Assembly (NCBI GenBank): GCA_003166865.1
Contig: PMUP01000041.1
Coordinates: forward strand, 19,503-83,502
Length of the DNA stretch: 64,000 nucleotides
Source of the DNA: Bryobacterales bacterium
GTDB lineage: Bacteria > Acidobacteriota > Terriglobia > Bryobacterales > Bryobacteraceae
Reading direction: 5' to 3'
Shown: positions 1 to 64,000 of the stretch, one piece after another
How positions within the stretch are numbered: the stretch's first letter is position 1
Layout of the letters: the number at the start of each line of letters is the position of its first letter
The notes under the pieces: generated by a model
Told to the model about the DNA's origin: nothing
Database searches by the model: none
Seen by the model: the letters and a program-made list of their open reading frames with translations, nothing else
Position numbers and translations under genes: made by a program

Positions 1-358
1 TGCGCTCGCGCGCGCGATCCAGCACGGCGTCCATCAGCTTGCGGCCGGCACCGCGATTTTGCGTCTTCGGATCGATGGTGATGGGTCCGATGCCGGCGAT
101 GGCGTCGCGTTCGTCCAGGCAGTTGCTTCCAACAATGCGGCCATCGGCTTCGGCCACCACGCAGTAGAATCCGGTGTGCGAAAACATGTGGGTGAACATT
201 CCCGCGGCCATTTCCGGCGAGGGAAAATCGGGCGGAAAATTGTGATCGGTGCTGATCTTGTAAAAAGCTTCGTAGCAGATTTGCCCGCAAGCGGGCGCGT
301 CTTCAGGTTTCGCGCGGCGAATAGTGACCGCGGCGCGACTGGGAGCAGCAGTAGACAT
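1..358 (-). CDS. GNAT family N-acetyltransferase, 3' end cut by window edge
   Basis: The reverse strand is open from an ATG at 358 to the edge of the window, giving about 119 residues with no stop. The readable part has an N-terminal beta-alpha start (VTIRRAKPEDA), a central strand FYCVVAEADGRIVGSN, and the acetyl-CoA binding segment IGPITIDPKTQNRGAGRKLM. Its QNRGAG is the QxxGxG/A pyrophosphate loop of GNAT enzymes. The family moves an acetyl group from acetyl-CoA to an amine; the acceptor cannot be predicted here. The gene lies 17 bases downstream of the LytTR regulator on the same strand, so the two may be co-transcribed. The C-terminus is missing only because the window ends. Confidence 0.85.
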   Translation of the reverse strand, partial: MSTAAPSRAAVTIRRAKPEDAPACGQICYEAFYKISTDHNFPPDFPSPEMAAGMFTHMFSHTGFYCVVAEADGRIVGSNCLDERDAIAGIGPITIDPKTQNRGAGRKLMDAVLDRARER

Positions 359-375
359 AGGCCTCTGAGCGGGGA

Positions 376-1155
376 TTAAAGTTTCAACAGCGCGCGCAGC
401 CGCTTGGTTTGCACGCGGCTCACGGGCACTTCGGTTTGCTTCTTATCATCCATGCGGAGCTGGAAGCTGGACTTGAACCACGGGATCACTTCCTTGATCC
501 GATGAATATTCACCAGGAACGACCGGTGCACGCGCCAGAAGGTGGCGGGATCGAGGTTGGATTGCAGTTCTTCGATGGTGCGGTAATTCGATTCGCCCTC
601 CACGTTGGTTGCCACCACCGTGATGAGTCCGTCATCGATGGTGGCGTAGACCACGTCCTGCGCGTCGACGATGAAGTTGCGATTGTTGTTTTTGACCAGC
701 AGCTTGGTGCGTTGCGGCGCGCCTCGCAGCGGCGCGATCTCCGGTTGAGGCGCGGTCTTGGTTTTGTCAGTAACGGCTTTGCGCGCCCGCTCGATGGCCA
801 GGGCCAACCGATCCTTCTCGATCGGCTTCAGCAAATAATCCAACGCTTCCCAGCGGAAGGCTTGGATGGCGTACTGATCGTAGGCCGTGGCGAGAATGAA
901 GTGCGGCAGCGGGACGTTCTTCTCGCGCAGGTTCTGGATCACGCCGAGACCGTCCAGGCCGGGCATCTGCACGTCCAGGAAGACCACGTCGGGTTCCAGA
1001 TTTTCGATCAGCTTGACGGCCTCCAGACCATTGCGGCCAGTAGCGAGGATCTCGATGTCCGGAAATTCCCTCAATAGGTAGGAAAGTTCCTCGCGCGCCA
1101 GTTGTTCGTCATCGATGAGAATGGCGGAAAGGGTGCCGGTTGCGCGCTCTGTCAT
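376..1155 (-). CDS. LytTR-family response regulator
   Basis: This 259-residue protein is a two-component response regulator that binds DNA through a LytTR domain. Residues about 10-125 form the receiver domain, with the acidic pair D15/D16, the phospho-acceptor D61 in VVFLDVQMPG and the conserved lysine in YLLKPI. Residues about 150-255 match LytTR, with the typical FWRVHRSFLVNIHRIKEV segment and a C-terminal VPVSRVQTKRLR. The linker is charged and proline-containing. The length is normal for LytR/AlgR-type regulators. No histidine kinase lies beside it, so its partner is elsewhere or beyond the left edge. It follows a decayed protease gene on the same strand. Confidence 0.93.
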   Translation of the reverse strand: MTERATGTLSAILIDDEQLAREELSYLLREFPDIEILATGRNGLEAVKLIENLEPDVVFLDVQMPGLDGLGVIQNLREKNVPLPHFILATAYDQYAIQAFRWEALDYLLKPIEKDRLALAIERARKAVTDKTKTAPQPEIAPLRGAPQRTKLLVKNNNRNFIVDAQDVVYATIDDGLITVVATNVEGESNYRTIEELQSNLDPATFWRVHRSFLVNIHRIKEVIPWFKSSFQLRMDDKKQTEVPVSRVQTKRLRALLKL

Positions 1156-1178
1156 CAGCCCTTAGTATACCCGTTACA

Positions 1179-3505
1179 TCACGGAGTGACCGTGACCTGG
1201 CGTCCTCTTGGCCGGCCAATCCGTCGGTGTACATCAGTAACAACCCGGTTTGAGACGGAGAATTACCGTTATACGGACCGGTGAAGTAGAAGTTGGCTGC
1301 ATTGTTCGGATAGACTGTCAGGTTCGTCGACCCGTTGGGCGGAACCGCGAACTCGCCCTCGCCTGCGTACACCGTGGGCTTGTCCAGCTCGTACTGCATG
1401 GGGCCAATGAAATCCGTGAGATTGCCCGTGTAATAGTTGTCGAAGGCCAGAACGGAGAAAATGAACGGCGTGGAATAGGTTAGCTGCAAGCCGGTGGAAG
1501 TCTGGAGCGCGCTGAGCGGGACGGTAAGGATCGCATTGGCAGAATCCAGATCAGCGATGGTGTAGAAATACGGTCCGGAAGCCGTGCTATTTGTAAGATC
1601 GGCGATAAACACGCCGTTCTGTCCGGTATTGGTGGTTCCTGTGGTAGCGAGTCCGATGTCTGCGTTGAATATGTCGAGATCCGCTATGCCATCCTGGTTA
1701 ACATCGATGTAAACGTCGAACTGCGCCGGAACATCGGGATGGAACCTCTGCCCGAAAGTGCTGATTGCAAATTGCGCGCCGAGTGTATCGCAAGCCTGGT
1801 CGAGGCAGATTAGCCGCACCCCCACCGCTTGAAGGTTAATCAAGGCATAATCGGAGCCTGGCGCCGGCAGGTCCGAAGCGGGAAACTGCACGCCCGTCCC
1901 AGTGAGCGAGAAGACAAATGGCGTTGTTGGGGCTGATGGTTGCATTCACGGCCGATGATGTTAAGGCGCTCTTGATGAGATTGCTGGTGGCCTGGGTGAT
2001 CACCAGCGTCGGTACAAAATCCGATCCGCCACCCTGGGAGAAAGTAACCGCGTCGCCGGGCGCGACCAAACCGATCAAAACGGCGATGGCACCAGCGTGC
2101 GCCGCGCTATCGATCTTCAAGCTCACATTGCACGATCCGCGGTCGATCAGCGCAATCGCCCCGCTCGGGTTGGCCAGGTATGGATCGGCGGGACTGCAGT
2201 GCTGATGGAACCGGCCGGGCATCCCCGTCCAACGTACACGACATTCCCGGTGACGGTAGTGTTTATCGGAGCAAAGCTCACTGTCGCGGTGTTCGGATAG
2301 GTCCCCTTGATGCTGGCGGGAGAATTGACGACCAATGGAATGCCAAAGGCGGTGGCGCTGTTAGTCGCGGCCACGGCGAGGACTTCGGGCGTTGCCGCCG
2401 GACCTCCAACAACGTAGGGAATATCGCCGCTATTGCCGGCTGCAATGACGCTCATCACTCCGAAGTTCACCACGTCGGTGAACGCCTCACTACTGTCCTC
2501 TTCCCGTTGCCCAAAGTCGCCACCGATCGACATGCTGATAACGTCCACAGCGTCATTCAAGGTTCCGGTGTTATTGGGATCGAGTGCGAAATCAAGACCT
2601 TCCAGGATCGCGACGCCGCTACAGGAGCTCGAGACCGAGCTGCAGACTTTCACGGCATACAGCTCGGTTCCGGGGGCCGTGCCGACATGCTTGCCGTCCA
2701 GACTGTGTCCTCCAACAATGTCGGAGGTGCGGGATCCATGGCCATTCAGATCGATCGGATTCGGGTCGGGCGCTAGCGGACCGTTCGGCCATACTTCGCC
2801 GGTGAAATCATACTTTCCGATTACTTTCTGCGTTGGGAACAGACTCGGGGGCGGGGTCCCGCTGGCGACGGCCGTCGCCGCCGTATAATCGGACACCTTG
2901 CCCGAACCGCCCAGATTGTAGTGCGTGTAATCGATTCCTGTATCGAGCATGGCGACCCGGATTCCAGCGCCGGTGATGCCGGTGCTCTGCACCGCCGTGG
3001 CTCCGATGGAGGGCAGCGTGCCGTCCTCAAGCGAGAGCGTGAAATTGGGCACGGGCCGTACCGCGAGGACGCCGTTGATGCCATGCAGCGCCTGTAGCCG
3101 GCTGGCGTCTATCGAGACTATGAGCGCGTTGTGGCCCTTAGTGACACGGCCTATTTCGACGCCTCCCATCGAACTTACCTGTGACATGACCGCGTTTTGT
3201 GCCTGCGTCAATTGCGCCAGATATGCGCGTTGCTGGGCCGCTCTCATTACGATGCCCGTTTGTTTGGCATTAGCGCCCACTTCCACCACGAGGGGCGGAG
3301 CCTGGAGCTTGACGACGACCTGTACCGTGCCGGTCAGGCCATTCTTCGCGGCCGCCCCCTGTGGCATGGCCACCGCCGATCTCGGTCCGTTGTAGACAGA
3401 CGAGGGCAGGCTGATCGGAGTACCCACATGGCGCGGGTTTTGAGCGAATGCAGAGACTTGCAGGAGCACGGCTCCCAGGCAGGCAAATCGAAATGAGTAG
3501 TTCAC
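1179..3505 (-). pseudogene. Decayed S8 (subtilisin-like) secreted protease with PA domain
   Basis: Reading starts well: GTG at 3505 lies 6 bases after GGAGG, and a signal peptide (NYSFRFACLGAVLLQVSAFAQ) follows. The catalytic Asp region (VAMLDTGIDYTH), catalytic His region (LNGHGSRTSD) and oxyanion-hole Asn region (IAAGNSGD) are all present. Near 2200 the frame changes: the PA domain (DPYLANPSGAIALIDRGSC) continues in another frame. Near 1930 it returns to the first frame inside a C-terminal beta domain (FVFSLTGTG... INLQAVGVRL). The stretch with the catalytic GTSxAxP serine, expected between PA and C-terminal domains, is absent. A third one-base slip near 1210 is needed to reach the natural end QVTVTP and a TGA at 1179. 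The gene is best read as a pseudogene with an internal deletion. Assembly error could explain the single-base slips but less easily the missing block. Confidence 0.8.
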
Positions 3506-3550
3506 GCGGGCCTCCATTCTTTTGAGCGCGGTTAGGGTTACTACAGTCGG

Positions 3551-4167
3551 CTAACGGGTCCGCAGTTTTCCGCGAAAGAGGACCAGGGCCCCGAAGACCG
3601 CGACAGTTAGCGGCCAGGTGGCCGGCTCGGGAGTATCGCTGATCTGGATGTCGTAATAGATGAGGTCGAAATCGGGCGAAGTGTCGACTCCACCGTCCCA
3701 TCCGATGACCGGATCGCCTCCGCCCATTGTGAGATCCGGTCCTACGACGTCCGTCGAAAGTATCGGCGAGAAGATATAGCCGCTACTGCTCAGCGGCGAG
3801 TTCTCCGAACGCGTGATGGCTAAATAGTAAATTCCGGCGGTCAACGGACCTAAGGCGCCACGGGAGGATGGGCAAGGATTGATGACGGAATAGGCTGAAG
3901 GCAGGCAGGCTTGTGTATCGCTTCCGCTGATGTCGTCGTTTTCGTACACGCCGAGCCCGCTCGCGTTGAACAGAAACAACTCTGGATCGGGTACGTCGAA
4001 GAAACGTTGACGGTGTACGCGGAAAAGTCCAACGGATTCAGGATGTCGATCTTGAACACGACCACACCGTCGGGAAAGTCCAGCGTGCCTTCGATGCCCG
4101 TCAGCGAAAGGTCACTGGAAAGGTCTTCAGCACTGCTCGGCATCGGTCCGGACAAAACTGTAGCATA
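3551..4167 (-). pseudogene. Frameshifted PEP-CTERM surface protein
   Basis: The C-terminus is a clear PEP-CTERM sorting tag: PEPATW, then a hydrophobic stretch (PLTVAVFGALVLF) and a basic end (RGKLRTR). Exosortase would process it at the outer envelope. The upstream half (SLTGIEGTLDFPDGVVVFKIDILNP) is in a different frame. Adding one base near 3990 would join VSSTYP to DPELFLFNASGLGVYEND. The N-terminus is also damaged: an ATG at about 4167 sits behind AGGAG at a good distance but opens the wrong frame, and no signal peptide can be read in the right one. The protein would be roughly 200 residues if repaired. It lies just upstream of the decayed protease on the same strand. No exosortase gene is in the window. 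Confidence 0.78.
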
Positions 4168-4247
4168 CGTGGCTCCTTTTGGCGTTCATTCCGGGGCAAT
4201 TGGGCGTACCAGTACTCTCTGCTGCGCTCCATTAGAGCCCTCCTCTG

Positions 4248-4278
4248 GTTGTAATCTCGCCGGTCGTTGTAATCTTGC
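4248..4278. repeat. Direct repeat upstream of inositol-phosphate synthase
   Basis: GTTGTAATCTCGC at 4248-4260 recurs as GTTGTAATCTTGC at 4266-4278, one mismatch in 13 with an 18-base period. It lies in the 218-base gap between the PEP-CTERM pseudogene and the inositol-phosphate synthase gene. It could be a tandem operator, but no regulator is known for it. The rest of this gap shows no gene. Confidence 0.4.
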
Positions 4279-4385
4279 GATCAGTCGCGCGCTCTGCGAC
4301 AAAATGTTAGAATACCGAAGGATAGGCGTCGCAAGCCCGTCTCGAGGGCACATTGGAGCCTCGCGCCACCCAAGGAGATTCGCAG

Positions 4386-5705
4386 TTGTCCACCACAGGA
4401 AACACCAGGATTGCGCCCGCCGGAGGTAAGTTGGGAGTCCTGATTCCCGGCATTGGAGCGGTCAGCACGACGTTCATGGCGGGAGTTGAAGCGGTGAAGC
4501 GGGGACTCGGCCAGCCCATCGGTTCGCTCACGCAACTCGGAACCGTCCGCCTCGGCAAACGCACCGAAGGCCGCAGCCCAAAGATCAAGGACTTCGTTCC
4601 GTTGGCCAACTTGGAAGACCTGGTTTTCGGCGGCTGGGATATTTTCAATGACACCGCGTATGAGTCGGCCGTCCACGCCGCGGTGTTGGAATCGGCGCTG
4701 CTCGAGAAGGTTCGCGAACCGCTAAGCGCCATTAAACCAATGCGGGCGGTCTTCGATCCGGAATATGTGCGGCGTTTGAATGGACCGAATGTCAAGACCG
4801 ATGGCTCGAAGATGGATAAGGCCGAAATGCTGATGGAGGACATCCGGCAATTTCGCGAGTCCAGCGGCGCGGAGCGGCTGGTGATGATCTGGTGCGGGTC
4901 TACAGAAGTGTTTCACAAGCCCGTAGCCGTGCATCAGAACTTGAAAGACTTCGAGTGCGGATTGCAGAAGAACGATCCGGACATCGCGCCCAGCCAGATT
5001 TACGCGTATGCCGCGCTGAAGAGCGGGGTGCCGTATGCCAATGGCGCGCCGAATCTGACCACCGACACGCCGGCGCTCATCGAGCTGGCTCGCGACCGGC
5101 AGGTTCCGATTTGCGGCAAGGACTTCAAGACCGGACAGACATTCATGAAAACGCTGGTGGCGCCGGGATTGAAAGCGCGCATGCTCGGAATGTCGGGCTG
5201 GTTTTCAACCAACATTCTGGGCAATCGCGACGGCGAAGTGCTGGAAGACCCGGGTTCGTTCAAGTCCAAAGAAGAGACCAAGCTGAGCGTGCTCCAGCAG
5301 ATTTTGCAGCCCGAACTGTATCCGATGCTTTATAAGGATCTTTATCACGCGGTTCGCATCAATTACTATCCGCCGCGCGGCGATGCCAAGGAAGGCTGGG
5401 ACAACATCGACATCTTCGGATGGCTGGGTTATCCCATGCAGATCAAAATCAACTTCCTGTGCCGCGATTCCATCCTGGCCGCGCCCCTGGTGTTGGATCT
5501 GGTGTTGTTCTTGGATCTGGCACAGCGCTCCGGCATGAAAGGCATTCAAGAGTGGCTTTCCTTCTACTTCAAAGCGCCCATGACGGCTCCGGGATTGTAT
5601 CCCGAGCACGACGTCTTTATCCAGTTGATGAAGTTGAAGAATACGCTGCGCTGGATGCGCGGTGAGGACTTGATTACACACCTTGGGCTCGAGTACTACG
5701 ACTAA
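4386..5705 (+). CDS. ino1: Inositol-3-phosphate synthase
   Basis: The enzyme converts glucose-6-phosphate to inositol-3-phosphate using NAD, the first step to myo-inositol lipids and solutes. The 439-residue protein has the N-terminal Rossmann segment KLGVLIPGIGAVSTTFMAG, the family signature around YANGAPNLTTDTPALIELA, and the catalytic region ICGKDFKTGQTFMKTLVAPGLK, followed by GWFSTNILGNRDG. I chose the TTG at 4386 because AAGGAG lies 8 bases before it; an in-frame TTG at 4353 has no such site. The 3' end overlaps the start region of the next gene, an SDR-type enzyme, so the two probably form an operon. The length and motifs fit the bacterial branch of the family. Confidence 0.95.
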   Translation: MSTTGNTRIAPAGGKLGVLIPGIGAVSTTFMAGVEAVKRGLGQPIGSLTQLGTVRLGKRTEGRSPKIKDFVPLANLEDLVFGGWDIFNDTAYESAVHAAVLESALLEKVREPLSAIKPMRAVFDPEYVRRLNGPNVKTDGSKMDKAEMLMEDIRQFRESSGAERLVMIWCGSTEVFHKPVAVHQNLKDFECGLQKNDPDIAPSQIYAYAALKSGVPYANGAPNLTTDTPALIELARDRQVPICGKDFKTGQTFMKTLVAPGLKARMLGMSGWFSTNILGNRDGEVLEDPGSFKSKEETKLSVLQQILQPELYPMLYKDLYHAVRINYYPPRGDAKEGWDNIDIFGWLGYPMQIKINFLCRDSILAAPLVLDLVLFLDLAQRSGMKGIQEWLSFYFKAPMTAPGLYPEHDVFIQLMKLKNTLRWMRGEDLITHLGLEYYD

Positions 5706-6735
5706 CGGATCCAAGCGTCAGGAGCCGGCTAAGCGAAAGGTGCTGGTGATTGGCGGAACTCTGTTCATCGGCCAGGCGCTGGTAAAGGCCTTGGTGCACG
5801 CCGGGCACGAAGTCACGCTTCTGCATCGCAAGGGCCGGCACAAGCTGGGAAAAAAGGTCGCGAATATTGTCGCGGATCGCAACAATCCGGAGGCGGTGAA
5901 GCGCGCCCTCGCCGGTAAGAGCTTCGATGTCGTCTACGACAACGTGTATGACTGGGAGCATGGCACCACGGCGGCGCAGGTGGAAGCCACGGCGCGAGCC
6001 TGCGGGAACAATCTGCACCGCTATGTTTTCATGTCCAGCGTGGGCGCCTATGGAGACGGGCTTAATCATCACGAAGGTGACGCGCTGGCGCCGGACGATC
6101 ATTCCGATGCGTACGTGCGCAACAAGGCGATGAGCGAGCGAGCTCTGTTCCGCATGCGGCAGCGCAACGGATTTCCGGTGGTGACGCTGCGTCCGCCGTT
6201 CTTGTATGGTCCGGGCAATCCGTTCTATCGCGAAGCTTTTTTTTGGGATCGTTTAAGAGACGGGCGTCCCTTGATCTTGCCTGGCGACGGCCGGCGGCTG
6301 ATGCAGTTCGTGCATATCGACGATCTGGTGGGCGCGTGCATCAAGGTGATGGACACTCCCGATATTGAGGGGCACGCGTTCAACATCGCGAATCCCCGGC
6401 CGCTGACGCAAGTGGAGGCCGTGGAGGCGTTCGCGCGCGCCGCGGGGAAAGACCCCACCTTCGTGCGTCTGCCGCGCGAGCGGATTTTGCGCTCCGGCGG
6501 GCATCCCATGGGGCCCAAGATGTATTTCGGAGTCTATTTCGATTTGCCCGCGATTACCGTGGTGGTGAACAAGGCTCAGCGCATTCTGAAACTCAAGCCG
6601 GTCGAGTTCAATGCGGGGTTGAAGGGGACCTACCGCTGGTATGTGCGGCACAAGTTTCCCAAGCCGGATTATTCCTTCGAGGACGGCTTGATCGCTTCCG
6701 CGCCGGCGTCGGCCTATTCGGCGCCGGTAGATTGA
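5683..6735 (+). CDS. NAD-dependent epimerase/dehydratase (extended/atypical SDR)
   Basis: The Rossmann start VLVIGGTLFIGQALVKAL carries a GGTxFIG nucleotide-binding loop. The active-site pair is visible as YVRNK (YxxxK) near residue 145, with a preceding serine in FMSSVGAYG. Later segments (RPPFLYGPGNP, FVHIDDLVGACI, FNIANPRPLTQVEAVEAF) match sugar-nucleotide epimerase-like SDRs, including the group related to plant CSP41 proteins. The substrate is unknown. The start is uncertain: TTG at 5683 gives 350 residues and overlaps the end of the inositol-phosphate synthase gene, whereas GTG at 5740 sits just before the Rossmann strand behind a rather distant AGGAG. Overlap with the upstream gene suggests co-translation and possibly a role in inositol or sugar metabolism, which is inference. 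Confidence 0.88.
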   Translation: MGSSTTTNGSKRQEPAKRKVLVIGGTLFIGQALVKALVHAGHEVTLLHRKGRHKLGKKVANIVADRNNPEAVKRALAGKSFDVVYDNVYDWEHGTTAAQVEATARACGNNLHRYVFMSSVGAYGDGLNHHEGDALAPDDHSDAYVRNKAMSERALFRMRQRNGFPVVTLRPPFLYGPGNPFYREAFFWDRLRDGRPLILPGDGRRLMQFVHIDDLVGACIKVMDTPDIEGHAFNIANPRPLTQVEAVEAFARAAGKDPTFVRLPRERILRSGGHPMGPKMYFGVYFDLPAITVVVNKAQRILKLKPVEFNAGLKGTYRWYVRHKFPKPDYSFEDGLIASAPASAYSAPVD

Positions 6736-6760
6736 GCGCATAATAGAGAGGAGTCCGCCG

Positions 6761-7270
6761 ATGTCGAGCGCCACACTCGTTTCTGTCCAAGAATATCTCG
6801 CCGCGAGCTTTCGTCCGGATCGGGATTACGTGGACGGCGAGCTCCAGGAGCGCAATCTGGGCGAGCGACCGCAGGGACGGACACAAGGGCGTTTATTCGC
6901 TTTCCTCTTTCAACGGGAAGGTCAATGGGGAATCTGCCCGATCGTCGAGCAGAGGGTTCAGGTCAGTCCGACACGCTTTCGTGTTCCCGACCTGTGTGTG
7001 CTTCTTGCCTCCGATCCCGTCGAGCCGATTGTGAGACACGCGCCCTTCCTATGCGTCGAAATTCTTTCGCGAGAAGACACGGTCATCCGGCTCAACGAAC
7101 GAATCTCGGATTATTTCCAGATGGGCGTTCGCTATGTTTGGGTGCTCGACCCGCTTGCGCGCCGGGCCTTTTGCTATACGCCGGGCGAGATGCACGAAGT
7201 CCTGGATGGAATGCTGCGCACGAATGACCCGGAAATCGTAGTTCCGCTCGAAGAAGTCTTCGAAGCGTGA
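6761..7270 (+). CDS. Uma2 family (DUF820) nuclease-like protein
   Basis: This 169-residue protein matches the Uma2/DUF820 family, which has the PD-(D/E)xK endonuclease fold. Visible marks are the N-terminal VSVQEYLAASFRPDRDYVDGEL, the core VPDLCVLL, FLCVEILSREDTVIRLNERISDYFQMGVRYVWVLDP, and the C-terminal FYTPGEM-like end. The acidic PD and the E of VEIL are likely metal ligands. The family is abundant in cyanobacteria and Acidobacteriota, and its real role is unknown. The ATG follows GAGAGGAG at 6 bases, so the start is firm. It stands alone after the SDR gene. Confidence 0.9.
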   Translation: MSSATLVSVQEYLAASFRPDRDYVDGELQERNLGERPQGRTQGRLFAFLFQREGQWGICPIVEQRVQVSPTRFRVPDLCVLLASDPVEPIVRHAPFLCVEILSREDTVIRLNERISDYFQMGVRYVWVLDPLARRAFCYTPGEMHEVLDGMLRTNDPEIVVPLEEVFEA

Positions 7271-7271
7271 G

Positions 7272-7883
7272 TCAGGCGCCGCGTTCTTCCGCTCGCACTT
7301 TCTCGAGCCGGTCGCGCAGCGGCTCCGATAGCCCGGCTTCGATTTCCGGTGTGATCAATCCGACCGAATCCATGTCGATGATGTGAGTTTTATCCTTGAT
7401 ACGGAAACTGGTGAGCTTCATACGCACCAGATCAGGGACCGGCGCCAGCAGAATACCCTCGACGGTTCGAGTAGGTTCGGAGAAATCTGGAATGGCGAGC
7501 ACATCTTGAGGGCGCACCTTCTCGCGAACGAACACCAGATGGACGGCGCTTTTTGCCTTGGGATTCTCGGCGCTGACCAGCATGTCCACGCCGGCGGCGT
7601 GCCGATAGCGGAAGCCGAAATCCTCCGCTGCCTTTGCGATGCGCTCCAGGTCGGCTCGATCAACAGCAATATCCACATCTCTGGTGAAACGCGCCGCATC
7701 AGGATCACGCGCGCTGATCTGGAGAAATACGGCCATTCCTCCGATGACGCGATATTCGATTCCGGCCTTAGCAAGGGCGAAATGGAGACGCTCCAATAGA
7801 TCGAAAAGCTGTTGCACGTGCAGATCCAGCGCTTTGGCGGTAATCATTCGGCTCGCTGCTTCATTTTGGCACAAGCGCGCCAC
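7272..7883 (-). CDS. Nucleotidyltransferase-like protein (AbiEii-type fold)
   Basis: The 203-residue product has the mark of minimal nucleotidyltransferases: YRVIGGMAVFLQ, then RFTRDVDIAVDRADLERI, where GG and the RxTxDxD motif form the NTP and metal site. Such folds occur in AbiEii toxins and in many orphan proteins. The end, roughly residues 120-200, includes the conserved PVPDLVRMKLTSFRIKDKTHIID, typical of the group. No antitoxin-like partner is next to it, so a toxin role is not supported. The start is probably GTG at 7883, although an internal ATG at 7847 gives a shorter form starting ITAKALDLH. It lies 26 bases downstream of mltG on the same strand. Confidence 0.8.
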   Translation of the reverse strand: MARLCQNEAASRMITAKALDLHVQQLFDLLERLHFALAKAGIEYRVIGGMAVFLQISARDPDAARFTRDVDIAVDRADLERIAKAAEDFGFRYRHAAGVDMLVSAENPKAKSAVHLVFVREKVRPQDVLAIPDFSEPTRTVEGILLAPVPDLVRMKLTSFRIKDKTHIIDMDSVGLITPEIEAGLSEPLRDRLEKVRAEERGA

Positions 7884-7909
7884 GGTGATCTTTCGAGGAG
7901 CGGTGGTGG

Positions 7910-8905
7910 TTACTTGCCCGTCGCGCGACGATATTCTTGCACGGCTAAATTATGCTCCGCCATCGTTCTTGAGAATTGGTGACCGCCGGAGCCGTCGCCC
8001 CTGGCGACAAAATAGAGATAATCTGTTTCGGCGGGCGCGAGCGCCGCTTGGAGCGCCGCCAAGCCCGGATTCGCGATGGGGCCCGGAGGAAGCCCCGCGT
8101 GGCGGTAGGTGTTATAAGGGTTGTCGCTGTTCAAGTCGGATCGATGAATGGTGCCCCGATAACGCCCGTCGAGCAGCGCCGCGTAGATTGTGGTGGGATC
8201 GCAATCCAAGCTCATTCCGTTGCGCAGGCGATTGTCATACACGGAGGCCACAATGCGCCGCTCATCGGGAACCGCGGTCTCCTTCTCCACCAGCGATGCC
8301 AGCGTCACGAGGTCGTTGACGGGAACCCCTTGCGGCAGCGAGCTCTCCAAATCGCGCCAATGTTTGCGGAAGAGGCCGGTCATCATCACGCACAGCTGCT
8401 CGACGGTTGTGCCGCGCGTGATGCGATACGTGGAGGGGAACAAGTAGCCTTCGAGCGTGGGAGCATCGGGCGCCAGATCCCGGATCAGAGAACTATCGCG
8501 GGCTGCGCGCAGGAAACCGGCGGGGTCGATAAAATCGAAGCGGGCGAGGCTGGCGGCGATGTCGAACATGGTGCTGCCCTCGGGCACCACGAGTTCATAA
8601 AAGAAAACGTCGCCGCGTCCGATCCGATCGAGGATATTGGCTGGCGTGTCAGAGTGCTCGAACCGGTATTCCCCGGCTTGCAGCTTCTTGCCGGAATGGA
8701 GGGCGCGGGCCATCAGGAATTGCCACGAATAGCGGATGACACCGGATTGTGCCAGCTCGTCTGCCATAGCTTGACTGCTGGTGCCCTTCGGAAAATCGAG
8801 GATCACCTGATCGCGAAAGCCTTGGTAGGTAGTCTCCAAAGACACATAAGCCAATCCCGCGGCGATAACGGCCAAAAAGACCAGAGCGAGCAGCAGACGC
8901 GTCAT
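7910..8905 (-). CDS. mltG: Endolytic murein transglycosylase MltG
   Basis: MltG cleaves nascent peptidoglycan strands at the inner membrane and is thought to end glycan synthesis. The 331-residue protein has one N-terminal membrane span (residues about 3-22), a LysM-like region around residues 35-100, and the YceG catalytic domain. The catalytic glutamate is E207 in LASLVEKET. Other family segments are EGYLFPSTY, DPTTIYA, NPYNTY and GLPPGPIANPG. The ATG overlaps the TGA of ruvX by four bases, so the two genes are translationally coupled, an arrangement seen in many bacteria. The length is normal. Confidence 0.96.
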   Translation of the reverse strand: MTRLLLALVFLAVIAAGLAYVSLETTYQGFRDQVILDFPKGTSSQAMADELAQSGVIRYSWQFLMARALHSGKKLQAGEYRFEHSDTPANILDRIGRGDVFFYELVVPEGSTMFDIAASLARFDFIDPAGFLRAARDSSLIRDLAPDAPTLEGYLFPSTYRITRGTTVEQLCVMMTGLFRKHWRDLESSLPQGVPVNDLVTLASLVEKETAVPDERRIVASVYDNRLRNGMSLDCDPTTIYAALLDGRYRGTIHRSDLNSDNPYNTYRHAGLPPGPIANPGLAALQAALAPAETDYLYFVARGDGSGGHQFSRTMAEHNLAVQEYRRATGK

Positions 8906-9324
8906 GATAGGCGGGAGTCGAGATAACTTTCGAGAAGAATGACAGCGGCCAGGCGGTCGACCGCTTTGGCGCGCTTTTCAATGCTGATGCCGCTCTCGCG
9001 GAGCACGCGCTGCGCCTGAACGGTGGTGAGGCGTTCGTCCCAAAGTTGGATCGGGATGCCCGTTACGGCTTCCAGGCGCGCGCCGAATTCGCGAGCGTGG
9101 GCCGCGCCGCGTCCTTCGTGACCGCTCATGTGCAGCGGGTTGCCCATCAAGATGAGTGAGACGTTGTGGCCGGAGGCGAGTTTCGCTAGGCGCGCCAAGT
9201 CCTCGCGGAGGTTGGTGCGCTGGAGGGTTTCCAGGCCCTGAGCGGTGATGCCGAGCTCGTCGCTCAGCGCCAGTCCGATGCGCCGTTTGCCCAAATCGAG
9301 GGCCAAGATCCTGCCTTCTGTCAT
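8902..9324 (-). CDS. ruvX: Putative pre-16S rRNA nuclease / Holliday junction resolvase-like RuvX (YqgF)
   Basis: The 140-residue protein is a RNase H-fold nuclease of the YqgF family, which trims the 5' end of 16S rRNA precursor and was earlier proposed as a Holliday junction resolvase. The acidic active site is visible in ILALDLGKRRIGLALSD, in WDERLTT and in KAVDRLAAVILLESYL. I chose ATG at 9324, with GGGGA 6 bases upstream, over a TTG four codons earlier. It is the first gene of the ruvX-mltG pair. The divergent AI-2E family gene begins 90 bases away. Confidence 0.95.
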   Translation of the reverse strand: MTEGRILALDLGKRRIGLALSDELGITAQGLETLQRTNLREDLARLAKLASGHNVSLILMGNPLHMSGHEGRGAAHAREFGARLEAVTGIPIQLWDERLTTVQAQRVLRESGISIEKRAKAVDRLAAVILLESYLDSRLS

Positions 9325-9413
9325 GAAAATCCCCAAAACGCGTCAGTTGGCTCTAATTTTGTTTGCCGTTCTACCGATTTCATTTCATCATAGAAGAGGA
9401 CTTGAGGTTTCCG

Positions 9414-10589
9414 ATGTCCACGCTTATTCCTACGCCTACCTCCGCGCCCTCGCCACCGGCCCAGACACCGGTACACGCCGGCATCACGATCCTCGCCATT
9501 GCGGCGGGCATAGCTTTGCTGTATTTCGGGCGGGTCTTCTTCATCACCATGGTGGTGGCGATTACGATCGCGTTTCTGCTGGACCCGGTGGTGACGGCCT
9601 TCGTGAAGCTGAGGGTACCGCGCGCGGTGGCGAGTTTCATCGTTTGCAGCAGCGCTCTGCTGGTTTTGTATCTGCTCGGGCTCGGGCTGTACACCCAGTT
9701 CTCCGGGTTCGTGGAAGAACTGCCGGCCTACAGCCAGCGCATGAACGACATGGTGGACAACATAGCAACGCGCGTGGACGACGTGGAGAAGCGAACCTAT
9801 CAAGTTGTGATTCCCAAGCGATTCCAGGAAGCCCCGCCACCGCCAGGCAATCCGGCTCCTGAGCCAACCCGCAGACGGAGGGGAAGCAAGCCCGTGGAAC
9901 CTGTCGCGCCGGTTCAGATTCCCGAATTCCGCATTCATTCCGACCCGACGCCGCTGCTCACGTATGTATACGGGTACGTGCGGTCGTTCTACGATGTGCT
10001 GCTGATGGCGAGCTTCGTTCCGTTCCTGGTGTATTTCATGTTGAGCTGGCGCGATCACATGCGGCGCAGTTTTCTGTATCTGTTCAAGGGCTCCGAGCGG
10101 CAGATGATTGGAAAGAGCTGGGAGGGCGTGGCGGACATGGTGCGGGCATACGTCATCGGCAATTTCATTCTGGGCTTGATGCTCGCCACGATCAGCAGTG
10201 CATTCTTTTTTGCGATCCGGCTTCCGTATTGGCCGCTGATCGGACCTTTGAGCGGGTTTCTGAGCCTGGTACCGTACGTTGGGTTACCGATGGCGATGAT
10301 CCCGGCGTTGGCGGCTGGGCTGATCGTCTACACGCAGCCGACCATTTACGTGGTGATCGCGGTGGTGGTTTCGGTGCTGCACCTGACCGCGATGAACCTG
10401 CTGTATCCCAAGGTAGTGGGGTCGCGGGTGCATCTGAATCCGCTGGTAGTGACGGTGGCGCTGATGTTTTGGGGCACGCTGTGGGGCGGCATCGGACTGC
10501 TGCTGGCGATTCCGATCACCGCGGGGATCAAGGCCGTCTGCGATAACGTGACGCGCTTGCACGGATACGGCAAGCTGCTGGGGGATTAG
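9414..10589 (+). CDS. AI-2E family (PerM/YdiK-like) membrane transporter
   Basis: The 391-residue protein has the layout of the AI-2E exporter/PerM family: two N-terminal membrane spans (residues about 25-65), another near 75-95, and a C-terminal block with SFVPFLVYFMLSWRD, FILGLMLATISSAFFF, PLIGPLSGFLSLVPYVG and the final GGIGLLLAIPITAGIKAV. Members include quorum-signal exporters and Na+/H+ antiporters, so the substrate is open. Unusual here is a proline- and arginine-rich soluble insert at about residues 140-175 (PPPPGNPAPEP, RRRRGSKP), probably a disordered loop. The ATG follows GAGG at 6 bases; in-frame codons upstream look non-coding. Next downstream is a small membrane-anchored protein. 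Confidence 0.9.
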   Translation: MSTLIPTPTSAPSPPAQTPVHAGITILAIAAGIALLYFGRVFFITMVVAITIAFLLDPVVTAFVKLRVPRAVASFIVCSSALLVLYLLGLGLYTQFSGFVEELPAYSQRMNDMVDNIATRVDDVEKRTYQVVIPKRFQEAPPPPGNPAPEPTRRRRGSKPVEPVAPVQIPEFRIHSDPTPLLTYVYGYVRSFYDVLLMASFVPFLVYFMLSWRDHMRRSFLYLFKGSERQMIGKSWEGVADMVRAYVIGNFILGLMLATISSAFFFAIRLPYWPLIGPLSGFLSLVPYVGLPMAMIPALAAGLIVYTQPTIYVVIAVVVSVLHLTAMNLLYPKVVGSRVHLNPLVVTVALMFWGTLWGGIGLLLAIPITAGIKAVCDNVTRLHGYGKLLGD

Positions 10590-10604
10590 CATGCGAGTAA
10601 CCCG

Positions 10605-11099
10605 ATGAGCAAGCAACTTCTGATCTTTTTCGGAATCGGCGTGGTGGCGGTGGGGGTCGTGGTGTTCTTAACGGTAAGCGGCAATGAGGGATCGCATCTC
10701 CAATTGCAGGGGAAGATTCTGAAAGTCCGCACCGGAGCGCTGGGCGATGGGAACAGCATCGCTGTGCTGGATTTTCGAGTGGAGAATCCCTCGGACATTC
10801 CTTTCGTGGTGGGGAACGTGGAAGTGTCGCTCGAAAAGAAGAACGGCGAGATGGTGGACGGCGTGACCACGTCGAAGAGCGATTTGAAGCAGCTCTTCGA
10901 ATACAACCGGTTCTTGGGCGATCGGTACAACGACGGACTCGGGCTGAAGGATACGATTGCGCCGCACAGCATGGTGGATCGCATGGTGGCCGCGCATTTC
11001 GAAGTGAGCAATCAGACCCTGGATGCCGCCAAGGCCGTGCACCTGAGCCTGCATGACGTGGATGGTCCAAGGTGGGAGACCAGCCATGCCATTCAGTAG
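10605..11099 (+). CDS. Membrane-anchored protein of unknown function
   Basis: I do not recognise this 164-residue protein by family. It has one N-terminal membrane span (LLIFFGIGVVAVGVVVFLTV, residues about 5-24) and a soluble part outside the membrane. The soluble part reads as a beta-sandwich: VLDFRVENPSDIPFVVGNVEVSLEKKNGE resembles LEA14/late-embryogenesis type beta domains, with alternating hydrophobic residues and a central NPSDIPF. It starts 15 bases after the AI-2E family gene and is followed by a GT9 glycosyltransferase 18 bases later, suggesting a three-gene unit. An envelope role is likely but not shown. Confidence 0.8.
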   Translation: MSKQLLIFFGIGVVAVGVVVFLTVSGNEGSHLQLQGKILKVRTGALGDGNSIAVLDFRVENPSDIPFVVGNVEVSLEKKNGEMVDGVTTSKSDLKQLFEYNRFLGDRYNDGLGLKDTIAPHSMVDRMVAAHFEVSNQTLDAAKAVHLSLHDVDGPRWETSHAIQ

Positions 11100-11117
11100 G
11101 GTGGCCGGTAGCGCGGC

Positions 11118-11924
11118 GTGCGCAGGCTGATCATTCGGCCGGGCGGGATTGGCGATTGCATTTTATCGCTACCCGCGATTGAATACCTTCGAGCCGACTA
11201 CACCGAAGTCTGGGTTCCTTCAGGGGTCGTGCCCCTGATTGGTTTCGCCAAGGCGCGCGCGATTGCATCGACGGGGATCGATTTGCTGGGACTGGCGGGC
11301 GTGGATTCTCCGGCGGGCTTGATCGCGCGATTGCGCCAGTTCGACTCGATCGTTTCGTGGTACGGATCGAATCGCGAGGATTTTCGCAAGCAGATGCGCG
11401 AGTTGGGATTACCGTTCCAGTTTCTGGCGGCTCTGCCTGATCCGAACGCGAGAATCCATGCGGCCTATTTCTTTCTGCGGCAAGCGGGCGGAGATGGCTT
11501 GGCTGTGCCGAGGATTGAGTGCGAGCAACGTGGACGCGGGGATTTCGCGGTGATTCATCCGTTTTCGGGAAGCGCGCGGAAAAACTGGCCGCTGGAGCGG
11601 TTTCGCGAGGTGGCGTCTCGGTTAGCGACGCCGGTTCGATGGTGTGCCGGACCTGATGAGCCGCTGGACGATGCTGTGCGCTTCGAGAATCTTTATGAAC
11701 TGGCATGTTGGCTCGCGAGCGCGCAGGTCTACATCGGCAACGATTCCGGGATTACGCATCTGGCCGCGGCCGTGGGGACGCCAGTGGTCGCGATTTTTGG
11801 GCTGGCCGATCCGGCGGTGTGGGCGCCGCGGGGAGAGCGAGTGCGAGTGGTGAGCGGCGGAAGTTTGGACGGGATCGCGGCGGATGCCGTTTTGGAGGCG
11901 GCGCGTCAAATCAAGGCAGAGTGA
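11118..11924 (+). CDS. Glycosyltransferase family 9 (heptosyltransferase-like)
   Basis: The 268-residue protein has the GT9 outline: an N-terminal RLIIRPGGIGDCILSLPAIEYLR, where the GGIGD loop is typical, and a C-terminal nucleotide-sugar site ending in YIGNDSGITHLAAAVGTPVVAIFG. FAVIHPFSGSARKNWP matches the HPGSGSxxKxWP segment. Family members add heptose or related sugars from ADP-sugar to lipopolysaccharide core. At 268 residues it is shorter than typical heptosyltransferases (around 320-350) and the N-terminal domain is compact. The start is GTG at 11118. The end overlaps the oppositely oriented PQQ dehydrogenase gene by 14 bases. Confidence 0.9.
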   Translation: MRRLIIRPGGIGDCILSLPAIEYLRADYTEVWVPSGVVPLIGFAKARAIASTGIDLLGLAGVDSPAGLIARLRQFDSIVSWYGSNREDFRKQMRELGLPFQFLAALPDPNARIHAAYFFLRQAGGDGLAVPRIECEQRGRGDFAVIHPFSGSARKNWPLERFREVASRLATPVRWCAGPDEPLDDAVRFENLYELACWLASAQVYIGNDSGITHLAAAVGTPVVAIFGLADPAVWAPRGERVRVVSGGSLDGIAADAVLEAARQIKAE

Positions 11925-13848
11925 ATGCCACGAGCACATCGCCCAGCGGATCTTCCGGGATTTTTGGGTGACCACCCGCAGCGATCACTAAATACTGTCT
12001 GCCGGTCGAGCTCACGTAGGTGATCGGCGTGGCGTTGCCGCTGGCTGGTAACCGGGCCTTCCAGAGTTCCTTTCCATTCTCAACATCGAAGGCGCGGATG
12101 TATGGGTCCGTAGTGCCGGCGATAAATGTCAGGCCGCCAGCTGTCGCGATCGGTCCGCCGAGGTTAATGGATCCTGGCGGGATGGGATCGTGGGCGCCGC
12201 CAAAGTTCTGCATGGAGCCGAGGGGAACTTGCCAGCGAATCTTGCCTTCGGTCATGTCCACCGCGGCGAGCGTGCCCCAGGGCGGCGCGGTGCACGGCAA
12301 GTCGGAGGGCGACTGCAGAAAGCGGCGAATCATTCCATATGGCGATCCCGTCTGAGGCCCATATTCGCCGTCTTCCTGGTTGGATCTGACTTTGTTGCGG
12401 GGAATGAGTTTCACCCTGTTGGGAAAATTATTGGTATTCACGATCAGCAGCCCGTACTGAGGATCAAAGGCATACCCGCTCCAAGTCATGCCGCCCAGGT
12501 TTCCGGGCACAGCCAGCGTGCCCTTAATGCTGGGGGGAGTGAAGATGCCCTGGTTGCGAAGCCGTCCAATCTCGGTGCGGCACCATTCGCGATCCTCAGC
12601 CGTGGGACCCCAGATATCATCCATGGAAAACTGTTGTGGCACGAGCGGAGGCGGGGCCACGGGAAACGGCTGCGTGGGTGAAGTCACTTCGCCGGGGATA
12701 TCGCTCCGAGGTACGGGGCGTTCTTCCACTGGGAACACCGGTGTGCCGGTGTCGCGGTGAAGCACGTAGAGAAGGCCGGTTTTGTTGCCTTGGATGACGA
12801 CCGGGATTATTTTACCAGCGTGATTCAGAGTAGCAAGTAGCGGTGGCGATGCGGTGTCGTAGTCCCAAAGATCGTGATGGACGAGTTGGAATCCCCAAGC
12901 GAGTTGGCCGGTCTTAGCGTGCAGGGCCACCACGGAGTTGGCCCACTTGTTATCGCCAGGCCGCAAGCCGCCGTAATAGTCAGGGCTCGCGCTGCCGGTG
13001 GGAACGAAGACCAGGTCACGAACGGGGTCTATCGCCATAATCGACCAGGCATTGGCTGCGCCGGTGCGCCAAGTCTTGGGCGACGCGGCCGTCTGCGCAG
13101 TTGGCGCATTGGGCGGAATGGGGTCCCAACTCCAGCGCAGCACGCCGGTGCGAGCATCGAAGGCGCGCACGACACCGGCCGGCATGTCCACGCGCTGGTT
13201 GTCATCAATGGCCGATCCCACCACGACGATGCCGTCAATGACGACGGGCGGCGAAGTCATGTGATACCGGCCGGGGATGTACCCGGGAACGTTCCGCAAG
13301 CTAACTTGACCGTGTTCACCGAAGTCGGCGCAAGGTTTGCCCGTGGCGCCGTCGAGAGCGATGAGACGAGCATCCAGCGTCGATTCAAAAATGCGCCGGC
13401 GGCAGGGCTGTGCTTTGGAGCGCGAAGGGTCTAACCAAGTGGCGATGCCGCGATTGACCAATCCATCGCCGTACTCCCAAGTGGGATCGATTTGGGGATC
13501 AAAAGCCCAACGCTGCTCTCCCCCAGCGGGATCGAGCGCAATCACGCGATTAAAGGCTGTGGTGATGTAGAGGGTGCCGTCCACCAGGATCGGCGTGGTT
13601 TCAAAACCGCTGCGCTTCCTTCCGCCGCTGCCGAATGACATATCTCCAGCGTGAAACACCCAGGCGAGCTTGAGTGTTGACACGTTGTCGCGATTGATCT
13701 GGGTGAGCCGGGAAAACCGCATCCCACCTGGGTCATTGCCGTAGTTCGGCCACTCGCCGTTCCCAGGAACTTGCCCGAGCGCAGCCGAACCCGCAAGTGA
13801 CGCACAGAAGACAACGATTAGCCCGCACCTCTTTTCGCCCCCCGCCAT
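11911..13848 (-). CDS. PQQ-dependent dehydrogenase (quinoprotein glucose dehydrogenase-like)
   Basis: The 645-residue protein begins with a signal peptide (LIVVFCASLAGSAALGQ), so the enzyme is periplasmic. It has the eight-bladed propeller of quinoproteins, with repeats such as GTLYITTAFNRVIALDPAGGEQRWAFDP, VVRAFDARTGVLRWSWDP and YIRAFDVENGKELWKARLP. The segments NRGIATWLDP, DNQRVDMPAGVV and HHDLWDYDTASPPLL, with the catalytic Asp in DLWDYD, match the membrane glucose dehydrogenase (Gcd) group, but no N-terminal membrane spans are present. It would oxidise a sugar or alcohol and pass electrons to the respiratory chain. No cytochrome or PQQ biosynthesis gene is adjacent. Confidence 0.92.
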   Translation of the reverse strand: MAGGEKRCGLIVVFCASLAGSAALGQVPGNGEWPNYGNDPGGMRFSRLTQINRDNVSTLKLAWVFHAGDMSFGSGGRKRSGFETTPILVDGTLYITTAFNRVIALDPAGGEQRWAFDPQIDPTWEYGDGLVNRGIATWLDPSRSKAQPCRRRIFESTLDARLIALDGATGKPCADFGEHGQVSLRNVPGYIPGRYHMTSPPVVIDGIVVVGSAIDDNQRVDMPAGVVRAFDARTGVLRWSWDPIPPNAPTAQTAASPKTWRTGAANAWSIMAIDPVRDLVFVPTGSASPDYYGGLRPGDNKWANSVVALHAKTGQLAWGFQLVHHDLWDYDTASPPLLATLNHAGKIIPVVIQGNKTGLLYVLHRDTGTPVFPVEERPVPRSDIPGEVTSPTQPFPVAPPPLVPQQFSMDDIWGPTAEDREWCRTEIGRLRNQGIFTPPSIKGTLAVPGNLGGMTWSGYAFDPQYGLLIVNTNNFPNRVKLIPRNKVRSNQEDGEYGPQTGSPYGMIRRFLQSPSDLPCTAPPWGTLAAVDMTEGKIRWQVPLGSMQNFGGAHDPIPPGSINLGGPIATAGGLTFIAGTTDPYIRAFDVENGKELWKARLPASGNATPITYVSSTGRQYLVIAAGGHPKIPEDPLGDVLVAFTLP

Positions 13849-13969
13849 TCGGCCGCCTCCCGCTCATCCAACTATAGGGCAAAGAGGTCCACGCCGCAGG
13901 ATTTGAGGTCCGCGGTTTGTCGTTCATGTACGTGCGTGTTGTTAGATGACGCCGCCTACCACGGGAAAT

Positions 13970-13983
13970 GGTATTCTAATGCC
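13970..13983. promoter_or_regulatory. Imperfect palindrome before the AbrB-type antitoxin start
   Basis: GGTATTCTAATGCC directly abuts the ATG of the antitoxin gene and is an imperfect inverted repeat (GGYATT and AATRCC arms). AbrB-type antitoxins commonly repress their own promoter by binding such sites. This is inference from position and symmetry only. Confidence 0.35.
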
Positions 13984-14235
13984 ATGAAAAGTACCATTGA
14001 TCGCGCCGGACGAGTCGTGATTCCTAAGCCGATTCGAGAGGCGGCTGGGCTCAAGCCAGGATCGCCGTTGAAGATTGAATATCGGGACGGAAGGGTTGAG
14101 ATCGAACGTAAATCACCGAAGGCGCGGTTGGTAAGAAAGGGGGGGGTGTTAGTCGCTAGCATTCCGGGCGCGCCAAAGATGTCGGTGGAGCAAACCAACG
14201 AGTGGATTCGCAAATCTCGCGACCGCGAAATGTAG
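13984..14235 (+). CDS. vapB: AbrB/MazE/SpoVT family antitoxin
   Basis: The 83-residue product starts with the swapped-hairpin AbrB domain: STIDRAGRVVIPKPIREAAGLKPGSPLKIEYRDGRVEIE. DRAGRVVIPKxIR is the family hallmark. The C-terminal 40 residues (KMSVEQTNEWIRKSRDREM) are the likely toxin-binding tail. A longer reading upstream has no support; the ATG at 13984 gives the domain its normal start. The PIN-domain toxin begins 15 bases downstream, forming a standard toxin-antitoxin pair that would be co-transcribed and self-repressed. Confidence 0.93.
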   Translation: MKSTIDRAGRVVIPKPIREAAGLKPGSPLKIEYRDGRVEIERKSPKARLVRKGGVLVASIPGAPKMSVEQTNEWIRKSRDREM

Positions 14236-14250
14236 CGCATGGAATAGTGG

Positions 14251-14697
14251 ATGCCAGCCAAGCAACTTCGAGTCGCGCTGGACTCGAGCTACCTGATTGC
14301 GCTCCTCTGCGATTGGCATGCCCATCATCACAGAACGCTGCGATCGTATCAATACTGGCATGATCGCGAGGCGCAAATCATCCTTCCCGTCCATGCCATC
14401 TTGGAGTGCTACTCGGTCCTGACGCGGATGCCTGCGCCTTATCGGCTGCCGCCGGACATTGCCAGGCAGACCATCGAGGGGAACTTTGCGCGGACCGCCG
14501 TGGTGGTTGGAGTGAGATCCCGTGGCGTGTGGGAGAGGATGGCGAGTCTCGCGCGCCTCGGATTCGGAGGCGGACGAGTGTACGACGCGTTGATCGCGTG
14601 GTGCGCGGTTGACGCTGGGGCGAGTGTCTTGCTGACCTGGAACTTGAAGCACTTTGCGGCAATTGCGCTTCCGGATCTTGAGGTGCGGGAGCCGTAA
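14251..14697 (+). CDS. vapC: PIN-domain toxin, VapC-like
   Basis: The 148-residue protein is a PIN-domain ribonuclease, toxin partner of the preceding antitoxin. Acidic metal ligands are visible in VALDSSYLIALL (Asp), AILECYSVLTRMP (Glu) and GGRVYDALIAWCA (Asp), and the typical end LLTWNLKHFAAI is present. VapC toxins cleave tRNA or rRNA; the target here is unknown. Start ATG at 14251 is close behind the antitoxin stop. The gene ends 5 bases from the oppositely oriented ADOP permease gene. Confidence 0.92.
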   Translation: MPAKQLRVALDSSYLIALLCDWHAHHHRTLRSYQYWHDREAQIILPVHAILECYSVLTRMPAPYRLPPDIARQTIEGNFARTAVVVGVRSRGVWERMASLARLGFGGGRVYDALIAWCAVDAGASVLLTWNLKHFAAIALPDLEVREP

Positions 14698-14702
14698 GCG
14701 GG

Positions 14703-17399
14703 CTATTCTTCACGAAGGGCTTGCATTGGGTCGAGGCGCGAGGCGCGGATCGCGGGTATCAGGCTGGCTGGGAGCGCAACCAACGCCAGCAGCAGCACCG
14801 AGAGGACGATGGTCAGCGGATCGGTTGGGCTGAGGCCATAGAGTAGCTTCGTGATGGCTTGGGATGCAGCCAGCGCGAAACCGATCCCGAGCAGCAAACC
14901 GGCGAGCAGCAGTTTGCCGCATTCGCTTCCGATTAGTGTGAGCACGTTCGCGCGGTTTGCGCCCAGCGCGATGCGGATACCGATTTCGCCGCGGCGGCGC
15001 GCGACGATATACGCCATCACGCCGTACAATCCGATGGACGCGAGCAGCGCGGCCAGGAACCCGAAGAAGCCGGACAGGGTTGCCATCAGGCGTTCGCGCA
15101 GTAGAGAATCGGCGATCTCGGATTGGAGCGTGTAGAAGTTGAGGGACATGGCGGGGCTGATGGCGGCCATTTCGCGTTTGATGGCGGCGAGCTGGGAGGT
15201 GAGCGCCAGGTGCGAGCGGCTCAACATGATCGTGCTGGCTCCGTACTTCGGCGTCTGATCCAGCGCCGTGAAAACCGTGGGGCTGAACGGATCGCTGAGA
15301 CGGACGTATTTCGCGTCTTTCGTTACACCGACTACTTCGTAAATGGTTTCGGGCTCGCCGGGGCCGGTTTCGATGCGCATCCGTTTACCGATGGGATTGG
15401 CGCCATTCAGGAATTTCTTGATGAACGACTGATTGACGATCGCGACTTTGGGAGATTTCAACGTGGTGTCGTGCTCGTTGAAGTCGCGGCCTGCGAGCAG
15501 TGGAGTGCCGAGCGTACGGAAGTAGCCGGGGCTTACGGCACTGAAGTTGGACAAAAACTTTCCCGAGGGATTGGCGCCGACGAAAAGGAACTCGTCGTTC
15601 CAGCGGTCGCCGCTGATCGGGAGGATGGAGGTCGCGGCGGCCTGTTCCACGCCTGGGAGGATGCGAATCCGGCGCAGGATTTCGCTCTGCACTTCATTCC
15701 AGCGCTGCGGCGGATAGTTCAGGGTTGAGAAGTTGACTTCCGCTACCAATACTCCGCTCTCCTGAAATCCGGCATCGAGGGTCAGCAGCTTGTGCAGGCT
15801 GCGAACGAACAGCAGCGCGCCTACCAGAAGAACCAAAGAGAGCGCCACTTGCGCGACTACCAGGATGCGGCGCAGGCCGAAGCGCTCGCGAGCATCGGTG
15901 AGTCCGCGGCCGCTGGCTTTCATCAACGTGCCTGGATTGGCGCGAGTGGCGCGGATGGCGGGCATCAATCCAAAGAGCAGGCAGGTGAGGACGGCCAGGG
16001 CGGCGGTGAAGCCGAAGATTCGCCAATCCGTACCGAGGTCGACGTAGAGCGGATTGTCGGTTGTAGTAAGGAAGCGGACCAGATAGCTGCTGAGGAACTG
16101 CGCGAGCAGGGCTCCGCAGGCAGCTCCGATGGCGGCCAGCAGGAGGCTCTCGGCGAGCATCTGGCGAATGAGGCGAGGTCGAGAAGCGCCGATGGCGAGC
16201 CGGACGGCGAGTTCGCGTTCGCGGGCGCTGGCGCGCGCCAGCATGAGATTGGCGAGGTTGGCACAGGCGATCACCAGCACGAGAGCCGCGATGCCCAGCA
16301 GGATCAACAGAGGATCCTGGTACTTCGACCGCAAGTCCGACACGCCGGATCCGGCGGGATTGGCGGTCAGCTTAAATGCCAGATACTTTTTCGCGGTCTC
16401 CGGAGTGTAGCTCGGCGGAAGGGTTGCTTCGAACAGACCGGAGGAGATGGCTTCCACGTGTGCGTGCGCCTGGGCGAGTGTCCAGCCGGGCTTCAACCGT
16501 CCGATGACCGCGAGCCACCAATGATCCCGCTTCGGTGTGTTTGCGCTTTCGCCGTCGATAAGACTCTCGGCGCATACGGGAATCACGACATCGAACGCCT
16601 TGCCGACTTCGACTCCGAAGAAGCCGGCTTGCGCGACGCCGATAATCTCGAAAGGCTTGCCCTCGATCGAAATTTTGCGGCCGATCGCCGACGCCTGGCC
16701 GCCGTATTCGCGCTGCCAGTACGAATGACCGAGCACGACGCCGGGTGCGCCACAGCCAGGGCGGTCATCCTCGGCGGAAAAGACACGGCCGAGAGCGGGG
16801 ACGACGGCGAGAGTCCGGAAAAAATCGCCGCTGGCGTAAAGCCCCTCGACATTGCGCACTTCGCCGCCTGTCGCCGTGTTGAAGCGGGTCGGCTCCCAGA
16901 CGAACAGGCCGGAGAAGGCCTGCTGATGGGTTCGAAGCTGGTCCCAAAGTGCATAGGTGAAATCGGAGTGACTGCTGCTGAAGTTGCCGCTTCGTTGACT
17001 CGACCCTATTTCTAGTTCGACCAATTCCTGGGGGTTCGCCACCGGCAGAGTGCGCAAGCGCACAGTGTCGAGCAGATGGAAGATGGCGGTGTTGGCGCCG
17101 ATCCCGAGCGCGAGGCAAAGAATCGCGACACTGAAAAAACCCGGTTCGAGACGGATGAGGCGGGCAGCGTAGCGAAGATCCTGTCCCAGGGTTTCCAGAA
17201 AGCCGATGGTGTTCATACGGTGGGTGGTCTCCTTGGCGATGGTGACGTTGCCAAATTTGCGCTGCGCTGCGAAGGCGGCTTCTCGCGGATTCATGCCGCG
17301 CGCGATGTTGTCGTCAATTTCGTGCTGAAGGTAGGCATCGATTTCGAGGGCGAAGTCCTGATCGCGCTGCGGACGGCGGAAATATCGAAGCCAGCTCAT
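14703..17399 (-). CDS. ABC transporter permease of the acidobacterial duplicated (ADOP) type
   Basis: This 898-residue protein is an FtsX/MacB-type permease with two MacB-like periplasmic domains, each tied to FtsX membrane segments. The first 60 or so residues (YLQHEIDDNIARGMNPREAAFAAQRKFGN) are the soluble prefix typical of ADOP proteins, followed by a first membrane span near residues 90-110 (FFSVAILCLALGIGANTAIF). The FtsX motif ARASARERELAVRLAIGASRPRLIRQMLAES is around residue 395, and the second, RRGEIGIRIALGANRANVLTLIGSECGKLLLAGL, is near the end. No ATPase gene is adjacent, as usual for this orphan group. It starts 3 bases after padR and is expanded in Solibacter-like genomes. Role: probably export or mechanotransmission, not defined. 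Confidence 0.94.
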   Translation of the reverse strand: MSWLRYFRRPQRDQDFALEIDAYLQHEIDDNIARGMNPREAAFAAQRKFGNVTIAKETTHRMNTIGFLETLGQDLRYAARLIRLEPGFFSVAILCLALGIGANTAIFHLLDTVRLRTLPVANPQELVELEIGSSQRSGNFSSSHSDFTYALWDQLRTHQQAFSGLFVWEPTRFNTATGGEVRNVEGLYASGDFFRTLAVVPALGRVFSAEDDRPGCGAPGVVLGHSYWQREYGGQASAIGRKISIEGKPFEIIGVAQAGFFGVEVGKAFDVVIPVCAESLIDGESANTPKRDHWWLAVIGRLKPGWTLAQAHAHVEAISSGLFEATLPPSYTPETAKKYLAFKLTANPAGSGVSDLRSKYQDPLLILLGIAALVLVIACANLANLMLARASARERELAVRLAIGASRPRLIRQMLAESLLLAAIGAACGALLAQFLSSYLVRFLTTTDNPLYVDLGTDWRIFGFTAALAVLTCLLFGLMPAIRATRANPGTLMKASGRGLTDARERFGLRRILVVAQVALSLVLLVGALLFVRSLHKLLTLDAGFQESGVLVAEVNFSTLNYPPQRWNEVQSEILRRIRILPGVEQAAATSILPISGDRWNDEFLFVGANPSGKFLSNFSAVSPGYFRTLGTPLLAGRDFNEHDTTLKSPKVAIVNQSFIKKFLNGANPIGKRMRIETGPGEPETIYEVVGVTKDAKYVRLSDPFSPTVFTALDQTPKYGASTIMLSRSHLALTSQLAAIKREMAAISPAMSLNFYTLQSEIADSLLRERLMATLSGFFGFLAALLASIGLYGVMAYIVARRRGEIGIRIALGANRANVLTLIGSECGKLLLAGLLLGIGFALAASQAITKLLYGLSPTDPLTIVLSVLLLALVALPASLIPAIRASRLDPMQALREE

Positions 17400-17402
17400 G
17401 TG

Positions 17403-17756
17403 TTACTCCGTTGCGGGGCCGAGCACGCGGGCGATGGCGTTCACGATCTGGTCCCAACGGTTCCGCTCGCTGGCAAGATGCTTTCGTCCGGTGGGCGTAA
17501 TGCGGTAATACTTGGCTTTGCGGTTGTTCTCGGACGTTCCCCAGAAGGACGCGATGAGGCCGCGCTCTTCCAGGCGGTGCAGGGCCGGGTAGAGTGAGCC
17601 GTGCTCTACCTGAAGGATGTCTTCCGAAGTGCGTTCAATCGCATAGGCGATGGTATGGCCATGGGCGGGTGCCAGCAGGAGGGTGCGTAAAATCAGCATG
17701 GCGAGGGTGCCTTGCATCATATCGCCACGGTCGTCGTTCGTTTTGCTTCTGGCCAT
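17403..17756 (-). CDS. PadR family transcriptional regulator
   Basis: The 117-residue protein is a winged-helix PadR repressor. The N-terminal half reads MMQGTLAMLILRTLLLAPAHGHTIAYAIERTS, the wing is LQVEHGSLYPALHRLEERGLIASFW, and the end YYRITPTGRKHLASERNRWDQIVNAIARVL is the family's C-terminal helix. PadR genes almost always precede ADOP permeases in Acidobacteriota and probably respond to a small aromatic or antibiotic-like ligand. Here the two genes are separated by 3 bases. A few internal methionines could serve as alternative starts, since GGGAG lies too near the chosen ATG. Confidence 0.94.
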   Translation of the reverse strand: MARSKTNDDRGDMMQGTLAMLILRTLLLAPAHGHTIAYAIERTSEDILQVEHGSLYPALHRLEERGLIASFWGTSENNRKAKYYRITPTGRKHLASERNRWDQIVNAIARVLGPATE

Positions 17757-17818
17757 GCTCCCAGTGTACCAGAAGACAATCTAGTGGTGGGAGCCGGGCT
17801 GGCGAGGTTGGGACGGGG

Positions 17819-17977
17819 TCAGAGCTCCGAGGGATCTTCTTCGGTTTCCCCAAGGTCGGGCTTGCGGTTTTCGATCTGACGATCCTCTTTCGCCCAGTCG
17901 GACGGAAGGTCTTCGATCGGCTCGGGGATGTTTCCCTCTTTTATGTCTTCGTCGATTTTCTTGTCAATTGGCTTCAT
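17819..17977 (-). CDS. Small acidic protein of 52 residues, unknown function
   Basis: An ATG at 17977 lies about 7 bases after GGGAG and opens a 52-residue frame ending at a TGA at 17819. The product starts MKPIDKKIDEDIKEG and is dominated by Asp, Glu, Lys and Pro. It has no hydrophobic core, no cysteines and no membrane span, so it is probably disordered or binds a partner. It sits between the GT-C glycosyltransferase gene, whose stop is 25 bases upstream, and padR, all on one strand. I do not recognise the family. Codon choice resembles neighbouring genes, and the ribosome site supports real translation. Confidence 0.65.
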   Translation of the reverse strand: MKPIDKKIDEDIKEGNIPEPIEDLPSDWAKEDRQIENRKPDLGETEEDPSEL

Positions 17978-18002
17978 ACTTCAGTCTCCCACCTTCTAGA
18001 CG

Positions 18003-19970
18003 CTACTTGAATCCAATTTCGCTCAAAATGATTCCGAGCTGGCGGCTGTCTCCTGGAGCGGAAAAGATCTTGTCGACTGTAATGGTGAGCGTGACGCTGT
18101 CGCCATCGGGTTTCAGGGGCGGGCTGGACAGTACATACGTGCCAGGAGCGGAGTAGGTTTGGGAAGCGATGGGGTGGTCATTAAGCGCGACGGAGACTTG
18201 GCGGGCGGGCGAGCCGTCGGGGATGTAGAAGCGGAGGGTGACGGGTGTGGGTTGGTCGGGCGGCTTCAAGAGGATGGTCGCGGTTTGGCTCATCCAGCGC
18301 CATTGGCCGTTCTCAAGCTGATAGACGCCGCTGACGATTTGCTGGCCGGCCTCGGGCGCATTCATGGGTAGATCGGTGAGGGTGGGTTTGCGCTCGATCA
18401 TCAGCTCGGCGCTGAGCCGGTCCATGGGTGCGAGGGCGGGTGCGAGCGAGATATCGAAGGGGCGCAGGCCGAGCATGGTGGTGGAATAAGCCGCGCGTCC
18501 CTGAAGCGCGACCAGGCGCAGGGGGATGGCGGACGTGATGGTGCGTTCGGCGATGGGTGCGAGCACGCCTCCTCCGGTGGTGAAGGCGATGGGATAGCCC
18601 AGCTTGCTGGAGACAACGATTTCGCCGGGATGGATGGCCTGGCCTTGATGCAGCGGAAGGCCGCCTTCTGATTCCAGGTAGTAGCGCAGGCCCCACTCGC
18701 CATTGATCCAAACACGTTTTGAGTGCGCGTCGCTTTGAAGGGCGCGCGCAAACTGACGGTAGCCATTCCAGTGCTGGTAGTTGACCACGGCGAGTGTGAG
18801 GCTGAGAGCCAACCCGCAGGCGAGGCTGACTTGGAGCAGGCGCGGCCGGGCGCGCTGGGTGGCGAGAATAGCGATGGGCAGCGCGATGGGGAGCAGGTAG
18901 CGCGCGGAACCGGCGAAGAAGATGGCGAGCGCGCCGGCGAAGAAAATGAGGACCCACTGCGCGAGAAAGTCCCGCCAGCGCTGGGCGCAGCGGATGAGAA
19001 TGCCGACTCCGACGGCGATGGATCCCCAGAAGAGCGGGTTGAGATCGTAGAAAGCGGCGCCAATGGCGAAGGGGATGGTGAGAAGCGCAAAGGGTGCGGC
19101 GCGCTCCATGAGCCCATGCGAGGGACTGCTCGCGCCGCGCTCCGTTTTGCGCGCGTTCAAGAGGAGAGAAGGTATCGAAAGAGCCGGGAAGACGAGCCAA
19201 GCCAGATGACCGGTGAGCGCGACCGCGCTCTTCAGTTTTTGCGCGAGGGCTTGGAAACCGTAGGTGGTCATGTAATTCGCAAGGACGCCGGCGGGGAACG
19301 CACCGGTGGAGAGGCGTTCGAAGATTTGCCAAGCGAGCAGGATTGCCAAAGGCGTGAAGGCGGCGGCGAGGGCGGGGCGCCATTTGCGGCCCCATTGCAG
19401 GCAATAGACGAAGAGGATCGGGACCAGCAGGATGGACTGATAGGCCGTGAGCGCGGTCAATGCCATGGCAAGCGAAGAGGCCAGGAGCAGGGGCGCGGAG
19501 CCGCGATCGACCGCCGTGACGTAGAGAGCCGTTGCAAGAAGCCAGAGCGCGACGAAGGGGACATCCGACTCGAGCGACGTGCCATTAATGACAAACGCGG
19601 GCGTCGCAAGAAATAGCATCGTGGCGAGCAATGGGTGTAGGCTAAACCGGCGCGCGAGCGTCAGCGCGCTGAATGCGGCGATCAGAGAAAAGAGAATGTA
19701 GGCGGCGTGGAAGGGAATTTCCGAGACGTCTTTGCTTAGGGCGAGCAACAGCGCGAGAAACCAGGCGTCGAGCGGCGGATGGGACTGGCCGCGCATATCG
19801 ATGTCACGGCCCATGAACACGTACTCGGTGTGTTTGGGATGGAGCGGATCGATTTGCGCGTGCTCGGCCTCGGTGAGATAGAGGATGTCGTCGCCCTGAA
19901 TGGCCTGGTTGAGGAAGGGCAGGCGCAGGGCGAAGACGACGAGCGCGACGATGATGAGCTGGCGGCGCAC
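18003..19970 (-). CDS. GT-C type membrane glycosyltransferase (PMT/ArnT-like)
   Basis: The 655-residue protein has about ten membrane spans in its first 390 residues and a long soluble C-terminal part. The first extracytoplasmic loop carries an acidic pair in NQAIQGDDILYLTEAEHA, as in GT-C enzymes of the ArnT/PMT group that use lipid-linked sugars. Other signs are RGQSHPPLDAWFLALLLAL and GTSLESDVPFVALWLLA. The soluble end (residues about 540-655) is beta-rich, with LRFYIPDGSPARQVSVALNDHPI, resembling a carbohydrate-binding sandwich. It would transfer a sugar at the periplasmic face. It shares its strand with the 52-residue protein downstream and the alcohol dehydrogenase upstream. Confidence 0.85.
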   Translation of the reverse strand: MRRQLIIVALVVFALRLPFLNQAIQGDDILYLTEAEHAQIDPLHPKHTEYVFMGRDIDMRGQSHPPLDAWFLALLLALSKDVSEIPFHAAYILFSLIAAFSALTLARRFSLHPLLATMLFLATPAFVINGTSLESDVPFVALWLLATALYVTAVDRGSAPLLLASSLAMALTALTAYQSILLVPILFVYCLQWGRKWRPALAAAFTPLAILLAWQIFERLSTGAFPAGVLANYMTTYGFQALAQKLKSAVALTGHLAWLVFPALSIPSLLLNARKTERGASSPSHGLMERAAPFALLTIPFAIGAAFYDLNPLFWGSIAVGVGILIRCAQRWRDFLAQWVLIFFAGALAIFFAGSARYLLPIALPIAILATQRARPRLLQVSLACGLALSLTLAVVNYQHWNGYRQFARALQSDAHSKRVWINGEWGLRYYLESEGGLPLHQGQAIHPGEIVVSSKLGYPIAFTTGGGVLAPIAERTITSAIPLRLVALQGRAAYSTTMLGLRPFDISLAPALAPMDRLSAELMIERKPTLTDLPMNAPEAGQQIVSGVYQLENGQWRWMSQTATILLKPPDQPTPVTLRFYIPDGSPARQVSVALNDHPIASQTYSAPGTYVLSSPPLKPDGDSVTLTITVDKIFSAPGDSRQLGIILSEIGFK

Positions 19971-19977
19971 TGGTTGG

Positions 19978-20997
19978 CTAGGTGCCGATGTTAAGCACGA
20001 CGCGGAAGCGCGCTTTGCCGCTCAGCATGTGGTCGTAGGCTTCGGCCACGCGATCGAGCGGGAAGGCTTCGTTCATGGAGCGAACGCCTGAGAGCACGCT
20101 GAAGTTGAGCGTGTCTTGGGAATCGATGGAGGTGCCGGAGTACCAGCCGCTGACGGATTGATTCAAGAAGATCATTTGCAGCGTATTCACTTCGAGTGAG
20201 GGAACCGCGCCGATGACCATGAGCTTGCCGCGGACGCCGAGGCCGCCCAGAACAGCCTTCATGGCGTCGCTGCTGGTGACGGTGGCGAGGATGAGCTTCG
20301 CGCCGCCCAGCTTTTGTAGTTCGGCCGATGGGTCTTGCGTTTTATTGTCGATGTAATAGTGCGCGCCGAGTTGCCGGGCGAGCGGCTCTTCGTCCTTGCC
20401 ACGCGCGATGGCGACTGTTTTGCAGCCCATCTTGGCGGCAAACTGAACGGCGAGATGGCCCAACCCGCCGATGCCGATGACAGCGACCAGGTCGCCAGGC
20501 CGAGCGCCACTATTGCGAAGACAGTTGAAGGTGGTGACGCCGGCGCACATGAGCGGCGCCGCATCGGTGGACGAGAGATCATCGGGCACTAAAGCCAGCG
20601 CGCTGATGGGCGCGAGCGTGTAGTCGGCGTAGCCGCCGTCGCGAGTGATGCCGGTAACATCGGTGGAGGTCTGGCAAGCGAAGAAGTCGCCGCGGCGGCA
20701 ATTATTGCAGTAGCCGCAGAATCCGCCGTTCCAACCCACGCCGACTCGTTGTCCGGGCTTCCAGCGGGGGACGCTGGGACCAACCGCATCGATCAATCCG
20801 ATGACCTCGTGTCCGGGAACACGCGGATATTGGATGCCGGGAAACAAGCCGTCCTTGGTCACCGTATCGCTATGGCAGACGCCACAAGCTTGCACCTTGA
20901 TTCGCACGTAGCCCGGGCCGGGATCGGGGATGTCGCGCTCGACAATTTCCAGGGGACCGCCGGGGCGTGGGACTTGCACTGCTCGCATTTTTGGCAT
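19978..20997 (-). CDS. Zinc-dependent alcohol dehydrogenase (AdhP-like)
   Basis: The 339-residue protein is a medium-chain dehydrogenase. The catalytic zinc site shows CGVCHSDT and GHEVIG; the structural zinc site is the four-cysteine lobe in GFCGYCNNCRRGDFFAC. The NAD(P) fold is marked by VIGIGGLGHLAVQFAAKMGC, and SSDAMKAVLGGLGVRGKLMVIG follows. Sequence resembles propanol-preferring or cinnamyl alcohol dehydrogenases. I chose ATG at 20997, with GGAG 8 bases upstream, over an earlier in-frame start. The gene diverges from a thioredoxin-like gene. Confidence 0.94.
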   Translation of the reverse strand: MPKMRAVQVPRPGGPLEIVERDIPDPGPGYVRIKVQACGVCHSDTVTKDGLFPGIQYPRVPGHEVIGLIDAVGPSVPRWKPGQRVGVGWNGGFCGYCNNCRRGDFFACQTSTDVTGITRDGGYADYTLAPISALALVPDDLSSTDAAPLMCAGVTTFNCLRNSGARPGDLVAVIGIGGLGHLAVQFAAKMGCKTVAIARGKDEEPLARQLGAHYYIDNKTQDPSAELQKLGGAKLILATVTSSDAMKAVLGGLGVRGKLMVIGAVPSLEVNTLQMIFLNQSVSGWYSGTSIDSQDTLNFSVLSGVRSMNEAFPLDRVAEAYDHMLSGKARFRVVLNIGT

Positions 20998-21071
20998 GAG
21001 TTTTTCTCCACTCATGATCTTGGCACGGGTCGCCGTTGAATTGTCGTACCCTAGTGGAAGGGACGAAGAAG

Positions 21072-21710
21072 ATGCCAACAGCAACCACCGTCATTACTCC
21101 CGCGCGATTCGAGCAGGGGCTGACGTACGCCAATTTCCTGGCCCAAGCGGCCGTGAACGTCGACAAATTTGAGCACAACTACCAGAGTGCGCCGCTGACG
21201 CCGGAGGACCTGGCATTCTTTCAGAAAGCCGCTTCGCTGCCGCAGGGGCCCGCCAAGATCGTAGCCATCGCGGAGGCCTGGTGCGGCGACGTATATCGCG
21301 AGCTGCCGACGGTAGCGCACATCGCGGATGCGACGGGCATGGCGCTGCGCGTGTTTTTGCGCGACGAGAATCCGGACATCATGGACGAGTTTCTGAGCAA
21401 CGACGGAAAGTCGCGGGCGATACCGGTGTTTGTGTTCTACACGGCCGATATGCAGTACATCACGCACTTCACCGAGCGCTCGGCGAGCGCGCATCGCGAA
21501 CTGGCCGAGGTCCTGGATCAAGTGAAAGCGAAGTTGGGTCTTCCGAAAGAAGCGACGTTCGCGACCGCTCCCGAAGACCGCAAACAGGAGCTGCTGCGTG
21601 AGGTGATCGCGAGGATTCAGCCACGCTCCGACGATTGGCGCAAGGAAGCGATCAAAGAGATGCGCTTGTTGATGTCGACGGCCTTGCGCTTGCCCGATCG
21701 CGCGTCGTAG
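21072..21710 (+). CDS. Thioredoxin-like family protein with a single cysteine
   Basis: The 212-residue protein has a thioredoxin-like core (KIVAIAEAWCGDVYRELPTVAHIAD, then AIPVFVFYTADMQYITHF with the cis-proline). The usual CxxC is reduced to WCGDVYREL, and this cysteine is the only one in the protein, so it cannot make the normal intramolecular disulfide. The C-terminal 50 residues are helical (DWRKEAIKEMRLLMSTAL). Related proteins are annotated as thioredoxin family with unknown role. The ATG at 21072 is behind a GAAGG-like site. A glutaredoxin-like gene follows 44 bases later. Confidence 0.85.
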   Translation: MPTATTVITPARFEQGLTYANFLAQAAVNVDKFEHNYQSAPLTPEDLAFFQKAASLPQGPAKIVAIAEAWCGDVYRELPTVAHIADATGMALRVFLRDENPDIMDEFLSNDGKSRAIPVFVFYTADMQYITHFTERSASAHRELAEVLDQVKAKLGLPKEATFATAPEDRKQELLREVIARIQPRSDDWRKEAIKEMRLLMSTALRLPDRAS

Positions 21711-21754
21711 GGCGCGGCCTGGGAGCGAGGCGCGTCCATTCAAACTTCCCATCC

Positions 21755-21976
21755 ATGCAAACTCCGGTTGTCTACACGATTCGCGGCTGCGATGCCTGCG
21801 TGAAGCTTCTCAAAAAGTGGGAGGCCGAGGGCGTTCAGTACGAAGAGCGCCGGGTTGAGTTGAGCCAGGTGGTGTTGGATGAGGCGCGCAAGCACGGGGA
21901 CATGGTGCCGATCGTCTTGTGGCCGGATGGGCGGGTGGAGCAGGGGTTCGAGGGCAGTCTGGGGTGTTTTATTTAG
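21755..21976 (+). CDS. Glutaredoxin-like protein of 73 residues
   Basis: This short protein has the glutaredoxin beginning VVYTIRGCDACVKLLKKWEAEGVQYEERRVEL, where CDAC is the active CxxC. It continues with MVPIVLWPDGRVEQGFEG, which provides the cis-proline strand. The length is at the small end for glutaredoxins. It would act in cytosolic thiol-disulfide exchange. No clear ribosome site precedes the ATG at 21755; the alignment with the first beta strand decides the start. It ends 6 bases from the oppositely oriented gcvPB. Confidence 0.85.
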   Translation: MQTPVVYTIRGCDACVKLLKKWEAEGVQYEERRVELSQVVLDEARKHGDMVPIVLWPDGRVEQGFEGSLGCFI

Positions 21977-21982
21977 GCGGTG

Positions 21983-23476
21983 TCACTTAGGTGCAGCCCA
22001 GCGCAGGATCGGCTTGCGGGCGGCGGTGACTTCGTCCACCCGGCTGGTGCGGGTGTCGTGCGGAGCGGTTAAGACCAGGTCGGGAGTTTCCTCGATTTCC
22101 TTGGCGATGGAGACGAGCGCGTCGACGAACAGATCGAGCTCGGCTTTGCCTTCCGTCTCGGTGGGTTCGATCATCATCGCGCCGGGGACGATGAGCGGGA
22201 AGCTCACGGTGTAGGGATGGAATCCATAATCGATCAGGCGCTTGGCGATGTCGCCGGTGCGGACGCCGCGCTGGGCTTGGCGCGCGTCGCTGAAGACGCA
22301 TTCGTGCAGGATCGGCGCCTGGTGCGGAAGCTGGTAGTAAGGCTCCAATAGAACGCGCAGATAGTTGGCGTTGAGAACGGCGTCGAGCGTGGCATTGCGC
22401 AGGCCGTCGCCGCCGTGAGCCATGATGTAAGCCAGCGCGCGAATGTGCATTCCGATGTTGCCGTAGAAGGCGCGGACACGGCCGACGGATTGCGGCAGAT
22501 CGTAGTTCCAGGTCCAGCGGCCGTTGGCGCCGTCATTTGCACGAGCAAGGCGAGGCTTCGGCAGGAACGGGGCGAGATGCTGCTTCACCGCCACCGGCCC
22601 GGAGCCGGGGCCGCCTCCTCCGTGGGGCGTCGAAAACGTTTTATGCAGGTTGAGATGCATGACGTCGGCGCCGAAGTCGCCCGGGCGCGCGACGCCGACC
22701 AGCGCGTTCATGTTGGCGCCGTCCATGTAGAGCTGCGCGCCTTTCGCGTGCAGGATTCCAGCGATGCGGGTGACGTTCTGTTCAAAGACGCCGAGCGTGT
22801 TGGGATTGGTGAGCATCAATGCCGCGACGTCCTGGTCGACGGCGCGGGCGAGCTCGTCGACGTCCACCATTCCGAGGTTGTTGGACTTGATGTTCTCGAC
22901 CGCGTAGCCTGCCATGGCGGCGGTGGCAGGGTTGGTGCCGTGCGCCGAATCCGGGATGAGCAGCTTCTTGCGGGGATGGCCTTGCGACTCGAGCAGCGCG
23001 CGGACCATTAGAATGCCGGTAAATTCGCCGTGGGCGCCGGCGGCGGGCTGCAGCGTGACCGCGTCCATGCCCGTGATTTCGGCGAGCATCTGTTCGAGCA
23101 CCGCCATCACTTCGAGGATTCCTTGCGCGAGTGATTCCGGTTGATAGGGATGCGCCCAGGCGAGTCCCTCGGTGCGCGCGACCTGCTCGTTGACGCGCGG
23201 GTTGTACTTCATGGTGCAAGAACCAAGCGGATACAAGCCGAGATCAATGGCGTAATTCTGGGTGGAGAGGCGGGTGAAATGACGGATGGCTTCGACCTCG
23301 CTGACTTCGGGGAAGTCCGCAATTTCGGCGCGCGTGTTTTCGGCGCCGAGCACGGACGCGGGATCGACGGGCGGGACATCGAGCGGCGGCAATTGGTAGC
23401 CGCGTTTTCCGGGCGAGCTGCGCTCAAACAACAGGGCCTCGTTTTGATTTATGTGCGGACGGACTTTCTTGATCAT
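21983..23476 (-). CDS. gcvPB: Glycine dehydrogenase (decarboxylating) subunit 2, GcvPB
   Basis: This is the C-terminal half of the P protein of the glycine cleavage system, which removes CO2 from glycine using pyridoxal phosphate. The 497-residue product shows YPLGSCTMKYNPR, the PLP region MHLNLHKTFSTPHGGGGPGSGPV with the cofactor lysine in LHKTF, and LMTNPNTLG. The ATG at 23476 overlaps the stop of gcvPA as ATGA, so the two subunits are co-translated. Length and split architecture match the two-subunit P protein of Bacillus and many Acidobacteriota. It is the last gene of the STAS-gcvT-gcvH-gcvPA-gcvPB run. Confidence 0.96.
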   Translation of the reverse strand: MIKKVRPHINQNEALLFERSSPGKRGYQLPPLDVPPVDPASVLGAENTRAEIADFPEVSEVEAIRHFTRLSTQNYAIDLGLYPLGSCTMKYNPRVNEQVARTEGLAWAHPYQPESLAQGILEVMAVLEQMLAEITGMDAVTLQPAAGAHGEFTGILMVRALLESQGHPRKKLLIPDSAHGTNPATAAMAGYAVENIKSNNLGMVDVDELARAVDQDVAALMLTNPNTLGVFEQNVTRIAGILHAKGAQLYMDGANMNALVGVARPGDFGADVMHLNLHKTFSTPHGGGGPGSGPVAVKQHLAPFLPKPRLARANDGANGRWTWNYDLPQSVGRVRAFYGNIGMHIRALAYIMAHGGDGLRNATLDAVLNANYLRVLLEPYYQLPHQAPILHECVFSDARQAQRGVRTGDIAKRLIDYGFHPYTVSFPLIVPGAMMIEPTETEGKAELDLFVDALVSIAKEIEETPDLVLTAPHDTRTSRVDEVTAARKPILRWAAPK

Positions 23477-24801
23477 CAGGTGAAAGCCTCCGCGACGATG
23501 TCCATGTCTTCGCGCCGCGACATCTCGGTGGCGCACAAAAGCATCGCGTGATCCAGTTCCGGATAAAACCTTCCGAGCGCCAGGCCGCCGATGATTTTGC
23601 GTTCGAGCAAGGCTCGGTTGATCGCGTCGGGCGCGCGTGAACTGGTGGATACGACGAACTCGTTGAAGAACGGTCCCGTGAATCGCAGCGGCAGTTTTCC
23701 GGCTAGATAGTGGGCCTTTGCCAAGTTCTGCGACGCCAGCTCGCGCAGGCCTTGTTTGCCGTAGACAGTCATAAAAACCGTGGCCATGAGAGCGATCAGC
23801 GCTTGATTGGTGCAGATGTTGGAGGTGGCCTTTTCGCGGCGGATGTGTTGCTCGCGTGCGGCGAGCGTGAGGCAAAAGGCGCGATTACCACGGGTGTCCT
23901 TGGTCTCGCCAACGATGCGGCCGGGCATCTGGCGCATGAACTTTTCCTTGGTGGCGATGATGCCGGCGAACGGGCCGCCATAGCTGGGCGAGATCGCGAA
24001 CGATTGCAGTTCGCCAGCGACGATGTCGGCATCGCGCGGAGGCTCCAGCACCCCAAGTGATACGGCCTCGGCGAAAACAAAAATCAGTAACGCGCCGTGG
24101 CGGTGCGCGATTTCGGCCGCGCGGCGCACATCTTCAACGATGCCGAAGAAATTGGGCGATTGAATGATGACGGCGGCGGTCTGGGCGTCGATCTTTTGTT
24201 CGATCTGGCCGAGATCGAGCGCGCCAGTTTCGCGCAGGTAATCCAATTCGTCCACCGGCATGCCTTGATTCCGGGCGTAGGTGGCGAGCACTTCGCGATA
24301 TTCGGGATGCACGGTGCGGGATGTGAGGATGCGATCGCGGCCGGTCAATCGCACGGCCATCATGGCCGCTTCCGGCACGGCGGTGGACCCGTCGTACATG
24401 GAGGCGTTGGCCACATCCATGCCGGTAAGCTGGCAGATCATGGTTTGGAATTCGAAGATGGTGGTGAGCGTGCCTTGCGAGATCTCGGCTTGGTAGGGCG
24501 TGTAGGAAGTCAGGAATTCGGAGCGAGAGACCACCGTATCCACCAGCACTGGCCGGTAATGCTGGTAGACACCCGCGCCGAGGAAGGAAGCGTAGCCATG
24601 ACTGCCTGGGGGCGCGCACGCTTCGCCGCGCGCGCGAAAGTAATCCACGATTTCGTATTCCGATTTTCCCGGTGGAATGTTGAGAGGCCGATTGAGCCGG
24701 ACCTCCGCGGGAAGATGGGCGAACAGGCTTTCGAGAGATTCAACGCCCAAGGCCGACAGCATCTCGCGGCGCTCGATATCGGATTTCGGCAGATAACGCA
24801 A
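23476..24801 (-). CDS. gcvPA: Glycine dehydrogenase (decarboxylating) subunit 1, GcvPA
   Basis: The 441-residue protein is the N-terminal half of the P protein. It has the family start [31 protein letters not shown], then [57 protein letters not shown] and [23 protein letters not shown]. It acts as a heterotetramer with GcvPB. The start lies 20 bases after gcvH, and the stop overlaps gcvPB. Nothing unusual. Confidence 0.96.
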
Positions 24802-24821
24802 GAGCGCAGCGGCCGGGAACG

Positions 24822-25214
24822 CTAGTGCCCGGTTTCCTCCTCCGCTACGTATTTTTGATAGTCCTCCGCGGAGAGCAGGCCCGAGATTTCGCCGGGAGCC
24901 GACAGGCGGATTTTGACCAGCCAGCCGTCGCCGTGCGGGCTTTCATTCAGCTTCTCCGGCGCGGTAGAAAGCGCGTCATTGATTTCGATGACCTCGCCGG
25001 ACACTGGCGCGTAAATGTCCGATACGGCCTTCACGGATTCGACCGACCCCATAACTTTGCCCTTTTCAAGGGCGGCTCCAACGCGGGGAAGATCGACATA
25101 CACAATGTCGCCGAGCTCTTTCTGAGCGTAATCGGTGATTCCAACCACGCCGGCGCCGTCTGAAAGGCGCACCCATTCGTGTTGCTTGGTGTAGTGCAGC
25201 TCTTCTGGATACAT
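24822..25214 (-). CDS. gcvH: Glycine cleavage system H protein
   Basis: The 130-residue H protein shuttles the aminomethyl group between P, T and L proteins on a lipoyl arm. The lipoylated lysine is in [20 protein letters not shown], and the N-terminus has the usual [17 protein letters not shown] directly after the ATG at 25214 is the normal family start; longer in-frame readings upstream overlap gcvT and look non-coding. It begins 2 bases after the gcvT stop, so the two are tightly coupled. Confidence 0.96.
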
Positions 25215-25216
25215 TT

Positions 25217-26323
25217 TTATTTGATCCGTTTGTAGAATTGCGCCGGAATCGTGACGGCTTCCACGGGTTGATTGCGGATGACAATTTGGATCCGCTGGTT
25301 CGGCTTCGAGCGTCCAGCCGGAAGATAGCACATTCCGATGTTCTTGTTCAGCGTGGGCGATGGCCCGCCGCTGGTGACCCAGCCCGCGGGCGATCCCTCC
25401 AGGAGGACTTCGTAATCGTCGCGGCCGATGCCGCGGCCGGTCATCTCAAAGCCGATGAGCCTGCGCGTAACGCCTTGCTCTTTTTGGCGAGCCAGCGCAG
25501 CGCAGCCGATGAAGTCGCCTTTGTCCAGCTTCACGATCCATGCGAGTCCGGCTTCAAAGGGCGTGATGGTGGCGTGGATCTCGTGGCCATAGAGCGCCAT
25601 GCCTGCTTCCAGACGCAGCGTGTTGCGCGCGCCCAGGCCGCAAGGCTTGATGCCGAATTCCTGACCGGCGTCGAGAATCTGGTTCCAGACGCGCTCGGAT
25701 TGCTCGGGCGCGAAGTAGATCTCGAAGCCATCCTCGCCGGTGTATCCGGTGCGAGCGATGCGTGCGGGAGTTCCCGCGACCACGCCATCAATGAAGTGAT
25801 AGTAGCCGATGGCCGCGAGATGGGCGGTGGTCAGCTTTTGGAGCGTCTCGAGCGCGCGTGGGCCTTGGATCGCGAGCTGAGTGTAACGGTCGCTTGCGAA
25901 GTCCACCTTAGCTTGGAATCGGTTGGCGGCGGCGATGTGCTGATAGTCCTTATCCTGGTTGGACGCGTTGACACACAGGAAATAGTGATCGCTGGCGATT
26001 TTGTGCACCAGAATATCGTCCACGAATCCGCCGTGCGCGTAGAGCAGGCCCGCATACTGGACTTGCCCGATCTCAAGTTTGGCGGCCGCGTTGGTGGTGA
26101 CGTAATCCGTGAGCGCTCCGGCATCCGGACCATGGATTTCGATCTCGCCCATGTGGCTCACGTCAAAAACGCCGACGTTGGCGCGGACGGCGCGGTGCTC
26201 TTCCAGGATGCCGGAATACTGGAGCGGCATGTCCCAGCCGCCGAAATCGACCATCTTGGCGCCCATTCGGCGGTGCGCGGAGTGAAGCGCGGTGGTCTTA
26301 GGGCGTGCGGTCGGCTGGGTCAT
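25217..26323 (-). CDS. gcvT: Aminomethyltransferase (glycine cleavage T protein)
   Basis: The 368-residue T protein transfers the methylene carbon of glycine to tetrahydrofolate. It shows MGAKMVDFGGWDMPLQYSG, VGVFDVSHMGEIEI, ARTGYTGEDGFEIYF and the C-terminal barrel GYLTSGGPSPT-like segment (GWVTSGGPSPTLNKNIGM). The ATG at 26323 lies inside the last 26 bases of the STAS gene and has no good ribosome site, so it probably depends on coupling to that gene. A TTG four codons earlier is less likely. No glycine riboswitch is visible before it. Confidence 0.95.
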   Translation of the reverse strand: MTQPTARPKTTALHSAHRRMGAKMVDFGGWDMPLQYSGILEEHRAVRANVGVFDVSHMGEIEIHGPDAGALTDYVTTNAAAKLEIGQVQYAGLLYAHGGFVDDILVHKIASDHYFLCVNASNQDKDYQHIAAANRFQAKVDFASDRYTQLAIQGPRALETLQKLTTAHLAAIGYYHFIDGVVAGTPARIARTGYTGEDGFEIYFAPEQSERVWNQILDAGQEFGIKPCGLGARNTLRLEAGMALYGHEIHATITPFEAGLAWIVKLDKGDFIGCAALARQKEQGVTRRLIGFEMTGRGIGRDDYEVLLEGSPAGWVTSGGPSPTLNKNIGMCYLPAGRSKPNQRIQIVIRNQPVEAVTIPAQFYKRIK

Positions 26324-26675
26324 CAGTTGAAACAATGAAGCTGCGGACGGCGGAATCTTCGTCGGGAAACACCTCGAACACCTGATAGAGCCTGGTGAGC
26401 TGCATCACGTCCTGTACCTTTGGCGTGAGCTTCATGAATTTCAGCTTGGCGCCCTGGCGCTGAGCGCTGGTGCAGGCGGCGACCAGTTCGCCGAGGCCGC
26501 TGCTATCGATATAGTAGACCTCGGCCATGTTCAATAGGATCTTCTTTCTTCCGGACGAGACGGTGTCGTGGAGCAACTCGCGCAGCTTCTGGGTGGCTTG
26601 GCCGAGGGTGATGGGGCCTTGCAGGTGCAGGACGAAAACGTCGCCCACCTCCCAATCGAAATATTCCAAGGCCAT
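26298..26675 (-). CDS. STAS-domain anti-sigma factor antagonist
   Basis: The 125-residue protein is a single STAS domain like SpoIIAA/RsbV. It has the strand-loop VFVLHLQGPITLGQATQKLRELL and the phosphorylation site IDSSGLGEL, where the Ser before SGLG would be the target of a kinase-type anti-sigma factor. The gene is first in the glycine cleavage run and overlaps the gcvT start. No anti-sigma kinase or sigma factor is nearby. Its link to glycine metabolism is not obvious and may just be shared transcription. Confidence 0.9.
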   Translation of the reverse strand: MALEYFDWEVGDVFVLHLQGPITLGQATQKLRELLHDTVSSGRKKILLNMAEVYYIDSSGLGELVAACTSAQRQGAKLKFMKLTPKVQDVMQLTRLYQVFEVFPDEDSAVRSFIVSTDDPADRTP

Positions 26676-26739
26676 GCAGCGACGGTATCGCGGTTGGGGG
26701 CGGGTGTCAAATGAGGCGCGCGCTAAAATATCGGTGCCG

Positions 26740-27555
26740 ATGGAAAGCGAGAAAGTTCAAAAGCATCGATCGCAAAGGCGTGGCGGCGCCTGGCGGGGCG
26801 CTTTGACTACTCTTGCTAACGGCTGGGGGCTGATACAGGCTGGAAAATGGCGCATATTACTTTACCGGGTCCGCATGAAATGGAACCGAATCGATCTCGG
26901 GTACGTTTCGGTAAAGGATCTTGGATCAACTGAAGACCGTTCCATGTGCCACTCCAGCTCAGGGGGGCCCGAGCTGGATTCTATTCTCAAGACGCTGCCT
27001 ATTTCCACTTCCGATGAGAAGGTCGATCTCGGATGCGGCAAAGCCGGAGCTATATTGACCATGGCCAAGTATGCCTTCGCACGTGTGGACGGCATTGAGA
27101 TTTCGGAGATGTTGATCGAGGTAGCACGGAGGAATCTGAGGGGGATGAACGTCGGCAAGTCGAAGATTTTCCATTCCGACGCAGCCGAGTTTACGGACAT
27201 CGATCGGTACACTTTTTTTTACATGTACAATCCGTTCCCCCGCATTGTGACGAAAAGTGTTTTAGAGAACATGAGGCGGTCGTTAGAGCGGCGGAGAAGG
27301 AGGGTGACGCTGATTTTTAACAATTCCGTAGATCACGATCTAGTATTGGCATCTGGCATTCGAGTCGAAGCTGAGTTCAAGCACCTGGATACGCCATGCC
27401 CGCCTATGTGTACAGCGCGGGGGGATAGATTCACCCTGCAAGACTGTTTCGGACTCAATGGACTAGCTTGTCGAGACGCCACCCATCATCGCTCTTGCGG
27501 AACAGAAAAGAAACTGGCGCGTCCTCCCGGAATTCGCCGTGCTTCACTCCCATGA
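26740..27555 (+). CDS. Class I SAM-dependent methyltransferase, doubtful 3' end
   Basis: The likely start is ATG at 26740. The SAM-binding motif I is EKVDLGCGKAGAILTMAK, followed by the acidic VDGIEIS and the motif IV-like FFYMYNPFP, which resembles methyltransferases for polysaccharide or small-molecule targets. The substrate is unknown. The reading frame runs to 27555, and its last 100 bases lie opposite the end of the lipoprotein gene; that part (RSCGTEKKLARPPGIRRASLP) looks random, so the true C-terminus was probably shorter or is damaged. Base composition here looks more AT-rich than its neighbours. TAAAAT at 26724-26729, 10 bases before the ATG, could be a -10 element of a nearly leaderless message. 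Confidence 0.65.
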   Translation: MESEKVQKHRSQRRGGAWRGALTTLANGWGLIQAGKWRILLYRVRMKWNRIDLGYVSVKDLGSTEDRSMCHSSSGGPELDSILKTLPISTSDEKVDLGCGKAGAILTMAKYAFARVDGIEISEMLIEVARRNLRGMNVGKSKIFHSDAAEFTDIDRYTFFYMYNPFPRIVTKSVLENMRRSLERRRRRVTLIFNNSVDHDLVLASGIRVEAEFKHLDTPCPPMCTARGDRFTLQDCFGLNGLACRDATHHRSCGTEKKLARPPGIRRASLP

Positions 27556-28006
27556 TTGGTAAGGCATTCGGGAAACAGGCGTGCTGTAGCTTAATTCCGG
27601 CCTTCACGTCCACTAGCTTTGTACCATCGGTTTCCCCGTCTCGAATGCCCGACACTCCGCCCACTTCCAGTGAGAACGCGCCTCGGACCTGCGCGTAGGG
27701 CTGATGAAATTTGGGCTCTATCGCCGGATTGTCGCCGAAGTTAAGGTCGCGACCCTTGGAAGTCAGCCGAGCAGTGGTCCGGTCCTGCGACACCTGCGCC
27801 GGAGCCTCCCACAACTCCGATTGCACGCCGCAGTCCAGCTGCATCGGGGTAAGCGTGACTTGCTCTCCATCCAGATTGACGGCATTGGCCTCCAGGATGT
27901 CCTTGGCTACGCCTTCATCGAACTGGTCTTTGCTTCCGCAAGCCAGGGAAGCCAGACACAGTCCGAAGATAGTGCTCAGGAGCCAGCGATGAGTCATAGT
28001 CGCCAT
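27455..28006 (-). CDS. Putative lipoprotein of unknown function
   Basis: The 183-residue product starts at ATG 28006 and has a lipoprotein signal: a basic and hydrophobic start THRWLLSTIFGLCLASLACGSKDQ with lipobox ASLAC, so the mature protein begins at the cysteine. The rest includes DILEANAVNLDGEQVTLTP, DCGVQSELWEAPAQV and a C-terminal FLFRKSDDGWRLDKLVH, a beta-rich domain I do not recognise. In-frame codons upstream of 28006 seem non-coding. It lies between tRNA-Arg and the methyltransferase, in a patch that looks unlike its surroundings. Confidence 0.75.
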   Translation of the reverse strand: MATMTHRWLLSTIFGLCLASLACGSKDQFDEGVAKDILEANAVNLDGEQVTLTPMQLDCGVQSELWEAPAQVSQDRTTARLTSKGRDLNFGDNPAIEPKFHQPYAQVRGAFSLEVGGVSGIRDGETDGTKLVDVKAGIKLQHACFPNALPIMGVKHGEFREDAPVSFLFRKSDDGWRLDKLVH

Positions 28007-28131
28007 GTGCGCTTCTCTTTGTTCATCGACTGCGCCGAGATTTGACTTTAGGTAGACCGCGCTGCCCGGGCGAACGTATGGTAGGCGACAGGCCCGAAGC
28101 CCCAGCAATTAATTGATTTTCTTTAGTTGTC

Positions 28132-28208
28132 TGGCGCGCCCGGAGGGACTCGAACCCCCGGCCTATTGGTTCGAAGCCAATCGCTCTATCCAGCTGAGCT
28201 ACGGGCGC
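28132..28208 (-). tRNA. tRNA-Arg, anticodon TCG
   Basis: A full cloverleaf reads on the reverse strand from 28208. The acceptor stem GCGCCCG pairs with CGGGCGC, the D arm is GCTCAGCTGGATAGAGC, and the anticodon stem ATTGG/CCAAT holds the loop CTTCGAA, with TCG at positions 34-36. The T arm is GGGGGTTCGAGTCCCTC. The discriminator is G and CCA is encoded (28132-28134). It decodes CGA. I see no second copy of its 3' end nearby that would mark an integration site. Confidence 0.95.
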
Positions 28209-28456
28209 CGTTCAGGTGATCGCGATCTCATGGTATCACCGCGCGGGCCAGCCACATGATGATGGTGGTTCCGATGCGCGATCGTAACCTTGCATAAACC
28301 GGCCGCGAACCAAATTGAAATACATCGATAGTCTTCACGCTGAGCAGGTCCTGGTAGGAGTGTACTGCGCACTCCACCAGTACCAATACATTTCTCGTCA
28401 CGAATGGTTTTTCCACAATTCAACCGACTGTAACGCCTGGCGGGTTACAAAGGGCC
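28209..28456. other. Intergenic region without a supported gene
   Basis: Between the tRNA and the PHP gene I see no gene with a ribosome site or family match. A short open frame on the reverse strand at 28228-28416 has no recognisable domain. A promoter for the tRNA must lie here, but no strong -35/-10 pair stands out. Confidence 0.5.
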
Positions 28457-29320
28457 ATGCGGTGCGATTTACATGTCCATACGCGCCATTCGGGCATGTG
28501 CAACATTCCCGGGTTTCATCGTTTCTGCCGCGAGAGCTACAACGAACCGGAGGCCGTGTACCGGACTTTGAAGCGGCGCGGCATGGACTTGGTGACCGTC
28601 ACCGATCATGATTCCATCGACGCCGCCGAGCACCTGCGCCACTATCCCGATTTCTTCCTGAGCGAAGAAGTGACGTGCACCACGCCCAGCAGAACCGAGA
28701 TCCACGTGGGCGTGTACGGCATCGAAGAGCGGCATCACATCGAGCTCCAGCGGCGGCGTAACGACGTGCCAACGTTGGCTGCCTACTTGCGCGAACAGAA
28801 GATCCTGTTCAGCATCAACCACGTGTTCTCAAGCCTTACCGGACGCCGCACGGAACTGGACTTCGATATGTTCGAAGAGTTGTTCCCGGCGATGGAGACG
28901 CTGAACGGCCATATCCCCGCGGGCAATAACCGAGCCGCCGCGCGATTAGCGGAAGATTGGCAGAAGGCGGCGGTGGGCGGAAGCGACGCACACACGCTGG
29001 GGACGCTGGCGCTGACTTACACCGAGGTGGCCGGCGCGGACAATGCGCGTTCCTACCTGGAAGCTGTCCGGCACAGGCGCGGGCAAGTGGCGGGCGCGTC
29101 CGGCAGCTACGCCAAGCTAACCCAAGCGGTGCTCGGCATCGGATCCAGCCTGGTTCGCGAGCGGCCCTGGACTGTCGTGCTGACTCCCCTGATGCTGGTT
29201 GTGCCGCTGGTGACGGCCGTGAATTACTTCTGTGAATTGGGCTTTCACGCCCGCTGGTCGCGCTCGGTTTGGCCGTCCGCACTGCCTGAAGCGAGTTGCA
29301 CGGAAGCCGCTGAAAGCTAG
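28457..29320 (+). CDS. PHP-domain phosphoesterase with C-terminal membrane span
   Basis: The 287-residue protein has the PHP metal-binding motifs: CDLHVHTRHSG (HxH), TVTDHDSID, the Glu in LSEEVTCT, INHVF, and GGSDAHTLG. These bind two or three metal ions in phosphoesterases related to RNase AM/YciV and histidinol phosphatase. After residue about 230 comes a single hydrophobic stretch (WTVVLTPLMLVVPLVTAVNYF) and a short tail, an unusual addition that would anchor it to the membrane. Substrate unknown. It starts at an ATG behind weak GGG and stands alone. Confidence 0.88.
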   Translation: MRCDLHVHTRHSGMCNIPGFHRFCRESYNEPEAVYRTLKRRGMDLVTVTDHDSIDAAEHLRHYPDFFLSEEVTCTTPSRTEIHVGVYGIEERHHIELQRRRNDVPTLAAYLREQKILFSINHVFSSLTGRRTELDFDMFEELFPAMETLNGHIPAGNNRAAARLAEDWQKAAVGGSDAHTLGTLALTYTEVAGADNARSYLEAVRHRRGQVAGASGSYAKLTQAVLGIGSSLVRERPWTVVLTPLMLVVPLVTAVNYFCELGFHARWSRSVWPSALPEASCTEAAES

Positions 29321-29348
29321 TTCGGCTGTCTTGCGTGCATCTGCCTGT

Positions 29349-29397
29349 GTTGATATATTGAAACCGCGCCATCGAAGGCCATTACAGTTGATATAAT
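29349..29397 (+). promoter_or_regulatory. Direct repeat and -10 element before the dioxygenase gene
   Basis: GTTGATATA occurs at 29349-29357 and again at 29387-29395, 38 bases apart. The second copy overlaps a consensus -10, TATAAT at 29392-29397, without a clear -35. This arrangement suggests a regulated promoter with a repeated operator, for instance for a MarR-type repressor as controls mhq genes in Bacillus. The regulator is not in the window. Confidence 0.4.
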
Positions 29398-29417
29398 CTC
29401 GCCGGAGGTAAAGCACC

Positions 29418-30512
29418 ATGTCTTTGGTATCGGGTATCCACCACGTCACCGTTTGTGCATCTGGAGCCCAAGAAGACGTAGATTTCTTGACGCAAGTCTT
29501 TGGGCAACGGCTCATCAAACAGACCATCCTTTTTGATGGACGTTATGCCCATTACCACTTGTATTATTCGAACGCCAACGCGGAGCCGGGTTCGGTTTAC
29601 ACCACCTTCCCGTATAAGCGCGTGCCCGGGCGGCCGGGATCTGGCCAGATCCAGTCCACCGCTTACACGGTGAAGAAGGGGGCCACCAAGTTTTGGGATG
29701 AACACCTGACGCACCACAAGGTGAAGCATGGCGGCATTCAGGAGCGGTTCGGACAGAAGTTCATCCGGTTCAGCCATCCCTCCGGTTTGCAATTGGAAGT
29801 GATCGAGGATTCCGCCGACGATCGCAAACCGTGGACCGTTGGCGAAATCAGCGCCGACGTGGCAACGCATGGGTTCCATGGGCCGGTGGCGTCGGTTCGC
29901 GAGATTCCGGAGACCGAGCGGTTTTTCGTGGAGGCGCTGGGCTTCAAGAAGACTGGCGTGGATGGCGCGTATCATCGCCTGGAACTGAACGGCGGCGGAG
30001 CGAACAAGACCGTCGTACTGCTGCATGAACCGGACCGTCCTTCGGGAAGCTGGGGATTCGGCGCGGGCTGCGGCCACCACGTAGCGCTGGATGCCGGCAC
30101 CGATAAGGGTCTCGCCGAGCAGAAGGGCATTTACGAAGAGCTGGGCTACACCGATTGCTCTGAGATCAAGGATCGGGAGTACTTCCATTCGATTTATTGC
30201 CGCTGCCCGGGCGGAATCCTGGTGGAATGCGCGGCCACGGCCGCGGGTGGATTTTCTCGCGACGAGCCGTCCGATGCGCTGGGACATAAGTTGCTGCTGC
30301 CTCCGTGGTTTGAAGAGCGCCGTGCCGAGATCATGACCATGCTGGAACCGATTACGATTCCGGAAAACAATTTCCCGGTGCATCTCGAAGCGGTTGCGGT
30401 GAAGACCGCGACACCCGGCGGAACACCGGCGGCCGCGGAGCCCGTTAGCACCGGAGCTTCCCGGCGCCAGGCGGTGTTTATTGGTGGAGACGGCGGTCAG
30501 AAAAAGCAGTAA
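29418..30512 (+). CDS. VOC family ring-cleaving dioxygenase (MhqO/LinE-like)
   Basis: The 364-residue protein has two vicinal-oxygen-chelate modules. Metal ligands are the His in SGIHHVTVCAS, the His in CGHHVALDA and the Glu in GGILVECAA. Sequence matches the ring-cleaving dioxygenase/glyoxalase group that includes MhqO and hydroquinone dioxygenases. It would open a (hydro)quinone ring. GGAGGT lies 8 bases before the ATG, so the start is firm. The C-terminal 45 residues are extra and low in complexity (Gly, Pro, Ala). A hydrolase gene starts 2 bases later; the pairing of such a dioxygenase with a carboxylesterase matches the mhqO-mhqD unit. Confidence 0.9.
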   Translation: MSLVSGIHHVTVCASGAQEDVDFLTQVFGQRLIKQTILFDGRYAHYHLYYSNANAEPGSVYTTFPYKRVPGRPGSGQIQSTAYTVKKGATKFWDEHLTHHKVKHGGIQERFGQKFIRFSHPSGLQLEVIEDSADDRKPWTVGEISADVATHGFHGPVASVREIPETERFFVEALGFKKTGVDGAYHRLELNGGGANKTVVLLHEPDRPSGSWGFGAGCGHHVALDAGTDKGLAEQKGIYEELGYTDCSEIKDREYFHSIYCRCPGGILVECAATAAGGFSRDEPSDALGHKLLLPPWFEERRAEIMTMLEPITIPENNFPVHLEAVAVKTATPGGTPAAAEPVSTGASRRQAVFIGGDGGQKKQ

Positions 30513-30514
30513 TC

Positions 30515-31171
30515 GTGAGTAGTGGTAGTACAAGGCCCCGCGTTCGCGCGGTCGGTTCGGCGCGGGGCGCCTCGCAATTCGCTGGCGTGTTACTCCATGG
30601 CCGGGGTAAAACGCCGGAGGAGAAAATTGATTTAGCCGCTCGCTTTGGCAATATCGAAGGGATCCGCTGGGTGGTTCCGGAGGCCGAGACTCCGGGCAGT
30701 TGGTACCCCGGCCGTTTTTGGGACCCTCGGGGGGCGAACGAGCCCTACCTGAGCGAGGCCGTCGAGCGGTGTCACGAGGCAGTGCTGGAAGCCAGCGAGG
30801 ATAGCCGGCTGGGGCCGGAACATCTGGTGATCGTCGGTTTCTCGCAAGGCGCCTGTCTGGCGCTGGAATATGCCCTGCGCCATCCTGGCCACGTGGGTTC
30901 TCTCATCGTATTTACCGGCGCATTGATGGGCGTGCCGGGTTCCGATTGGAAAGCCGGCGCGCCTAAATCGCTCGCGGGATTGCGCGTCCTGCTGACCGGG
31001 AGCGACGTTGACGATTGGGTGCCCGAATATAACAGTCATGAAGCGGCTCGGCTGTTTCGGGACCTCGGCGCGGATGTCCAACTCCGCATCTACCCAGGAC
31101 GGCCGCATATCGTGAGCGAAGAAGAGATCAGCGCGGCGCGGGATTTTCTGAACCGGATTCAGATAGAGTAA
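30515..31171 (+). CDS. Phospholipase/carboxylesterase family hydrolase (MhqD-like)
   Basis: The 218-residue alpha/beta hydrolase has the nucleophile elbow GFSQGA, the acid region LLTGSDVDDWVP and the His in PGRPHIVSEEE. The oxyanion part is VLLHGRGKTPEEK. It matches the YpfH/MhqD branch of esterases. The start is GTG at 30515, 2 bases after the dioxygenase stop. The first 20 residues are basic and low in complexity, and a later start is possible. It probably acts after ring cleavage of quinones together with the upstream enzyme (inference from context). Confidence 0.9.
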   Translation: MSSGSTRPRVRAVGSARGASQFAGVLLHGRGKTPEEKIDLAARFGNIEGIRWVVPEAETPGSWYPGRFWDPRGANEPYLSEAVERCHEAVLEASEDSRLGPEHLVIVGFSQGACLALEYALRHPGHVGSLIVFTGALMGVPGSDWKAGAPKSLAGLRVLLTGSDVDDWVPEYNSHEAARLFRDLGADVQLRIYPGRPHIVSEEEISAARDFLNRIQIE

Positions 31172-31177
31172 TTAGAC

Positions 31178-32494
31178 ATGAAACTGCTGACTGTTCCTAT
31201 TCTGTGCCTGGCGCCATGTATTTTCGCGCAGAGCGGATCGACCCCCGAGCATTGGGTGAGCACTTGGGCGACATCGCCGCAGCAACCGCGACCATTTCCG
31301 GCGCCGCGTCCGCCGGCTCCTCCAACCGCAGGAGCGATAACACCAACGCCGCCGACACCGCCAGCGCCCCCCCGGCCGCAGGCGATAACGAGCTTCCATA
31401 ACCAGACGCTGCGGATGATCGCGCATACCAGCATCGGCGGGCGGCGCGTGCGCATCGAGCTTTCGAATGCGTTCGGCAGCGCACCGCTCGGGATCGGTGC
31501 GGCGCACATCGCGCTGCGGGACACAGAATCGGGCGTAGTTCCGGCGTCGGATCGGACGCTGTTGTTCGGCGGCCGTCCTACGTGCTGGATTCCTCCGGGC
31601 GCGACCCTGATCAGCGACGCGGTGAATCTTGACGTGCCGGCGGCGAGCGATCTCGCGGTAAGCATTTTTATTCCCGACAGCGCCACAGCGGACACCATGC
31701 ACGCAGTTGGATTGCACACAACCTATATTTCCAAGGAAGGCGACGCCACCGCCGCGCCGGCGATTGCGGATGCAACCACCACGCAATCGTTCTACTTCCT
31801 GACCAACGTCGATGTGGCCGCGCCGCCGGATTCCGCGGCGATCGTGGCCTTTGGAGATTCGATCACCGATGGGGCGGTTTCGACGCCGAACACCGATCGC
31901 AGCTGGCCAAGCTTTCTGGCGCGGCGTCTCGCGGCCTCGGGCGGCGCGAACATCGCGGTGTTGAACCAGGGCATCTCGGGCAACCGGCTATTGCGCGATG
32001 GCGCTGGAGTGAACGCGCTGGCACGCTTCGATCGCGACGTGCTGGCGCAGCCGGGCGTGAAGTGGCTCATGATACTCGAAGGGATCAATGACATCGGCCT
32101 CGGATTGCGGGCCAATGCGGCGGCGAGCGATGCGGTGGGCGCGGACGATTTGATCGTGGCGCTGAAGCAGCTCATCGAACGGGCGCATGAGCATGGCATC
32201 AAGGTGATCGGCGGCACGCTGACTCCGTTTGAAGGCGCGGCGTATTACAGCGAGGCGGGTGAAACGGTCCGCGAGACCGTGAACCAATGGATCCGGTCGG
32301 CCGGGGCGTTCGATGCGGTGGTGGATTTCGACGCCGCCACGCGCGATCCTGAGCATCCCAAGCAGTTTCGCGCTGGATTTAACAACGGCGATCACTTGCA
32401 TCCGAACGATGCGGGCTATCAGGCGATGGCGGACGCGATCGATCTGTCGGTGTTCGGTTTGAGGCCGGCCGCGACGGCAGCGAAGACACAATAG
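31178..32494 (+). CDS. Secreted SGNH/GDSL-family esterase
   Basis: The 438-residue product has a signal peptide (LLTVPILCLAPCIFAQ) and a proline-rich linker (residues about 38-68). A beta-sandwich domain follows (MIAHTSIGGRRVRIELSNAFG), then an SGNH hydrolase domain with AIVAFGDSITDGA (nucleophile Ser), the Gly of NQGISGNRLL, the Asn in LEGINDIG and the catalytic Asp/His in DHLHPNDAGY. Related enzymes remove acyl or acetyl groups from plant polysaccharides or lipids. It begins 6 bases after the hydrolase gene and may share its transcript. The end is 4 bases from the convergent thiolase gene. Confidence 0.92.
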   Translation: MKLLTVPILCLAPCIFAQSGSTPEHWVSTWATSPQQPRPFPAPRPPAPPTAGAITPTPPTPPAPPRPQAITSFHNQTLRMIAHTSIGGRRVRIELSNAFGSAPLGIGAAHIALRDTESGVVPASDRTLLFGGRPTCWIPPGATLISDAVNLDVPAASDLAVSIFIPDSATADTMHAVGLHTTYISKEGDATAAPAIADATTTQSFYFLTNVDVAAPPDSAAIVAFGDSITDGAVSTPNTDRSWPSFLARRLAASGGANIAVLNQGISGNRLLRDGAGVNALARFDRDVLAQPGVKWLMILEGINDIGLGLRANAAASDAVGADDLIVALKQLIERAHEHGIKVIGGTLTPFEGAAYYSEAGETVRETVNQWIRSAGAFDAVVDFDAATRDPEHPKQFRAGFNNGDHLHPNDAGYQAMADAIDLSVFGLRPAATAAKTQ

Positions 32495-32498
32495 AGCG

Positions 32499-33704
32499 TC
32501 ACACCTTCTCGATCAGCGTCGCCATGCCTTGGCCCACGCCGATGCACATGGCTGCGAGCGCGTAGCGGCTGCCGGTGTTCTGCAATTGATGTGTCGCGGT
32601 CAGGATCAGGCGCGCGCCGCTCATTCCGAGCGGATGGCCAAGCGCGATGGCGCCGCCGTTCGGATTCACCTTCTCAGAATCATCGGGCAATCCGAACGCG
32701 CGCGTCACAGCTACGGCTTGCGCGGCGAACGCTTCGTTGAGCTCCAGAATATCGATCTGATCCATAGACATTTTCACGCGTGCCAGCAGCTTCTGGATCG
32801 CGGGAATTGGTCCGACGCCCATGACGCGCGGTTCCACACCGGCGGCTGCTGCGCCCACCACGCGCGCAAGCGGAGTGAGACCAAATCGCGCGGCGGAATC
32901 TTCGGAAGCGACGAACAGAGCGCATGCGCCGTCGTTGATACCGGACGCGTTGCCGGCGGTTACTGTGCCACCCTTGCGAAACGGCGTGGGGAGCTTGGCC
33001 AAGCCCTCGAGCGTGGTGTCGGGGCGAATGTGCTCGTCCTCGCAGACCGTCGTTGTGGAGCCTTTGGGACCGGGAATGACGACCGGTGCGATTTCTTCGG
33101 CGAAGAATCCGGCTTTCTGCGCGGCCGCCGCCTTTTGCTGCGACCACAGCGCGAATTTATCTTGCGTCTCGCGATCGATCTTGTAATCTTCCGAGACGTT
33201 CTCGGCGGTCTCGGCCATCGAATCCGTCCCGTACTTCTTCTGCAGCACGGGATTGATGAAGCGCCAGCCCAGCGTGGTGTCGAAGATCTCCGGATTGCGC
33301 GCGAAGGGAGTGGTCGCCTTGCCCATCACGAAGGGCGCGCGGCTCATGCTTTCCACTCCGCCGGCGATGGCGAGCGACATCTCGCCCGCGGCAATCGCCC
33401 GAGATGCGAGGGCGACGGCTTCCATTCCGGAAGCGCACAAACGGTTCACCGTCACGCCGGGCACCGTGTGTGGAATGCCGGAAAGCAGCAGCGCCATCCG
33501 CGCGACGTTGCGGTTGTCCTCGCCGGATTGATTCGCGCAGCCCAGCACCGCTTCGTCGATGGTCGCCCAGTCGCTCTTGGGAAATTTGGCGCGCAGTGTC
33601 GCGAGCGTATGGGCGGCCAGATCGTCCGCGCGGACTCCGGAAAGCGATCCCGCATAGCGGCCGATGGGTGTCCGGACGCCTTGGCAAATGTAGGCAGTTG
33701 GCAT
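32499..33704 (-). CDS. Acetyl-CoA acetyltransferase, PcaF/PaaJ-like thiolase
   Basis: The 401-residue enzyme has the three thiolase active-site regions: the nucleophile Cys in [14 protein letters not shown], the His in [16 protein letters not shown] and the second Cys in [21 protein letters not shown] and [15 protein letters not shown] favour the 3-oxoadipyl-CoA thiolase branch (aromatic breakdown), but fatty-acid thiolase cannot be excluded. It stands alone, opposite to its neighbours. Confidence 0.9.
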
Positions 33705-33729
33705 AGTTTGCTTGTATTACAATACCTCA

Positions 33730-34665
33730 ATGAATCGTCTCGGCCTCGCTGGTGTTCTCGCGCTGGGCAGCACTTATGGCGCGGCCTATGGGGCAACCTG
33801 CGACCGATCCTGTCTGAAGACCACGCTCGATCAGTATCTCGCTGCGGTGGTGGAGCACAATCCGGCGGCAGCGCCTCTTTCAGTGGGGTTCCGGCAAACC
33901 GAAAACGCGATGGTGCGGCAGCCGGGAACGGGGCTGTGGCAAAGTGCCAAGGCTCTGGGCAAACTACAGCGCAGATATTTTGACGCGGAGAGCGGCCAGG
34001 CCGGCTATTTTGGAACGATCGAAGAGGCGGGCGGCGCAGCGATCGCCACCCTCCGGTTGAAGGTGGAGGACCGCAAAATCACCGAGGCCGAGTGGATTTT
34101 ATCGCGGAAGGGCGATCCCGGCATTGGCCCGCAGGCGGGACGACAGGCTGCTGCCGCGTTCAACGATTCGGATTATCTGATCGCGCATCCTCCGGCCGAG
34201 AGGGTGGTTCCGAAAGGCGAGCGGGTTTCGCGCGCGGATTTGCTCGCCATCACCAATAGTTACTTCGATGGGCTGACGGCGCATGACGGGTCCATAATCA
34301 TGGCGCACCCCGGGTGTGCGCGACTCGAGAACGGAGTGCTAACCACGCAGCGGCCGATTGAGGGCGGCGGTTCCACCGACTGCACAGGTACCGCGGCTAT
34401 GGTCAACATCTTCGCCGTAACCGCGCGGCGCTATCCGATCGTCGACGAAGAGGCGGGCGCGGTGCTTGCTCTCGGAGTCTTTCAGCGCAAGCCGGGTGTT
34501 GCCATGCGCCGCAATATGTTCAGTGAGTGGTTTTTCATCGAGCAGGGGAAAATCCGCTCGATTTACTCTTCGATGTTTTACCCAGACCAGGACGCGGTGG
34601 TGCCGAACTGGCCGCCTTTCGACGGCAACTGGCAGATTGCGCCACCGGCTCCGGTCGCTAAGTAA
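33730..34665 (+). CDS. Secreted protein of the DUF8021-like type
   Basis: The 311-residue product has a signal peptide ending near AAYGATC. The mature part starts CDRSCLKTTLDQYLAAVVEHNPAAAPLSVGFRQTENAMVRQPGTGLW, a block I have seen in secreted proteins of fungi and Acidobacteriota, in a family of unknown function related to the NTF2-like fold. The second half repeats the theme (SRADLLAITNSYFDGLTAHDGS ... GCARLENG). Two paired cysteines are likely disulfides. The ATG at 33730 was chosen over an upstream TTG that lacks support. It precedes the PQQ dehydrogenase on the same strand by 28 bases, so a shared role is possible. Confidence 0.75.
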   Translation: MNRLGLAGVLALGSTYGAAYGATCDRSCLKTTLDQYLAAVVEHNPAAAPLSVGFRQTENAMVRQPGTGLWQSAKALGKLQRRYFDAESGQAGYFGTIEEAGGAAIATLRLKVEDRKITEAEWILSRKGDPGIGPQAGRQAAAAFNDSDYLIAHPPAERVVPKGERVSRADLLAITNSYFDGLTAHDGSIIMAHPGCARLENGVLTTQRPIEGGGSTDCTGTAAMVNIFAVTARRYPIVDEEAGAVLALGVFQRKPGVAMRRNMFSEWFFIEQGKIRSIYSSMFYPDQDAVVPNWPPFDGNWQIAPPAPVAK

Positions 34666-34693
34666 CACCGGATTTCTAATATGATGGGACACT

Positions 34694-36358
34694 ATGCGAT
34701 TTCTGCTGGTGCTGCTCGCGATGGCGGCGTGGGCCCAAGACGGCGCGACACATGCCGATTGGCCGCATTACGGTGGTACGCAGCTCTCCTGGCGATATAG
34801 CGCGCTCGATCAGATCAACACCGGGAATGTCAATAATCTCGTTCCGGTCTGGCAGTTCCAGACCGGCGACTATGCCGAGAACCTGCAGGCCACCCCGATC
34901 GTGGTGGATGGCGTAATGTACCTGATTACGCCGCGTATCCAAGTGTTCGCGCTGGATGCGGCCTCAGGCCACTTGCTATGGCAGTACAAATATCCAACAC
35001 CGAGGCCGGGACGTCCAGGCGGGATGACGTTCCTGCAAAATCGCGGGGTCGCGGTGGGCGACGGCAAAGTATTCTTCGGCACCACGGATAACTATCTTGT
35101 CGCGCTGGATCAGAAAACCGGCGCCGAGCAGTGGAGGGTCAGCGTGGATGATCCGCGCCAATGCGGCTGCGATATCACGGCCGCGCCGCTGGTGGTGAAG
35201 GACAAGGTGATCGTAGGAGGCAACGGCGGGGACGCCGCGCATCGCGGTTACTTGACGGCGTTCTACACCAAGACCGGGCGCCTGGCGTGGCGCTGGTATG
35301 TCATTCCAGGGCCCGGCGAAAAGGGTCACGAAACGTGGAAGGGCGATAGCTGGAAGCTGGGCGGCGGCGCTCCATGGATGACCGGCTCGTTCGATCCGGA
35401 GCTGAACCTGGTCTATTGGGGCACGGGCAACGCCGGCGGCGATTTCAACGATGAAGACCGTCTGGTTCCCGGCGCGAAGGGCAAGGAAGCGAATCTCTAC
35501 ACGGCTAGCGTAGTGGCTCTGGACGCCGACATCGGCAAGCTGCGCTGGTATCACCAGGAAGTACCCGATGATTTGTGGGACTTCGATTCGGCGTATGAAT
35601 GCGTGCTGATCGATCGCGCGATCAACGGCCAGATGCGAAAGCTGCTGGTGCACATGAACAAGAGCGGCGTGACGTTCGTTCTGGATCGCGTGACGGGCGA
35701 ATTCATCGGGGCCTTCTCCATGGCGGAAGTGCAGACTTGGATTTCGGGCATCACCGAAGACGGCAAACTGGTGGGGCGCAGAGAGCCTGAAACGGGCAAG
35801 GTGGTGAATACTTGTCCGAGCGCTGCTGGAGCGAAAAGCTGGAACTCGACGGCGTACTCGCCGCGCACCGGTTATATCTATGCGCCAATCAATGAAGTCT
35901 GCAACGACCTCACGTCCACGCCCACCGAGGCGATGGAAGGCCGCTTTCACGCCAACGGTGGATTCTCGTTCAAGCTGCCTCCGAATCGAAAAACGTACAG
36001 TCACCTGGATGCGTGGGATCCCATCACGCGGAAGCGCGTTTGGAGCATGCCGTATCGATACGTTTTGCTGGCTTCTGTGCTCGCAACGGCGGGCGACCTG
36101 GTGTTCACGGGCAATCCCGAGGGCGACTTCTTTGCGCTGGACGCGCGCAACGGCAACAAGCTATGGAGCTACCAAACTGGCGCGGGCAATCGCGGGTCGG
36201 CGGTTTCGTATTCGATCGCGGGGCGGCAGTACATCGCGACACCGACGGGATGGCAACTGGCCATCACCGGGGCGCAGCTCGCGCCGTTGTTTCCCGATCA
36301 GAACTGGCGCGGAGGTTCCACGTTGATCGTATTCGCATTGCCGGAGGCCTCGAAATGA
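34694..36358 (+). CDS. PQQ-dependent alcohol-type dehydrogenase
   Basis: The 554-residue protein has a short signal peptide (RFLLVLLAMAAWAQ) and the eight-bladed PQQ propeller. Typical segments are DWPHYGGTQLSWRYSALDQINTGNVNNL, GYLTAFYTKTGRLAWRWYVIPGPGEKGHETW, GGGAPWMTGSFDPELNLVYWGTGNAGGDFN (PQQ/Ca site) and the catalytic Asp in DDLWDFDSAYE. It belongs to the methanol/ethanol dehydrogenase type. The vicinal CC disulfide of methanol dehydrogenase is absent; a CGC motif occurs instead (near residue 157). It overlaps the next gene, a cytochrome c, by ATGA. The two would form an electron-transfer pair in the periplasm. Confidence 0.93.
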   Translation: MRFLLVLLAMAAWAQDGATHADWPHYGGTQLSWRYSALDQINTGNVNNLVPVWQFQTGDYAENLQATPIVVDGVMYLITPRIQVFALDAASGHLLWQYKYPTPRPGRPGGMTFLQNRGVAVGDGKVFFGTTDNYLVALDQKTGAEQWRVSVDDPRQCGCDITAAPLVVKDKVIVGGNGGDAAHRGYLTAFYTKTGRLAWRWYVIPGPGEKGHETWKGDSWKLGGGAPWMTGSFDPELNLVYWGTGNAGGDFNDEDRLVPGAKGKEANLYTASVVALDADIGKLRWYHQEVPDDLWDFDSAYECVLIDRAINGQMRKLLVHMNKSGVTFVLDRVTGEFIGAFSMAEVQTWISGITEDGKLVGRREPETGKVVNTCPSAAGAKSWNSTAYSPRTGYIYAPINEVCNDLTSTPTEAMEGRFHANGGFSFKLPPNRKTYSHLDAWDPITRKRVWSMPYRYVLLASVLATAGDLVFTGNPEGDFFALDARNGNKLWSYQTGAGNRGSAVSYSIAGRQYIATPTGWQLAITGAQLAPLFPDQNWRGGSTLIVFALPEASK

Positions 36359-37101
36359 CGCGAGCGCTTCTGTTTCTACTTGTGCCGGTGCTGGGCTGGT
36401 CGCAAAGCTTGGGCGAGAAAGTGTTCGCCCAATCCTGCGGGACTGGGTACTGTCACGGCGCGCGGGGTACGCCTGCGGGTGCGCCACGATTGGCTGGCCG
36501 AGGCTTCGATCAGAGCTACATCACGAGCACCATCATGCGCGGGTTGCCGGGTACTGCGATGCCGGCGTTTGGGGCAACGTTGTCGCGCGCCGATTTGATT
36601 GCCGTGGTCGCGTACGTCGCGAGCTTGAACGGCATCGCCAATCCATCGATTGACCTTGGGCCGGGACCGGGCGCCGCTGGACCTGCGGAGCCGGCGCTTT
36701 CCGCGGAAGCCGAGCGAGGCCGCGCGCTGTTCTTCGACGCGGTGCGCGGATTCGGGCGTTGCTCGACGTGTCACGAGGTGAATGGGATCGGGATTCCGGT
36801 GACGACGCTCATCGAGAAAATTCCTACCGACGCCGCGGCGCTGCGCGCGCTTGCGACGCCTGCGATCCGGACTGCCACCGTCGCGGGCGAGGCCATGCCC
36901 GCGTTGATCGTGAGCCAAGGCAAGACACGCGCGCTGTTTTACGATTTGACGTCCGTGCCGCCGGTGTTGCGAACCGTGGATCCGGATGCGTTGAAAGTCT
37001 CCGAAGGCAGTGCGTGGCGTCACGCATCCGTGACCGGCGCCTACAACGACGCCGAGTTAGCTTCGATACTCGCGTACCTGCGGGAAGCGATCAAGCCGTA
37101 G
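36355..37101 (+). CDS. Di-haem cytochrome c with a CX4CH first motif
   Basis: The 248-residue product has a signal peptide (TRALLFLLVPVLGWSQ) and two haem sites. The first is CGTGYCH, four residues between the cysteines (CX4CH) instead of the usual two; the second is the normal CSTCH. Axial methionines could be those in GTAMPAFG and GEAMPALI. The ATG overlaps the stop of the PQQ dehydrogenase gene, so the products are co-translated and the cytochrome very probably takes electrons from that enzyme. CX4CH is rare but, as far as I recall, recurs in acidobacterial homologues. Confidence 0.92.
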   Translation: MTRALLFLLVPVLGWSQSLGEKVFAQSCGTGYCHGARGTPAGAPRLAGRGFDQSYITSTIMRGLPGTAMPAFGATLSRADLIAVVAYVASLNGIANPSIDLGPGPGAAGPAEPALSAEAERGRALFFDAVRGFGRCSTCHEVNGIGIPVTTLIEKIPTDAAALRALATPAIRTATVAGEAMPALIVSQGKTRALFYDLTSVPPVLRTVDPDALKVSEGSAWRHASVTGAYNDAELASILAYLREAIKP

Positions 37102-37110
37102 AATGTATGC

Positions 37111-37659
37111 ATGGCGCTACGGTTCACCACATCCTACGTGGAGGATTCGACCGCGATCTTCCGGTACTACAAAAAGCTTGCCGAGCGTGCGATCGAACAG
37201 GTGAGCGACGATCAGCTCTTCGCCGTGCTGGATGACGAGATGAATTCGATCGCGGTTATCGTGAAGCACATGTCCGGCAACATGCGCTCGCGCTGGACTG
37301 ATTTTCTGACCAGCGACGGAGAGAAGCCGGGCCGCGACCGTGACGAGGAGTTTTCCAGTCCACCCCCTGCTCGCGAAGAGCTGCTCCAAATCTGGGAGGA
37401 TGGCTGGCAGCGCCTGCTCGGGACGATGGAGTCTCTCTCGGACCCCGATCTCGGCCGCACCATCACGATTCGCGGCGAAGCGCACTCGGTGATGCAAGCC
37501 ATCAACCGGCAGGTTGCGCATTACTCCTACCATTGCGGTCAGATCGTATTTCTGGCGAAGCATTTTTGCCACGACCGATGGAACACGCTGAGCGTGCCGC
37601 GCGGCGCATCCAGCGAATTCAACCGCCGCGTTCGCGCGGGCGAATCGAGCCAGCGCTGA
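37111..37659 (+). CDS. DUF1572 / DinB-like protein
   Basis: The 182-residue protein is a four-helix DinB-like protein of the DUF1572 type. Metal-ligand histidines are visible in VIVKHMSGNMRSRW and in QVAHYSYHCGQIVFLAKH. The family holds thiol-S-transferase-like enzymes and many uncharacterised members. The start ATG at 37111 is 9 bases after the cytochrome stop. It is likely the last gene of the PQQ dehydrogenase run, though a functional link is not evident. It converges on carB. Confidence 0.88.
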   Translation: MALRFTTSYVEDSTAIFRYYKKLAERAIEQVSDDQLFAVLDDEMNSIAVIVKHMSGNMRSRWTDFLTSDGEKPGRDRDEEFSSPPPAREELLQIWEDGWQRLLGTMESLSDPDLGRTITIRGEAHSVMQAINRQVAHYSYHCGQIVFLAKHFCHDRWNTLSVPRGASSEFNRRVRAGESSQR

Positions 37660-37681
37660 TTTCGAAAACTGCGAACTAAGG

Positions 37682-40600
37682 CTACGAAGTGGTCGCCACG
37701 CCAGCCGGTTTGTGGATTTCCTGGAGGCTCCAGACGCGGATGGGATCGCGCTTGCGCGAGACAATGGCCTGAGCGGCGGCCTTGGCTCCGCTGAGCGTGG
37801 TGATGCATGGAATGCGGTACGCAACCGCAGTGCGGCGGATGTCGCGCTCGTCCTTGAACGTGTGGCCGCCCGTGGTGGTGTAGATCACCAGCTTCAAAGA
37901 GCCAGCCTTCATGATGTCGACGGCGTTCGGCCGTCCCTCGTTCACTTTGAAAACTGTTTTCACTTGGAGCCCCGCGGCTTTTAGGACGGCTGCCGTTCCG
38001 CGCGTGGCCGCGAGCTGAAATCCATATTCGGCGAATTTGGCCGCGACTTCCACCGCGGCTGCTTTATCGCGATCGTTCACGCTGATGAACACCGTGCCAC
38101 TGTCCGGAAGCGGAGTGCCGGCGCTCAACTGGGCCTTGCCGAACGCTTCGCCGAAGTTTTCGCCCACGCCCATCACTTCGCCGGTGGAGCGCATCTCAGG
38201 ACCCAGCGCGGGATCGACGCCGGGGAACTTGCCGAACGGGAAGACGGGCGATTTCACGAAGCACTGCGGTACGGGAAGAACGCCGGATGTGCGGCCCCCA
38301 GTCAGGTGCTCGAAGTCGCGGAGTCTCTTGCCGAGCATCAAGCCGACCGCCAGTTTCGGTAGCGGTACGCCAGTGGCCTTGCTGACGTAGGGAACGGTGC
38401 GCGAGGCGCGTGGATTGACTTCCAGCACATACACCATGCCGTCTTTGATCGCGTACTGCACGTTCATCAGACCGATCACGTGCAGCGCGCGCGCCAACCG
38501 CTCGGTGTACTCCTGAATGGTCTGAAGCACGGCTTCGGAAAGCCCCTGCGGCGGAAGAACGCAGGAGCTATCGCCCGAGTGCACGCCGGCTTCCTCAATG
38601 TGCTCCATGATGCCCGCGATCAGCACGCCGCCATCTTGATCGGCGAGAGCATCCACGTCGACTTCGGTGGCGTCCTCCAGGAAGCGGTCAATAAGCACGG
38701 GCCGCTCCTGCGAGAAGACCACGGCCTCGTGCATGTAGCGTTTGACCATCTCTTCGTCGTAGGCGATCACCATGGCGCGTCCGCCCAGCACATAACTCGG
38801 CCGGACCAGCACCGGATAGCCCAGCCGTCGAGCCACCGCGCAGGCTTCTTCCGCGCTAGTGGCCGTGCCGTTTTCAGGCGACGGAATGCCGAGATCGTCG
38901 AGCAGTTTGCCGAACAGCTTGCGATCTTCCGCGCGGTCGATATCGGCCGGATCGGTGCCGATAATCGCAACGCCCGCGCCTTTGAGGGCGAGCTGGAGCG
39001 GCAGGGCGAGGTTCAGCGGAGTTTGCCCGCCGAATTGAACGATTATGCCATCGGGCTTCTCGACGTCGCAAATGTTGAGCACTTCCTCGAGCGTGAGGGG
39101 CTCGAAGTACAGCCGGTCGCTGGTGTCATAGTCGGTGGATACGGTCTCAGGATTGCAATTGACCATGATCGACTCATGGTCGAACTCCGCCAACGCGTAC
39201 GCCGCGTGGCAGCAGCAATAGTCGAATTCGATGCCCTGGCCGATGCGGTTGGGGCCGCTGCCGAGAATCATGACTTTCTTGCGATCGCCCGGGTCGGATT
39301 CATTTTCCGATTCGTAGCTCGAATAGAGATAGGGCGTAAAGCTCTCGAATTCGGCCGCGCAAGTATCCACGCGATTGAACACTGCGGTGATGCCGAGCTC
39401 CTTGCGGCGCGCGCGCACCGCGTTCGCATCAGTACTGAACAACTGGCCCAGGCGTGCGTCGGACAGCCCGTCGCGCTTGGCTCCGAGAATCCGCTCCCGA
39501 GAAAGCGAGCCCAAGCTTTGCCCGGACAGACCGTGCTCGAGATCCGCCAACTCGCGAAGTTGCTTCAAAAACCACGGATCAATAGAGGTGATCTCGTGAA
39601 TCTGCTCCACGGTCCAGCCTTGTTCGAGAGCGAAGCGGATATAGCCCAAACGCTCGGGGTTCGGCGTGATCAGGCGCTGCCGGATGAGCGCCCGATCGTA
39701 GCTCTCGGAAGTGACCGACTTGCCCGTCTCCAGGCTTCGGATTCCCTTGCACAGCGCCTGTTTGAAGGTGCGGCCGATGGCCATCACTTCGCCCACCGAT
39801 TTCATTTGCGTTCCGAGAACCGGTTCCGCCCCGGGGAATTTCTCGAATTGCCAGCGCGGAATCTTGACCACGACATAGTCGAGAGTCGGCTCGAAGCAAG
39901 CGGGTGTTTCTTTCGTGATGTCGTTCCTGATCTCGTCCAAGCGATAGCCGACCGCCAGTTTCGCCGCGATCTTGGCGATGGGAAACCCAGTGGCTTTGGA
40001 GGCCAGCGCGGAGCTGCGCGAGACGCGCGGGTTCATCTCCACGATGACCATGCGGCCGTTTTCCGGGTTGATCGCGAACTGCACATTCGATCCGCCCGTG
40101 TCCACGCCGATTTCACGAAGGCAACGCAGTGAGGCATCGCGCATCATCTGGTACTCGCGATCGGTGAGTGTTTGCGCCGGCGCGACGGTAATGGAGTCGC
40201 CCGTATGGACGCCCATTGGATCGAAGTTTTCGATGGAACATACAATGATGGCGTTGTCAGCCAAGTCGCGCATCACTTCCAGCTCGAATTCCTTCCAACC
40301 GAGCACGCTCTCTTCGATCAGCACCTCGTGCACCGGAGAGAGATCCAGGCCGCGCTCCAGAATCTCGGCGAGATCTTCGCGATTGTAAGCGATGCCGCCG
40401 CCCGAGCCACCCATCGTGAAGCTGGGCCGCAGAATCACGGGATAGCCGCCCGGAACACGCTCTGCGAAGGCCAGTCCGTCCTCGACGTTGTTCACCAGTT
40501 GCGATTGCGGCGTCTCCAGGCCGATCTTCCGCATCGCATCCTTGAACAGCAAGCGATCCTCGGCTTTCTTGATGGATTCGATCTTGGCCCCGATAAGCTC

Positions 40601-40939
40601 CACGCCGTACTTGTCGAGCACTCCGGCTTCAGCCAGGTCAACGGACAAGTTGAGACCGGTCTGACCGCCGACCGTGGAGAGCAACGCATCGGGGCGTTCG
40701 CGCCGGATCACTTCCTCGGCATAAGCAACGCTGAGCGGCTCGACATACGTACGGTCGGCCAGGTCGGGATCGGTCATGATGGTGGCCGGATTCGAGTTGA
40801 TCAGCACTACTTCATAGCCGTCGGACTTGAGGGCCTTGCAGGCCTGCGCGCCGGAATAATCGAATTCACAGGCCTGTCCAATGATGATTGGTCCCGAGCC
40901 CACGATCAGGATGCAATGAAGATCGTTGCGTCGAGGCAT
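37682..40939 (-). CDS. carB: Carbamoyl-phosphate synthase large subunit
   Basis: The 1085-residue protein makes carbamoyl phosphate from bicarbonate, ammonia and two ATP for arginine and pyrimidines. It has the two homologous halves with ATP-grasp folds: [23 protein letters not shown] at the start and the matching [24 protein letters not shown] near residue 555. The first ATP-grasp glycine loop is [14 protein letters not shown]. The C-terminal 130 residues are the methylglyoxal-synthase-like regulatory domain ([33 protein letters not shown]-like). It starts 2 bases after carA. Length is normal. Confidence 0.97.
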
Positions 40940-40941
40940 GG

Positions 40942-42075
40942 CTACCGGACCCCGTAATCCTTGATCAGTGTCATGAAATCATCAAACAGATAATGTGAAT
41001 CGTGTGGACCGGGCGCCGCCTCGGGATGGTATTGCACGCAAAACACCGGTTCGTTGCGATGGCGGAAGCCCTCCAGCGTTTGGTCGTTCAGATTGACGTG
41101 AGTGAGATCCACTTCGTTCATGTTGAGAGAATCGGGATCCACCGCGAATCCGTGATTGTGGGATGTGATCTCCACCTTCTGAGTTACCTGGTTCAACACC
41201 GGATGGTTCGCTCCGCGGTGTCCGAACTTGAGCTTGTAGGTCTTGCCGCCGAGCGCGAGGCCAAGAATCTGGTGGCCCAGGCAGATGCCGAAGATGGGCT
41301 TCTTGCCGATCAGTTTTCGCACTTGGGCCGCCTGGAACGCCAGGGGCTCGGGATCGCCGGGGCCATTCGATAGAAACACGCCATCCGGATTGAGCGCCAG
41401 CACGTCTTCGGCCGATGTGCCCGCCGGGACTACCGTCACGCGCGCGCCCACGTGAACCAGGCGGCGCAAGATATTGCGCTTGATCCCGTAATCAAACGCG
41501 ACCACGTGGCAAAACTGCTCGGCTGGTTTCGCGAGCGGGTCGGAAGGGGAGCAGGCCGTCACCGGCTGGTCCCACGAGTAGCTGGAAGAAGTGGAGACGC
41601 GCGTCGCCAGGTCGAGGCCCGCCATGGACGGAGCGTTTCTTGCGCGTGCGACCAGTTCGTCCCGGCTTCCTTTACCCACCGAAAGCACACCCCGCATCAC
41701 GCCGCGCGTTCGCAGGTGGCGCACCAGCGCGCGCGTGTCAATCTCCGCAGCTACCGGGATTCCGCTGCCGGCGAGAAACTGTTCGGCGTTTTCCTCCGAT
41801 CGCCAGTTGCTAGCCAGACGCGAGAATTCACGAACCACCAACCCTTCGATATACGGACGCGACGCTTCTTGATCGTACGCGTTGGCGCCATAATTCCCGA
41901 TCTGTGGATTCGTCAAAACGACGATTTGGCCCGCGTAGGACGGGTCCGTGAAAATCTCCTGATAGCCCGTGATGGCGGTGTTGAACACCACTTCGCCCAG
42001 GCTGTCTTTCGGCGCACCAAAACTCTTGCCCTCGAAGACCGTCCCGTCTTCCAGGGCGAGGATTGCAGCATTCAA
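40942..42075 (-). CDS. carA: Carbamoyl-phosphate synthase small subunit
   Basis: The 377-residue subunit hydrolyses glutamine and passes ammonia to CarB. The glutaminase triad is visible as Cys in [16 protein letters not shown], His in [13 protein letters not shown] and its following Glu. The N-terminal domain starts [20 protein letters not shown] chose TTG at 42075 because GGAGG lies about 10 bases upstream; a GTG at 42114 gives a longer form with an unlikely proline-rich start. The carAB operon diverges from the wzm gene. Confidence 0.96.
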
Positions 42076-42163
42076 TTCGGATTGTCCTCCAGTGTTCTCG
42101 GGAAGGGGTGCCACTCATATTGAAGCATGTTGGGACGCGAGGTTCAATAGGCGAGCGTCGGCG

Positions 42164-42175
42164 TATAATTGACCT
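42164..42175 (+). promoter_or_regulatory. -10 element placing the start of wzm at the transcript end
   Basis: TATAAT at 42164-42169 ends six bases before the GTG at 42176. Transcription from it would begin at or near the start codon, giving a leaderless message. No good -35 is seen at 17 bases. No Shine-Dalgarno site precedes the GTG. Confidence 0.45.
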
Positions 42176-42940
42176 GTGTGGAATGGCGATTATCTCTTCT
42201 TAATCCGCAACCTGGTGGAGAAGGACTTCAAAGTCCGCTATCGGAACATGTCGCTGGGCGTCCTTTGGTCGCTGTTGAACCCCTTGATCATGATGGCGCT
42301 GCTCACGTTCATCTTCACCAAGATCTTTGCCCGGCCCAACGACAGGAATTTTCCGCTGTTTGTTTTGTGCGGCCTGGTTCCGTTCAACTTTTTCACGGTG
42401 GCCTGGATCACGGGCACGACATCGGTGTTGGATAACGCGTCGCTCATCAAGAAAGTTCCAGTGCCGCGGCAGGTGTTCCCGATCGCGAGCGTCCTGTCAA
42501 ATTGCCTGCATCTGCTCATACAGATCGCGCTACTGCTCGGCATCGTCTTGGTGTTCGGAAGCGGCGTAAACGTCCACTGGCTGTGGCTGCCGCTGATCTG
42601 GGGGCTGGAGATTCTGTTCGTGATGGGATTGGCTTTCGCCTTTTCGGCCGTGAACGTTTACGTGCGGGACACGCGCTACGTGGTTGAGTCGACCAATACC
42701 ATGCTGTTCTGGCTGGTGCCTATCTTCTATTCATTCGCGCTCATTCCTGTCCGGTTCCGGGGCCTGTATCAATTCAATCCAGTGGCCGCATTGGTCCTGA
42801 TGATGCGCAACGTCTTGCTCGAAGGCCATGCACCGCTCGGTTCCACGTTGATTCGTCTGGCGATCGTGTCGGTTGCCATGTTCGGGGCGGGCATATTTAT
42901 TTTCGGGAAGTTGAAGGATGGCTTCTATTCGCGCTTGTAG
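42176..42940 (+). CDS. wzm: ABC-2 type polysaccharide export permease
   Basis: The 254-residue protein has about six membrane spans and the ABC-2 permease pattern: [43 protein letters not shown] at the start, [64 protein letters not shown]. This matches Wzm/TagG exporters of O-antigen or teichoic-type polymers. The ATPase partner follows 6 bases later. The start is GTG without a leader. Confidence 0.93.
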
Positions 42941-42946
42941 GCCGGC

Positions 42947-43687
42947 ATGCCGCTGATTGAATTTCAGAACGTTTCCAAGTGGTTTCCCCACAGCACGGGA
43001 CGCCAGTTACTGCGCACGCATATCGCACGATGGTTTGGCGGAGGACACAACGAGCCCTTCTGCGCCTTGCGGGATGTGTCTTTCAGTCTGGAGGAAGGCG
43101 AGAGCCTGGCGATCATCGGTTCCAACGGAGCCGGCAAGAGCACGCTTCTGAGCCTGGCGGCCGGTCTGACCTTGCCGGACCAAGGCGCGGTGCGGGTGAA
43201 CGGCCGGATCGCGGCGCTGCTCGAATTGGGCTCCGGATTTCATCCGGATTTGACCGGCGCCGAGAATCTGGTTCTCAACGCCGCGCTGCTCGGGCTCTCC
43301 AGGCGCAAGACCAACCAGCTTTTCGACCGCATCGTGGAGTTTTCCGGCATCGGCGAATTCATCGGCGATCCGCTGCGGACCTACTCGAGCGGCATGATCA
43401 TGCGGCTGGCTTTCTCGGTCGCGATTCAATGCGAGCCGGATATTCTGCTCATCGACGAGGTTCTGGGCGTCGGCGACGCCAGCTTCCAGGAGAAAAGCAA
43501 GGAGGCTCTAGTATCGTTCCGCCGGGCCGGCAAATCGCTGCTGTTCGTATCGCACTCGCCCGCCTCAGTTCGGGAAATGTGCGACCGCGCGCTGTGGATC
43601 GATCATGGTTCCGTGATGATGGATGGCTCTGTCAAGGCGGTTCTCGAAGCCTACCAGGGGCGCGCCGTGGCGAAGCAGGGGCTCTGA
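42947..43687 (+). CDS. wzt: ABC transporter ATP-binding protein for polysaccharide export
   Basis: The 246-residue ATPase has Walker A GSNGAGKST, the Q-loop region around LLELGSGFHPDLTGAENL (typical of Wzt/TagH), the signature YSSGMIMRLAFSVAI, Walker B ILLIDEVLGVGD and the switch His in LFVSHSPASV. It lacks the C-terminal carbohydrate-binding domain found in some Wzt proteins, so it would need an end-capping signal elsewhere or none. It pairs with the preceding permease. A broken YfhO-like gene follows. Confidence 0.94.
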   Translation: MPLIEFQNVSKWFPHSTGRQLLRTHIARWFGGGHNEPFCALRDVSFSLEEGESLAIIGSNGAGKSTLLSLAAGLTLPDQGAVRVNGRIAALLELGSGFHPDLTGAENLVLNAALLGLSRRKTNQLFDRIVEFSGIGEFIGDPLRTYSSGMIMRLAFSVAIQCEPDILLIDEVLGVGDASFQEKSKEALVSFRRAGKSLLFVSHSPASVREMCDRALWIDHGSVMMDGSVKAVLEAYQGRAVAKQGL

Positions 43688-43708
43688 CCGCGATAGGCCG
43701 GAGGCGAA

Positions 43709-44186
43709 GTGGGTAAACGAACCAAAAGCATTTCGGTAAAGACCGCCACGATCCAAAAGGCGCTGCTCGCTACCTTGGATCCGGCGCGTCAGGCTTTTGT
43801 TCCGGCCGGGATCGATGCGATGGCGCAGGACGCAAACGGCATCGCGGACGTGCGCGAATTCACGCCAGGCCACTACCGTATCCACTACACGTGCGCTACG
43901 CCGAGTCTGTTTGCGTGTCAGCAACGCCTACTTCCCTGGGTGGACGGCACATGGTTGGACCGCAAATGGAAGGACCGCGAAATCGGGCGCCCAGAATTTG
44001 CCCGTGCTGCCGGTGGACTACGCGCTGATACGCGTAGCCGTGCCAGCCGGACAGGGTGATTTGGTGCTGGATTACCATTCCACTTATTTCGTGCCCGCCG
44101 CGTGGGCGACACTGGTGGCGCTGCTGGCGTGCATCGGCCTGCTGGTCTTTGGCGTTAGCTCACGAGCCGGAAATCTTTGCGCTTAG
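43709..44186 (+). pseudogene. Frameshifted C-terminal remnant of a YfhO-like membrane protein
   Basis: A GTG at 43709 lies just after GGAGG. The first part reads KSISVKTATIQKALLATLDPARQAFVPAG ... VREFTPGHYRIHY. Removing one G near 43910 joins SLF to RVSNAYFPGWTA, and the frame then continues NLPVLPVDYALIRVAVPAGQGDLVLDYHS into a single membrane span (AAWATLVALLACIGLLVFGV) and a stop at 44186. This whole stretch matches only the last 150 residues of YfhO-type membrane proteins, such as the complete one at 54.5 kb, so the first 500 or more residues are gone. The 3' end overlaps the ubiX gene by 27 bases on the other strand. Confidence 0.75.
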
Positions 44187-44771
44187 TGGTAGCGGCAGCT
44201 CGCTACCCCAGCGCTCCGCCAGATCCGTGTGAATGCCGAACTGATCCAGCACGCGCATGACGATGTGATCCACCAGCTCTTCGATCGACCGCGGGTGATT
44301 GTAAAACGCCGGCACCGGTGGAAGAATCACCGCGCCCATGCGCGAGAGCTTCAACATGTTCTCCAGGTGGATGTCGTTCAGCGGCGTTTCGCGCACCACC
44401 AACACCAGCTTGCGGCGCTCCTTGAGAACCACATCCGCGGCCCGGTGCACTAAGTGCTCGCCTTGGCCGCTGGCGATCGCTCCCAGAGTCCGCACGCTGC
44501 ACGGCGCGACCACCATGCCTGCCGTCAGGAACGAACCGCTCGACACAGCCGCGCCCTGATCGCTCGCTGCATAAGAATACGACGCCATTTGCCGCACCCG
44601 ATCGAGGGTGTACGAAGTTTCTTGCGCCAGCGTGTGAGCGCCCCATTTGCTGACGATCAAGTGCGTTTCCACGCTGGATCCCTGCAAAGCTTCCAGCAGC
44701 CGGATCCCGAAAATTGCCCCAGTGGCGCCGGTGATGCCGACCACTAAGCGTTGAGGATGGCTTTCGGTCAT
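44160..44771 (-). CDS. ubiX: UbiX family flavin prenyltransferase
   Basis: The 203-residue protein makes prenylated FMN, the cofactor of UbiD decarboxylases. It has the flavin-binding start RLVVGITGATGAIFGIRLLEAL, SSGSFLTAGMVVAPCSVRTLGAIASG, and LVLVVRETPLNDIHLENMLKLSRMGAVILPPVPAFYNHP. The ATG at 44771 is chosen over an earlier in-frame start because it fits the family. No ubiD gene is in the window. Confidence 0.95.
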   Translation of the reverse strand: MTESHPQRLVVGITGATGAIFGIRLLEALQGSSVETHLIVSKWGAHTLAQETSYTLDRVRQMASYSYAASDQGAAVSSGSFLTAGMVVAPCSVRTLGAIASGQGEHLVHRAADVVLKERRKLVLVVRETPLNDIHLENMLKLSRMGAVILPPVPAFYNHPRSIEELVDHIVMRVLDQFGIHTDLAERWGSELPLPLSAKISGS

Positions 44772-44845
44772 TCGAAATGCGCTCGAATCCGATCGTATCA
44801 GGGCCACGCTGTCCTATACAAATGGCCGCCCGTACAAATCGCCGG

Positions 44846-45163
44846 CTACTCGGCCGCCTGTTTTTCTGGAGTCCACCGCAGACCGGCGGTAAATTCAGCG
44901 CCCACCGCATACTTCGATGCGGCCGTGCGGACACAATAGCGGACCGAAGCGTTTCCCAGCAGTCCCAGTTGGGCTGCACGTAGCATCACGTAGGTGTGCA
45001 GGGGCGGCGCCTCTGGCATCTGCAACCGTATGCCGGACTCGGAAATGTCGATGGCTCGTGCAATGGCAAATTTGTGGTCGCCGCGAGCATCATGCCAAGT
45101 CACGGTGACCTTGTGCTCACACGGCCGCCGATCCTGGCGGCGCAGATCGTGCCGGGTTCCCAT
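44846..45163 (-). CDS. PilZ-domain protein, probable c-di-GMP receptor
   Basis: The 105-residue protein is a single PilZ domain. The c-di-GMP motifs are present: an arginine cluster RRQDRR near the start, and DISESGIRLQMPE, the D/NxSxxG motif. YAVGAEFTAGLRW closes the barrel. It would couple c-di-GMP to motility, exopolysaccharide or another envelope process. GGGGAT lies before the ATG. The preceding 165 bases on this strand hold no gene. Confidence 0.88.
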   Translation of the reverse strand: MGTRHDLRRQDRRPCEHKVTVTWHDARGDHKFAIARAIDISESGIRLQMPEAPPLHTYVMLRAAQLGLLGNASVRYCVRTAASKYAVGAEFTAGLRWTPEKQAAE

Positions 45164-45327
45164 AATTCGATCCCCACTACAACCTTAGGCCCGAATCAGG
45201 TATTCACCATAGAACATTGGTTCCATGACCGGGCCGCCTATCGTACTACGAACACAGCCGATCAAATCGCCGGCAATCGATTGCGGCGCAGACGCTTACA
45301 GTGCGATGGAACCGCAGCGTTTCGGGC

Positions 45328-47061
45328 CTAATGGACGCTAACGGAGTACGGCATTACTTTCAGGAAACCTTGCTTCGAGAGGACTTGCCAGGGCAGCCGG
45401 CCGAACATTCTTTGCAATCTCATCTCAACGCCAGCTGAAGTGTCCATCCGGCTTCGAAAGAGCAAATCAAAAACGCTTCGCTGGCCAGGATAGGGCACCA
45501 GCGTGACTCGCTCGGAGGGCGACATGTGCGCTTGCTGTTTCAGGACTTCGATGGCGCGGTCCAGGCCGCCGAGCTGATCGATCAGCCCGTTCTGCTTGGC
45601 TTGCGCTCCCAGCCACACGCGCCCTTGCGCCAGCGGCTCGATCTGGTCGAAGGGCTTCTTGCGGCCATCCGCCACACGGCTCACGAAAGACCGGTAAAAC
45701 GCGTCGATTTGCGTCGTGAGCTTCTGCCGCTCGTCATCGCTCAGCGGAGCGTATTCGGAATCAATGTCAGCATAGCGGCCTCGGGTGAGGAGTTGCGCAT
45801 TTACGCCGATTTTGTCGTAGAGGCCATGCAGGTTGAAGCGCGCGAAAATCACCCCGATGGACCCGGTGAGCGTGTTCGGATACGCAACGATCGGATCGCC
45901 GGTCACGGCCACATAGTAGCCGCCCGATGCGGCTTCGTCGCTCATCGAGATCACCAGCGGCTTCTTCTTGCTGAGGTTCTTGGCCTCGTGCAGCATCTCA
46001 TCGGAGGCCACGGCATCGCCTCCGGGGGAATCGATGCGTAGAATCACGCCCTGGATAGACGAATCGTTCTCCACTTCCTTCAGCAGTTTGATGAATCCGG
46101 TGGCGGTGAAACTTTCGTCGTCCGCGGTCTCATTGCCCGAGCCCTGCGTGATAGTTCCGTCTCCCACCACCAGCGCGATCCTGCGGCCGGCTCCAGCCGA
46201 GGCGAGCGCGGCCCTGACGTAGGACTTGCTCGAAACCTTCTTCAGCTCGGTCTGCTTCAGGCGGGTCTGCATCTCCGCTACCGCCTGGTCTTCATAGCCC
46301 AGCGCATCGATCAGGCCATCGGCGGCCGCGTCGCGCGCGAGGAACGGGCCATCATCCAACAGCGCGCGCACCGCATCCGGCTGTTTCTTGCGGCCTTGCG
46401 CCACGGTGGCGATCAGATCCCCGTAGTACTGGTCAAGAATGGCGTTCAAAACCTCGCGCGTTTCGGGCGACATGGACGTTTGCGTGAGAATGTCACCGGC
46501 GTCTTTGTATTTGCCCGCATGAATCACGTCGGCTTTGACCCCCAGCTTATCTAGGGTCTGCTTGAAGAACACGGATTCCACTCCCAGTCCTTTGAGATCC
46601 AGCGAGTCCTCCGGAGAAATGAAGATCTTGTCCGTGGCGGCAGCCAGATAATACTCGCGCGCGCTCGGGCTGTGCAGATACGTGATGATCGGCTTGCCGG
46701 ATTTCTCGAACTGAACGATCTCGTCGTGAATCTCCTCCATCTTGCCCCAGCCAATATCCAGCCCGTGCGGTTCAAACAGAATTCCCTTAATGCGTGGATC
46801 GGCCGCGGCCCTGCGGAAGGTGTCCCAGACTTGTTCCACCGACAGCGGCGTCTGGTTTTGGAGAATCGGAATCGGGATGTCCGCGGGTAAGCGCTCCGGC
46901 ACATCGCCTTCCAGATCCAGCACCAGCGTGGATCCGTCGGCGACGCTGACTGGCCGGTTGGCGTAGGAGCCGGCGAAGCGCGCGATCGCGAAAACCAGAA
47001 CCAGCAGCGTGAGGCCGCACAGCAGAATGCCGATTACCAAGCCGATCAGGAAGTTTTTCAT
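45328..47061 (-). CDS. sppA: Signal peptide peptidase SppA, 67-kDa type
   Basis: The 577-residue membrane serine protease degrades cleaved signal peptides in the inner membrane. One N-terminal span (FLIGLVIGILLCGLTLLVLVFAIA) is followed by two tandem S49 domains. The catalytic Lys is in IHAGKYKDAGDIL in the first domain and the nucleophile Ser in SDEAASGGYYVAVTGD in the second, as in E. coli SppA. RIDSPGGDAVASDEM is also conserved. Length is normal. It stands alone in its orientation after the sulfotransferase gene. Confidence 0.95.
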   Translation of the reverse strand: MKNFLIGLVIGILLCGLTLLVLVFAIARFAGSYANRPVSVADGSTLVLDLEGDVPERLPADIPIPILQNQTPLSVEQVWDTFRRAAADPRIKGILFEPHGLDIGWGKMEEIHDEIVQFEKSGKPIITYLHSPSAREYYLAAATDKIFISPEDSLDLKGLGVESVFFKQTLDKLGVKADVIHAGKYKDAGDILTQTSMSPETREVLNAILDQYYGDLIATVAQGRKKQPDAVRALLDDGPFLARDAAADGLIDALGYEDQAVAEMQTRLKQTELKKVSSKSYVRAALASAGAGRRIALVVGDGTITQGSGNETADDESFTATGFIKLLKEVENDSSIQGVILRIDSPGGDAVASDEMLHEAKNLSKKKPLVISMSDEAASGGYYVAVTGDPIVAYPNTLTGSIGVIFARFNLHGLYDKIGVNAQLLTRGRYADIDSEYAPLSDDERQKLTTQIDAFYRSFVSRVADGRKKPFDQIEPLAQGRVWLGAQAKQNGLIDQLGGLDRAIEVLKQQAHMSPSERVTLVPYPGQRSVFDLLFRSRMDTSAGVEMRLQRMFGRLPWQVLSKQGFLKVMPYSVSVH

Positions 47062-47199
47062 AGATTCTCCTCGTAATGAGACGCTCGAGAGGGGCTGAAG
47101 TTGTCGCCTCCGAGCGCATTACACCACGAGCAACTCATTCTACACTGACGGCTACACCGCCCGGCGCTCCAAGCGATCAGCGTGGGATTCGCACTCCTT

Positions 47200-48105
47200 T
47201 TAGGAATATCCGCGGCGTTGCCATCTCTTAACGAGGGGACGCAGGAGGCTGCGCAGCGAGAACAGCGAACGCTCAGCCGTGGTGGCGCCCCAACGCATCC
47301 AGCCTCGATCCTGTTGCTGCGATTTCGCTCTTGCCTGGATGGCCGCGTTTCCCCACGCCGGAATCGATCGCCCCAGAAAGGATTCCACCGCGGCGACGTC
47401 CTCGCGAAATAACTCCGAAAGGTACCGAATGTCATCCCCGGATAGCGTCGGAACGCCGAATGTGGCGCCGGGATTCCTGTGCACGGGTCGAAGCGCGGGG
47501 AACGGACCAATCCCCAGAAAGCTCGATATGCGCTGTAACGTTGCCGCCTGACCGCCGAAGAATTCCTCGGAGATTTCACAATGAATCTGTCGCCGGGGAA
47601 AATGATCTAGCAAATATGCGAGTTGCCGGCCGTAGAAGCCCCGCTCGACGTAGCTGAAACGACGCAGCAATCCCTCCACCTCCGCCTCGGATTGCACCCG
47701 ACTGCGGCCTTCGCGAATAGCGTCGCTGAAGAGCATCGTGTCGCGTCCGCGGGCAGATGCCATGCGCCATTGCGACAAGGCCCGCTCCACTGGGTTGCGC
47801 AGCAGCAGGATCAGCTTGATATCGGGATTGTACTGGTGTACACGCCGTATCGCCGGCCGCCAATACAAGGTGACAGGTGTGGCTTCTCCCCGCAGTCTAT
47901 TGTCGGACGCGGGAAAATAGGCATGCAGCTTGTTATAATCGGGGGCCTCCCAGGGGTGGCTTTCGTCATCAAAGAAATGAGTTTCCTTGCGGCGCGCCAT
48001 CTGGATTTGCGGGTGCTTCCTAAAAATGGCGTCGAGGGTGCAGGTGCCACCCTTCTGCGTGCCTGCGATCAAAAAATCGAGTTTGCGCGACGGGGAACCT
48101 TGCAT
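47200..48105 (-). CDS. Sulfotransferase (PAPS-dependent)
   Basis: The 301-residue protein has the 5'-phosphosulfate loop in FLIAGTQKGGTCTLDAIFRKHP and the 3'-phosphate-binding segment in LLLRNPVERALSQWRMA. It resembles heparan-type and bacterial cell-surface sulfotransferases, which move sulfate from PAPS to sugars or lipids. The acceptor is unknown. It has no signal peptide. It lies between sppA and acs in its own orientation, 139 bases upstream of sppA. Confidence 0.92.
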   Translation of the reverse strand: MQGSPSRKLDFLIAGTQKGGTCTLDAIFRKHPQIQMARRKETHFFDDESHPWEAPDYNKLHAYFPASDNRLRGEATPVTLYWRPAIRRVHQYNPDIKLILLLRNPVERALSQWRMASARGRDTMLFSDAIREGRSRVQSEAEVEGLLRRFSYVERGFYGRQLAYLLDHFPRRQIHCEISEEFFGGQAATLQRISSFLGIGPFPALRPVHRNPGATFGVPTLSGDDIRYLSELFREDVAAVESFLGRSIPAWGNAAIQARAKSQQQDRGWMRWGATTAERSLFSLRSLLRPLVKRWQRRGYS

Positions 48106-48150
48106 CTCCGTATCGCGCTAGGTTAGCACAACGATATGCTATGGAGAGCC

Positions 48151-50100
48151 ATGTCATCGAACGCCATCGACTCCGTTCTCACCGAACATCGCGTCTTCGA
48201 ACCGCCCGACGAGTTCCGCGCCGGGGCCCAAATCAAGAGCCGGGCCGAGTATGACCGCCTATACAAAGAAGCGCAGGAAGACCCGGAAAGTTTCTGGGCC
48301 AAGATCGCGCGGGAACTGCACTGGTTCAAGCCTTGGGACCGCGTGCTGGAATGGAAGCTGCCCTTTGCCAAGTGGTTCATCGGCGGCGAACTGAACATTT
48401 CCTATAACTGTCTGGACCGCCACGTCGCCACCTGGCGCAAGAACAAAGCCGCGATCCTATGGGAAGGCGAGCCGGGCGATTCGCGAACGCTCACCTATCA
48501 GCAATTGCTGCGCGAGGTTTCCAAGTGCGCGAACGTACTGAAGTCGCTGGGCGTCGCGAAAGGCGATCGCGTCGCGATCTACATGGGCATGGTTCCAGAG
48601 TTGCCCATCGCAATGCTGGCGTGCGCGCGGATCGGGGCGGCGCATACCGTGGTGTTCGGCGGATTCTCCGCCCAGGCACTGATCGATCGCATCAACGATT
48701 GCGGAGCATCGGCCGTGATCACGCAGGACGGAGCATTCCGGAGAGGCGCTGAAGTGAAGCTGAAGGAAGCCGTGGACCAGGCCCTGCCGCAGTGCTCCAC
48801 CGTGAAAAGCGTGTTGGTTTACCGGCGGACCGGAGGCAATGTCACCATGCAGCCGGGGCGCGACCACTGGTGGCACGAATTGATGGAGACGGCCTCCGAC
48901 GAGTGCCCGGCCGAATCCTTGGACGCGGAGCATCCTCTTTATCTGCTCTACACCTCCGGCACCACCGGAAAGCCCAAAGGCATTCTGCACACCACCGGCG
49001 GCTACTCGGTTGGCTCCTATATCACGGCCAAATGGATCTTCGATCTGCGCGATGAAGACACGTTCTGGTGTTCCGCCGATATCGGCTGGGTGACCGGCCA
49101 CACCTACGTCGTCTACGGCATGCTGCAGAACGCTGCGAGCGTGGTGATCTATGAAGGCGGCCCCACCTGGCCCGAGCCCGATCGATTCTGGCGAATCATC
49201 GACAAATACAAGGTCAGCATCTTCTACACCGCGCCTACTTCCATTCGCGCGTTCATGCGCTTGGGCGAGCAATGGCCTCGCAAGCACAGCCTCAGCTCGC
49301 TACGGCTGCTCGGAAGCGTTGGAGAGCCCATCAATCCGGAAGCCTGGATGTGGTATCGCGAAGTGATCGGCCACGGCCGCTGCCCAATCGTCGACACCTG
49401 GTGGCAAACCGAGACCGGCGCCGCGATGATCTCTCCGCTTCCGGGCGCCATCGCGACCAAGCCCGGTTCCGCGACTCTGCCTTTGCCGGGCGTCATCGCC
49501 GATGTGGTCACTCGCGAAGGCGTGACTGTGCCCCCAGGCGCCGGTGGATTTCTTGTAATCAAACAGCCGTGGCCATCCATGTTGCGGACTATTTATGGCG
49601 ATCCCGAGCGCTACAAGGAGCAATACTGGTCGCAGATCCCCGGCATGTACTTCGCCGGCGACGGCGCCCGCATCGATTCCGACGGCTATTTCTGGCTGAT
49701 GGGCCGCGTGGACGATGTTCTGAATGTGGCCGGGCACCGGCTGAGCACCATGGAGATCGAGTCGGCGCTGGTCGCGAATCCGATGGTGGCCGAAGCCGCG
49801 GTGGTGGGGCGTCCCGACGACGTGAAGGGCCAGGCGGTGTCCGCATTCGTCACGCTGAAGGCCGGACAAGCGCCTAGCGACGAAAACAAGAATCTATTGC
49901 GCCAGTGGGTGGCGAAAGAAATCGGCCCGATCGCCAAGCCCGACGATATTCGTTTCACGGATTCGCTTCCCAAGACGCGCAGCGGGAAAATCATGCGCCG
50001 CCTGCTTCGCGAGCTTGCAACCAACGGCGAGGTGAAGGGCGACACGACGACGCTGGAAGATTTCTCCGTGCTAGCCAAGCTGGCAACCGACGACGAATGA
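48151..50100 (+). CDS. acs: Acetyl-CoA synthetase
   Basis: The 649-residue enzyme activates acetate to acetyl-CoA through acetyl-AMP. The motifs include [14 protein letters not shown] (AMP-binding loop), [18 protein letters not shown] and the catalytic/acetylated Lys in [20 protein letters not shown] chose ATG at 48151, which gives the normal start; an in-frame ATG at 48136 adds five residues. The end is 59 bases from the convergent symporter gene, itself a member of the family that contains acetate permease. Confidence 0.96.
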
Positions 50101-50131
50101 GGTGGCGCACCGAGGATAGGAGTGCGTGCGC

Positions 50132-50194
50132 CACGGTCAAGCAGTGCGGGCGACACGGTCAAGGAGTGCGAGCGACACGGTCAAAGATGCGCGA
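50132..50194. repeat. Short tandem repeat at the end of the symporter gene
   Basis: A unit starting CACGGTCAAGCAGTGCG is repeated: 50132-50153, 50154-50175 (22 bases each, two mismatches), then a shortened copy at 50176-50194 and a fragment. The stop codon of the symporter gene (50159-50161) lies inside the second copy, so its last codons come from the repeat. Confidence 0.8.
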
Positions 50195-51832
50195 CACGGC
50201 CAGTCCCACCAAAACCACCACCACGCAGCCGATCACGTTGTACCACAGGAATGAAATCCTGGTGAACAGGTTGGCGGCGAAAATGGCGGCTTCGCCGGCC
50301 AGCACGCCGAAGAACGCGCCGTTCGCGCCGACGCCGCGAAAGAAGAACGCTAGCACGAAGACGCCCAGCAGCCCGCCATAGAACAGCGATCCGATCACGT
50401 TCACGGCCTGGATCAACGCTCCAAAGTTCCTGCCATACTGCGCGAAGCCCATCGCAAAGCAGCCCCAAAAGACGGTGGCGAAACGGGAGGCGATGAGATA
50501 GTGCCGATCGGAAGCTTCGCGCTTGACGTGGCGACGGTAGATGTCGATCACCGTGACCGTGGCGAGCGAATTGATTTCACCGGAAGCGGAGGACATAGCC
50601 GCCGAGAAGATCACGGCGACAATCAGGCCGACCACTCCAGCGGGAAGATAGCGCGTCACAAACGACAGGAAGATGTAGTTGGTGTCGTCGAACTCTTTTC
50701 CGACCAAGTGCTCGCCCGCGGTGTGGGCTTCGTTGAGCTCTTGCTGCGCGGCGCGGTAGTGTTCGATGCTGGCTTGGCGGCGCGAGCGGTCTCCGGCGTG
50801 GTTGGCTTGGACGTATTCATCGGCCGCCTGCTTGCGATCGGCGTAGGCCAGCTGGTAGCGGCGCTCCACTGCCGGGAAGCGCGCGTCATGCTGAACGTTT
50901 TTCAGCTCCACGGGCTGAAACAATAGCGGCGGCCTTTCATAGATAAAGAAAACGTACACCATCGCGCCGATGAACAGAATGAAAAACTGCATCGGAATTT
51001 TAGCCACGGCGTTGAATAGCAGGCTGAGGCGGCTGGCAGCGATGGATTTTCCGGTCAGGTACCGCTGCACCTGCGACTGGTCACACCCAAAATAGGCCAG
51101 CGCCAGGAACATGCCGCCGATCAGGCCGCTCCAAATGTTGTAGCGATCGTCCCAGTCGAAGTTGAAGGTGACCGGGTTCAGCTTGCCGGCGGCTCCGGCG
51201 AGCGACACGGCGTCCGAGAAGGAGACACTGCTCGGAAGAAGATGGATCGCGAGCACCAGGGCCAGCACCAGCCCGCAGAGAATGAGCGACATTTGTTGAA
51301 CGTCGGCCCAAGTGACGGCTTTGATGCCGCCGAACGATATGTAGGTCATGACCAGGACGCCCATCACAATGGTGGTCGCGCGATCGGGCCAGCCCAGGAT
51401 AATGGAGAGCACGACGGCCGGCGCGTACAATGACAGGCCGGCGGCGAGACCGCGCTGAATCAAGAAAATCAAGCTCACCAGCGAGCGCGTCTTCGCGTCG
51501 AAGCGCTGCTCCAGATACTCGTAGGCGGTGTAGACGTTGGCGCGATGAAAAATCGGGACGGCGGTGGCGCATAGAATCACCATCGCGATCGGAAGCCCGA
51601 AATAAAACTGCACGAAGCGCATTCCGTCGGTGTAGCTTTGACCCGTGGTTGAGATGAAGGTGATGGCGCTGGCCTGGGTCGCCATAATCGAGAGCCCCAT
51701 CGCGTACCAGGGCATGGATTTGCCGGCCAGCAAGTACTTGTTCATGGTGCTGCTGCCACGTCCGCGATAGAGGCCATAGCTGACGATGAACACCAGCCAG
51801 CAAAACATCACCACCCAATCCAGTGGCCTCAT
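50159..51832 (-). CDS. Sodium:solute symporter (SSS family)
   Basis: The 557-residue protein has about 13-14 membrane spans of the SSS/LeuT-type fold. Signs are YLLAGKSMPWYAMGLSIMATQASAITFISTTGQSYTDGMRF, ITWADVQQ-like AVTWADVQQMSLI, GCDQSQVQRYLTGKS and VTRYLPAGVVGLIVAVIFSAAMSSASGEINSLATV, all typical of sodium symporters for sugars, acids or vitamins. A soluble insert of about 80 residues, rich in Gln, Ala and Arg (AVERRYQLAYADRKQAADEY), lies between spans. The ATG at 51832 overlaps the stop of the small membrane protein. The substrate is open. Confidence 0.92.
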   Translation of the reverse strand: MRPLDWVVMFCWLVFIVSYGLYRGRGSSTMNKYLLAGKSMPWYAMGLSIMATQASAITFISTTGQSYTDGMRFVQFYFGLPIAMVILCATAVPIFHRANVYTAYEYLEQRFDAKTRSLVSLIFLIQRGLAAGLSLYAPAVVLSIILGWPDRATTIVMGVLVMTYISFGGIKAVTWADVQQMSLILCGLVLALVLAIHLLPSSVSFSDAVSLAGAAGKLNPVTFNFDWDDRYNIWSGLIGGMFLALAYFGCDQSQVQRYLTGKSIAASRLSLLFNAVAKIPMQFFILFIGAMVYVFFIYERPPLLFQPVELKNVQHDARFPAVERRYQLAYADRKQAADEYVQANHAGDRSRRQASIEHYRAAQQELNEAHTAGEHLVGKEFDDTNYIFLSFVTRYLPAGVVGLIVAVIFSAAMSSASGEINSLATVTVIDIYRRHVKREASDRHYLIASRFATVFWGCFAMGFAQYGRNFGALIQAVNVIGSLFYGGLLGVFVLAFFFRGVGANGAFFGVLAGEAAIFAANLFTRISFLWYNVIGCVVVVLVGLAVSRIFDRVARTP

Positions 51833-51999
51833 GGACGAACGGCTCGGCCAAAAATATACATCGCGAGAATGAGGAATGCGAGATAGCAAATGACCAGGAT
51901 GTAGATGCGGCGCCAGGACCCGAGGATGGGCGGCGGTTCGTCTTCCATGACGCGTGCGTGATCGGGGACATGGGGTTTGTGGCCGGGCGCGCCGCTCAC
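51829..51999 (-). CDS. Small single-span membrane protein between PIG-L and SSS genes
   Basis: GTG at 51999 overlaps the PIG-L stop (GTGA), and the frame ends in a TGA overlapping the symporter ATG at 51832 (ATGA), giving 56 residues. The N-terminal part is soluble with PHVPDHARVMEDEPPPILGSW; the rest is one membrane span (RIYILVICYLAFLILAMYIFG) with a short basic tail. An ATG at 51948 would give a 39-residue form. Resemblance to short proteins near SSS symporters suggests a small accessory subunit, but that is memory, not a search. Tight overlaps on both sides argue for real translation. Confidence 0.72.
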   Translation of the reverse strand: MSGAPGHKPHVPDHARVMEDEPPPILGSWRRIYILVICYLAFLILAMYIFGRAVRP

Positions 52000-54515
52000 A
52001 AGGTCTTCCCGGCGCTCAACAAATTCGCAAAGATTCGGAATGCGCCTGGAACGCCCGCCGGCAATTCGCGGAACCAGGAGAGCGCGGTGAACACGTAGGC
52101 GCCCTTGCCGTAACGCGTGTACAGCGTGCTGCCGGTTTGCGGTTTTTGCCCGGGGTCATGCGTCTCAAACAGCGGCTGGTAATGATCGTCCCATTTCGAG
52201 GCGAAGTAGAGGCCTCGCTCCTGAATCCATCCGTCGAAATCGCGCGCCGTAATCTCGTTCGGTTGGTGCAGCAGCGGGCTCGCGGGATTTGGAAACTGAA
52301 CGGGAGCTTCTTCCACGGTCACGCGTTCCGAGCCGGTGGTCAGCGGATATGGGCCAACATTCGCAAGCAGCGTCGTTCCGCCGAAAGGATTTTGGCCGTC
52401 AGCCACGTTGTACTGCACCACCACCGTGCCGCCGTTCTTGACGTAATCCATCAGCCGGTTTTGATTGGCGCGCAGATCCGGCCGGACATTGTACGCCCGG
52501 ACGCCGGTCACGATGGCGTCGAAACGGCCGAGATTGCCGCCAGCGAGCTCGTCCGCGCCCAGCAATATCACGTCCGCACCCAGTTGCTGCAGTGCTTGCG
52601 GCACTTCATCGCCCGCGCCCACCACGTAGCCAATGGTTTTCGGCAGCAGGCGGACATCGGCGCGCACCAGCTTGGCGGTGGCCGGAGGAAACAAAACCTG
52701 GGTAGGGATATGCGGGTAGTTGATGGTTTCGATCTCGGTGGAGACGGTTTGATCGCCCACCTGCGCGCTGGCTTGGAGAACGCCCTGCGCGTCACCAGCA
52801 GGCGGGGTGAGCTGAAACGAAAGCGCGCTTTGCTCACCGGCATCGACCAGCTGAAAATGTTCCGAATTCGCCGAGATTCGCCAGCCGGCGGGTATTTGTA
52901 TGCGAACCTGTCCTTCTGCTTTTGCGATGTTCGCCTTCACTTGCAACTCGGCCGTTCTCGCCGCTCCTTGTGGAAACAACATCGCCGCTTCGGACCATTG
53001 CAGCGCAATCGGAGGCTCAACTACTACCGGGCGAATCAGCTCGCCCTGCGCGCGCTCGATGTAGCGGTACTGGACGGGGCGAACCACTTCGACGTCCTCG
53101 GATTCGATCCGCAAGTGAAAATGCGCATTGAACAGCGGCGGATTCTCCGGGAGGCCCACTTCGAGCTGGTTCGGGACCGTGTACGTGTCGCCCTGCTTGG
53201 GCTCCACCAGCCAGTAGGGTTGCGACAACGGCTGATGCTCTCCTACCGTGGCTGTCAGCGTGAAGACCTGGGGCTCGTTGAACGGAAGCACCTCGCCGAA
53301 TTTGGCCTTGGTCGCAGCGGGTGCCGTGGCGGGCGCGATGCCTTCGATATCGATGGACTTCACCTGCACCGCCAGGTGATCGCGACTGAGGGCCGTCGCA
53401 TCGAATTTGAGTCCGCCGCCGGGCGTCACGGCGTACTTGTCCGCCGTCGCATCCAGCCACAAGCCGGAACAGAGCGCGATGGTGTCGCTCAGCTCTTTCG
53501 GCTTTCCATCCGGCAGCGGCTGGCGCAAGGACGCCATGGCTTTTTGCGCTTTGAGCAGCAGCGGCACCACTCGGTCTGGGTTCTCTGGATCGAAACTCCG
53601 GGCGGCCTCAGCCAAAACATTTCCGACCGCCGTTCCGCCGGGGACGCGATTCCAGGAGATGTCGATGCCGTCGAAAATGTCGTGCGTGGCAACGGGGCCG
53701 GCCTGCGTGACCAGGGAATCCTTGGCGGATCCTTTGCGCTCCGCCGCGCCCATCCCCTGGCTGCGGTGCAGGCTGCGGGACATGCCGGCAATTTCTGCAT
53801 AGGAATGGCCCAGGATGGGATCATAATCGCCGGGGTCGACGACGATGCGGTTGGGCATCTTCTCGACTTCTTCACGCTGCTCCTTGGTAAACGCGCCGGG
53901 ATTCCACATCAGACGCTTGGTCTGCCAGGGCTGGACCCATTGCAACTGCTCCGGGAATCTCTTGGGATCGGCGGCGACGGTGAACGCTTCCTTGCCGAGA
54001 ATAGCGGAAACCTGGTGCTGGCCATGACCGTCACGCGGTGTGCCGCTGAACCGAACGATGATGACGTCGGGGCGGAAGCGGCGGATTACCCAAACCACGT
54101 CGCTCAGGATCTTCTCGCGGCCCCACTTCTCCAAGGTTTCCTCAGGAGTTTTGGTGAAGCCGAAGTCGATGGCGCGCGTGAAAAATTGCTCGGCGCCGTC
54201 GATGCGCCGCGCAGCCAGCAGCTCCTCGGTGCGGATGATGCCCAAAGCATCGCCTTGCTCGGCTCCAATTAGATTTTGTCCGCCTTCGCCGCGAGTGAGC
54301 GATAGATAGCCGGTCCGGACTTTGCGCCCGCGCGCCAAATAGGCGAGCAGCGCGGTGTTCTCATCGTCCGGATGCGCCGCGATCATCAGAACGCTCCCGA
54401 CCACGTTCAGGCGGTCGAGCGCGAGGCGGGCTTCGGCCGATCCCGATAGCTCGCGCTGCGCAAAGGCCGGGGTGAGACACGCACCAATGAGAACGGCTAG
54501 GATAGACGTGCGCAC
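51996..54515 (-). CDS. Large secreted PIG-L family (LmbE-like) deacetylase
   Basis: The protein is about 839 residues. It begins with a signal peptide (VRTSILAVLIGACLTPAFAQ). The PIG-L deacetylase domain follows, with the zinc motif MIAAHPDDENTALLAYLARG, GEGGQN and GHGQHQVSA. A long C-terminal part has beta-sandwich repeats (EGQVRIQIPAGWRISANSEHFQLV) and a final domain with VILLGADELAGGNLGRFDAIVTGVRAYNVRPDL ... GGTVVVQYNV, glutamine-amidotransferase-like. PIG-L enzymes remove acetyl groups from N-acetylglucosamine conjugates. Such large secreted forms are common in Acidobacteriota and Bacteroidota. GTG at 54515 or TTG at 54524 starts it; neither has a strong ribosome site. It is first in an operon with the small membrane protein and the SSS symporter. 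Confidence 0.88.
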   Translation of the reverse strand: MRTSILAVLIGACLTPAFAQRELSGSAEARLALDRLNVVGSVLMIAAHPDDENTALLAYLARGRKVRTGYLSLTRGEGGQNLIGAEQGDALGIIRTEELLAARRIDGAEQFFTRAIDFGFTKTPEETLEKWGREKILSDVVWVIRRFRPDVIIVRFSGTPRDGHGQHQVSAILGKEAFTVAADPKRFPEQLQWVQPWQTKRLMWNPGAFTKEQREEVEKMPNRIVVDPGDYDPILGHSYAEIAGMSRSLHRSQGMGAAERKGSAKDSLVTQAGPVATHDIFDGIDISWNRVPGGTAVGNVLAEAARSFDPENPDRVVPLLLKAQKAMASLRQPLPDGKPKELSDTIALCSGLWLDATADKYAVTPGGGLKFDATALSRDHLAVQVKSIDIEGIAPATAPAATKAKFGEVLPFNEPQVFTLTATVGEHQPLSQPYWLVEPKQGDTYTVPNQLEVGLPENPPLFNAHFHLRIESEDVEVVRPVQYRYIERAQGELIRPVVVEPPIALQWSEAAMLFPQGAARTAELQVKANIAKAEGQVRIQIPAGWRISANSEHFQLVDAGEQSALSFQLTPPAGDAQGVLQASAQVGDQTVSTEIETINYPHIPTQVLFPPATAKLVRADVRLLPKTIGYVVGAGDEVPQALQQLGADVILLGADELAGGNLGRFDAIVTGVRAYNVRPDLRANQNRLMDYVKNGGTVVVQYNVADGQNPFGGTTLLANVGPYPLTTGSERVTVEEAPVQFPNPASPLLHQPNEITARDFDGWIQERGLYFASKWDDHYQPLFETHDPGQKPQTGSTLYTRYGKGAYVFTALSWFRELPAGVPGAFRIFANLLSAGKTL

Positions 54516-54530
54516 AAGGTCCAAACGATT

Positions 54531-56693
54531 ATGATACGGGACGGGCAAGGGGGTTGGGGATTGGGGGATGGGGGTTCGCGGCGCGGCTCCGTCTACGTGT
54601 ACTTCTCGCTGCTGGCGGTGGTGGTTCTGTTCTTCCACAAGCCGCTGTTCAGCGCCGAATACACCTTCCCTTGGGATTTTCGCGGCGTGCAGGTTCCGCT
54701 CATCACGGTTCTTCGCGACCAGTTGAGCGCAAACCACTTCGCTCTTTGGAATCCGTACACGTATTGCGGCTATCCGATTTACGCGAACATCCAGGCCTGC
54801 TTCTTTCACCCACTGGTGTTCGCAAGCGCTTTGATCAGCAGCCGATTGTCGTTGTCCGACTGGCCGTCGAGCTTGCCGATCCTGCTGGAATGGGCCGTAG
54901 TTTTGCAAGTGTGGATCGGAGGTGTTGCGGCGTATTACTTGTTCCGCGAATTTGACCTGCGATCGGCCGCGGCGTGGACCGGCGCGGTAATGTTCGAAAC
55001 CGGCAGCTACTTTGCCTCGCGAGCCGAACACATCGATTCGATGATGGCCGCCGCTTGGATGCCGCTGGCTTGGCTGGCGGTCTGGAAGTTGCGGCACAAG
55101 CCGCGGGTGGATTGGCTGGCGGCGCTGGCGTTCGCGCTGGGCATGTCGGTGTGGGGTGGGTTTCCGCAAGCCACAGTCGCGGTGTTTGGATCAACCCTGG
55201 TGTTCGCGGCTCTTTTGGCGGTGCTGCGGCTGGCGCGCGCGAAAGTGATCGCCTGGACGTGTTGTGGTTGCGTACTGGGAGTTTTGCTGGCCGCGGTTCC
55301 ATTTATTCCCACCACCCAGCTCACCGAATTGAGCGTGGCGAAGTATCGCCTGGACTGGCTGGGCACCGGCGGTGGACTCTATTGGCAGAGCTTGGTCTCG
55401 CTAATCGCGCCGAACCACTACAACATATTCGATATCAGCCGTTTCACCGGCCCGGGCGATCCGACATTTCTTTATTTGTACAGCAGCATCGGAGGATTGC
55501 TGCTGGCGATTTTTGCGCTGCTGTTGGCAGTAGTGACTCGGCGCAATCGGATCACCCTACTGTTCGCCCTCCTGCTCGCGTTCGGGATGTTTTGGATGCT
55601 GGGCGATAAAACCATCGTGTGGCGAATCTTCTTTCCGCTCTTGCCGGAGCAGGTGCGCATCGGAATTCATCCCGAGTACACCTATTGCATCTTCAGCCTG
55701 GCCATCGCTGGGCTGGCCGCGATGGGCCTGGATTCCATCCGCATCAGCGATCTGGCTCGCTGGGCAATCGGCGCGATCATCGCCGTGGATCTGTTCCTGG
55801 TTGGATCGGGGCGCCCGATGAACAACTCATCCATCCAGCAGGATCCGGGCGTGACACGGGACACTTTCGACGGCAATGCTCATTGCCTCGACGAGATCCG
55901 ACGTTACGTTAATGAAAGGGTTCCGCCGTGGCGGATCGATACGGTTGACTCGAGCATGGAGTGGACCTACGGCGCGCCGATTCTCCAGGTGCCCAGCGCA
56001 AGCGGAATCAGTCCGCTGGCGCTCGAAAACACCATTCAACTACGCCTGTTTCTGCACGACGGGAACCGCTGGGGTTGGTATTATCCGCTGGAGAAGCTCG
56101 ATTCGCCGGTGCTGGATCTGATGAACGTGCGCTATGTGCTCACGCGCGCCGCGGATATTCCGCGCTTCGCCGCACTCACGAAATTCCGGCACGTCGCGAG
56201 CCTGCCCGGCACCGAGGTTTTCGAAAATACGGCCGTGTTGCCCCGCTTCTACTTCGTGCGCCGTGCCAGACAAGTGGCCTCGCTCGCTGAAGCACATGAG
56301 TTGATCGAGCAGCACAGGATCGACCTGCATGAAACCGCGATCACGGAACAGCCGATCGATCTTCCGTCCGCTGATGATTCAGGCTCTGCCGGTGACGTGA
56401 AGGTTGTCAAATATGAGCCATCCCGGATCGAACTGTCGCTCGAAGCTTCTCGCGCCTCTCTGCTGGTTCTTTCGGAGACCTATTATCCAGGATGGAAAGC
56501 ATGGATCGACGAACAGCCCACCGCCATCCACTCCGTGGATATTGCTTTGCGAGGCGTGGTTGTGCCGGCCGGCGCGCACCAGCTTCGCATGGAGTTCCGC
56601 CCGGCGATCCTGCCGGTCTCGCTGGGCATCTCTCTCGCAACCGCGATTCTATTGGCAATTTTCGCTCTTATGTACAGGGTCAAGGCCAGGTAG
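54531..56693 (+). CDS. YfhO-family multi-span membrane protein
   Basis: The 720-residue protein has about 12 membrane spans and a periplasmic C-terminal domain. Features fit the YfhO/GT-C group: LFSAEYTFPWDFRGVQVPLITVL early, FALWNPYTYCGYPIYANIQACFFHPL, then spans to residue about 420. The soluble end shows LLVLSETYYPGWKAWIDEQPTAIH and RGVVVPAGAHQLRMEFRPAIL. These proteins are thought to use lipid-linked sugars for glycosylation. The first 20 residues (IRDGQGGWGLGDGGSRRGS) come from a G-rich tract; the real start may be later, for example GTG at 54597. It diverges from the PIG-L operon. Confidence 0.85.
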   Translation: MIRDGQGGWGLGDGGSRRGSVYVYFSLLAVVVLFFHKPLFSAEYTFPWDFRGVQVPLITVLRDQLSANHFALWNPYTYCGYPIYANIQACFFHPLVFASALISSRLSLSDWPSSLPILLEWAVVLQVWIGGVAAYYLFREFDLRSAAAWTGAVMFETGSYFASRAEHIDSMMAAAWMPLAWLAVWKLRHKPRVDWLAALAFALGMSVWGGFPQATVAVFGSTLVFAALLAVLRLARAKVIAWTCCGCVLGVLLAAVPFIPTTQLTELSVAKYRLDWLGTGGGLYWQSLVSLIAPNHYNIFDISRFTGPGDPTFLYLYSSIGGLLLAIFALLLAVVTRRNRITLLFALLLAFGMFWMLGDKTIVWRIFFPLLPEQVRIGIHPEYTYCIFSLAIAGLAAMGLDSIRISDLARWAIGAIIAVDLFLVGSGRPMNNSSIQQDPGVTRDTFDGNAHCLDEIRRYVNERVPPWRIDTVDSSMEWTYGAPILQVPSASGISPLALENTIQLRLFLHDGNRWGWYYPLEKLDSPVLDLMNVRYVLTRAADIPRFAALTKFRHVASLPGTEVFENTAVLPRFYFVRRARQVASLAEAHELIEQHRIDLHETAITEQPIDLPSADDSGSAGDVKVVKYEPSRIELSLEASRASLLVLSETYYPGWKAWIDEQPTAIHSVDIALRGVVVPAGAHQLRMEFRPAILPVSLGISLATAILLAIFALMYRVKAR
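54543..54574 (+). repeat. G-quadruplex-forming G-tract at a divergent start
   Basis: Five runs of three to five G separated by loops of two or three bases (54543-54545, 54549-54553, 54556-54559, 54563-54567, 54570-54574) meet the pattern for a stable G-quadruplex on the + strand. It lies between the divergent PIG-L and YfhO genes, within or just before the first codons of the latter. Confidence 0.75.
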
Positions 56694-56759
56694 CCCACAG
56701 AGCCGAGCAGGGCTCCGTTTTGCGCGCGTTCCTCACAAAGATCGATACAATTGAAGTAA

Positions 56760-58181
56760 ATGTCAAATTCCCCGTCCACCACCCACATTCGCGTCCTCAT
56801 CGCCGACGATGAAGATAACCAGCGGGCTGGGCTCGCCAAGATGATCCAGTCTTGGGGATTTGTTGTGGAGACCGCGTTTGACGGCCAAGACGCATTGGAG
56901 AAGTTCACCCAGACGCCTCCACACGTTCTGATAACGGATCTGATGATGCCTCGCATGGATGGATTCGATCTATTAAAGCGCTTGGGATCGCTGAACATAC
57001 TACCGACCACCATTGTGCTGACTGCGTTCGGCAATATTGAGACCGCCGTGCAAACGATGCACGACCTGGGCGCGTTTTGGTTCTTGGAAAAGCCCATCCA
57101 GCCGAGCGCCTTGAAGGTTTTGCTGGAACGCGCTGCGACACAAAGCCGCATGGCGGAGGAAGCGGAACGCCTGCAGCGACAACTGCTCTATCAGGGCGTG
57201 CTGGTGGATTTGGTGGGAACGTGTGCCCCGATGCAGCAAGTGTTTTCTCTGATCCGCCAAGTGGCGCCGTCCAGGGCCGCGGTGCTGGTGACGGGCGAAA
57301 GCGGCACGGGCAAGGAATTGGTTGCGCGCGCGATCCATCATCTTAGTCCGCGGCGCGACGGTCCGTTTGTGGCGATCAATTGCGCCGCGATGCCCGAGAC
57401 GCTGATGGAGAGTGAGCTGTTCGGCCATGAAAAGGGAGCCTTCACCGGCGCGGTCGAGCGGCGGGCGGGCTGTTTCGAGCTGGCGCAGCACGGCACGTTA
57501 TTGCTGGACGAAATCGCCGAGATGCCCGTTGGCACGCAAGCCAAGCTGCTGCGAGTGCTGGAGGATTCCTGCGTCCGGCGGCTGGGCGGAAAAGCCGAGA
57601 TGGCCGTCGATGTGCGGGTGATCGCAGCCACCAACAAAGTGCTGGAGGAGGCCTTGCGCAAAGGCGAGCTGCGGGAAGACCTGTACTACCGCTTGAACGT
57701 TTTTCAGATCCCGCTGCCGCCGCTGCGCCAGCGCGAGGGTGACCTGCCGGTGCTCATCGAAGCGCTGCTCCAAATGCTCAATCGCAAGCACGAGACGCGG
57801 GTGGTGGACGTCAATGCCGAAGTACGAGAGCAGCTCAAGCGCTATTCCTGGCCCGGAAACGTGCGGGAACTACGCAACGTACTGGAGCGCGCTGTCATTT
57901 TGGCCGGCGAAGGGACTGTTACCAAACACCATCTTCCGCGAGACTTTGGCGTGCCCGCGGGGGCGCGTCCGGTGCTGCAAGAAGTGGAACCGGACGTGGT
58001 GCGATTGCCGGTGGGCACCACGGTGGGAGAGGCTGAAAAGGCTCTCATCCAGGTGACGCTTCAGCACACCCGCAACAACAAGACCCGAGCGGCTGAAATT
58101 CTCGGCATCAGTTTGAAAACTCTTTTCAACAAGCTCAAGGAGTACGGCTCCGCCGAGGCGGAGGCTGGAACGGGTACCTAG
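56760..58181 (+). CDS. NtrC-family sigma-54-dependent response regulator
   Basis: The 473-residue protein has a receiver domain (residues about 10-125; phospho-acceptor Asp in VLITDLMMPRMDG, Lys in FLEKPIQPS). The AAA+ domain follows (about 150-385; Walker A GESGTGKE, GAFTGA sigma-54 contact loop, Walker B LLLDEIAEMP), then a Fis-type HTH (TRAAEILGISLKTLFNKLKEYG). It activates sigma-54 promoters. The start TTG/ATG region at 56760 follows a weak site. Its stop is directly followed by the ATG of the kinase gene, which is its likely partner. Confidence 0.96.
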   Translation: MSNSPSTTHIRVLIADDEDNQRAGLAKMIQSWGFVVETAFDGQDALEKFTQTPPHVLITDLMMPRMDGFDLLKRLGSLNILPTTIVLTAFGNIETAVQTMHDLGAFWFLEKPIQPSALKVLLERAATQSRMAEEAERLQRQLLYQGVLVDLVGTCAPMQQVFSLIRQVAPSRAAVLVTGESGTGKELVARAIHHLSPRRDGPFVAINCAAMPETLMESELFGHEKGAFTGAVERRAGCFELAQHGTLLLDEIAEMPVGTQAKLLRVLEDSCVRRLGGKAEMAVDVRVIAATNKVLEEALRKGELREDLYYRLNVFQIPLPPLRQREGDLPVLIEALLQMLNRKHETRVVDVNAEVREQLKRYSWPGNVRELRNVLERAVILAGEGTVTKHHLPRDFGVPAGARPVLQEVEPDVVRLPVGTTVGEAEKALIQVTLQHTRNNKTRAAEILGISLKTLFNKLKEYGSAEAEAGTGT

Positions 58182-60062
58182 ATGTCCTTGAAATCCCGGC
58201 TTCGGCGTCCCATCGTAGCGCTTGTCGCGCTGGTAGTTGTTGTGATGTCGTTGCTGTACCTGTCGGATTTCACGCGGGTGTCCTTTGAAGGCGCGGCGGA
58301 TCGGGCCGATCTGGTGGCAGAGCAGTTCAAGCTGTACCTGGAGAATCATCTCAACCTGGAGATAGGCAGGCGCGGCCTCCAGCCCGCTTCGGAGACCGAC
58401 TGGGAGAACGCCTGGACGGCGATCATCCGCAACGGCCCGGATATCGCCGAAATGCTCAACCGTACGCTAGCGAAAGCGGATTTGGCGCTGGCCATTCTGG
58501 TGACCGATAAGCACGGCAATGTCTTGGCGGCATCGCCGGCGGCCACCCAGAGCAGCGTCCTGGCCGGCGCGGACGATATCCACGATATCCAACGCCGCTG
58601 GTGGGCTGTGAATCTGTGGGACCTGATGACCCGCCGCGAGAACTACCTGGTGACGCGGCCTATCGGGTTCAAGGGCAGTAAGCAAGTGCTGTTCAACGTC
58701 ACGATTGTGATCCGATCGGTTCTTTTGAAGCATGAAGTAGAGCCGGCCTTGAAGAGCCTAATGCTGGCCTTCGCGCTGGCGCTGTGCGTCGCGATCTTCT
58801 TGGGCGCCGTGCTGCCGAATTTGATCATCGATCCTTTGCAGCGTGTAAGCCAGAGCATCGATCTGATTCGTACGGGCCAGTTTGGCGCTGCCACCACTCC
58901 AGACCGGCGGGAAGCTCGCGAGTTCGCCGACGTCCACTCGAAACTTAGCCTTTTAGACGAGCAATACCGCGGCGCCAAGCAGGACGCCAGCGAGCTGCGC
59001 ACCAACATCGAGCAATTGCTCGAACGCCTGGAAGAAAGCGTGCTGCTTTTCGACAATACGGGCCGGCTTCTCATGGCCGGTGAGCCGGCCGAACGCATGC
59101 TCGGCAAAACGCGCGGTGCAATGGCCGGACGCGCGCTGGACCAGCTGTTTCCGCCGTCCTCCGCATTGGGCGAGATCATCGGAAACGCGGTTCGCAACCA
59201 AGAGTCCGTGGGAGAACGGATGGTCACCGTACCGCGCGCCGATGGAGTACCACAACATCTCACGGTGGGCGTGCAGATTCTGCGAAAAGGCTCCAGTGAA
59301 ACCATGGGGGCGCTGGTTACGCTGCGCGACGTGGAAAGCCGACGGCAGCTGGAGCGCCAGCTTGATTTTTCCACTCGGCTGGCCGCCATCAGCCGGCTCA
59401 CGGGAGGCGTGGCGCACGAGATCAAGAACCCACTCAACGCGATGGCCTTGCATCTGGAAGTGCTGAAGAACAAACTGGCCGGGCAGCAGCCGGAGATCGA
59501 TGTTATTGGCCGGGAAATCAAGCGTTTGGATACCGTGGTGAAGACGTTCTTGAACTTCAACCGGCCGCTGGACCTGAAGTACACACCCCTCGACTTCAAT
59601 GAACTGGTGCAACAGATCCTGGCGCTGGTCTCCGTCGAGGCCAGCGCGAAGCACGTCCAACTCGAAACCGCTCTTGAAGACAAGCTTTGGATCAACGGAG
59701 ACCCGGATCTGCTAAAACAGGCGATTCTCAACGTAATCAACAACGGCCTGGAAGCAATGCAGGCCGGCGGAACGCTAATCACCCGTACAACAAGGGATGG
59801 CGATGAGTGTTTACTGACGGTCCGCGACGCTGGTCCAGGAATCCCTTTGGAGATTCAGAACCGCGTGTTTCAACTGTACTTCACTACGAAAGAGAACGGC
59901 TCCGGAATCGGGCTCGCTACGACTTTTCGAGTGGTTCAACTGCACAATGGTACAATCGATTTTACCAGCGAGCCGGGTAAGGGCACGATGTTCCGGCTGC
60001 GCTTTCCAAGGATGATCGATCACGAACGTGAAGTGCTCGCTTCAGCCACGGCTACTTCCTAA
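58182..60062 (+). CDS. Sensor histidine kinase with PAS domain
   Basis: The 626-residue kinase begins with a membrane span (IVALVALVVVVMSLLYLSDF), has a periplasmic part up to residue about 185, a second span (LMLAFALALCVAIFLGAVLPNLI) and a HAMP-like linker. A PAS domain follows (ESVLLFDNTGRLLMAGEPAERMLGKTRG), then HisKA with the phospho-His in LTGGVAHEIKNPLNAMALHLEVL. The ATPase domain has an N box (NVINNGLEAMQAGG) and G boxes (RDAGPGIPLEIQNRVFQLYFTTKENGSGIGLA). It is translated right after the NtrC-type regulator and should phosphorylate it. The signal is unknown. Confidence 0.95.
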   Translation: MSLKSRLRRPIVALVALVVVVMSLLYLSDFTRVSFEGAADRADLVAEQFKLYLENHLNLEIGRRGLQPASETDWENAWTAIIRNGPDIAEMLNRTLAKADLALAILVTDKHGNVLAASPAATQSSVLAGADDIHDIQRRWWAVNLWDLMTRRENYLVTRPIGFKGSKQVLFNVTIVIRSVLLKHEVEPALKSLMLAFALALCVAIFLGAVLPNLIIDPLQRVSQSIDLIRTGQFGAATTPDRREAREFADVHSKLSLLDEQYRGAKQDASELRTNIEQLLERLEESVLLFDNTGRLLMAGEPAERMLGKTRGAMAGRALDQLFPPSSALGEIIGNAVRNQESVGERMVTVPRADGVPQHLTVGVQILRKGSSETMGALVTLRDVESRRQLERQLDFSTRLAAISRLTGGVAHEIKNPLNAMALHLEVLKNKLAGQQPEIDVIGREIKRLDTVVKTFLNFNRPLDLKYTPLDFNELVQQILALVSVEASAKHVQLETALEDKLWINGDPDLLKQAILNVINNGLEAMQAGGTLITRTTRDGDECLLTVRDAGPGIPLEIQNRVFQLYFTTKENGSGIGLATTFRVVQLHNGTIDFTSEPGKGTMFRLRFPRMIDHEREVLASATATS

Positions 60063-60093
60063 CCGAACTGCTGGTTGATTGCTATTGCGACCG

Positions 60094-60687
60094 ATGTCAC
60101 GCTTTTTGCGCTTGCAAGGGACCGTCGCGCTATTGCTGGTGCTGGAGCTATCGTGCCGCAAGCGGCAAGTCGCGGTTCCGGCGCCGCCGCAGCCGGCCGC
60201 CTCGAGTACACCGCAAGCAGCGGGACCAACCACGCCGCCTTCACAAGATTCAACGCAGCAGCCGGGCGCCGCGACAACCAACAATGCTCAGCAGAGCCCC
60301 TATCAGGTGAACAAACCAGCACCGCCTTCCGCGGCTCCTGGCAAGTCGTCTCGTTCCGTAGCCACGCCTGGCACATCACCCAACCCACCGGCATCTCAGC
60401 CTTCCGCGCCCGCCCCAGTACCGCCACCTCAGCTAGGAGATATCGTGACGCCAGATCAGCAGCGGCAGTACAACGCTGCGATTGACCAGAGCCTTGCGCG
60501 CGCTCAGGCAAGCCTAGCCGCCATCGCGAACCGGCAGCTGAGTAAGGATCAACAGGGGCTGGTCGAGCAGATCCGGAATATCATGCAGCAGGCGCAGGCC
60601 TCCCGCAGTTCCGACCTTCCGGGGGCCAAGAGCCTGGCGGGGAGAGCGGAAGTGCTGGCAAAGGATCTGGCCGGAAGCTTCCGCTAA
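60094..60687 (+). CDS. Proline-rich lipoprotein of unknown function
   Basis: The product has about 197 residues. The start ATG at 60094 opens a signal (SRFLRLQGTVALLLVLELSCRKRQ) with a possible lipobox ending ELSC. Residues about 25-115 are rich in Pro, Ala, Ser and Gln, so disordered. The C-terminal 75 residues are helical (QYNAAIDQSLARAQASLAAIANRQLSKDQQGLVEQIRNIMQQAQASR), probably a coiled coil. It follows the kinase gene by 31 bases and probably lies in its operon. An envelope role is likely; the family is not recognised. Confidence 0.72.
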   Translation: MSRFLRLQGTVALLLVLELSCRKRQVAVPAPPQPAASSTPQAAGPTTPPSQDSTQQPGAATTNNAQQSPYQVNKPAPPSAAPGKSSRSVATPGTSPNPPASQPSAPAPVPPPQLGDIVTPDQQRQYNAAIDQSLARAQASLAAIANRQLSKDQQGLVEQIRNIMQQAQASRSSDLPGAKSLAGRAEVLAKDLAGSFR

Positions 60688-60714
60688 GAGCACCACTCAA
60701 TAACAAACAAAAAC

Positions 60715-60750
60715 GCGGATGAACAGCCACAAATGTGTCCGTTCACCCGC
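60715..60750 (-). terminator. Rho-independent terminator for the OmpA-like gene
   Basis: A 36-base inverted repeat has 17-base arms (14 pairs match) around a two-base loop. Read on the reverse strand it is followed by GTTTTTGTTTGTT, a U-tract, so it ends transcription of the OmpA-like lipoprotein gene. It lies between the two convergent genes and could also weakly stop the forward one. Confidence 0.8.
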
Positions 60751-60787
60751 GCTTCCGTTCGCAGGTGTGATCCGCTAGCGAGGCTCT

Positions 60788-61588
60788 TTACTGAGCTGGG
60801 CTATCCGCGGACGTATTGGAGGCTTGTGCCTGGCCGCCGCCGCCGGCGATGTCCAGTCGGTAGATCTTCACATCCACTCGCCGGTTCTCCTTACGGTCCT
60901 CGCGGGTCTTGTTGTTCGCGTCCGGGAAGTCGCTGCCGACACCCAGTTCGCGAATGGATCGCAGGGGAATATTGTGCTCAACCGCCAGGTAGTGGACCAC
61001 CGCATCGGCACGCTTGCGGGCCAGCTCGCGGTTATTCGCCACATTGCCAGTTCGGTCAGCAAAACCTTCCACTTCGACCAGGTAGCCCTTCATGCCTTCG
61101 AGCTTCTGAGCGGTGTCATCCAGCTTGGCCTGCTCGTCCTTTGCAATAACGCTCTTGCCAAAACCGAAATAGACCGGCGAAGTGCTGATCAGCTTGTAGT
61201 TGTCCAGGTTCTGGATGGTTGTATCCAGCTTAGTCCCGGTCTGTTGCGCGAGAGTGTTCGCAGCCAGAGCTTGCTGTGCGGCTGCTGCGGCGGCACTGTT
61301 GGCCTGCGCGGCTGCCGCGGCGGCTTCGGCGGCCTTCTTGCCGGCATCGGCGGCCTTTTCGTCGGCCGTCGCTACTTGGCGGTCCAGATCACCGATGGCC
61401 TGGTCAGTCTGCTTGTTGTGACCTTCGGTCTGTGTTTGCAGAGTGCCCAGCTGTGCCTGAGTCTGATTGGCTTGGTTCTGGACGGGCGCGATAGCCTCAC
61501 GGACGTGTTTTTTAGTAGCGCAGCCTACACTACCGATCGTCAGTACCCCCAAAACCCCTAAAACCACAGGTATGTTACGAAGTGACAT
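60788..61588 (-). CDS. OmpA-family peptidoglycan-binding lipoprotein
   Basis: The 266-residue protein begins with a lipoprotein signal (RNIPVVLGVLGVLTIGSVGC, lipobox SVGC). It continues with a long Ala/Gln-rich coiled coil (residues about 30-125; TQAQLGTLQTQTEGHNKQTD, AAAAAAQANSAAAAAAQQ) and ends in an OmpA/Pal domain. VYFGFGKSVIAKDEQAKLDDTAQ and NNRELARKRADAVVHYLAVEHNIP, with the conserved Asp and Arg, bind peptidoglycan. It would tether the outer membrane. AAGGAG lies 7 bases before the ATG, and a duplicated promoter lies upstream. Confidence 0.92.
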   Translation of the reverse strand: MSLRNIPVVLGVLGVLTIGSVGCATKKHVREAIAPVQNQANQTQAQLGTLQTQTEGHNKQTDQAIGDLDRQVATADEKAADAGKKAAEAAAAAAQANSAAAAAAQQALAANTLAQQTGTKLDTTIQNLDNYKLISTSPVYFGFGKSVIAKDEQAKLDDTAQKLEGMKGYLVEVEGFADRTGNVANNRELARKRADAVVHYLAVEHNIPLRSIRELGVGSDFPDANNKTREDRKENRRVDVKIYRLDIAGGGGQAQASNTSADSPAQ

Positions 61589-61605
61589 TAGCGATCTCCT
61601 TCTTG

Positions 61606-61656
61606 GTCTAAGATAGCACGTCTCGTCTAAGATAGCACGTCTCCAGCCAAATGCAA
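61606..61656 (-). promoter_or_regulatory. Tandemly duplicated promoter element before the OmpA-like gene
   Basis: The 19-base unit GAGACGTGCTATCTTAGAC (reverse strand) occurs twice in perfect tandem at 61606-61624 and 61625-61643. Each copy contains TGCTATCTT, an extended -10 element. The distal copy has TTGCAT at 61651-61656 as a -35 with a 16-base spacer; the proximal copy has a weaker -35 match. Both direct transcription toward the OmpA-like gene. Confidence 0.6.
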
Positions 61657-61869
61657 ACTAATAGTACTTTTATACTAGATCTTTCGTCCCGGCATGGTAC
61701 TTCAATCGACTACGGGCTGGAACTACGAGCGCCTTCGTTCTGGGAACCGACATTTGCACAGTCTTCCAGGTAAAACTTGCCAAGACCATCCCGTTTTGAC
61801 GTGATTGACATCCGAATGTGGCACCGCTTTCGTGGAAGTACCGCGCCCCGTGCGCTAAATTGGTTCAAC

Positions 61870-63258
61870 GTGCAAACTTACGATCTCATCGTCATCGGTT
61901 CCGGTCCGGCGGGGCAGCGCGCGGCCATCCAAGGCTCCAAAATGGGCAAGCGTGTGGCGCTCATCGAGCGGCGCGAAGTGGTTGGCGGAGTTTGCGTCAA
62001 CACCGGCACCATCCCCAGCAAGACCTTTCGCGAGGCCGTCCTGCACTTGTCCGGCTACCACTATCAGAACATCTATGGCGTGAATTATCGCGTCAAGGAA
62101 AAGATCAGCATGTCGGATCTGGCGTTTCGGGTCCAGCACGTGGTGAAGACCGAAGTAGACGTGATCCAGGCGCAATTGTCGCGCAACAACGTTGAGCTCA
62201 TTACCGGGATCGCGACCTTCATCGATCCACATACGATGCGCGTGGCCAGTTCCTCCGGCGTTCAGACATACGGCGCGGATTTCTTTGTCATCGCGACCGG
62301 CACCAAGCCCGCGGACTCCGCCAAAGTGCCGATCAATGGCCGCAACATCATCGACAGCGACCAGGTGCTGGAGATGCCGGAAATTCCGAAGAGCATGATC
62401 GTGGTGGGCGGCGGAGTGATCGGCGTCGAGTATACCTGTATGTTCGCGGCCTTGGGCGTGCGCGTCATTCTGGTGGAAAAGCGGCCGCGCTTGCTCGAAT
62501 TTGCGGATTCTGAGATGGTGGAGGCCCTGTCTTACAATTTGCGCGATCACCGCGTCACCATGCGTTTGAACGAAGAAGTGGAGAGCGTGGAAGAGACGCC
62601 GGATGGTAAAGTCACCGCCAATCTGGAGAGCAAGAAGAAGCTCTCCGGCGACGCTCTGCTTTTTGCTGTGGGCCGGCAGGGCAACGTGGTGGAACTGAAC
62701 CTGGAGGCGGCTGGCGTTCAAGCCGACGCGCGCGGCCGTATTAAGGTGAACGCTGAATACCGCACCGAGCAACCGCACATTTTCGCTGTCGGAGACGTAA
62801 TAGGCTTCCCGAGTCTGGCATCGGTTTCCATGGAGCAGGGCCGGATCGCGGCCGCCGGAGCGTTCGGCAAGGTGGTGGTCTCGAATCCGGCGAGTTATCC
62901 CTACGGCATTTATACGATTCCCGAAATCTCCTTCACCGGAAAGACGGAAGAGCAGCTCACCGACGAGGACGTCCCCTATGAAGTGGGCGTGGCGTATTAT
63001 CGCGAAATCGCGCGAGGCCAGATCCGCGGCGACACCACCGGCCGCTTGAAGTTGATATTCCATCGCGAGACCAAGCAGGTGCTGGGAGTGCACGTGATCG
63101 GTGAGGGAGCTTCCGAGTTGCTGCACATCGGCCAGGCAGTCATGATTCTGGGCGGCACGGTGGAGTATTTCATTGATACCGTTTTCAATTACCCGACATT
63201 GGCCGAGTGCTACAAAGCGGCCGCATTCAACGGGCTCAACAAACTGGCGCAGCAGTAG
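61870..63258 (+). CDS. sthA: Soluble pyridine nucleotide transhydrogenase SthA
   Basis: The 462-residue flavoprotein moves hydride between NAD(H) and NADP(H). FAD binding is YDLIVIGSGPAGQRAAIQGSKMG, then GGVCVNTGTIPSKTFREAV. Here one cysteine of the disulfide reductase pair is kept and the second is missing, as in all SthA proteins. NAD binding is SMIVVGGGVIGVEYTCMFAALGVRVILVE. The end is IGQAVMILGGTVEYFIDTVFNYPTLAECYK. I chose GTG at 61870 since it gives the normal length; in-frame codons upstream look non-coding and no good ribosome site is seen. Confidence 0.95.
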   Translation: MQTYDLIVIGSGPAGQRAAIQGSKMGKRVALIERREVVGGVCVNTGTIPSKTFREAVLHLSGYHYQNIYGVNYRVKEKISMSDLAFRVQHVVKTEVDVIQAQLSRNNVELITGIATFIDPHTMRVASSSGVQTYGADFFVIATGTKPADSAKVPINGRNIIDSDQVLEMPEIPKSMIVVGGGVIGVEYTCMFAALGVRVILVEKRPRLLEFADSEMVEALSYNLRDHRVTMRLNEEVESVEETPDGKVTANLESKKKLSGDALLFAVGRQGNVVELNLEAAGVQADARGRIKVNAEYRTEQPHIFAVGDVIGFPSLASVSMEQGRIAAAGAFGKVVVSNPASYPYGIYTIPEISFTGKTEEQLTDEDVPYEVGVAYYREIARGQIRGDTTGRLKLIFHRETKQVLGVHVIGEGASELLHIGQAVMILGGTVEYFIDTVFNYPTLAECYKAAAFNGLNKLAQQ

Positions 63259-63311
63259 GCGCGTGTGCGTAAGAGAATGGAGGTATCGCAGGCACGTATC
63301 TGCGACGCAAC

Positions 63312-64000
63312 ATGAGCCGGACAATTGGAGTCACTACCGCCGAGCGCATCGCAACCGGGCTGGTCGAGGGTCATGAACTGGTTGGCAAGCTGCGCGTTCA
63401 CGAAGAGGACCCTGGTGCCGAACCCCTGTTCAGTACTCCGCCCACGGGAATTGCGCAGCTTTTCGCCGACGAGATCCGGGCAGTGGCGGCCGGACAAACC
63501 GTGGATGCGATTGGAATCGGACTGCCTGGAATCATTCTGGACTGCTTCATCGAGGAGTCGCCCAATCTCCGCCAGCTCAAGGGCGTGAACATGCGGGACC
63601 TGGTGGCGGAGGCGTTGCGCGAACACGGAATCACGGCGCCGGTGTACATCTACAATGACGCGAATGTGCTCGCGGCCGGTTTGGCGGCCACGCACGGACA
63701 GCTCGACCGCTTCATCCGGGTGTGGACTCTCGGCCACGGCATTGGTTTTGGAGTCTATCCTCCTCGTCCAGGGATCTGGGAAGGCGGCCACGTGGTGGTC
63801 TCGATCGATCCGCGCGAACGCTATTGCGGTTGCGGCGGCGTGGGACATTTGGAGGGCATTATGGGTCACCGCGCGATGCGGCTGCGCTTCCTGGACATGG
63901 AGCCGGATGAGGTGTTCGAGAATGCGCGGAAGCGCGACCAGCGTTGTGTGGAGTTCGTGAAGCTGTGGCATCGCGCGCTGGCCGCAGCCACCGCGAATTC
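63312..64000 (+). CDS. ROK-family protein, 3' end cut by window edge
   Basis: The ATG at 63312 opens a frame that stays open to the window edge (229 residues). The ROK hallmarks are present: IGIGLPGIILD, VYIYNDANVLAAGLAATHG with the catalytic Asp region, WTLGHGIGFGVY and the zinc motif CGCGGVGHLEGIMG (usually CxCGxxGCxE). The N-terminal phosphate loop, normally DIGGTK, is replaced by TIGVTTAERIA, so ATP use is doubtful. It may be a sugar kinase or a ROK-like sugar-binding regulator without a DNA-binding head. It lies 53 bases after sthA on the same strand. Confidence 0.85.
   Translation, partial: MSRTIGVTTAERIATGLVEGHELVGKLRVHEEDPGAEPLFSTPPTGIAQLFADEIRAVAAGQTVDAIGIGLPGIILDCFIEESPNLRQLKGVNMRDLVAEALREHGITAPVYIYNDANVLAAGLAATHGQLDRFIRVWTLGHGIGFGVYPPRPGIWEGGHVVVSIDPRERYCGCGGVGHLEGIMGHRAMRLRFLDMEPDEVFENARKRDQRCVEFVKLWHRALAAATAN

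Follow-up and report, generated by a model that had tools for sequence, protein, structure and literature searches.

A PIG-L/LmbE-type hydrolase, a one-helix membrane protein and an SSS symporter form a conserved gene trio linked to bacillithiol genes in Myxococcota and part of the Acidobacteriota

The window analysed here is a 64,000-nucleotide stretch of a Bryobacterales genome (contig PMUP01000041.1). Three genes on its minus strand encode a long PIG-L protein, a small membrane protein (SM hereafter) and a symporter, in that order of transcription. The features are as follows.

50159-51832, minus strand: symporter gene, SSS-family Na+ symporter, ATG start, 557 aa
50687-50926, minus strand: helical hairpin of the symporter in the structure model, residues 303-382, between core TM7 and TM8, EL4 position
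51829-51832, minus strand: ATGA overlap, SM stop TGA with symporter start ATG
51829-51999, minus strand: SM, GTG start, 56-aa single-span protein of an unnamed family
51841-51915, minus strand: SM membrane helix in the AlphaFold2 model, residues 29-53, from conserved Trp29
51996-51999, minus strand: GTGA overlap, PIG-L stop TGA with SM start GTG
51996-54515, minus strand: PIG-L, GTG start, 839 aa, with predicted signal peptide, N-terminal PIG-L domain and long C-terminal part
54015-54026, minus strand: HGQH, comprising H165 and H168, the latter the third metal ligand (count from codon 54518), both invariant in 24 of 24 aligned
54363-54374, minus strand: HPDD metal-binding/catalytic motif (H49, D51, D52; count from codon 54518), invariant in 24 of 24 aligned

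Both four-base joints described in the first-pass annotation, GTGA between PIG-L and SM and ATGA between SM and the symporter, are confirmed, and the symporter gene reaches past the span of 51829-54515 given there. An acetate-CoA ligase gene, acs, lies near the trio in convergent orientation (48136-50100).

The PIG-L protein matches PF02585 in Pfam (E 1.1e-16), and its secretion signal was judged by inspection. The HPDDE and HxxH metal motif is present in 54 of 56 homologues, whose signal peptides were likewise judged by inspection. According to PMC4101496, the metal site of LmbE-like/PIG-L proteins consists of HXDD plus a further H, with ligands 2 and 3 spaced by 97-148 residues; H168 of the window protein lies 116 residues past D52, within that range. 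The best NCBIfam match is Mca, at 47.6 bits far under the cut-off of 277.15, and the protein falls below every curated equivalog cut-off, including those of BshB1 (29.5 against 182.5 bits), MshB (27.9 against 224.35 bits) and BshB2 (18.1 against 195.25 bits). These sequence features support a predicted secreted hydrolase of the PIG-L/LmbE type with an intact metal motif. The secreted deacetylase initially proposed is supported as to enzyme type and predicted secretion, and deacetylation is a putative reaction.

The symporter matches PF00474 (E 1.9e-44; 152.6 bits against a cut-off of 22.8). Its structure model has a mean pLDDT of 91.7, and the nearest solved folds are SiaT (5nva/5nv9), SMCT1, NIS and SGLT2-MAP17, with Foldseek placing SiaT at E 1.4e-22 and 25% identity. 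The Pfam score and the modelled fold together assign the protein to the SSS (SLC5) family. The hairpin at the EL4 position comprises helices 319-346 and 349-377 (pLDDT 91-98 by blocks of ten), and all 51 symporter homologues carry an insert of 60-89 residues there. Given LeuT-fold topology, this hairpin presumably faces the periplasm. The carboxylate-binding residues Ser60 and Thr63 of SiaT have S55 and T58 as their aligned counterparts. R127, kept in 51 of 51 homologues, lies three residues off the place of SiaT Arg135, and K278 is equally invariant (51/51). At positions assigned to the Na2 site by sequence alignment alone, A411 occurs in 51 of 51, S414 in 47 of 51 and a Ser or Thr at 415 in 39 of 51.

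SM is a real, unnamed family of one-helix proteins under purifying selection. Pooled pN is 0.14 against a pS of 0.55 over 11 pairs, and amino-acid similarity spans phyla. Conservation of the small frame had been set beforehand as the test on which the earlier proposal could fail, and the frame is conserved. The AlphaFold2 model of the window protein contains a single helix (29-53; mean pLDDT 81.3), in line with the single span first assigned to it. In 65 of 75 members lysine and arginine are more numerous on the N-terminal side of this helix than on the C-terminal side; hence SM is predicted to be oriented N-in. Pfam returned nothing for the window SM. Across the 75 members no match to Pfam or NCBIfam was convincing, the weak ones falling in 19 NCBIfam families and 39 Pfam families, 25 of which were listed. 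The scripts that located SM in the 46-locus and 80-locus sets required Trp followed four residues on by Tyr (or His), a demand that in part builds the invariant Trp and near-invariant Tyr into alignments A2 and A3 (the latter leaving out L132, L180 and L187). A separate search used hydrophobicity and position only, and W...[YFH] was present in each small ORF whose end lay no more than 20 bases from the start of the symporter gene.

SM could be imagined as a mere leader frame, translated so that translation of the symporter is coupled to it, its peptide being inert. A four-base overlap is typical of translational coupling, and no clear Shine-Dalgarno-like run precedes the symporter ATG in the window. 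Such a leader is nevertheless hard to reconcile with amino-acid similarity across phyla, with pN well under pS, or with a motif that recurs where it was not demanded, and we give this explanation the slimmest chance of those considered.

The association of SM with the symporter was examined from both directions. A set of 80 loci from six lineages was gathered on symporter similarity alone, the 80 top-ranking among at least 590 stretches being kept. In 77 of them SM stands ahead of the symporter, 76 by script and L187 by eye, and the exact four-base overlap (NTGA) is found in 65. The overlap is more than chance: such an overlapping ORF occurs at 3 of 578 other genes in those 80 loci, under a start-codon rule laxer for these genes than for the symporter. 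A set of 46 loci from relatives' genomes, six of which duplicate DNA already present in the set of 80, shows the exact overlap in 40; the exceptions have spacings of -1, -1, +8, +27, +331 and about 900 bases. Loci found through SM were limited to the best 30 per phylum. From 102 scored, 15 were set aside because their genomes had been picked through the symporter, which left the 29 best-ranked each from Acidobacteriota, Bacteroidota and Myxococcota. A symporter of the same kind follows SM in 78 of these 87 by script. In L081, L100 and L101 (the last a bshC case) the short locus shows no symporter, and L095, L096, L099, L206, L215 and L217 fail the script's adjacency rule, L095 with a four-base overlap. 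No natural SM-SSS fusion appeared in the upstream frames of 13 loci read by eye. The pairing of the symporter with a small companion protein, first noticed in the window, is thus kept far beyond Acidobacteriota.

The order of PIG-L, SM and symporter is likewise kept in and far beyond Acidobacteriota, with PIG-L as the less constant member. PIG-L lies upstream in 56 of the 80 symporter-first loci, against 77 for SM; hence SM goes with the symporter and not with PIG-L. The PIG-L/SM joint is also looser, as a four-base overlap is possible in 12 of 51 loci and the genes lie at most 30 bases apart in 37 of 51. An alternative has SM anchoring PIG-L in the membrane, or otherwise partnering it, instead of serving as a symporter subunit. 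One acidobacterial MAG (L261) could be cited for it, with SM between PIG-L and bshC and the symporter about 3.6 kb on. However, 23 of the 24 symporter loci without an upstream PIG-L carry SM by script (all but L109), and we regard a PIG-L partner as very improbable. The upstream neighbours in loci without PIG-L, read by eye, seem mutually unrelated (PhzF-like, sugar isomerase-like, ferritin-like and TPR). A long PIG-L exists somewhere in 58 of 61 relatives' genomes, 46 of 47 with SM and 12 of 14 without, so its presence alone says little.

The linkage found for the trio is to bacillithiol synthesis, in Myxococcota and four families of Acidobacteriota. In Myxococcota, BshC occurs in 34 of 34 SM genomes against 1 of 83 without SM (Fisher p 1e-28, relatedness ignored), and in 32 of these 34 bshC shares a contig with SM, at a distance of 2.5-3.7 kb. 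In Myxococcus xanthus (L154), bshC-bshB1-bshA runs divergently from the PIG-L/SM/symporter trio. The acidobacterial MAG L261 has the order PIG-L-SM-bshC-bshB1-bshA-SSS, and L269 has bshC-bshA-PIG-L-SM-SSS. In L154, L261 and L271 a gene for BshB1 adjoins the trio, so the secreted PIG-L of these loci cannot be taken simply for the biosynthetic deacetylase.

Elsewhere the association varies. SM and bshC lie at most 10 kb apart in 18 of the 49 Acidobacteriota genomes in which both places were available, and 15 of these 18 belong to one family (f27), with other genes in between. At E 1e-3, acidobacterial BshC was found in 100 of the 107 genomes with SM and in 180 of the 289 without it, many matches being weak, and at E 1e-70 in 68 of 107 against 146 of 289; co-occurrence in this phylum therefore depends on the cut-off. 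Seven acidobacterial SM genomes yielded no BshC at E 1e-3, among them one of 100% completeness with PIG-L and symporter present (G079). Nearly all Bacteroidota have BshC (242 of 247 genomes; 79 of 79 with SM), so co-occurrence is uninformative there, and bshC falls within 10 kb of SM in none of the 39 genomes compared. The window's own genome carries bshC unlinked, on contig C1, with the trio on C104. SM is absent from many BshC genomes, and a further set of 14 genomes, all with BshC, had been chosen for carrying the module.

These data bear on a more generic role in scavenging, in which PIG-L would deacetylate environmental GlcNAc compounds, the symporter would import the amino sugar or acetate, and the proximity to bacillithiol genes would be incidental. 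As a class, LmbE-like enzymes have substrates with N-acetyl- or N-acyl-glucosamine cores (PMC4101496), and both the SM genomes lacking a detected BshC and the unlinked Bacteroidota loci fit such a role. On the other hand, in Myxococcota and part of the Acidobacteriota the trio contains or adjoins bshC, in several cases together with bshB1, bshA or both, no sugar-catabolic family is prominent among the neighbour clusters listed (read by eye), and acs is not conserved near the trio. We consider generic scavenging unlikely. The uptake route for amino sugars or acetate-type products suggested on first pass is unsupported, with the linkage pointing instead to bacillithiol synthesis. Its acetate form was dropped, as the flanks fetched for the 46 relatives' loci contained no match to the convergent acs.

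A proposition that we hold to be evenly balanced is that the three genes form one module serving bacillithiol, with cleavage in the periplasm and re-import of a product by the symporter and SM. Bacillithiol (Cys-GlcN-malate), its disulfide or its S-conjugates would reach the periplasm, where PIG-L, as an LmbE-type amidase or deacetylase supplying the symporter's substrate, may cut them at the Cys-GlcN amide. The symporter, with SM as the membrane-bound accessory subunit of its SSS subfamily, would take the product back in, perhaps as glucosaminyl-malate, which BshC could recharge with cysteine. The enzyme reaction, the substrate, the contact between SM and symporter and the direction of transport are what we infer here, together with the same role for the module where bshC is unlinked, as in the window's genome. 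A variant would keep the module and have it import cysteine, a cysteine conjugate or intact bacillithiol. The bshC linkage is silent on which half enters, but the SiaT-type carboxylate residues, R127 and K278 weakly fit an acidic, sugar-like ligand, and the variant appears rather improbable.

Somewhat more tentatively, short of even, the glucosaminyl-malate reading can be extended to a periplasmic bacillithiol cycle, in which a secreted amidase docks on the symporter hairpin, the Na+ symporter has an obligatory one-helix subunit, and diderms of several phyla recover glucosaminyl-malate (or cysteine). If true, the cycle would amount to a salvage and transport system devoted to bacillithiol; no such system, nor bacillithiol salvage across the inner membrane, was found described in the accessible portions of the literature. 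No open-access report was found that links PIG-L, SSS and bacillithiol, though the term 'pig-l' may index badly. Bacillithiol and its derivatives are termed the most broadly distributed low-molecular-weight thiols in PMC6282198. The module offers a testable salvage candidate in M. xanthus, a species kept in the laboratory, and with SM the SSS transporters, to which human SGLT2 belongs, would gain a further family of small companion proteins, one that has no name.

The closest parallel for SM is MAP17 (PDZK1IP1), which, like SM, is a small membrane protein paired with an SLC5/SSS transporter, human SGLT2. The solved structures closest in fold to the window symporter include SGLT2-MAP17 entries, and according to PMC10203128 uptake by SGLT2 requires MAP17, which binds TM13. 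The likeness is one of role, with no sequence relation claimed, and SM may bind its symporter. DUF485, DUF997 and DUF4212 resemble SM in that a small membrane protein gene adjoins an SSS symporter gene. Such proteins are encoded beside bacterial symporters as DUF485/YjcH with ActP, DUF997/YhdT with PanF, and DUF4212 with VC_2705-type symporters. They have two helices, whereas SM is modelled with one, and the three families are absent from the 19 NCBIfam and the 25 listed (of 39) Pfam matches of SM.

Bca/BshB2 and Mca have the LmbE-like metal motif in common with the window PIG-L, which differs in being predicted as secreted, in its length of about 840 aa and in scoring far below the Mca cut-off. 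Bca and Mca are described in PMC4360819 as acting before mercapturate export from the cell. SiaT (5nva), the closest fold, has the TM1 Ser/Thr pair, which binds carboxylate in SiaT, in common with the window symporter; the latter is set apart by 25% identity, the EL4 hairpin, the shifted Arg and SM. In the periplasm, gamma-glutamyl transpeptidase breaks down glutathione, and the parts are re-imported. This breakdown has the same outline as the proposed module, namely a thiol cut outside the inner membrane and its parts re-imported, although the enzymes, the thiol and the transporter are unrelated.

The module of the window consists of three genes on one strand:

51996-54515, minus strand: PIG-L enzyme, named by Pfam
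51829-51999, minus strand: 56-codon frame of the small protein SM, without a Pfam name
50159-51832, minus strand: sodium:solute symporter (SSS), named by Pfam

The window sequence bears out the 4-base joints described in the first-pass annotation, with GTGA common to PIG-L and SM, and ATGA to SM and the symporter. A GGGAAG run lies ahead of the SM GTG, and no clear Shine-Dalgarno-like run was found in the window before the symporter ATG. On the divergent side, a gene for a YfhO-like membrane protein (54531-56693, plus strand) starts 15 bases from the PIG-L start; none of the flanks fetched for 46 loci of relatives contains a match to it. Beyond it, at 56760-60062 (plus strand), lie an NtrC-type response regulator and a downstream frame (58182-60062). 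Both are matched near the trio in loci L035, L045, L048, and L055, more weakly in L067 and L070, and the regulator is matched without its downstream frame in L054. The response regulator is a possible regulator of the module.

A tblastn match to SM is present in 47 of 61 genomes (the window's own and 60 relatives). In the 46 loci fetched outside the window's genome, SM precedes a symporter of the same kind, and 40 of them show the 4-base overlap; 22 of the 46 have PIG-L upstream in the same orientation, and L057 has it downstream on the other strand. A symporter-first scan of named genomes matched at least 590 stretches, of which the 80 best were kept; six of these coincide with six of the 46 SM loci. 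By script, SM occurs in 76 of these 80 loci, to which inspection by eye adds L187; no recognisable copy was found in L109, L137, or L140. The exact NTGA overlap is present in 65 of the 80; of the 578 other genes in these loci, which served as control, 3 are preceded by any such small hydrophobic ORF. PIG-L is upstream in 56. Going by record titles, the 80 loci represent Acidobacteriota, Bacteroidota, Ignavibacteria, Myxococcus xanthus, an Eisenbacteria MAG, and a Calditrichia MAG. Profile searches placed SM in 107/396 Acidobacteriota genomes (E 0.01), 79/247 Bacteroidota genomes (E 0.001), and 34/117 Myxococcota genomes (E 0.001), nearly always as one copy per genome. Among loci chosen by SM, of which the script covered the best-ranked only, the symporter comes next in 78/87 and PIG-L before in 73/87. 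SM is very probably a subunit of the symporter.

Local departures from this arrangement were also recorded. A CutC-like gene, identified by eye, separates SM from the symporter in L054/L115 and L130; there SM ends 725 bases (L130) or 916 bases (L115) upstream of the symporter. Seven Pedobacter/Mucilaginibacter-type loci (L162, L164, L169, L174, L177, L178, and L182) carry a second small hydrophobic ORF (37-61 residues as called), which stops 108-114 bases short of the symporter start and either overlaps SM or lies immediately before it. A DUF2911-like protein family, read by eye (cluster c2), is found near the symporter in 21/80 loci, 19 times on the opposite strand.

SM is a protein family. 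Across 11 pairs of relatives, pooled pN is 0.14 and pS 0.55. No Pfam or NCBIfam family shown (25 of 39 in the case of Pfam) matches more than six of 75 SM members or passes E 0.001. In the alignment of these members, Trp is present in all 75 rows and Tyr follows four residues later in 74, an invariance that is partly built in because the script choosing most rows required Trp and Tyr/His at that spacing. A search using hydrophobicity and position only recovered W...[YFH] in every small ORF whose end lies no more than 20 bases from the start of the symporter. In 63/75 members, PP stands in the nine residues ahead of the Trp. The structural model has one helix (residues 29-53) beginning at the conserved Trp, and the N-terminus is predicted to be inside because 65/75 members have more Lys and Arg ahead of the helix than following it. 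L152 and L157, where PIG-L is downstream of the symporter, encode a variant SM with EKPDEWWY replacing the PP...W stretch and gaps of +12 and +6.

The symporter model is confident (mean pLDDT 91.7), and its nearest solved folds are SiaT, SMCT1, NIS, and SGLT2-MAP17 complexes. A helical hairpin separates core TM7 and TM8, as a 60-89-residue insert in 51/51 homologues; by LeuT-fold topology we take it to be EL4, on the periplasmic side. One might guess that it could meet the secreted enzyme. In sequence alignment, S55 and T58 pair with Ser60 and Thr63 of SiaT, and R127 (51/51 homologues) is offset by three residues from SiaT Arg135. Ser60 and Thr63 bind the sialic acid carboxylate (PMC5931594).

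On inspection, the PIG-L homologues have signal peptides, and 54/56 contain HPDDE plus HxxH; the exceptions are L120 and L137, the latter copy beginning at its locus end. Residues H49, D51, D52, R76, H165, and H168 are invariant among 24 aligned sequences. This agrees with the motif given for LmbE-like enzymes in PMC4101496. The window protein falls under the cut-off of all four NCBIfam equivalogs that it matches.

In Myxococcota and some Acidobacteriota, gene neighborhoods link the trio to bacillithiol (Cys-GlcN-malate) synthesis. BshC is encoded in 60/61 genomes of the window's own and relatives' set, and in 14/14 genomes from six lineages picked for carrying the module (13 over cut-off). 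In Myxococcota, BshC occurs in 35/117 genomes, including all 34 with SM; only G718 has BshC without SM. SM and bshC share a contig, 2.5-3.7 kb apart, in 32/34 and are on different contigs in G732 and G739. In M. xanthus (L154), bshC-bshB1-bshA is divergent from PIG-L-SM-SSS, and the called frames of bshC and PIG-L are 79 bases apart. BshC and BshB1 there exceed their cut-offs; BshA is interrupted by the locus end, and its homolog in L271 exceeds the cut-off. An acidobacterial MAG (G395/L261) encodes PIG-L, SM, bshC, bshB1, bshA, and SSS in that order on a single strand, and a myxococcotal genome (G725/L269) has the order bshC, bshA, PIG-L, SM, SSS. In loci with bshB1 beside the trio, the secreted PIG-L cannot simply be taken for the biosynthetic deacetylase.

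In Acidobacteriota, SM and bshC lie within 10 kb in 18 of the 49 genomes for which the positions of both were listed: 15 from family f27 and one each from f69, f11, and f76, the last at a contig end with no trio in view. In the f27 loci read, PIG-L adjoins the symporter on the side away from SM, and the gap between module and bshC mostly holds other genes. BshC occurs in 100/107 SM genomes versus 180/289 others at E 1e-3, and in 68/107 versus 146/289 at E 1e-70; the co-occurrence is thus strong at the loose cut-off only, which counts against the bacillithiol reading. So do the seven SM genomes in which no BshC was found (G079, G128, G245, G349, G354, G365, and G443), of which G079 (L274) is 100% complete and has both PIG-L and the symporter. 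The same holds for the separate contigs of bshC and trio in the window's genome, and for Bacteroidota, where BshC is near-universal (242/247) and bshC lies within 10 kb of SM in none of 39 compared genomes, out of the 79 that carry SM. SM genomes of family f29 (e.g., G136, G166, and G193) have only weak BshC matches (E about 1e-8 to 1e-13), which may be a divergent BshC or another protein.

With the Bacteroidota non-linkage already counted in, the case for a bacillithiol role of the trio is evenly balanced; glucosaminyl-malate as the exact substrate is more doubtful. Under the bacillithiol reading, the trio would cut outside the inner membrane, import the product, and allow its recharging. An open-access literature search found no description of the module or SM. 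The parts belong to known superfamilies; the companion family SM and the bacillithiol link are, to our knowledge, new. In the known route, Bca cleaves bacillithiol conjugates and mercapturates are exported (PMC4360819, PMC10950700); the glucosaminyl-inositol half of mycothiol is recycled (PMC10950700). The trio may represent a periplasmic version of conjugate cutting, with glucosaminyl-malate imported.
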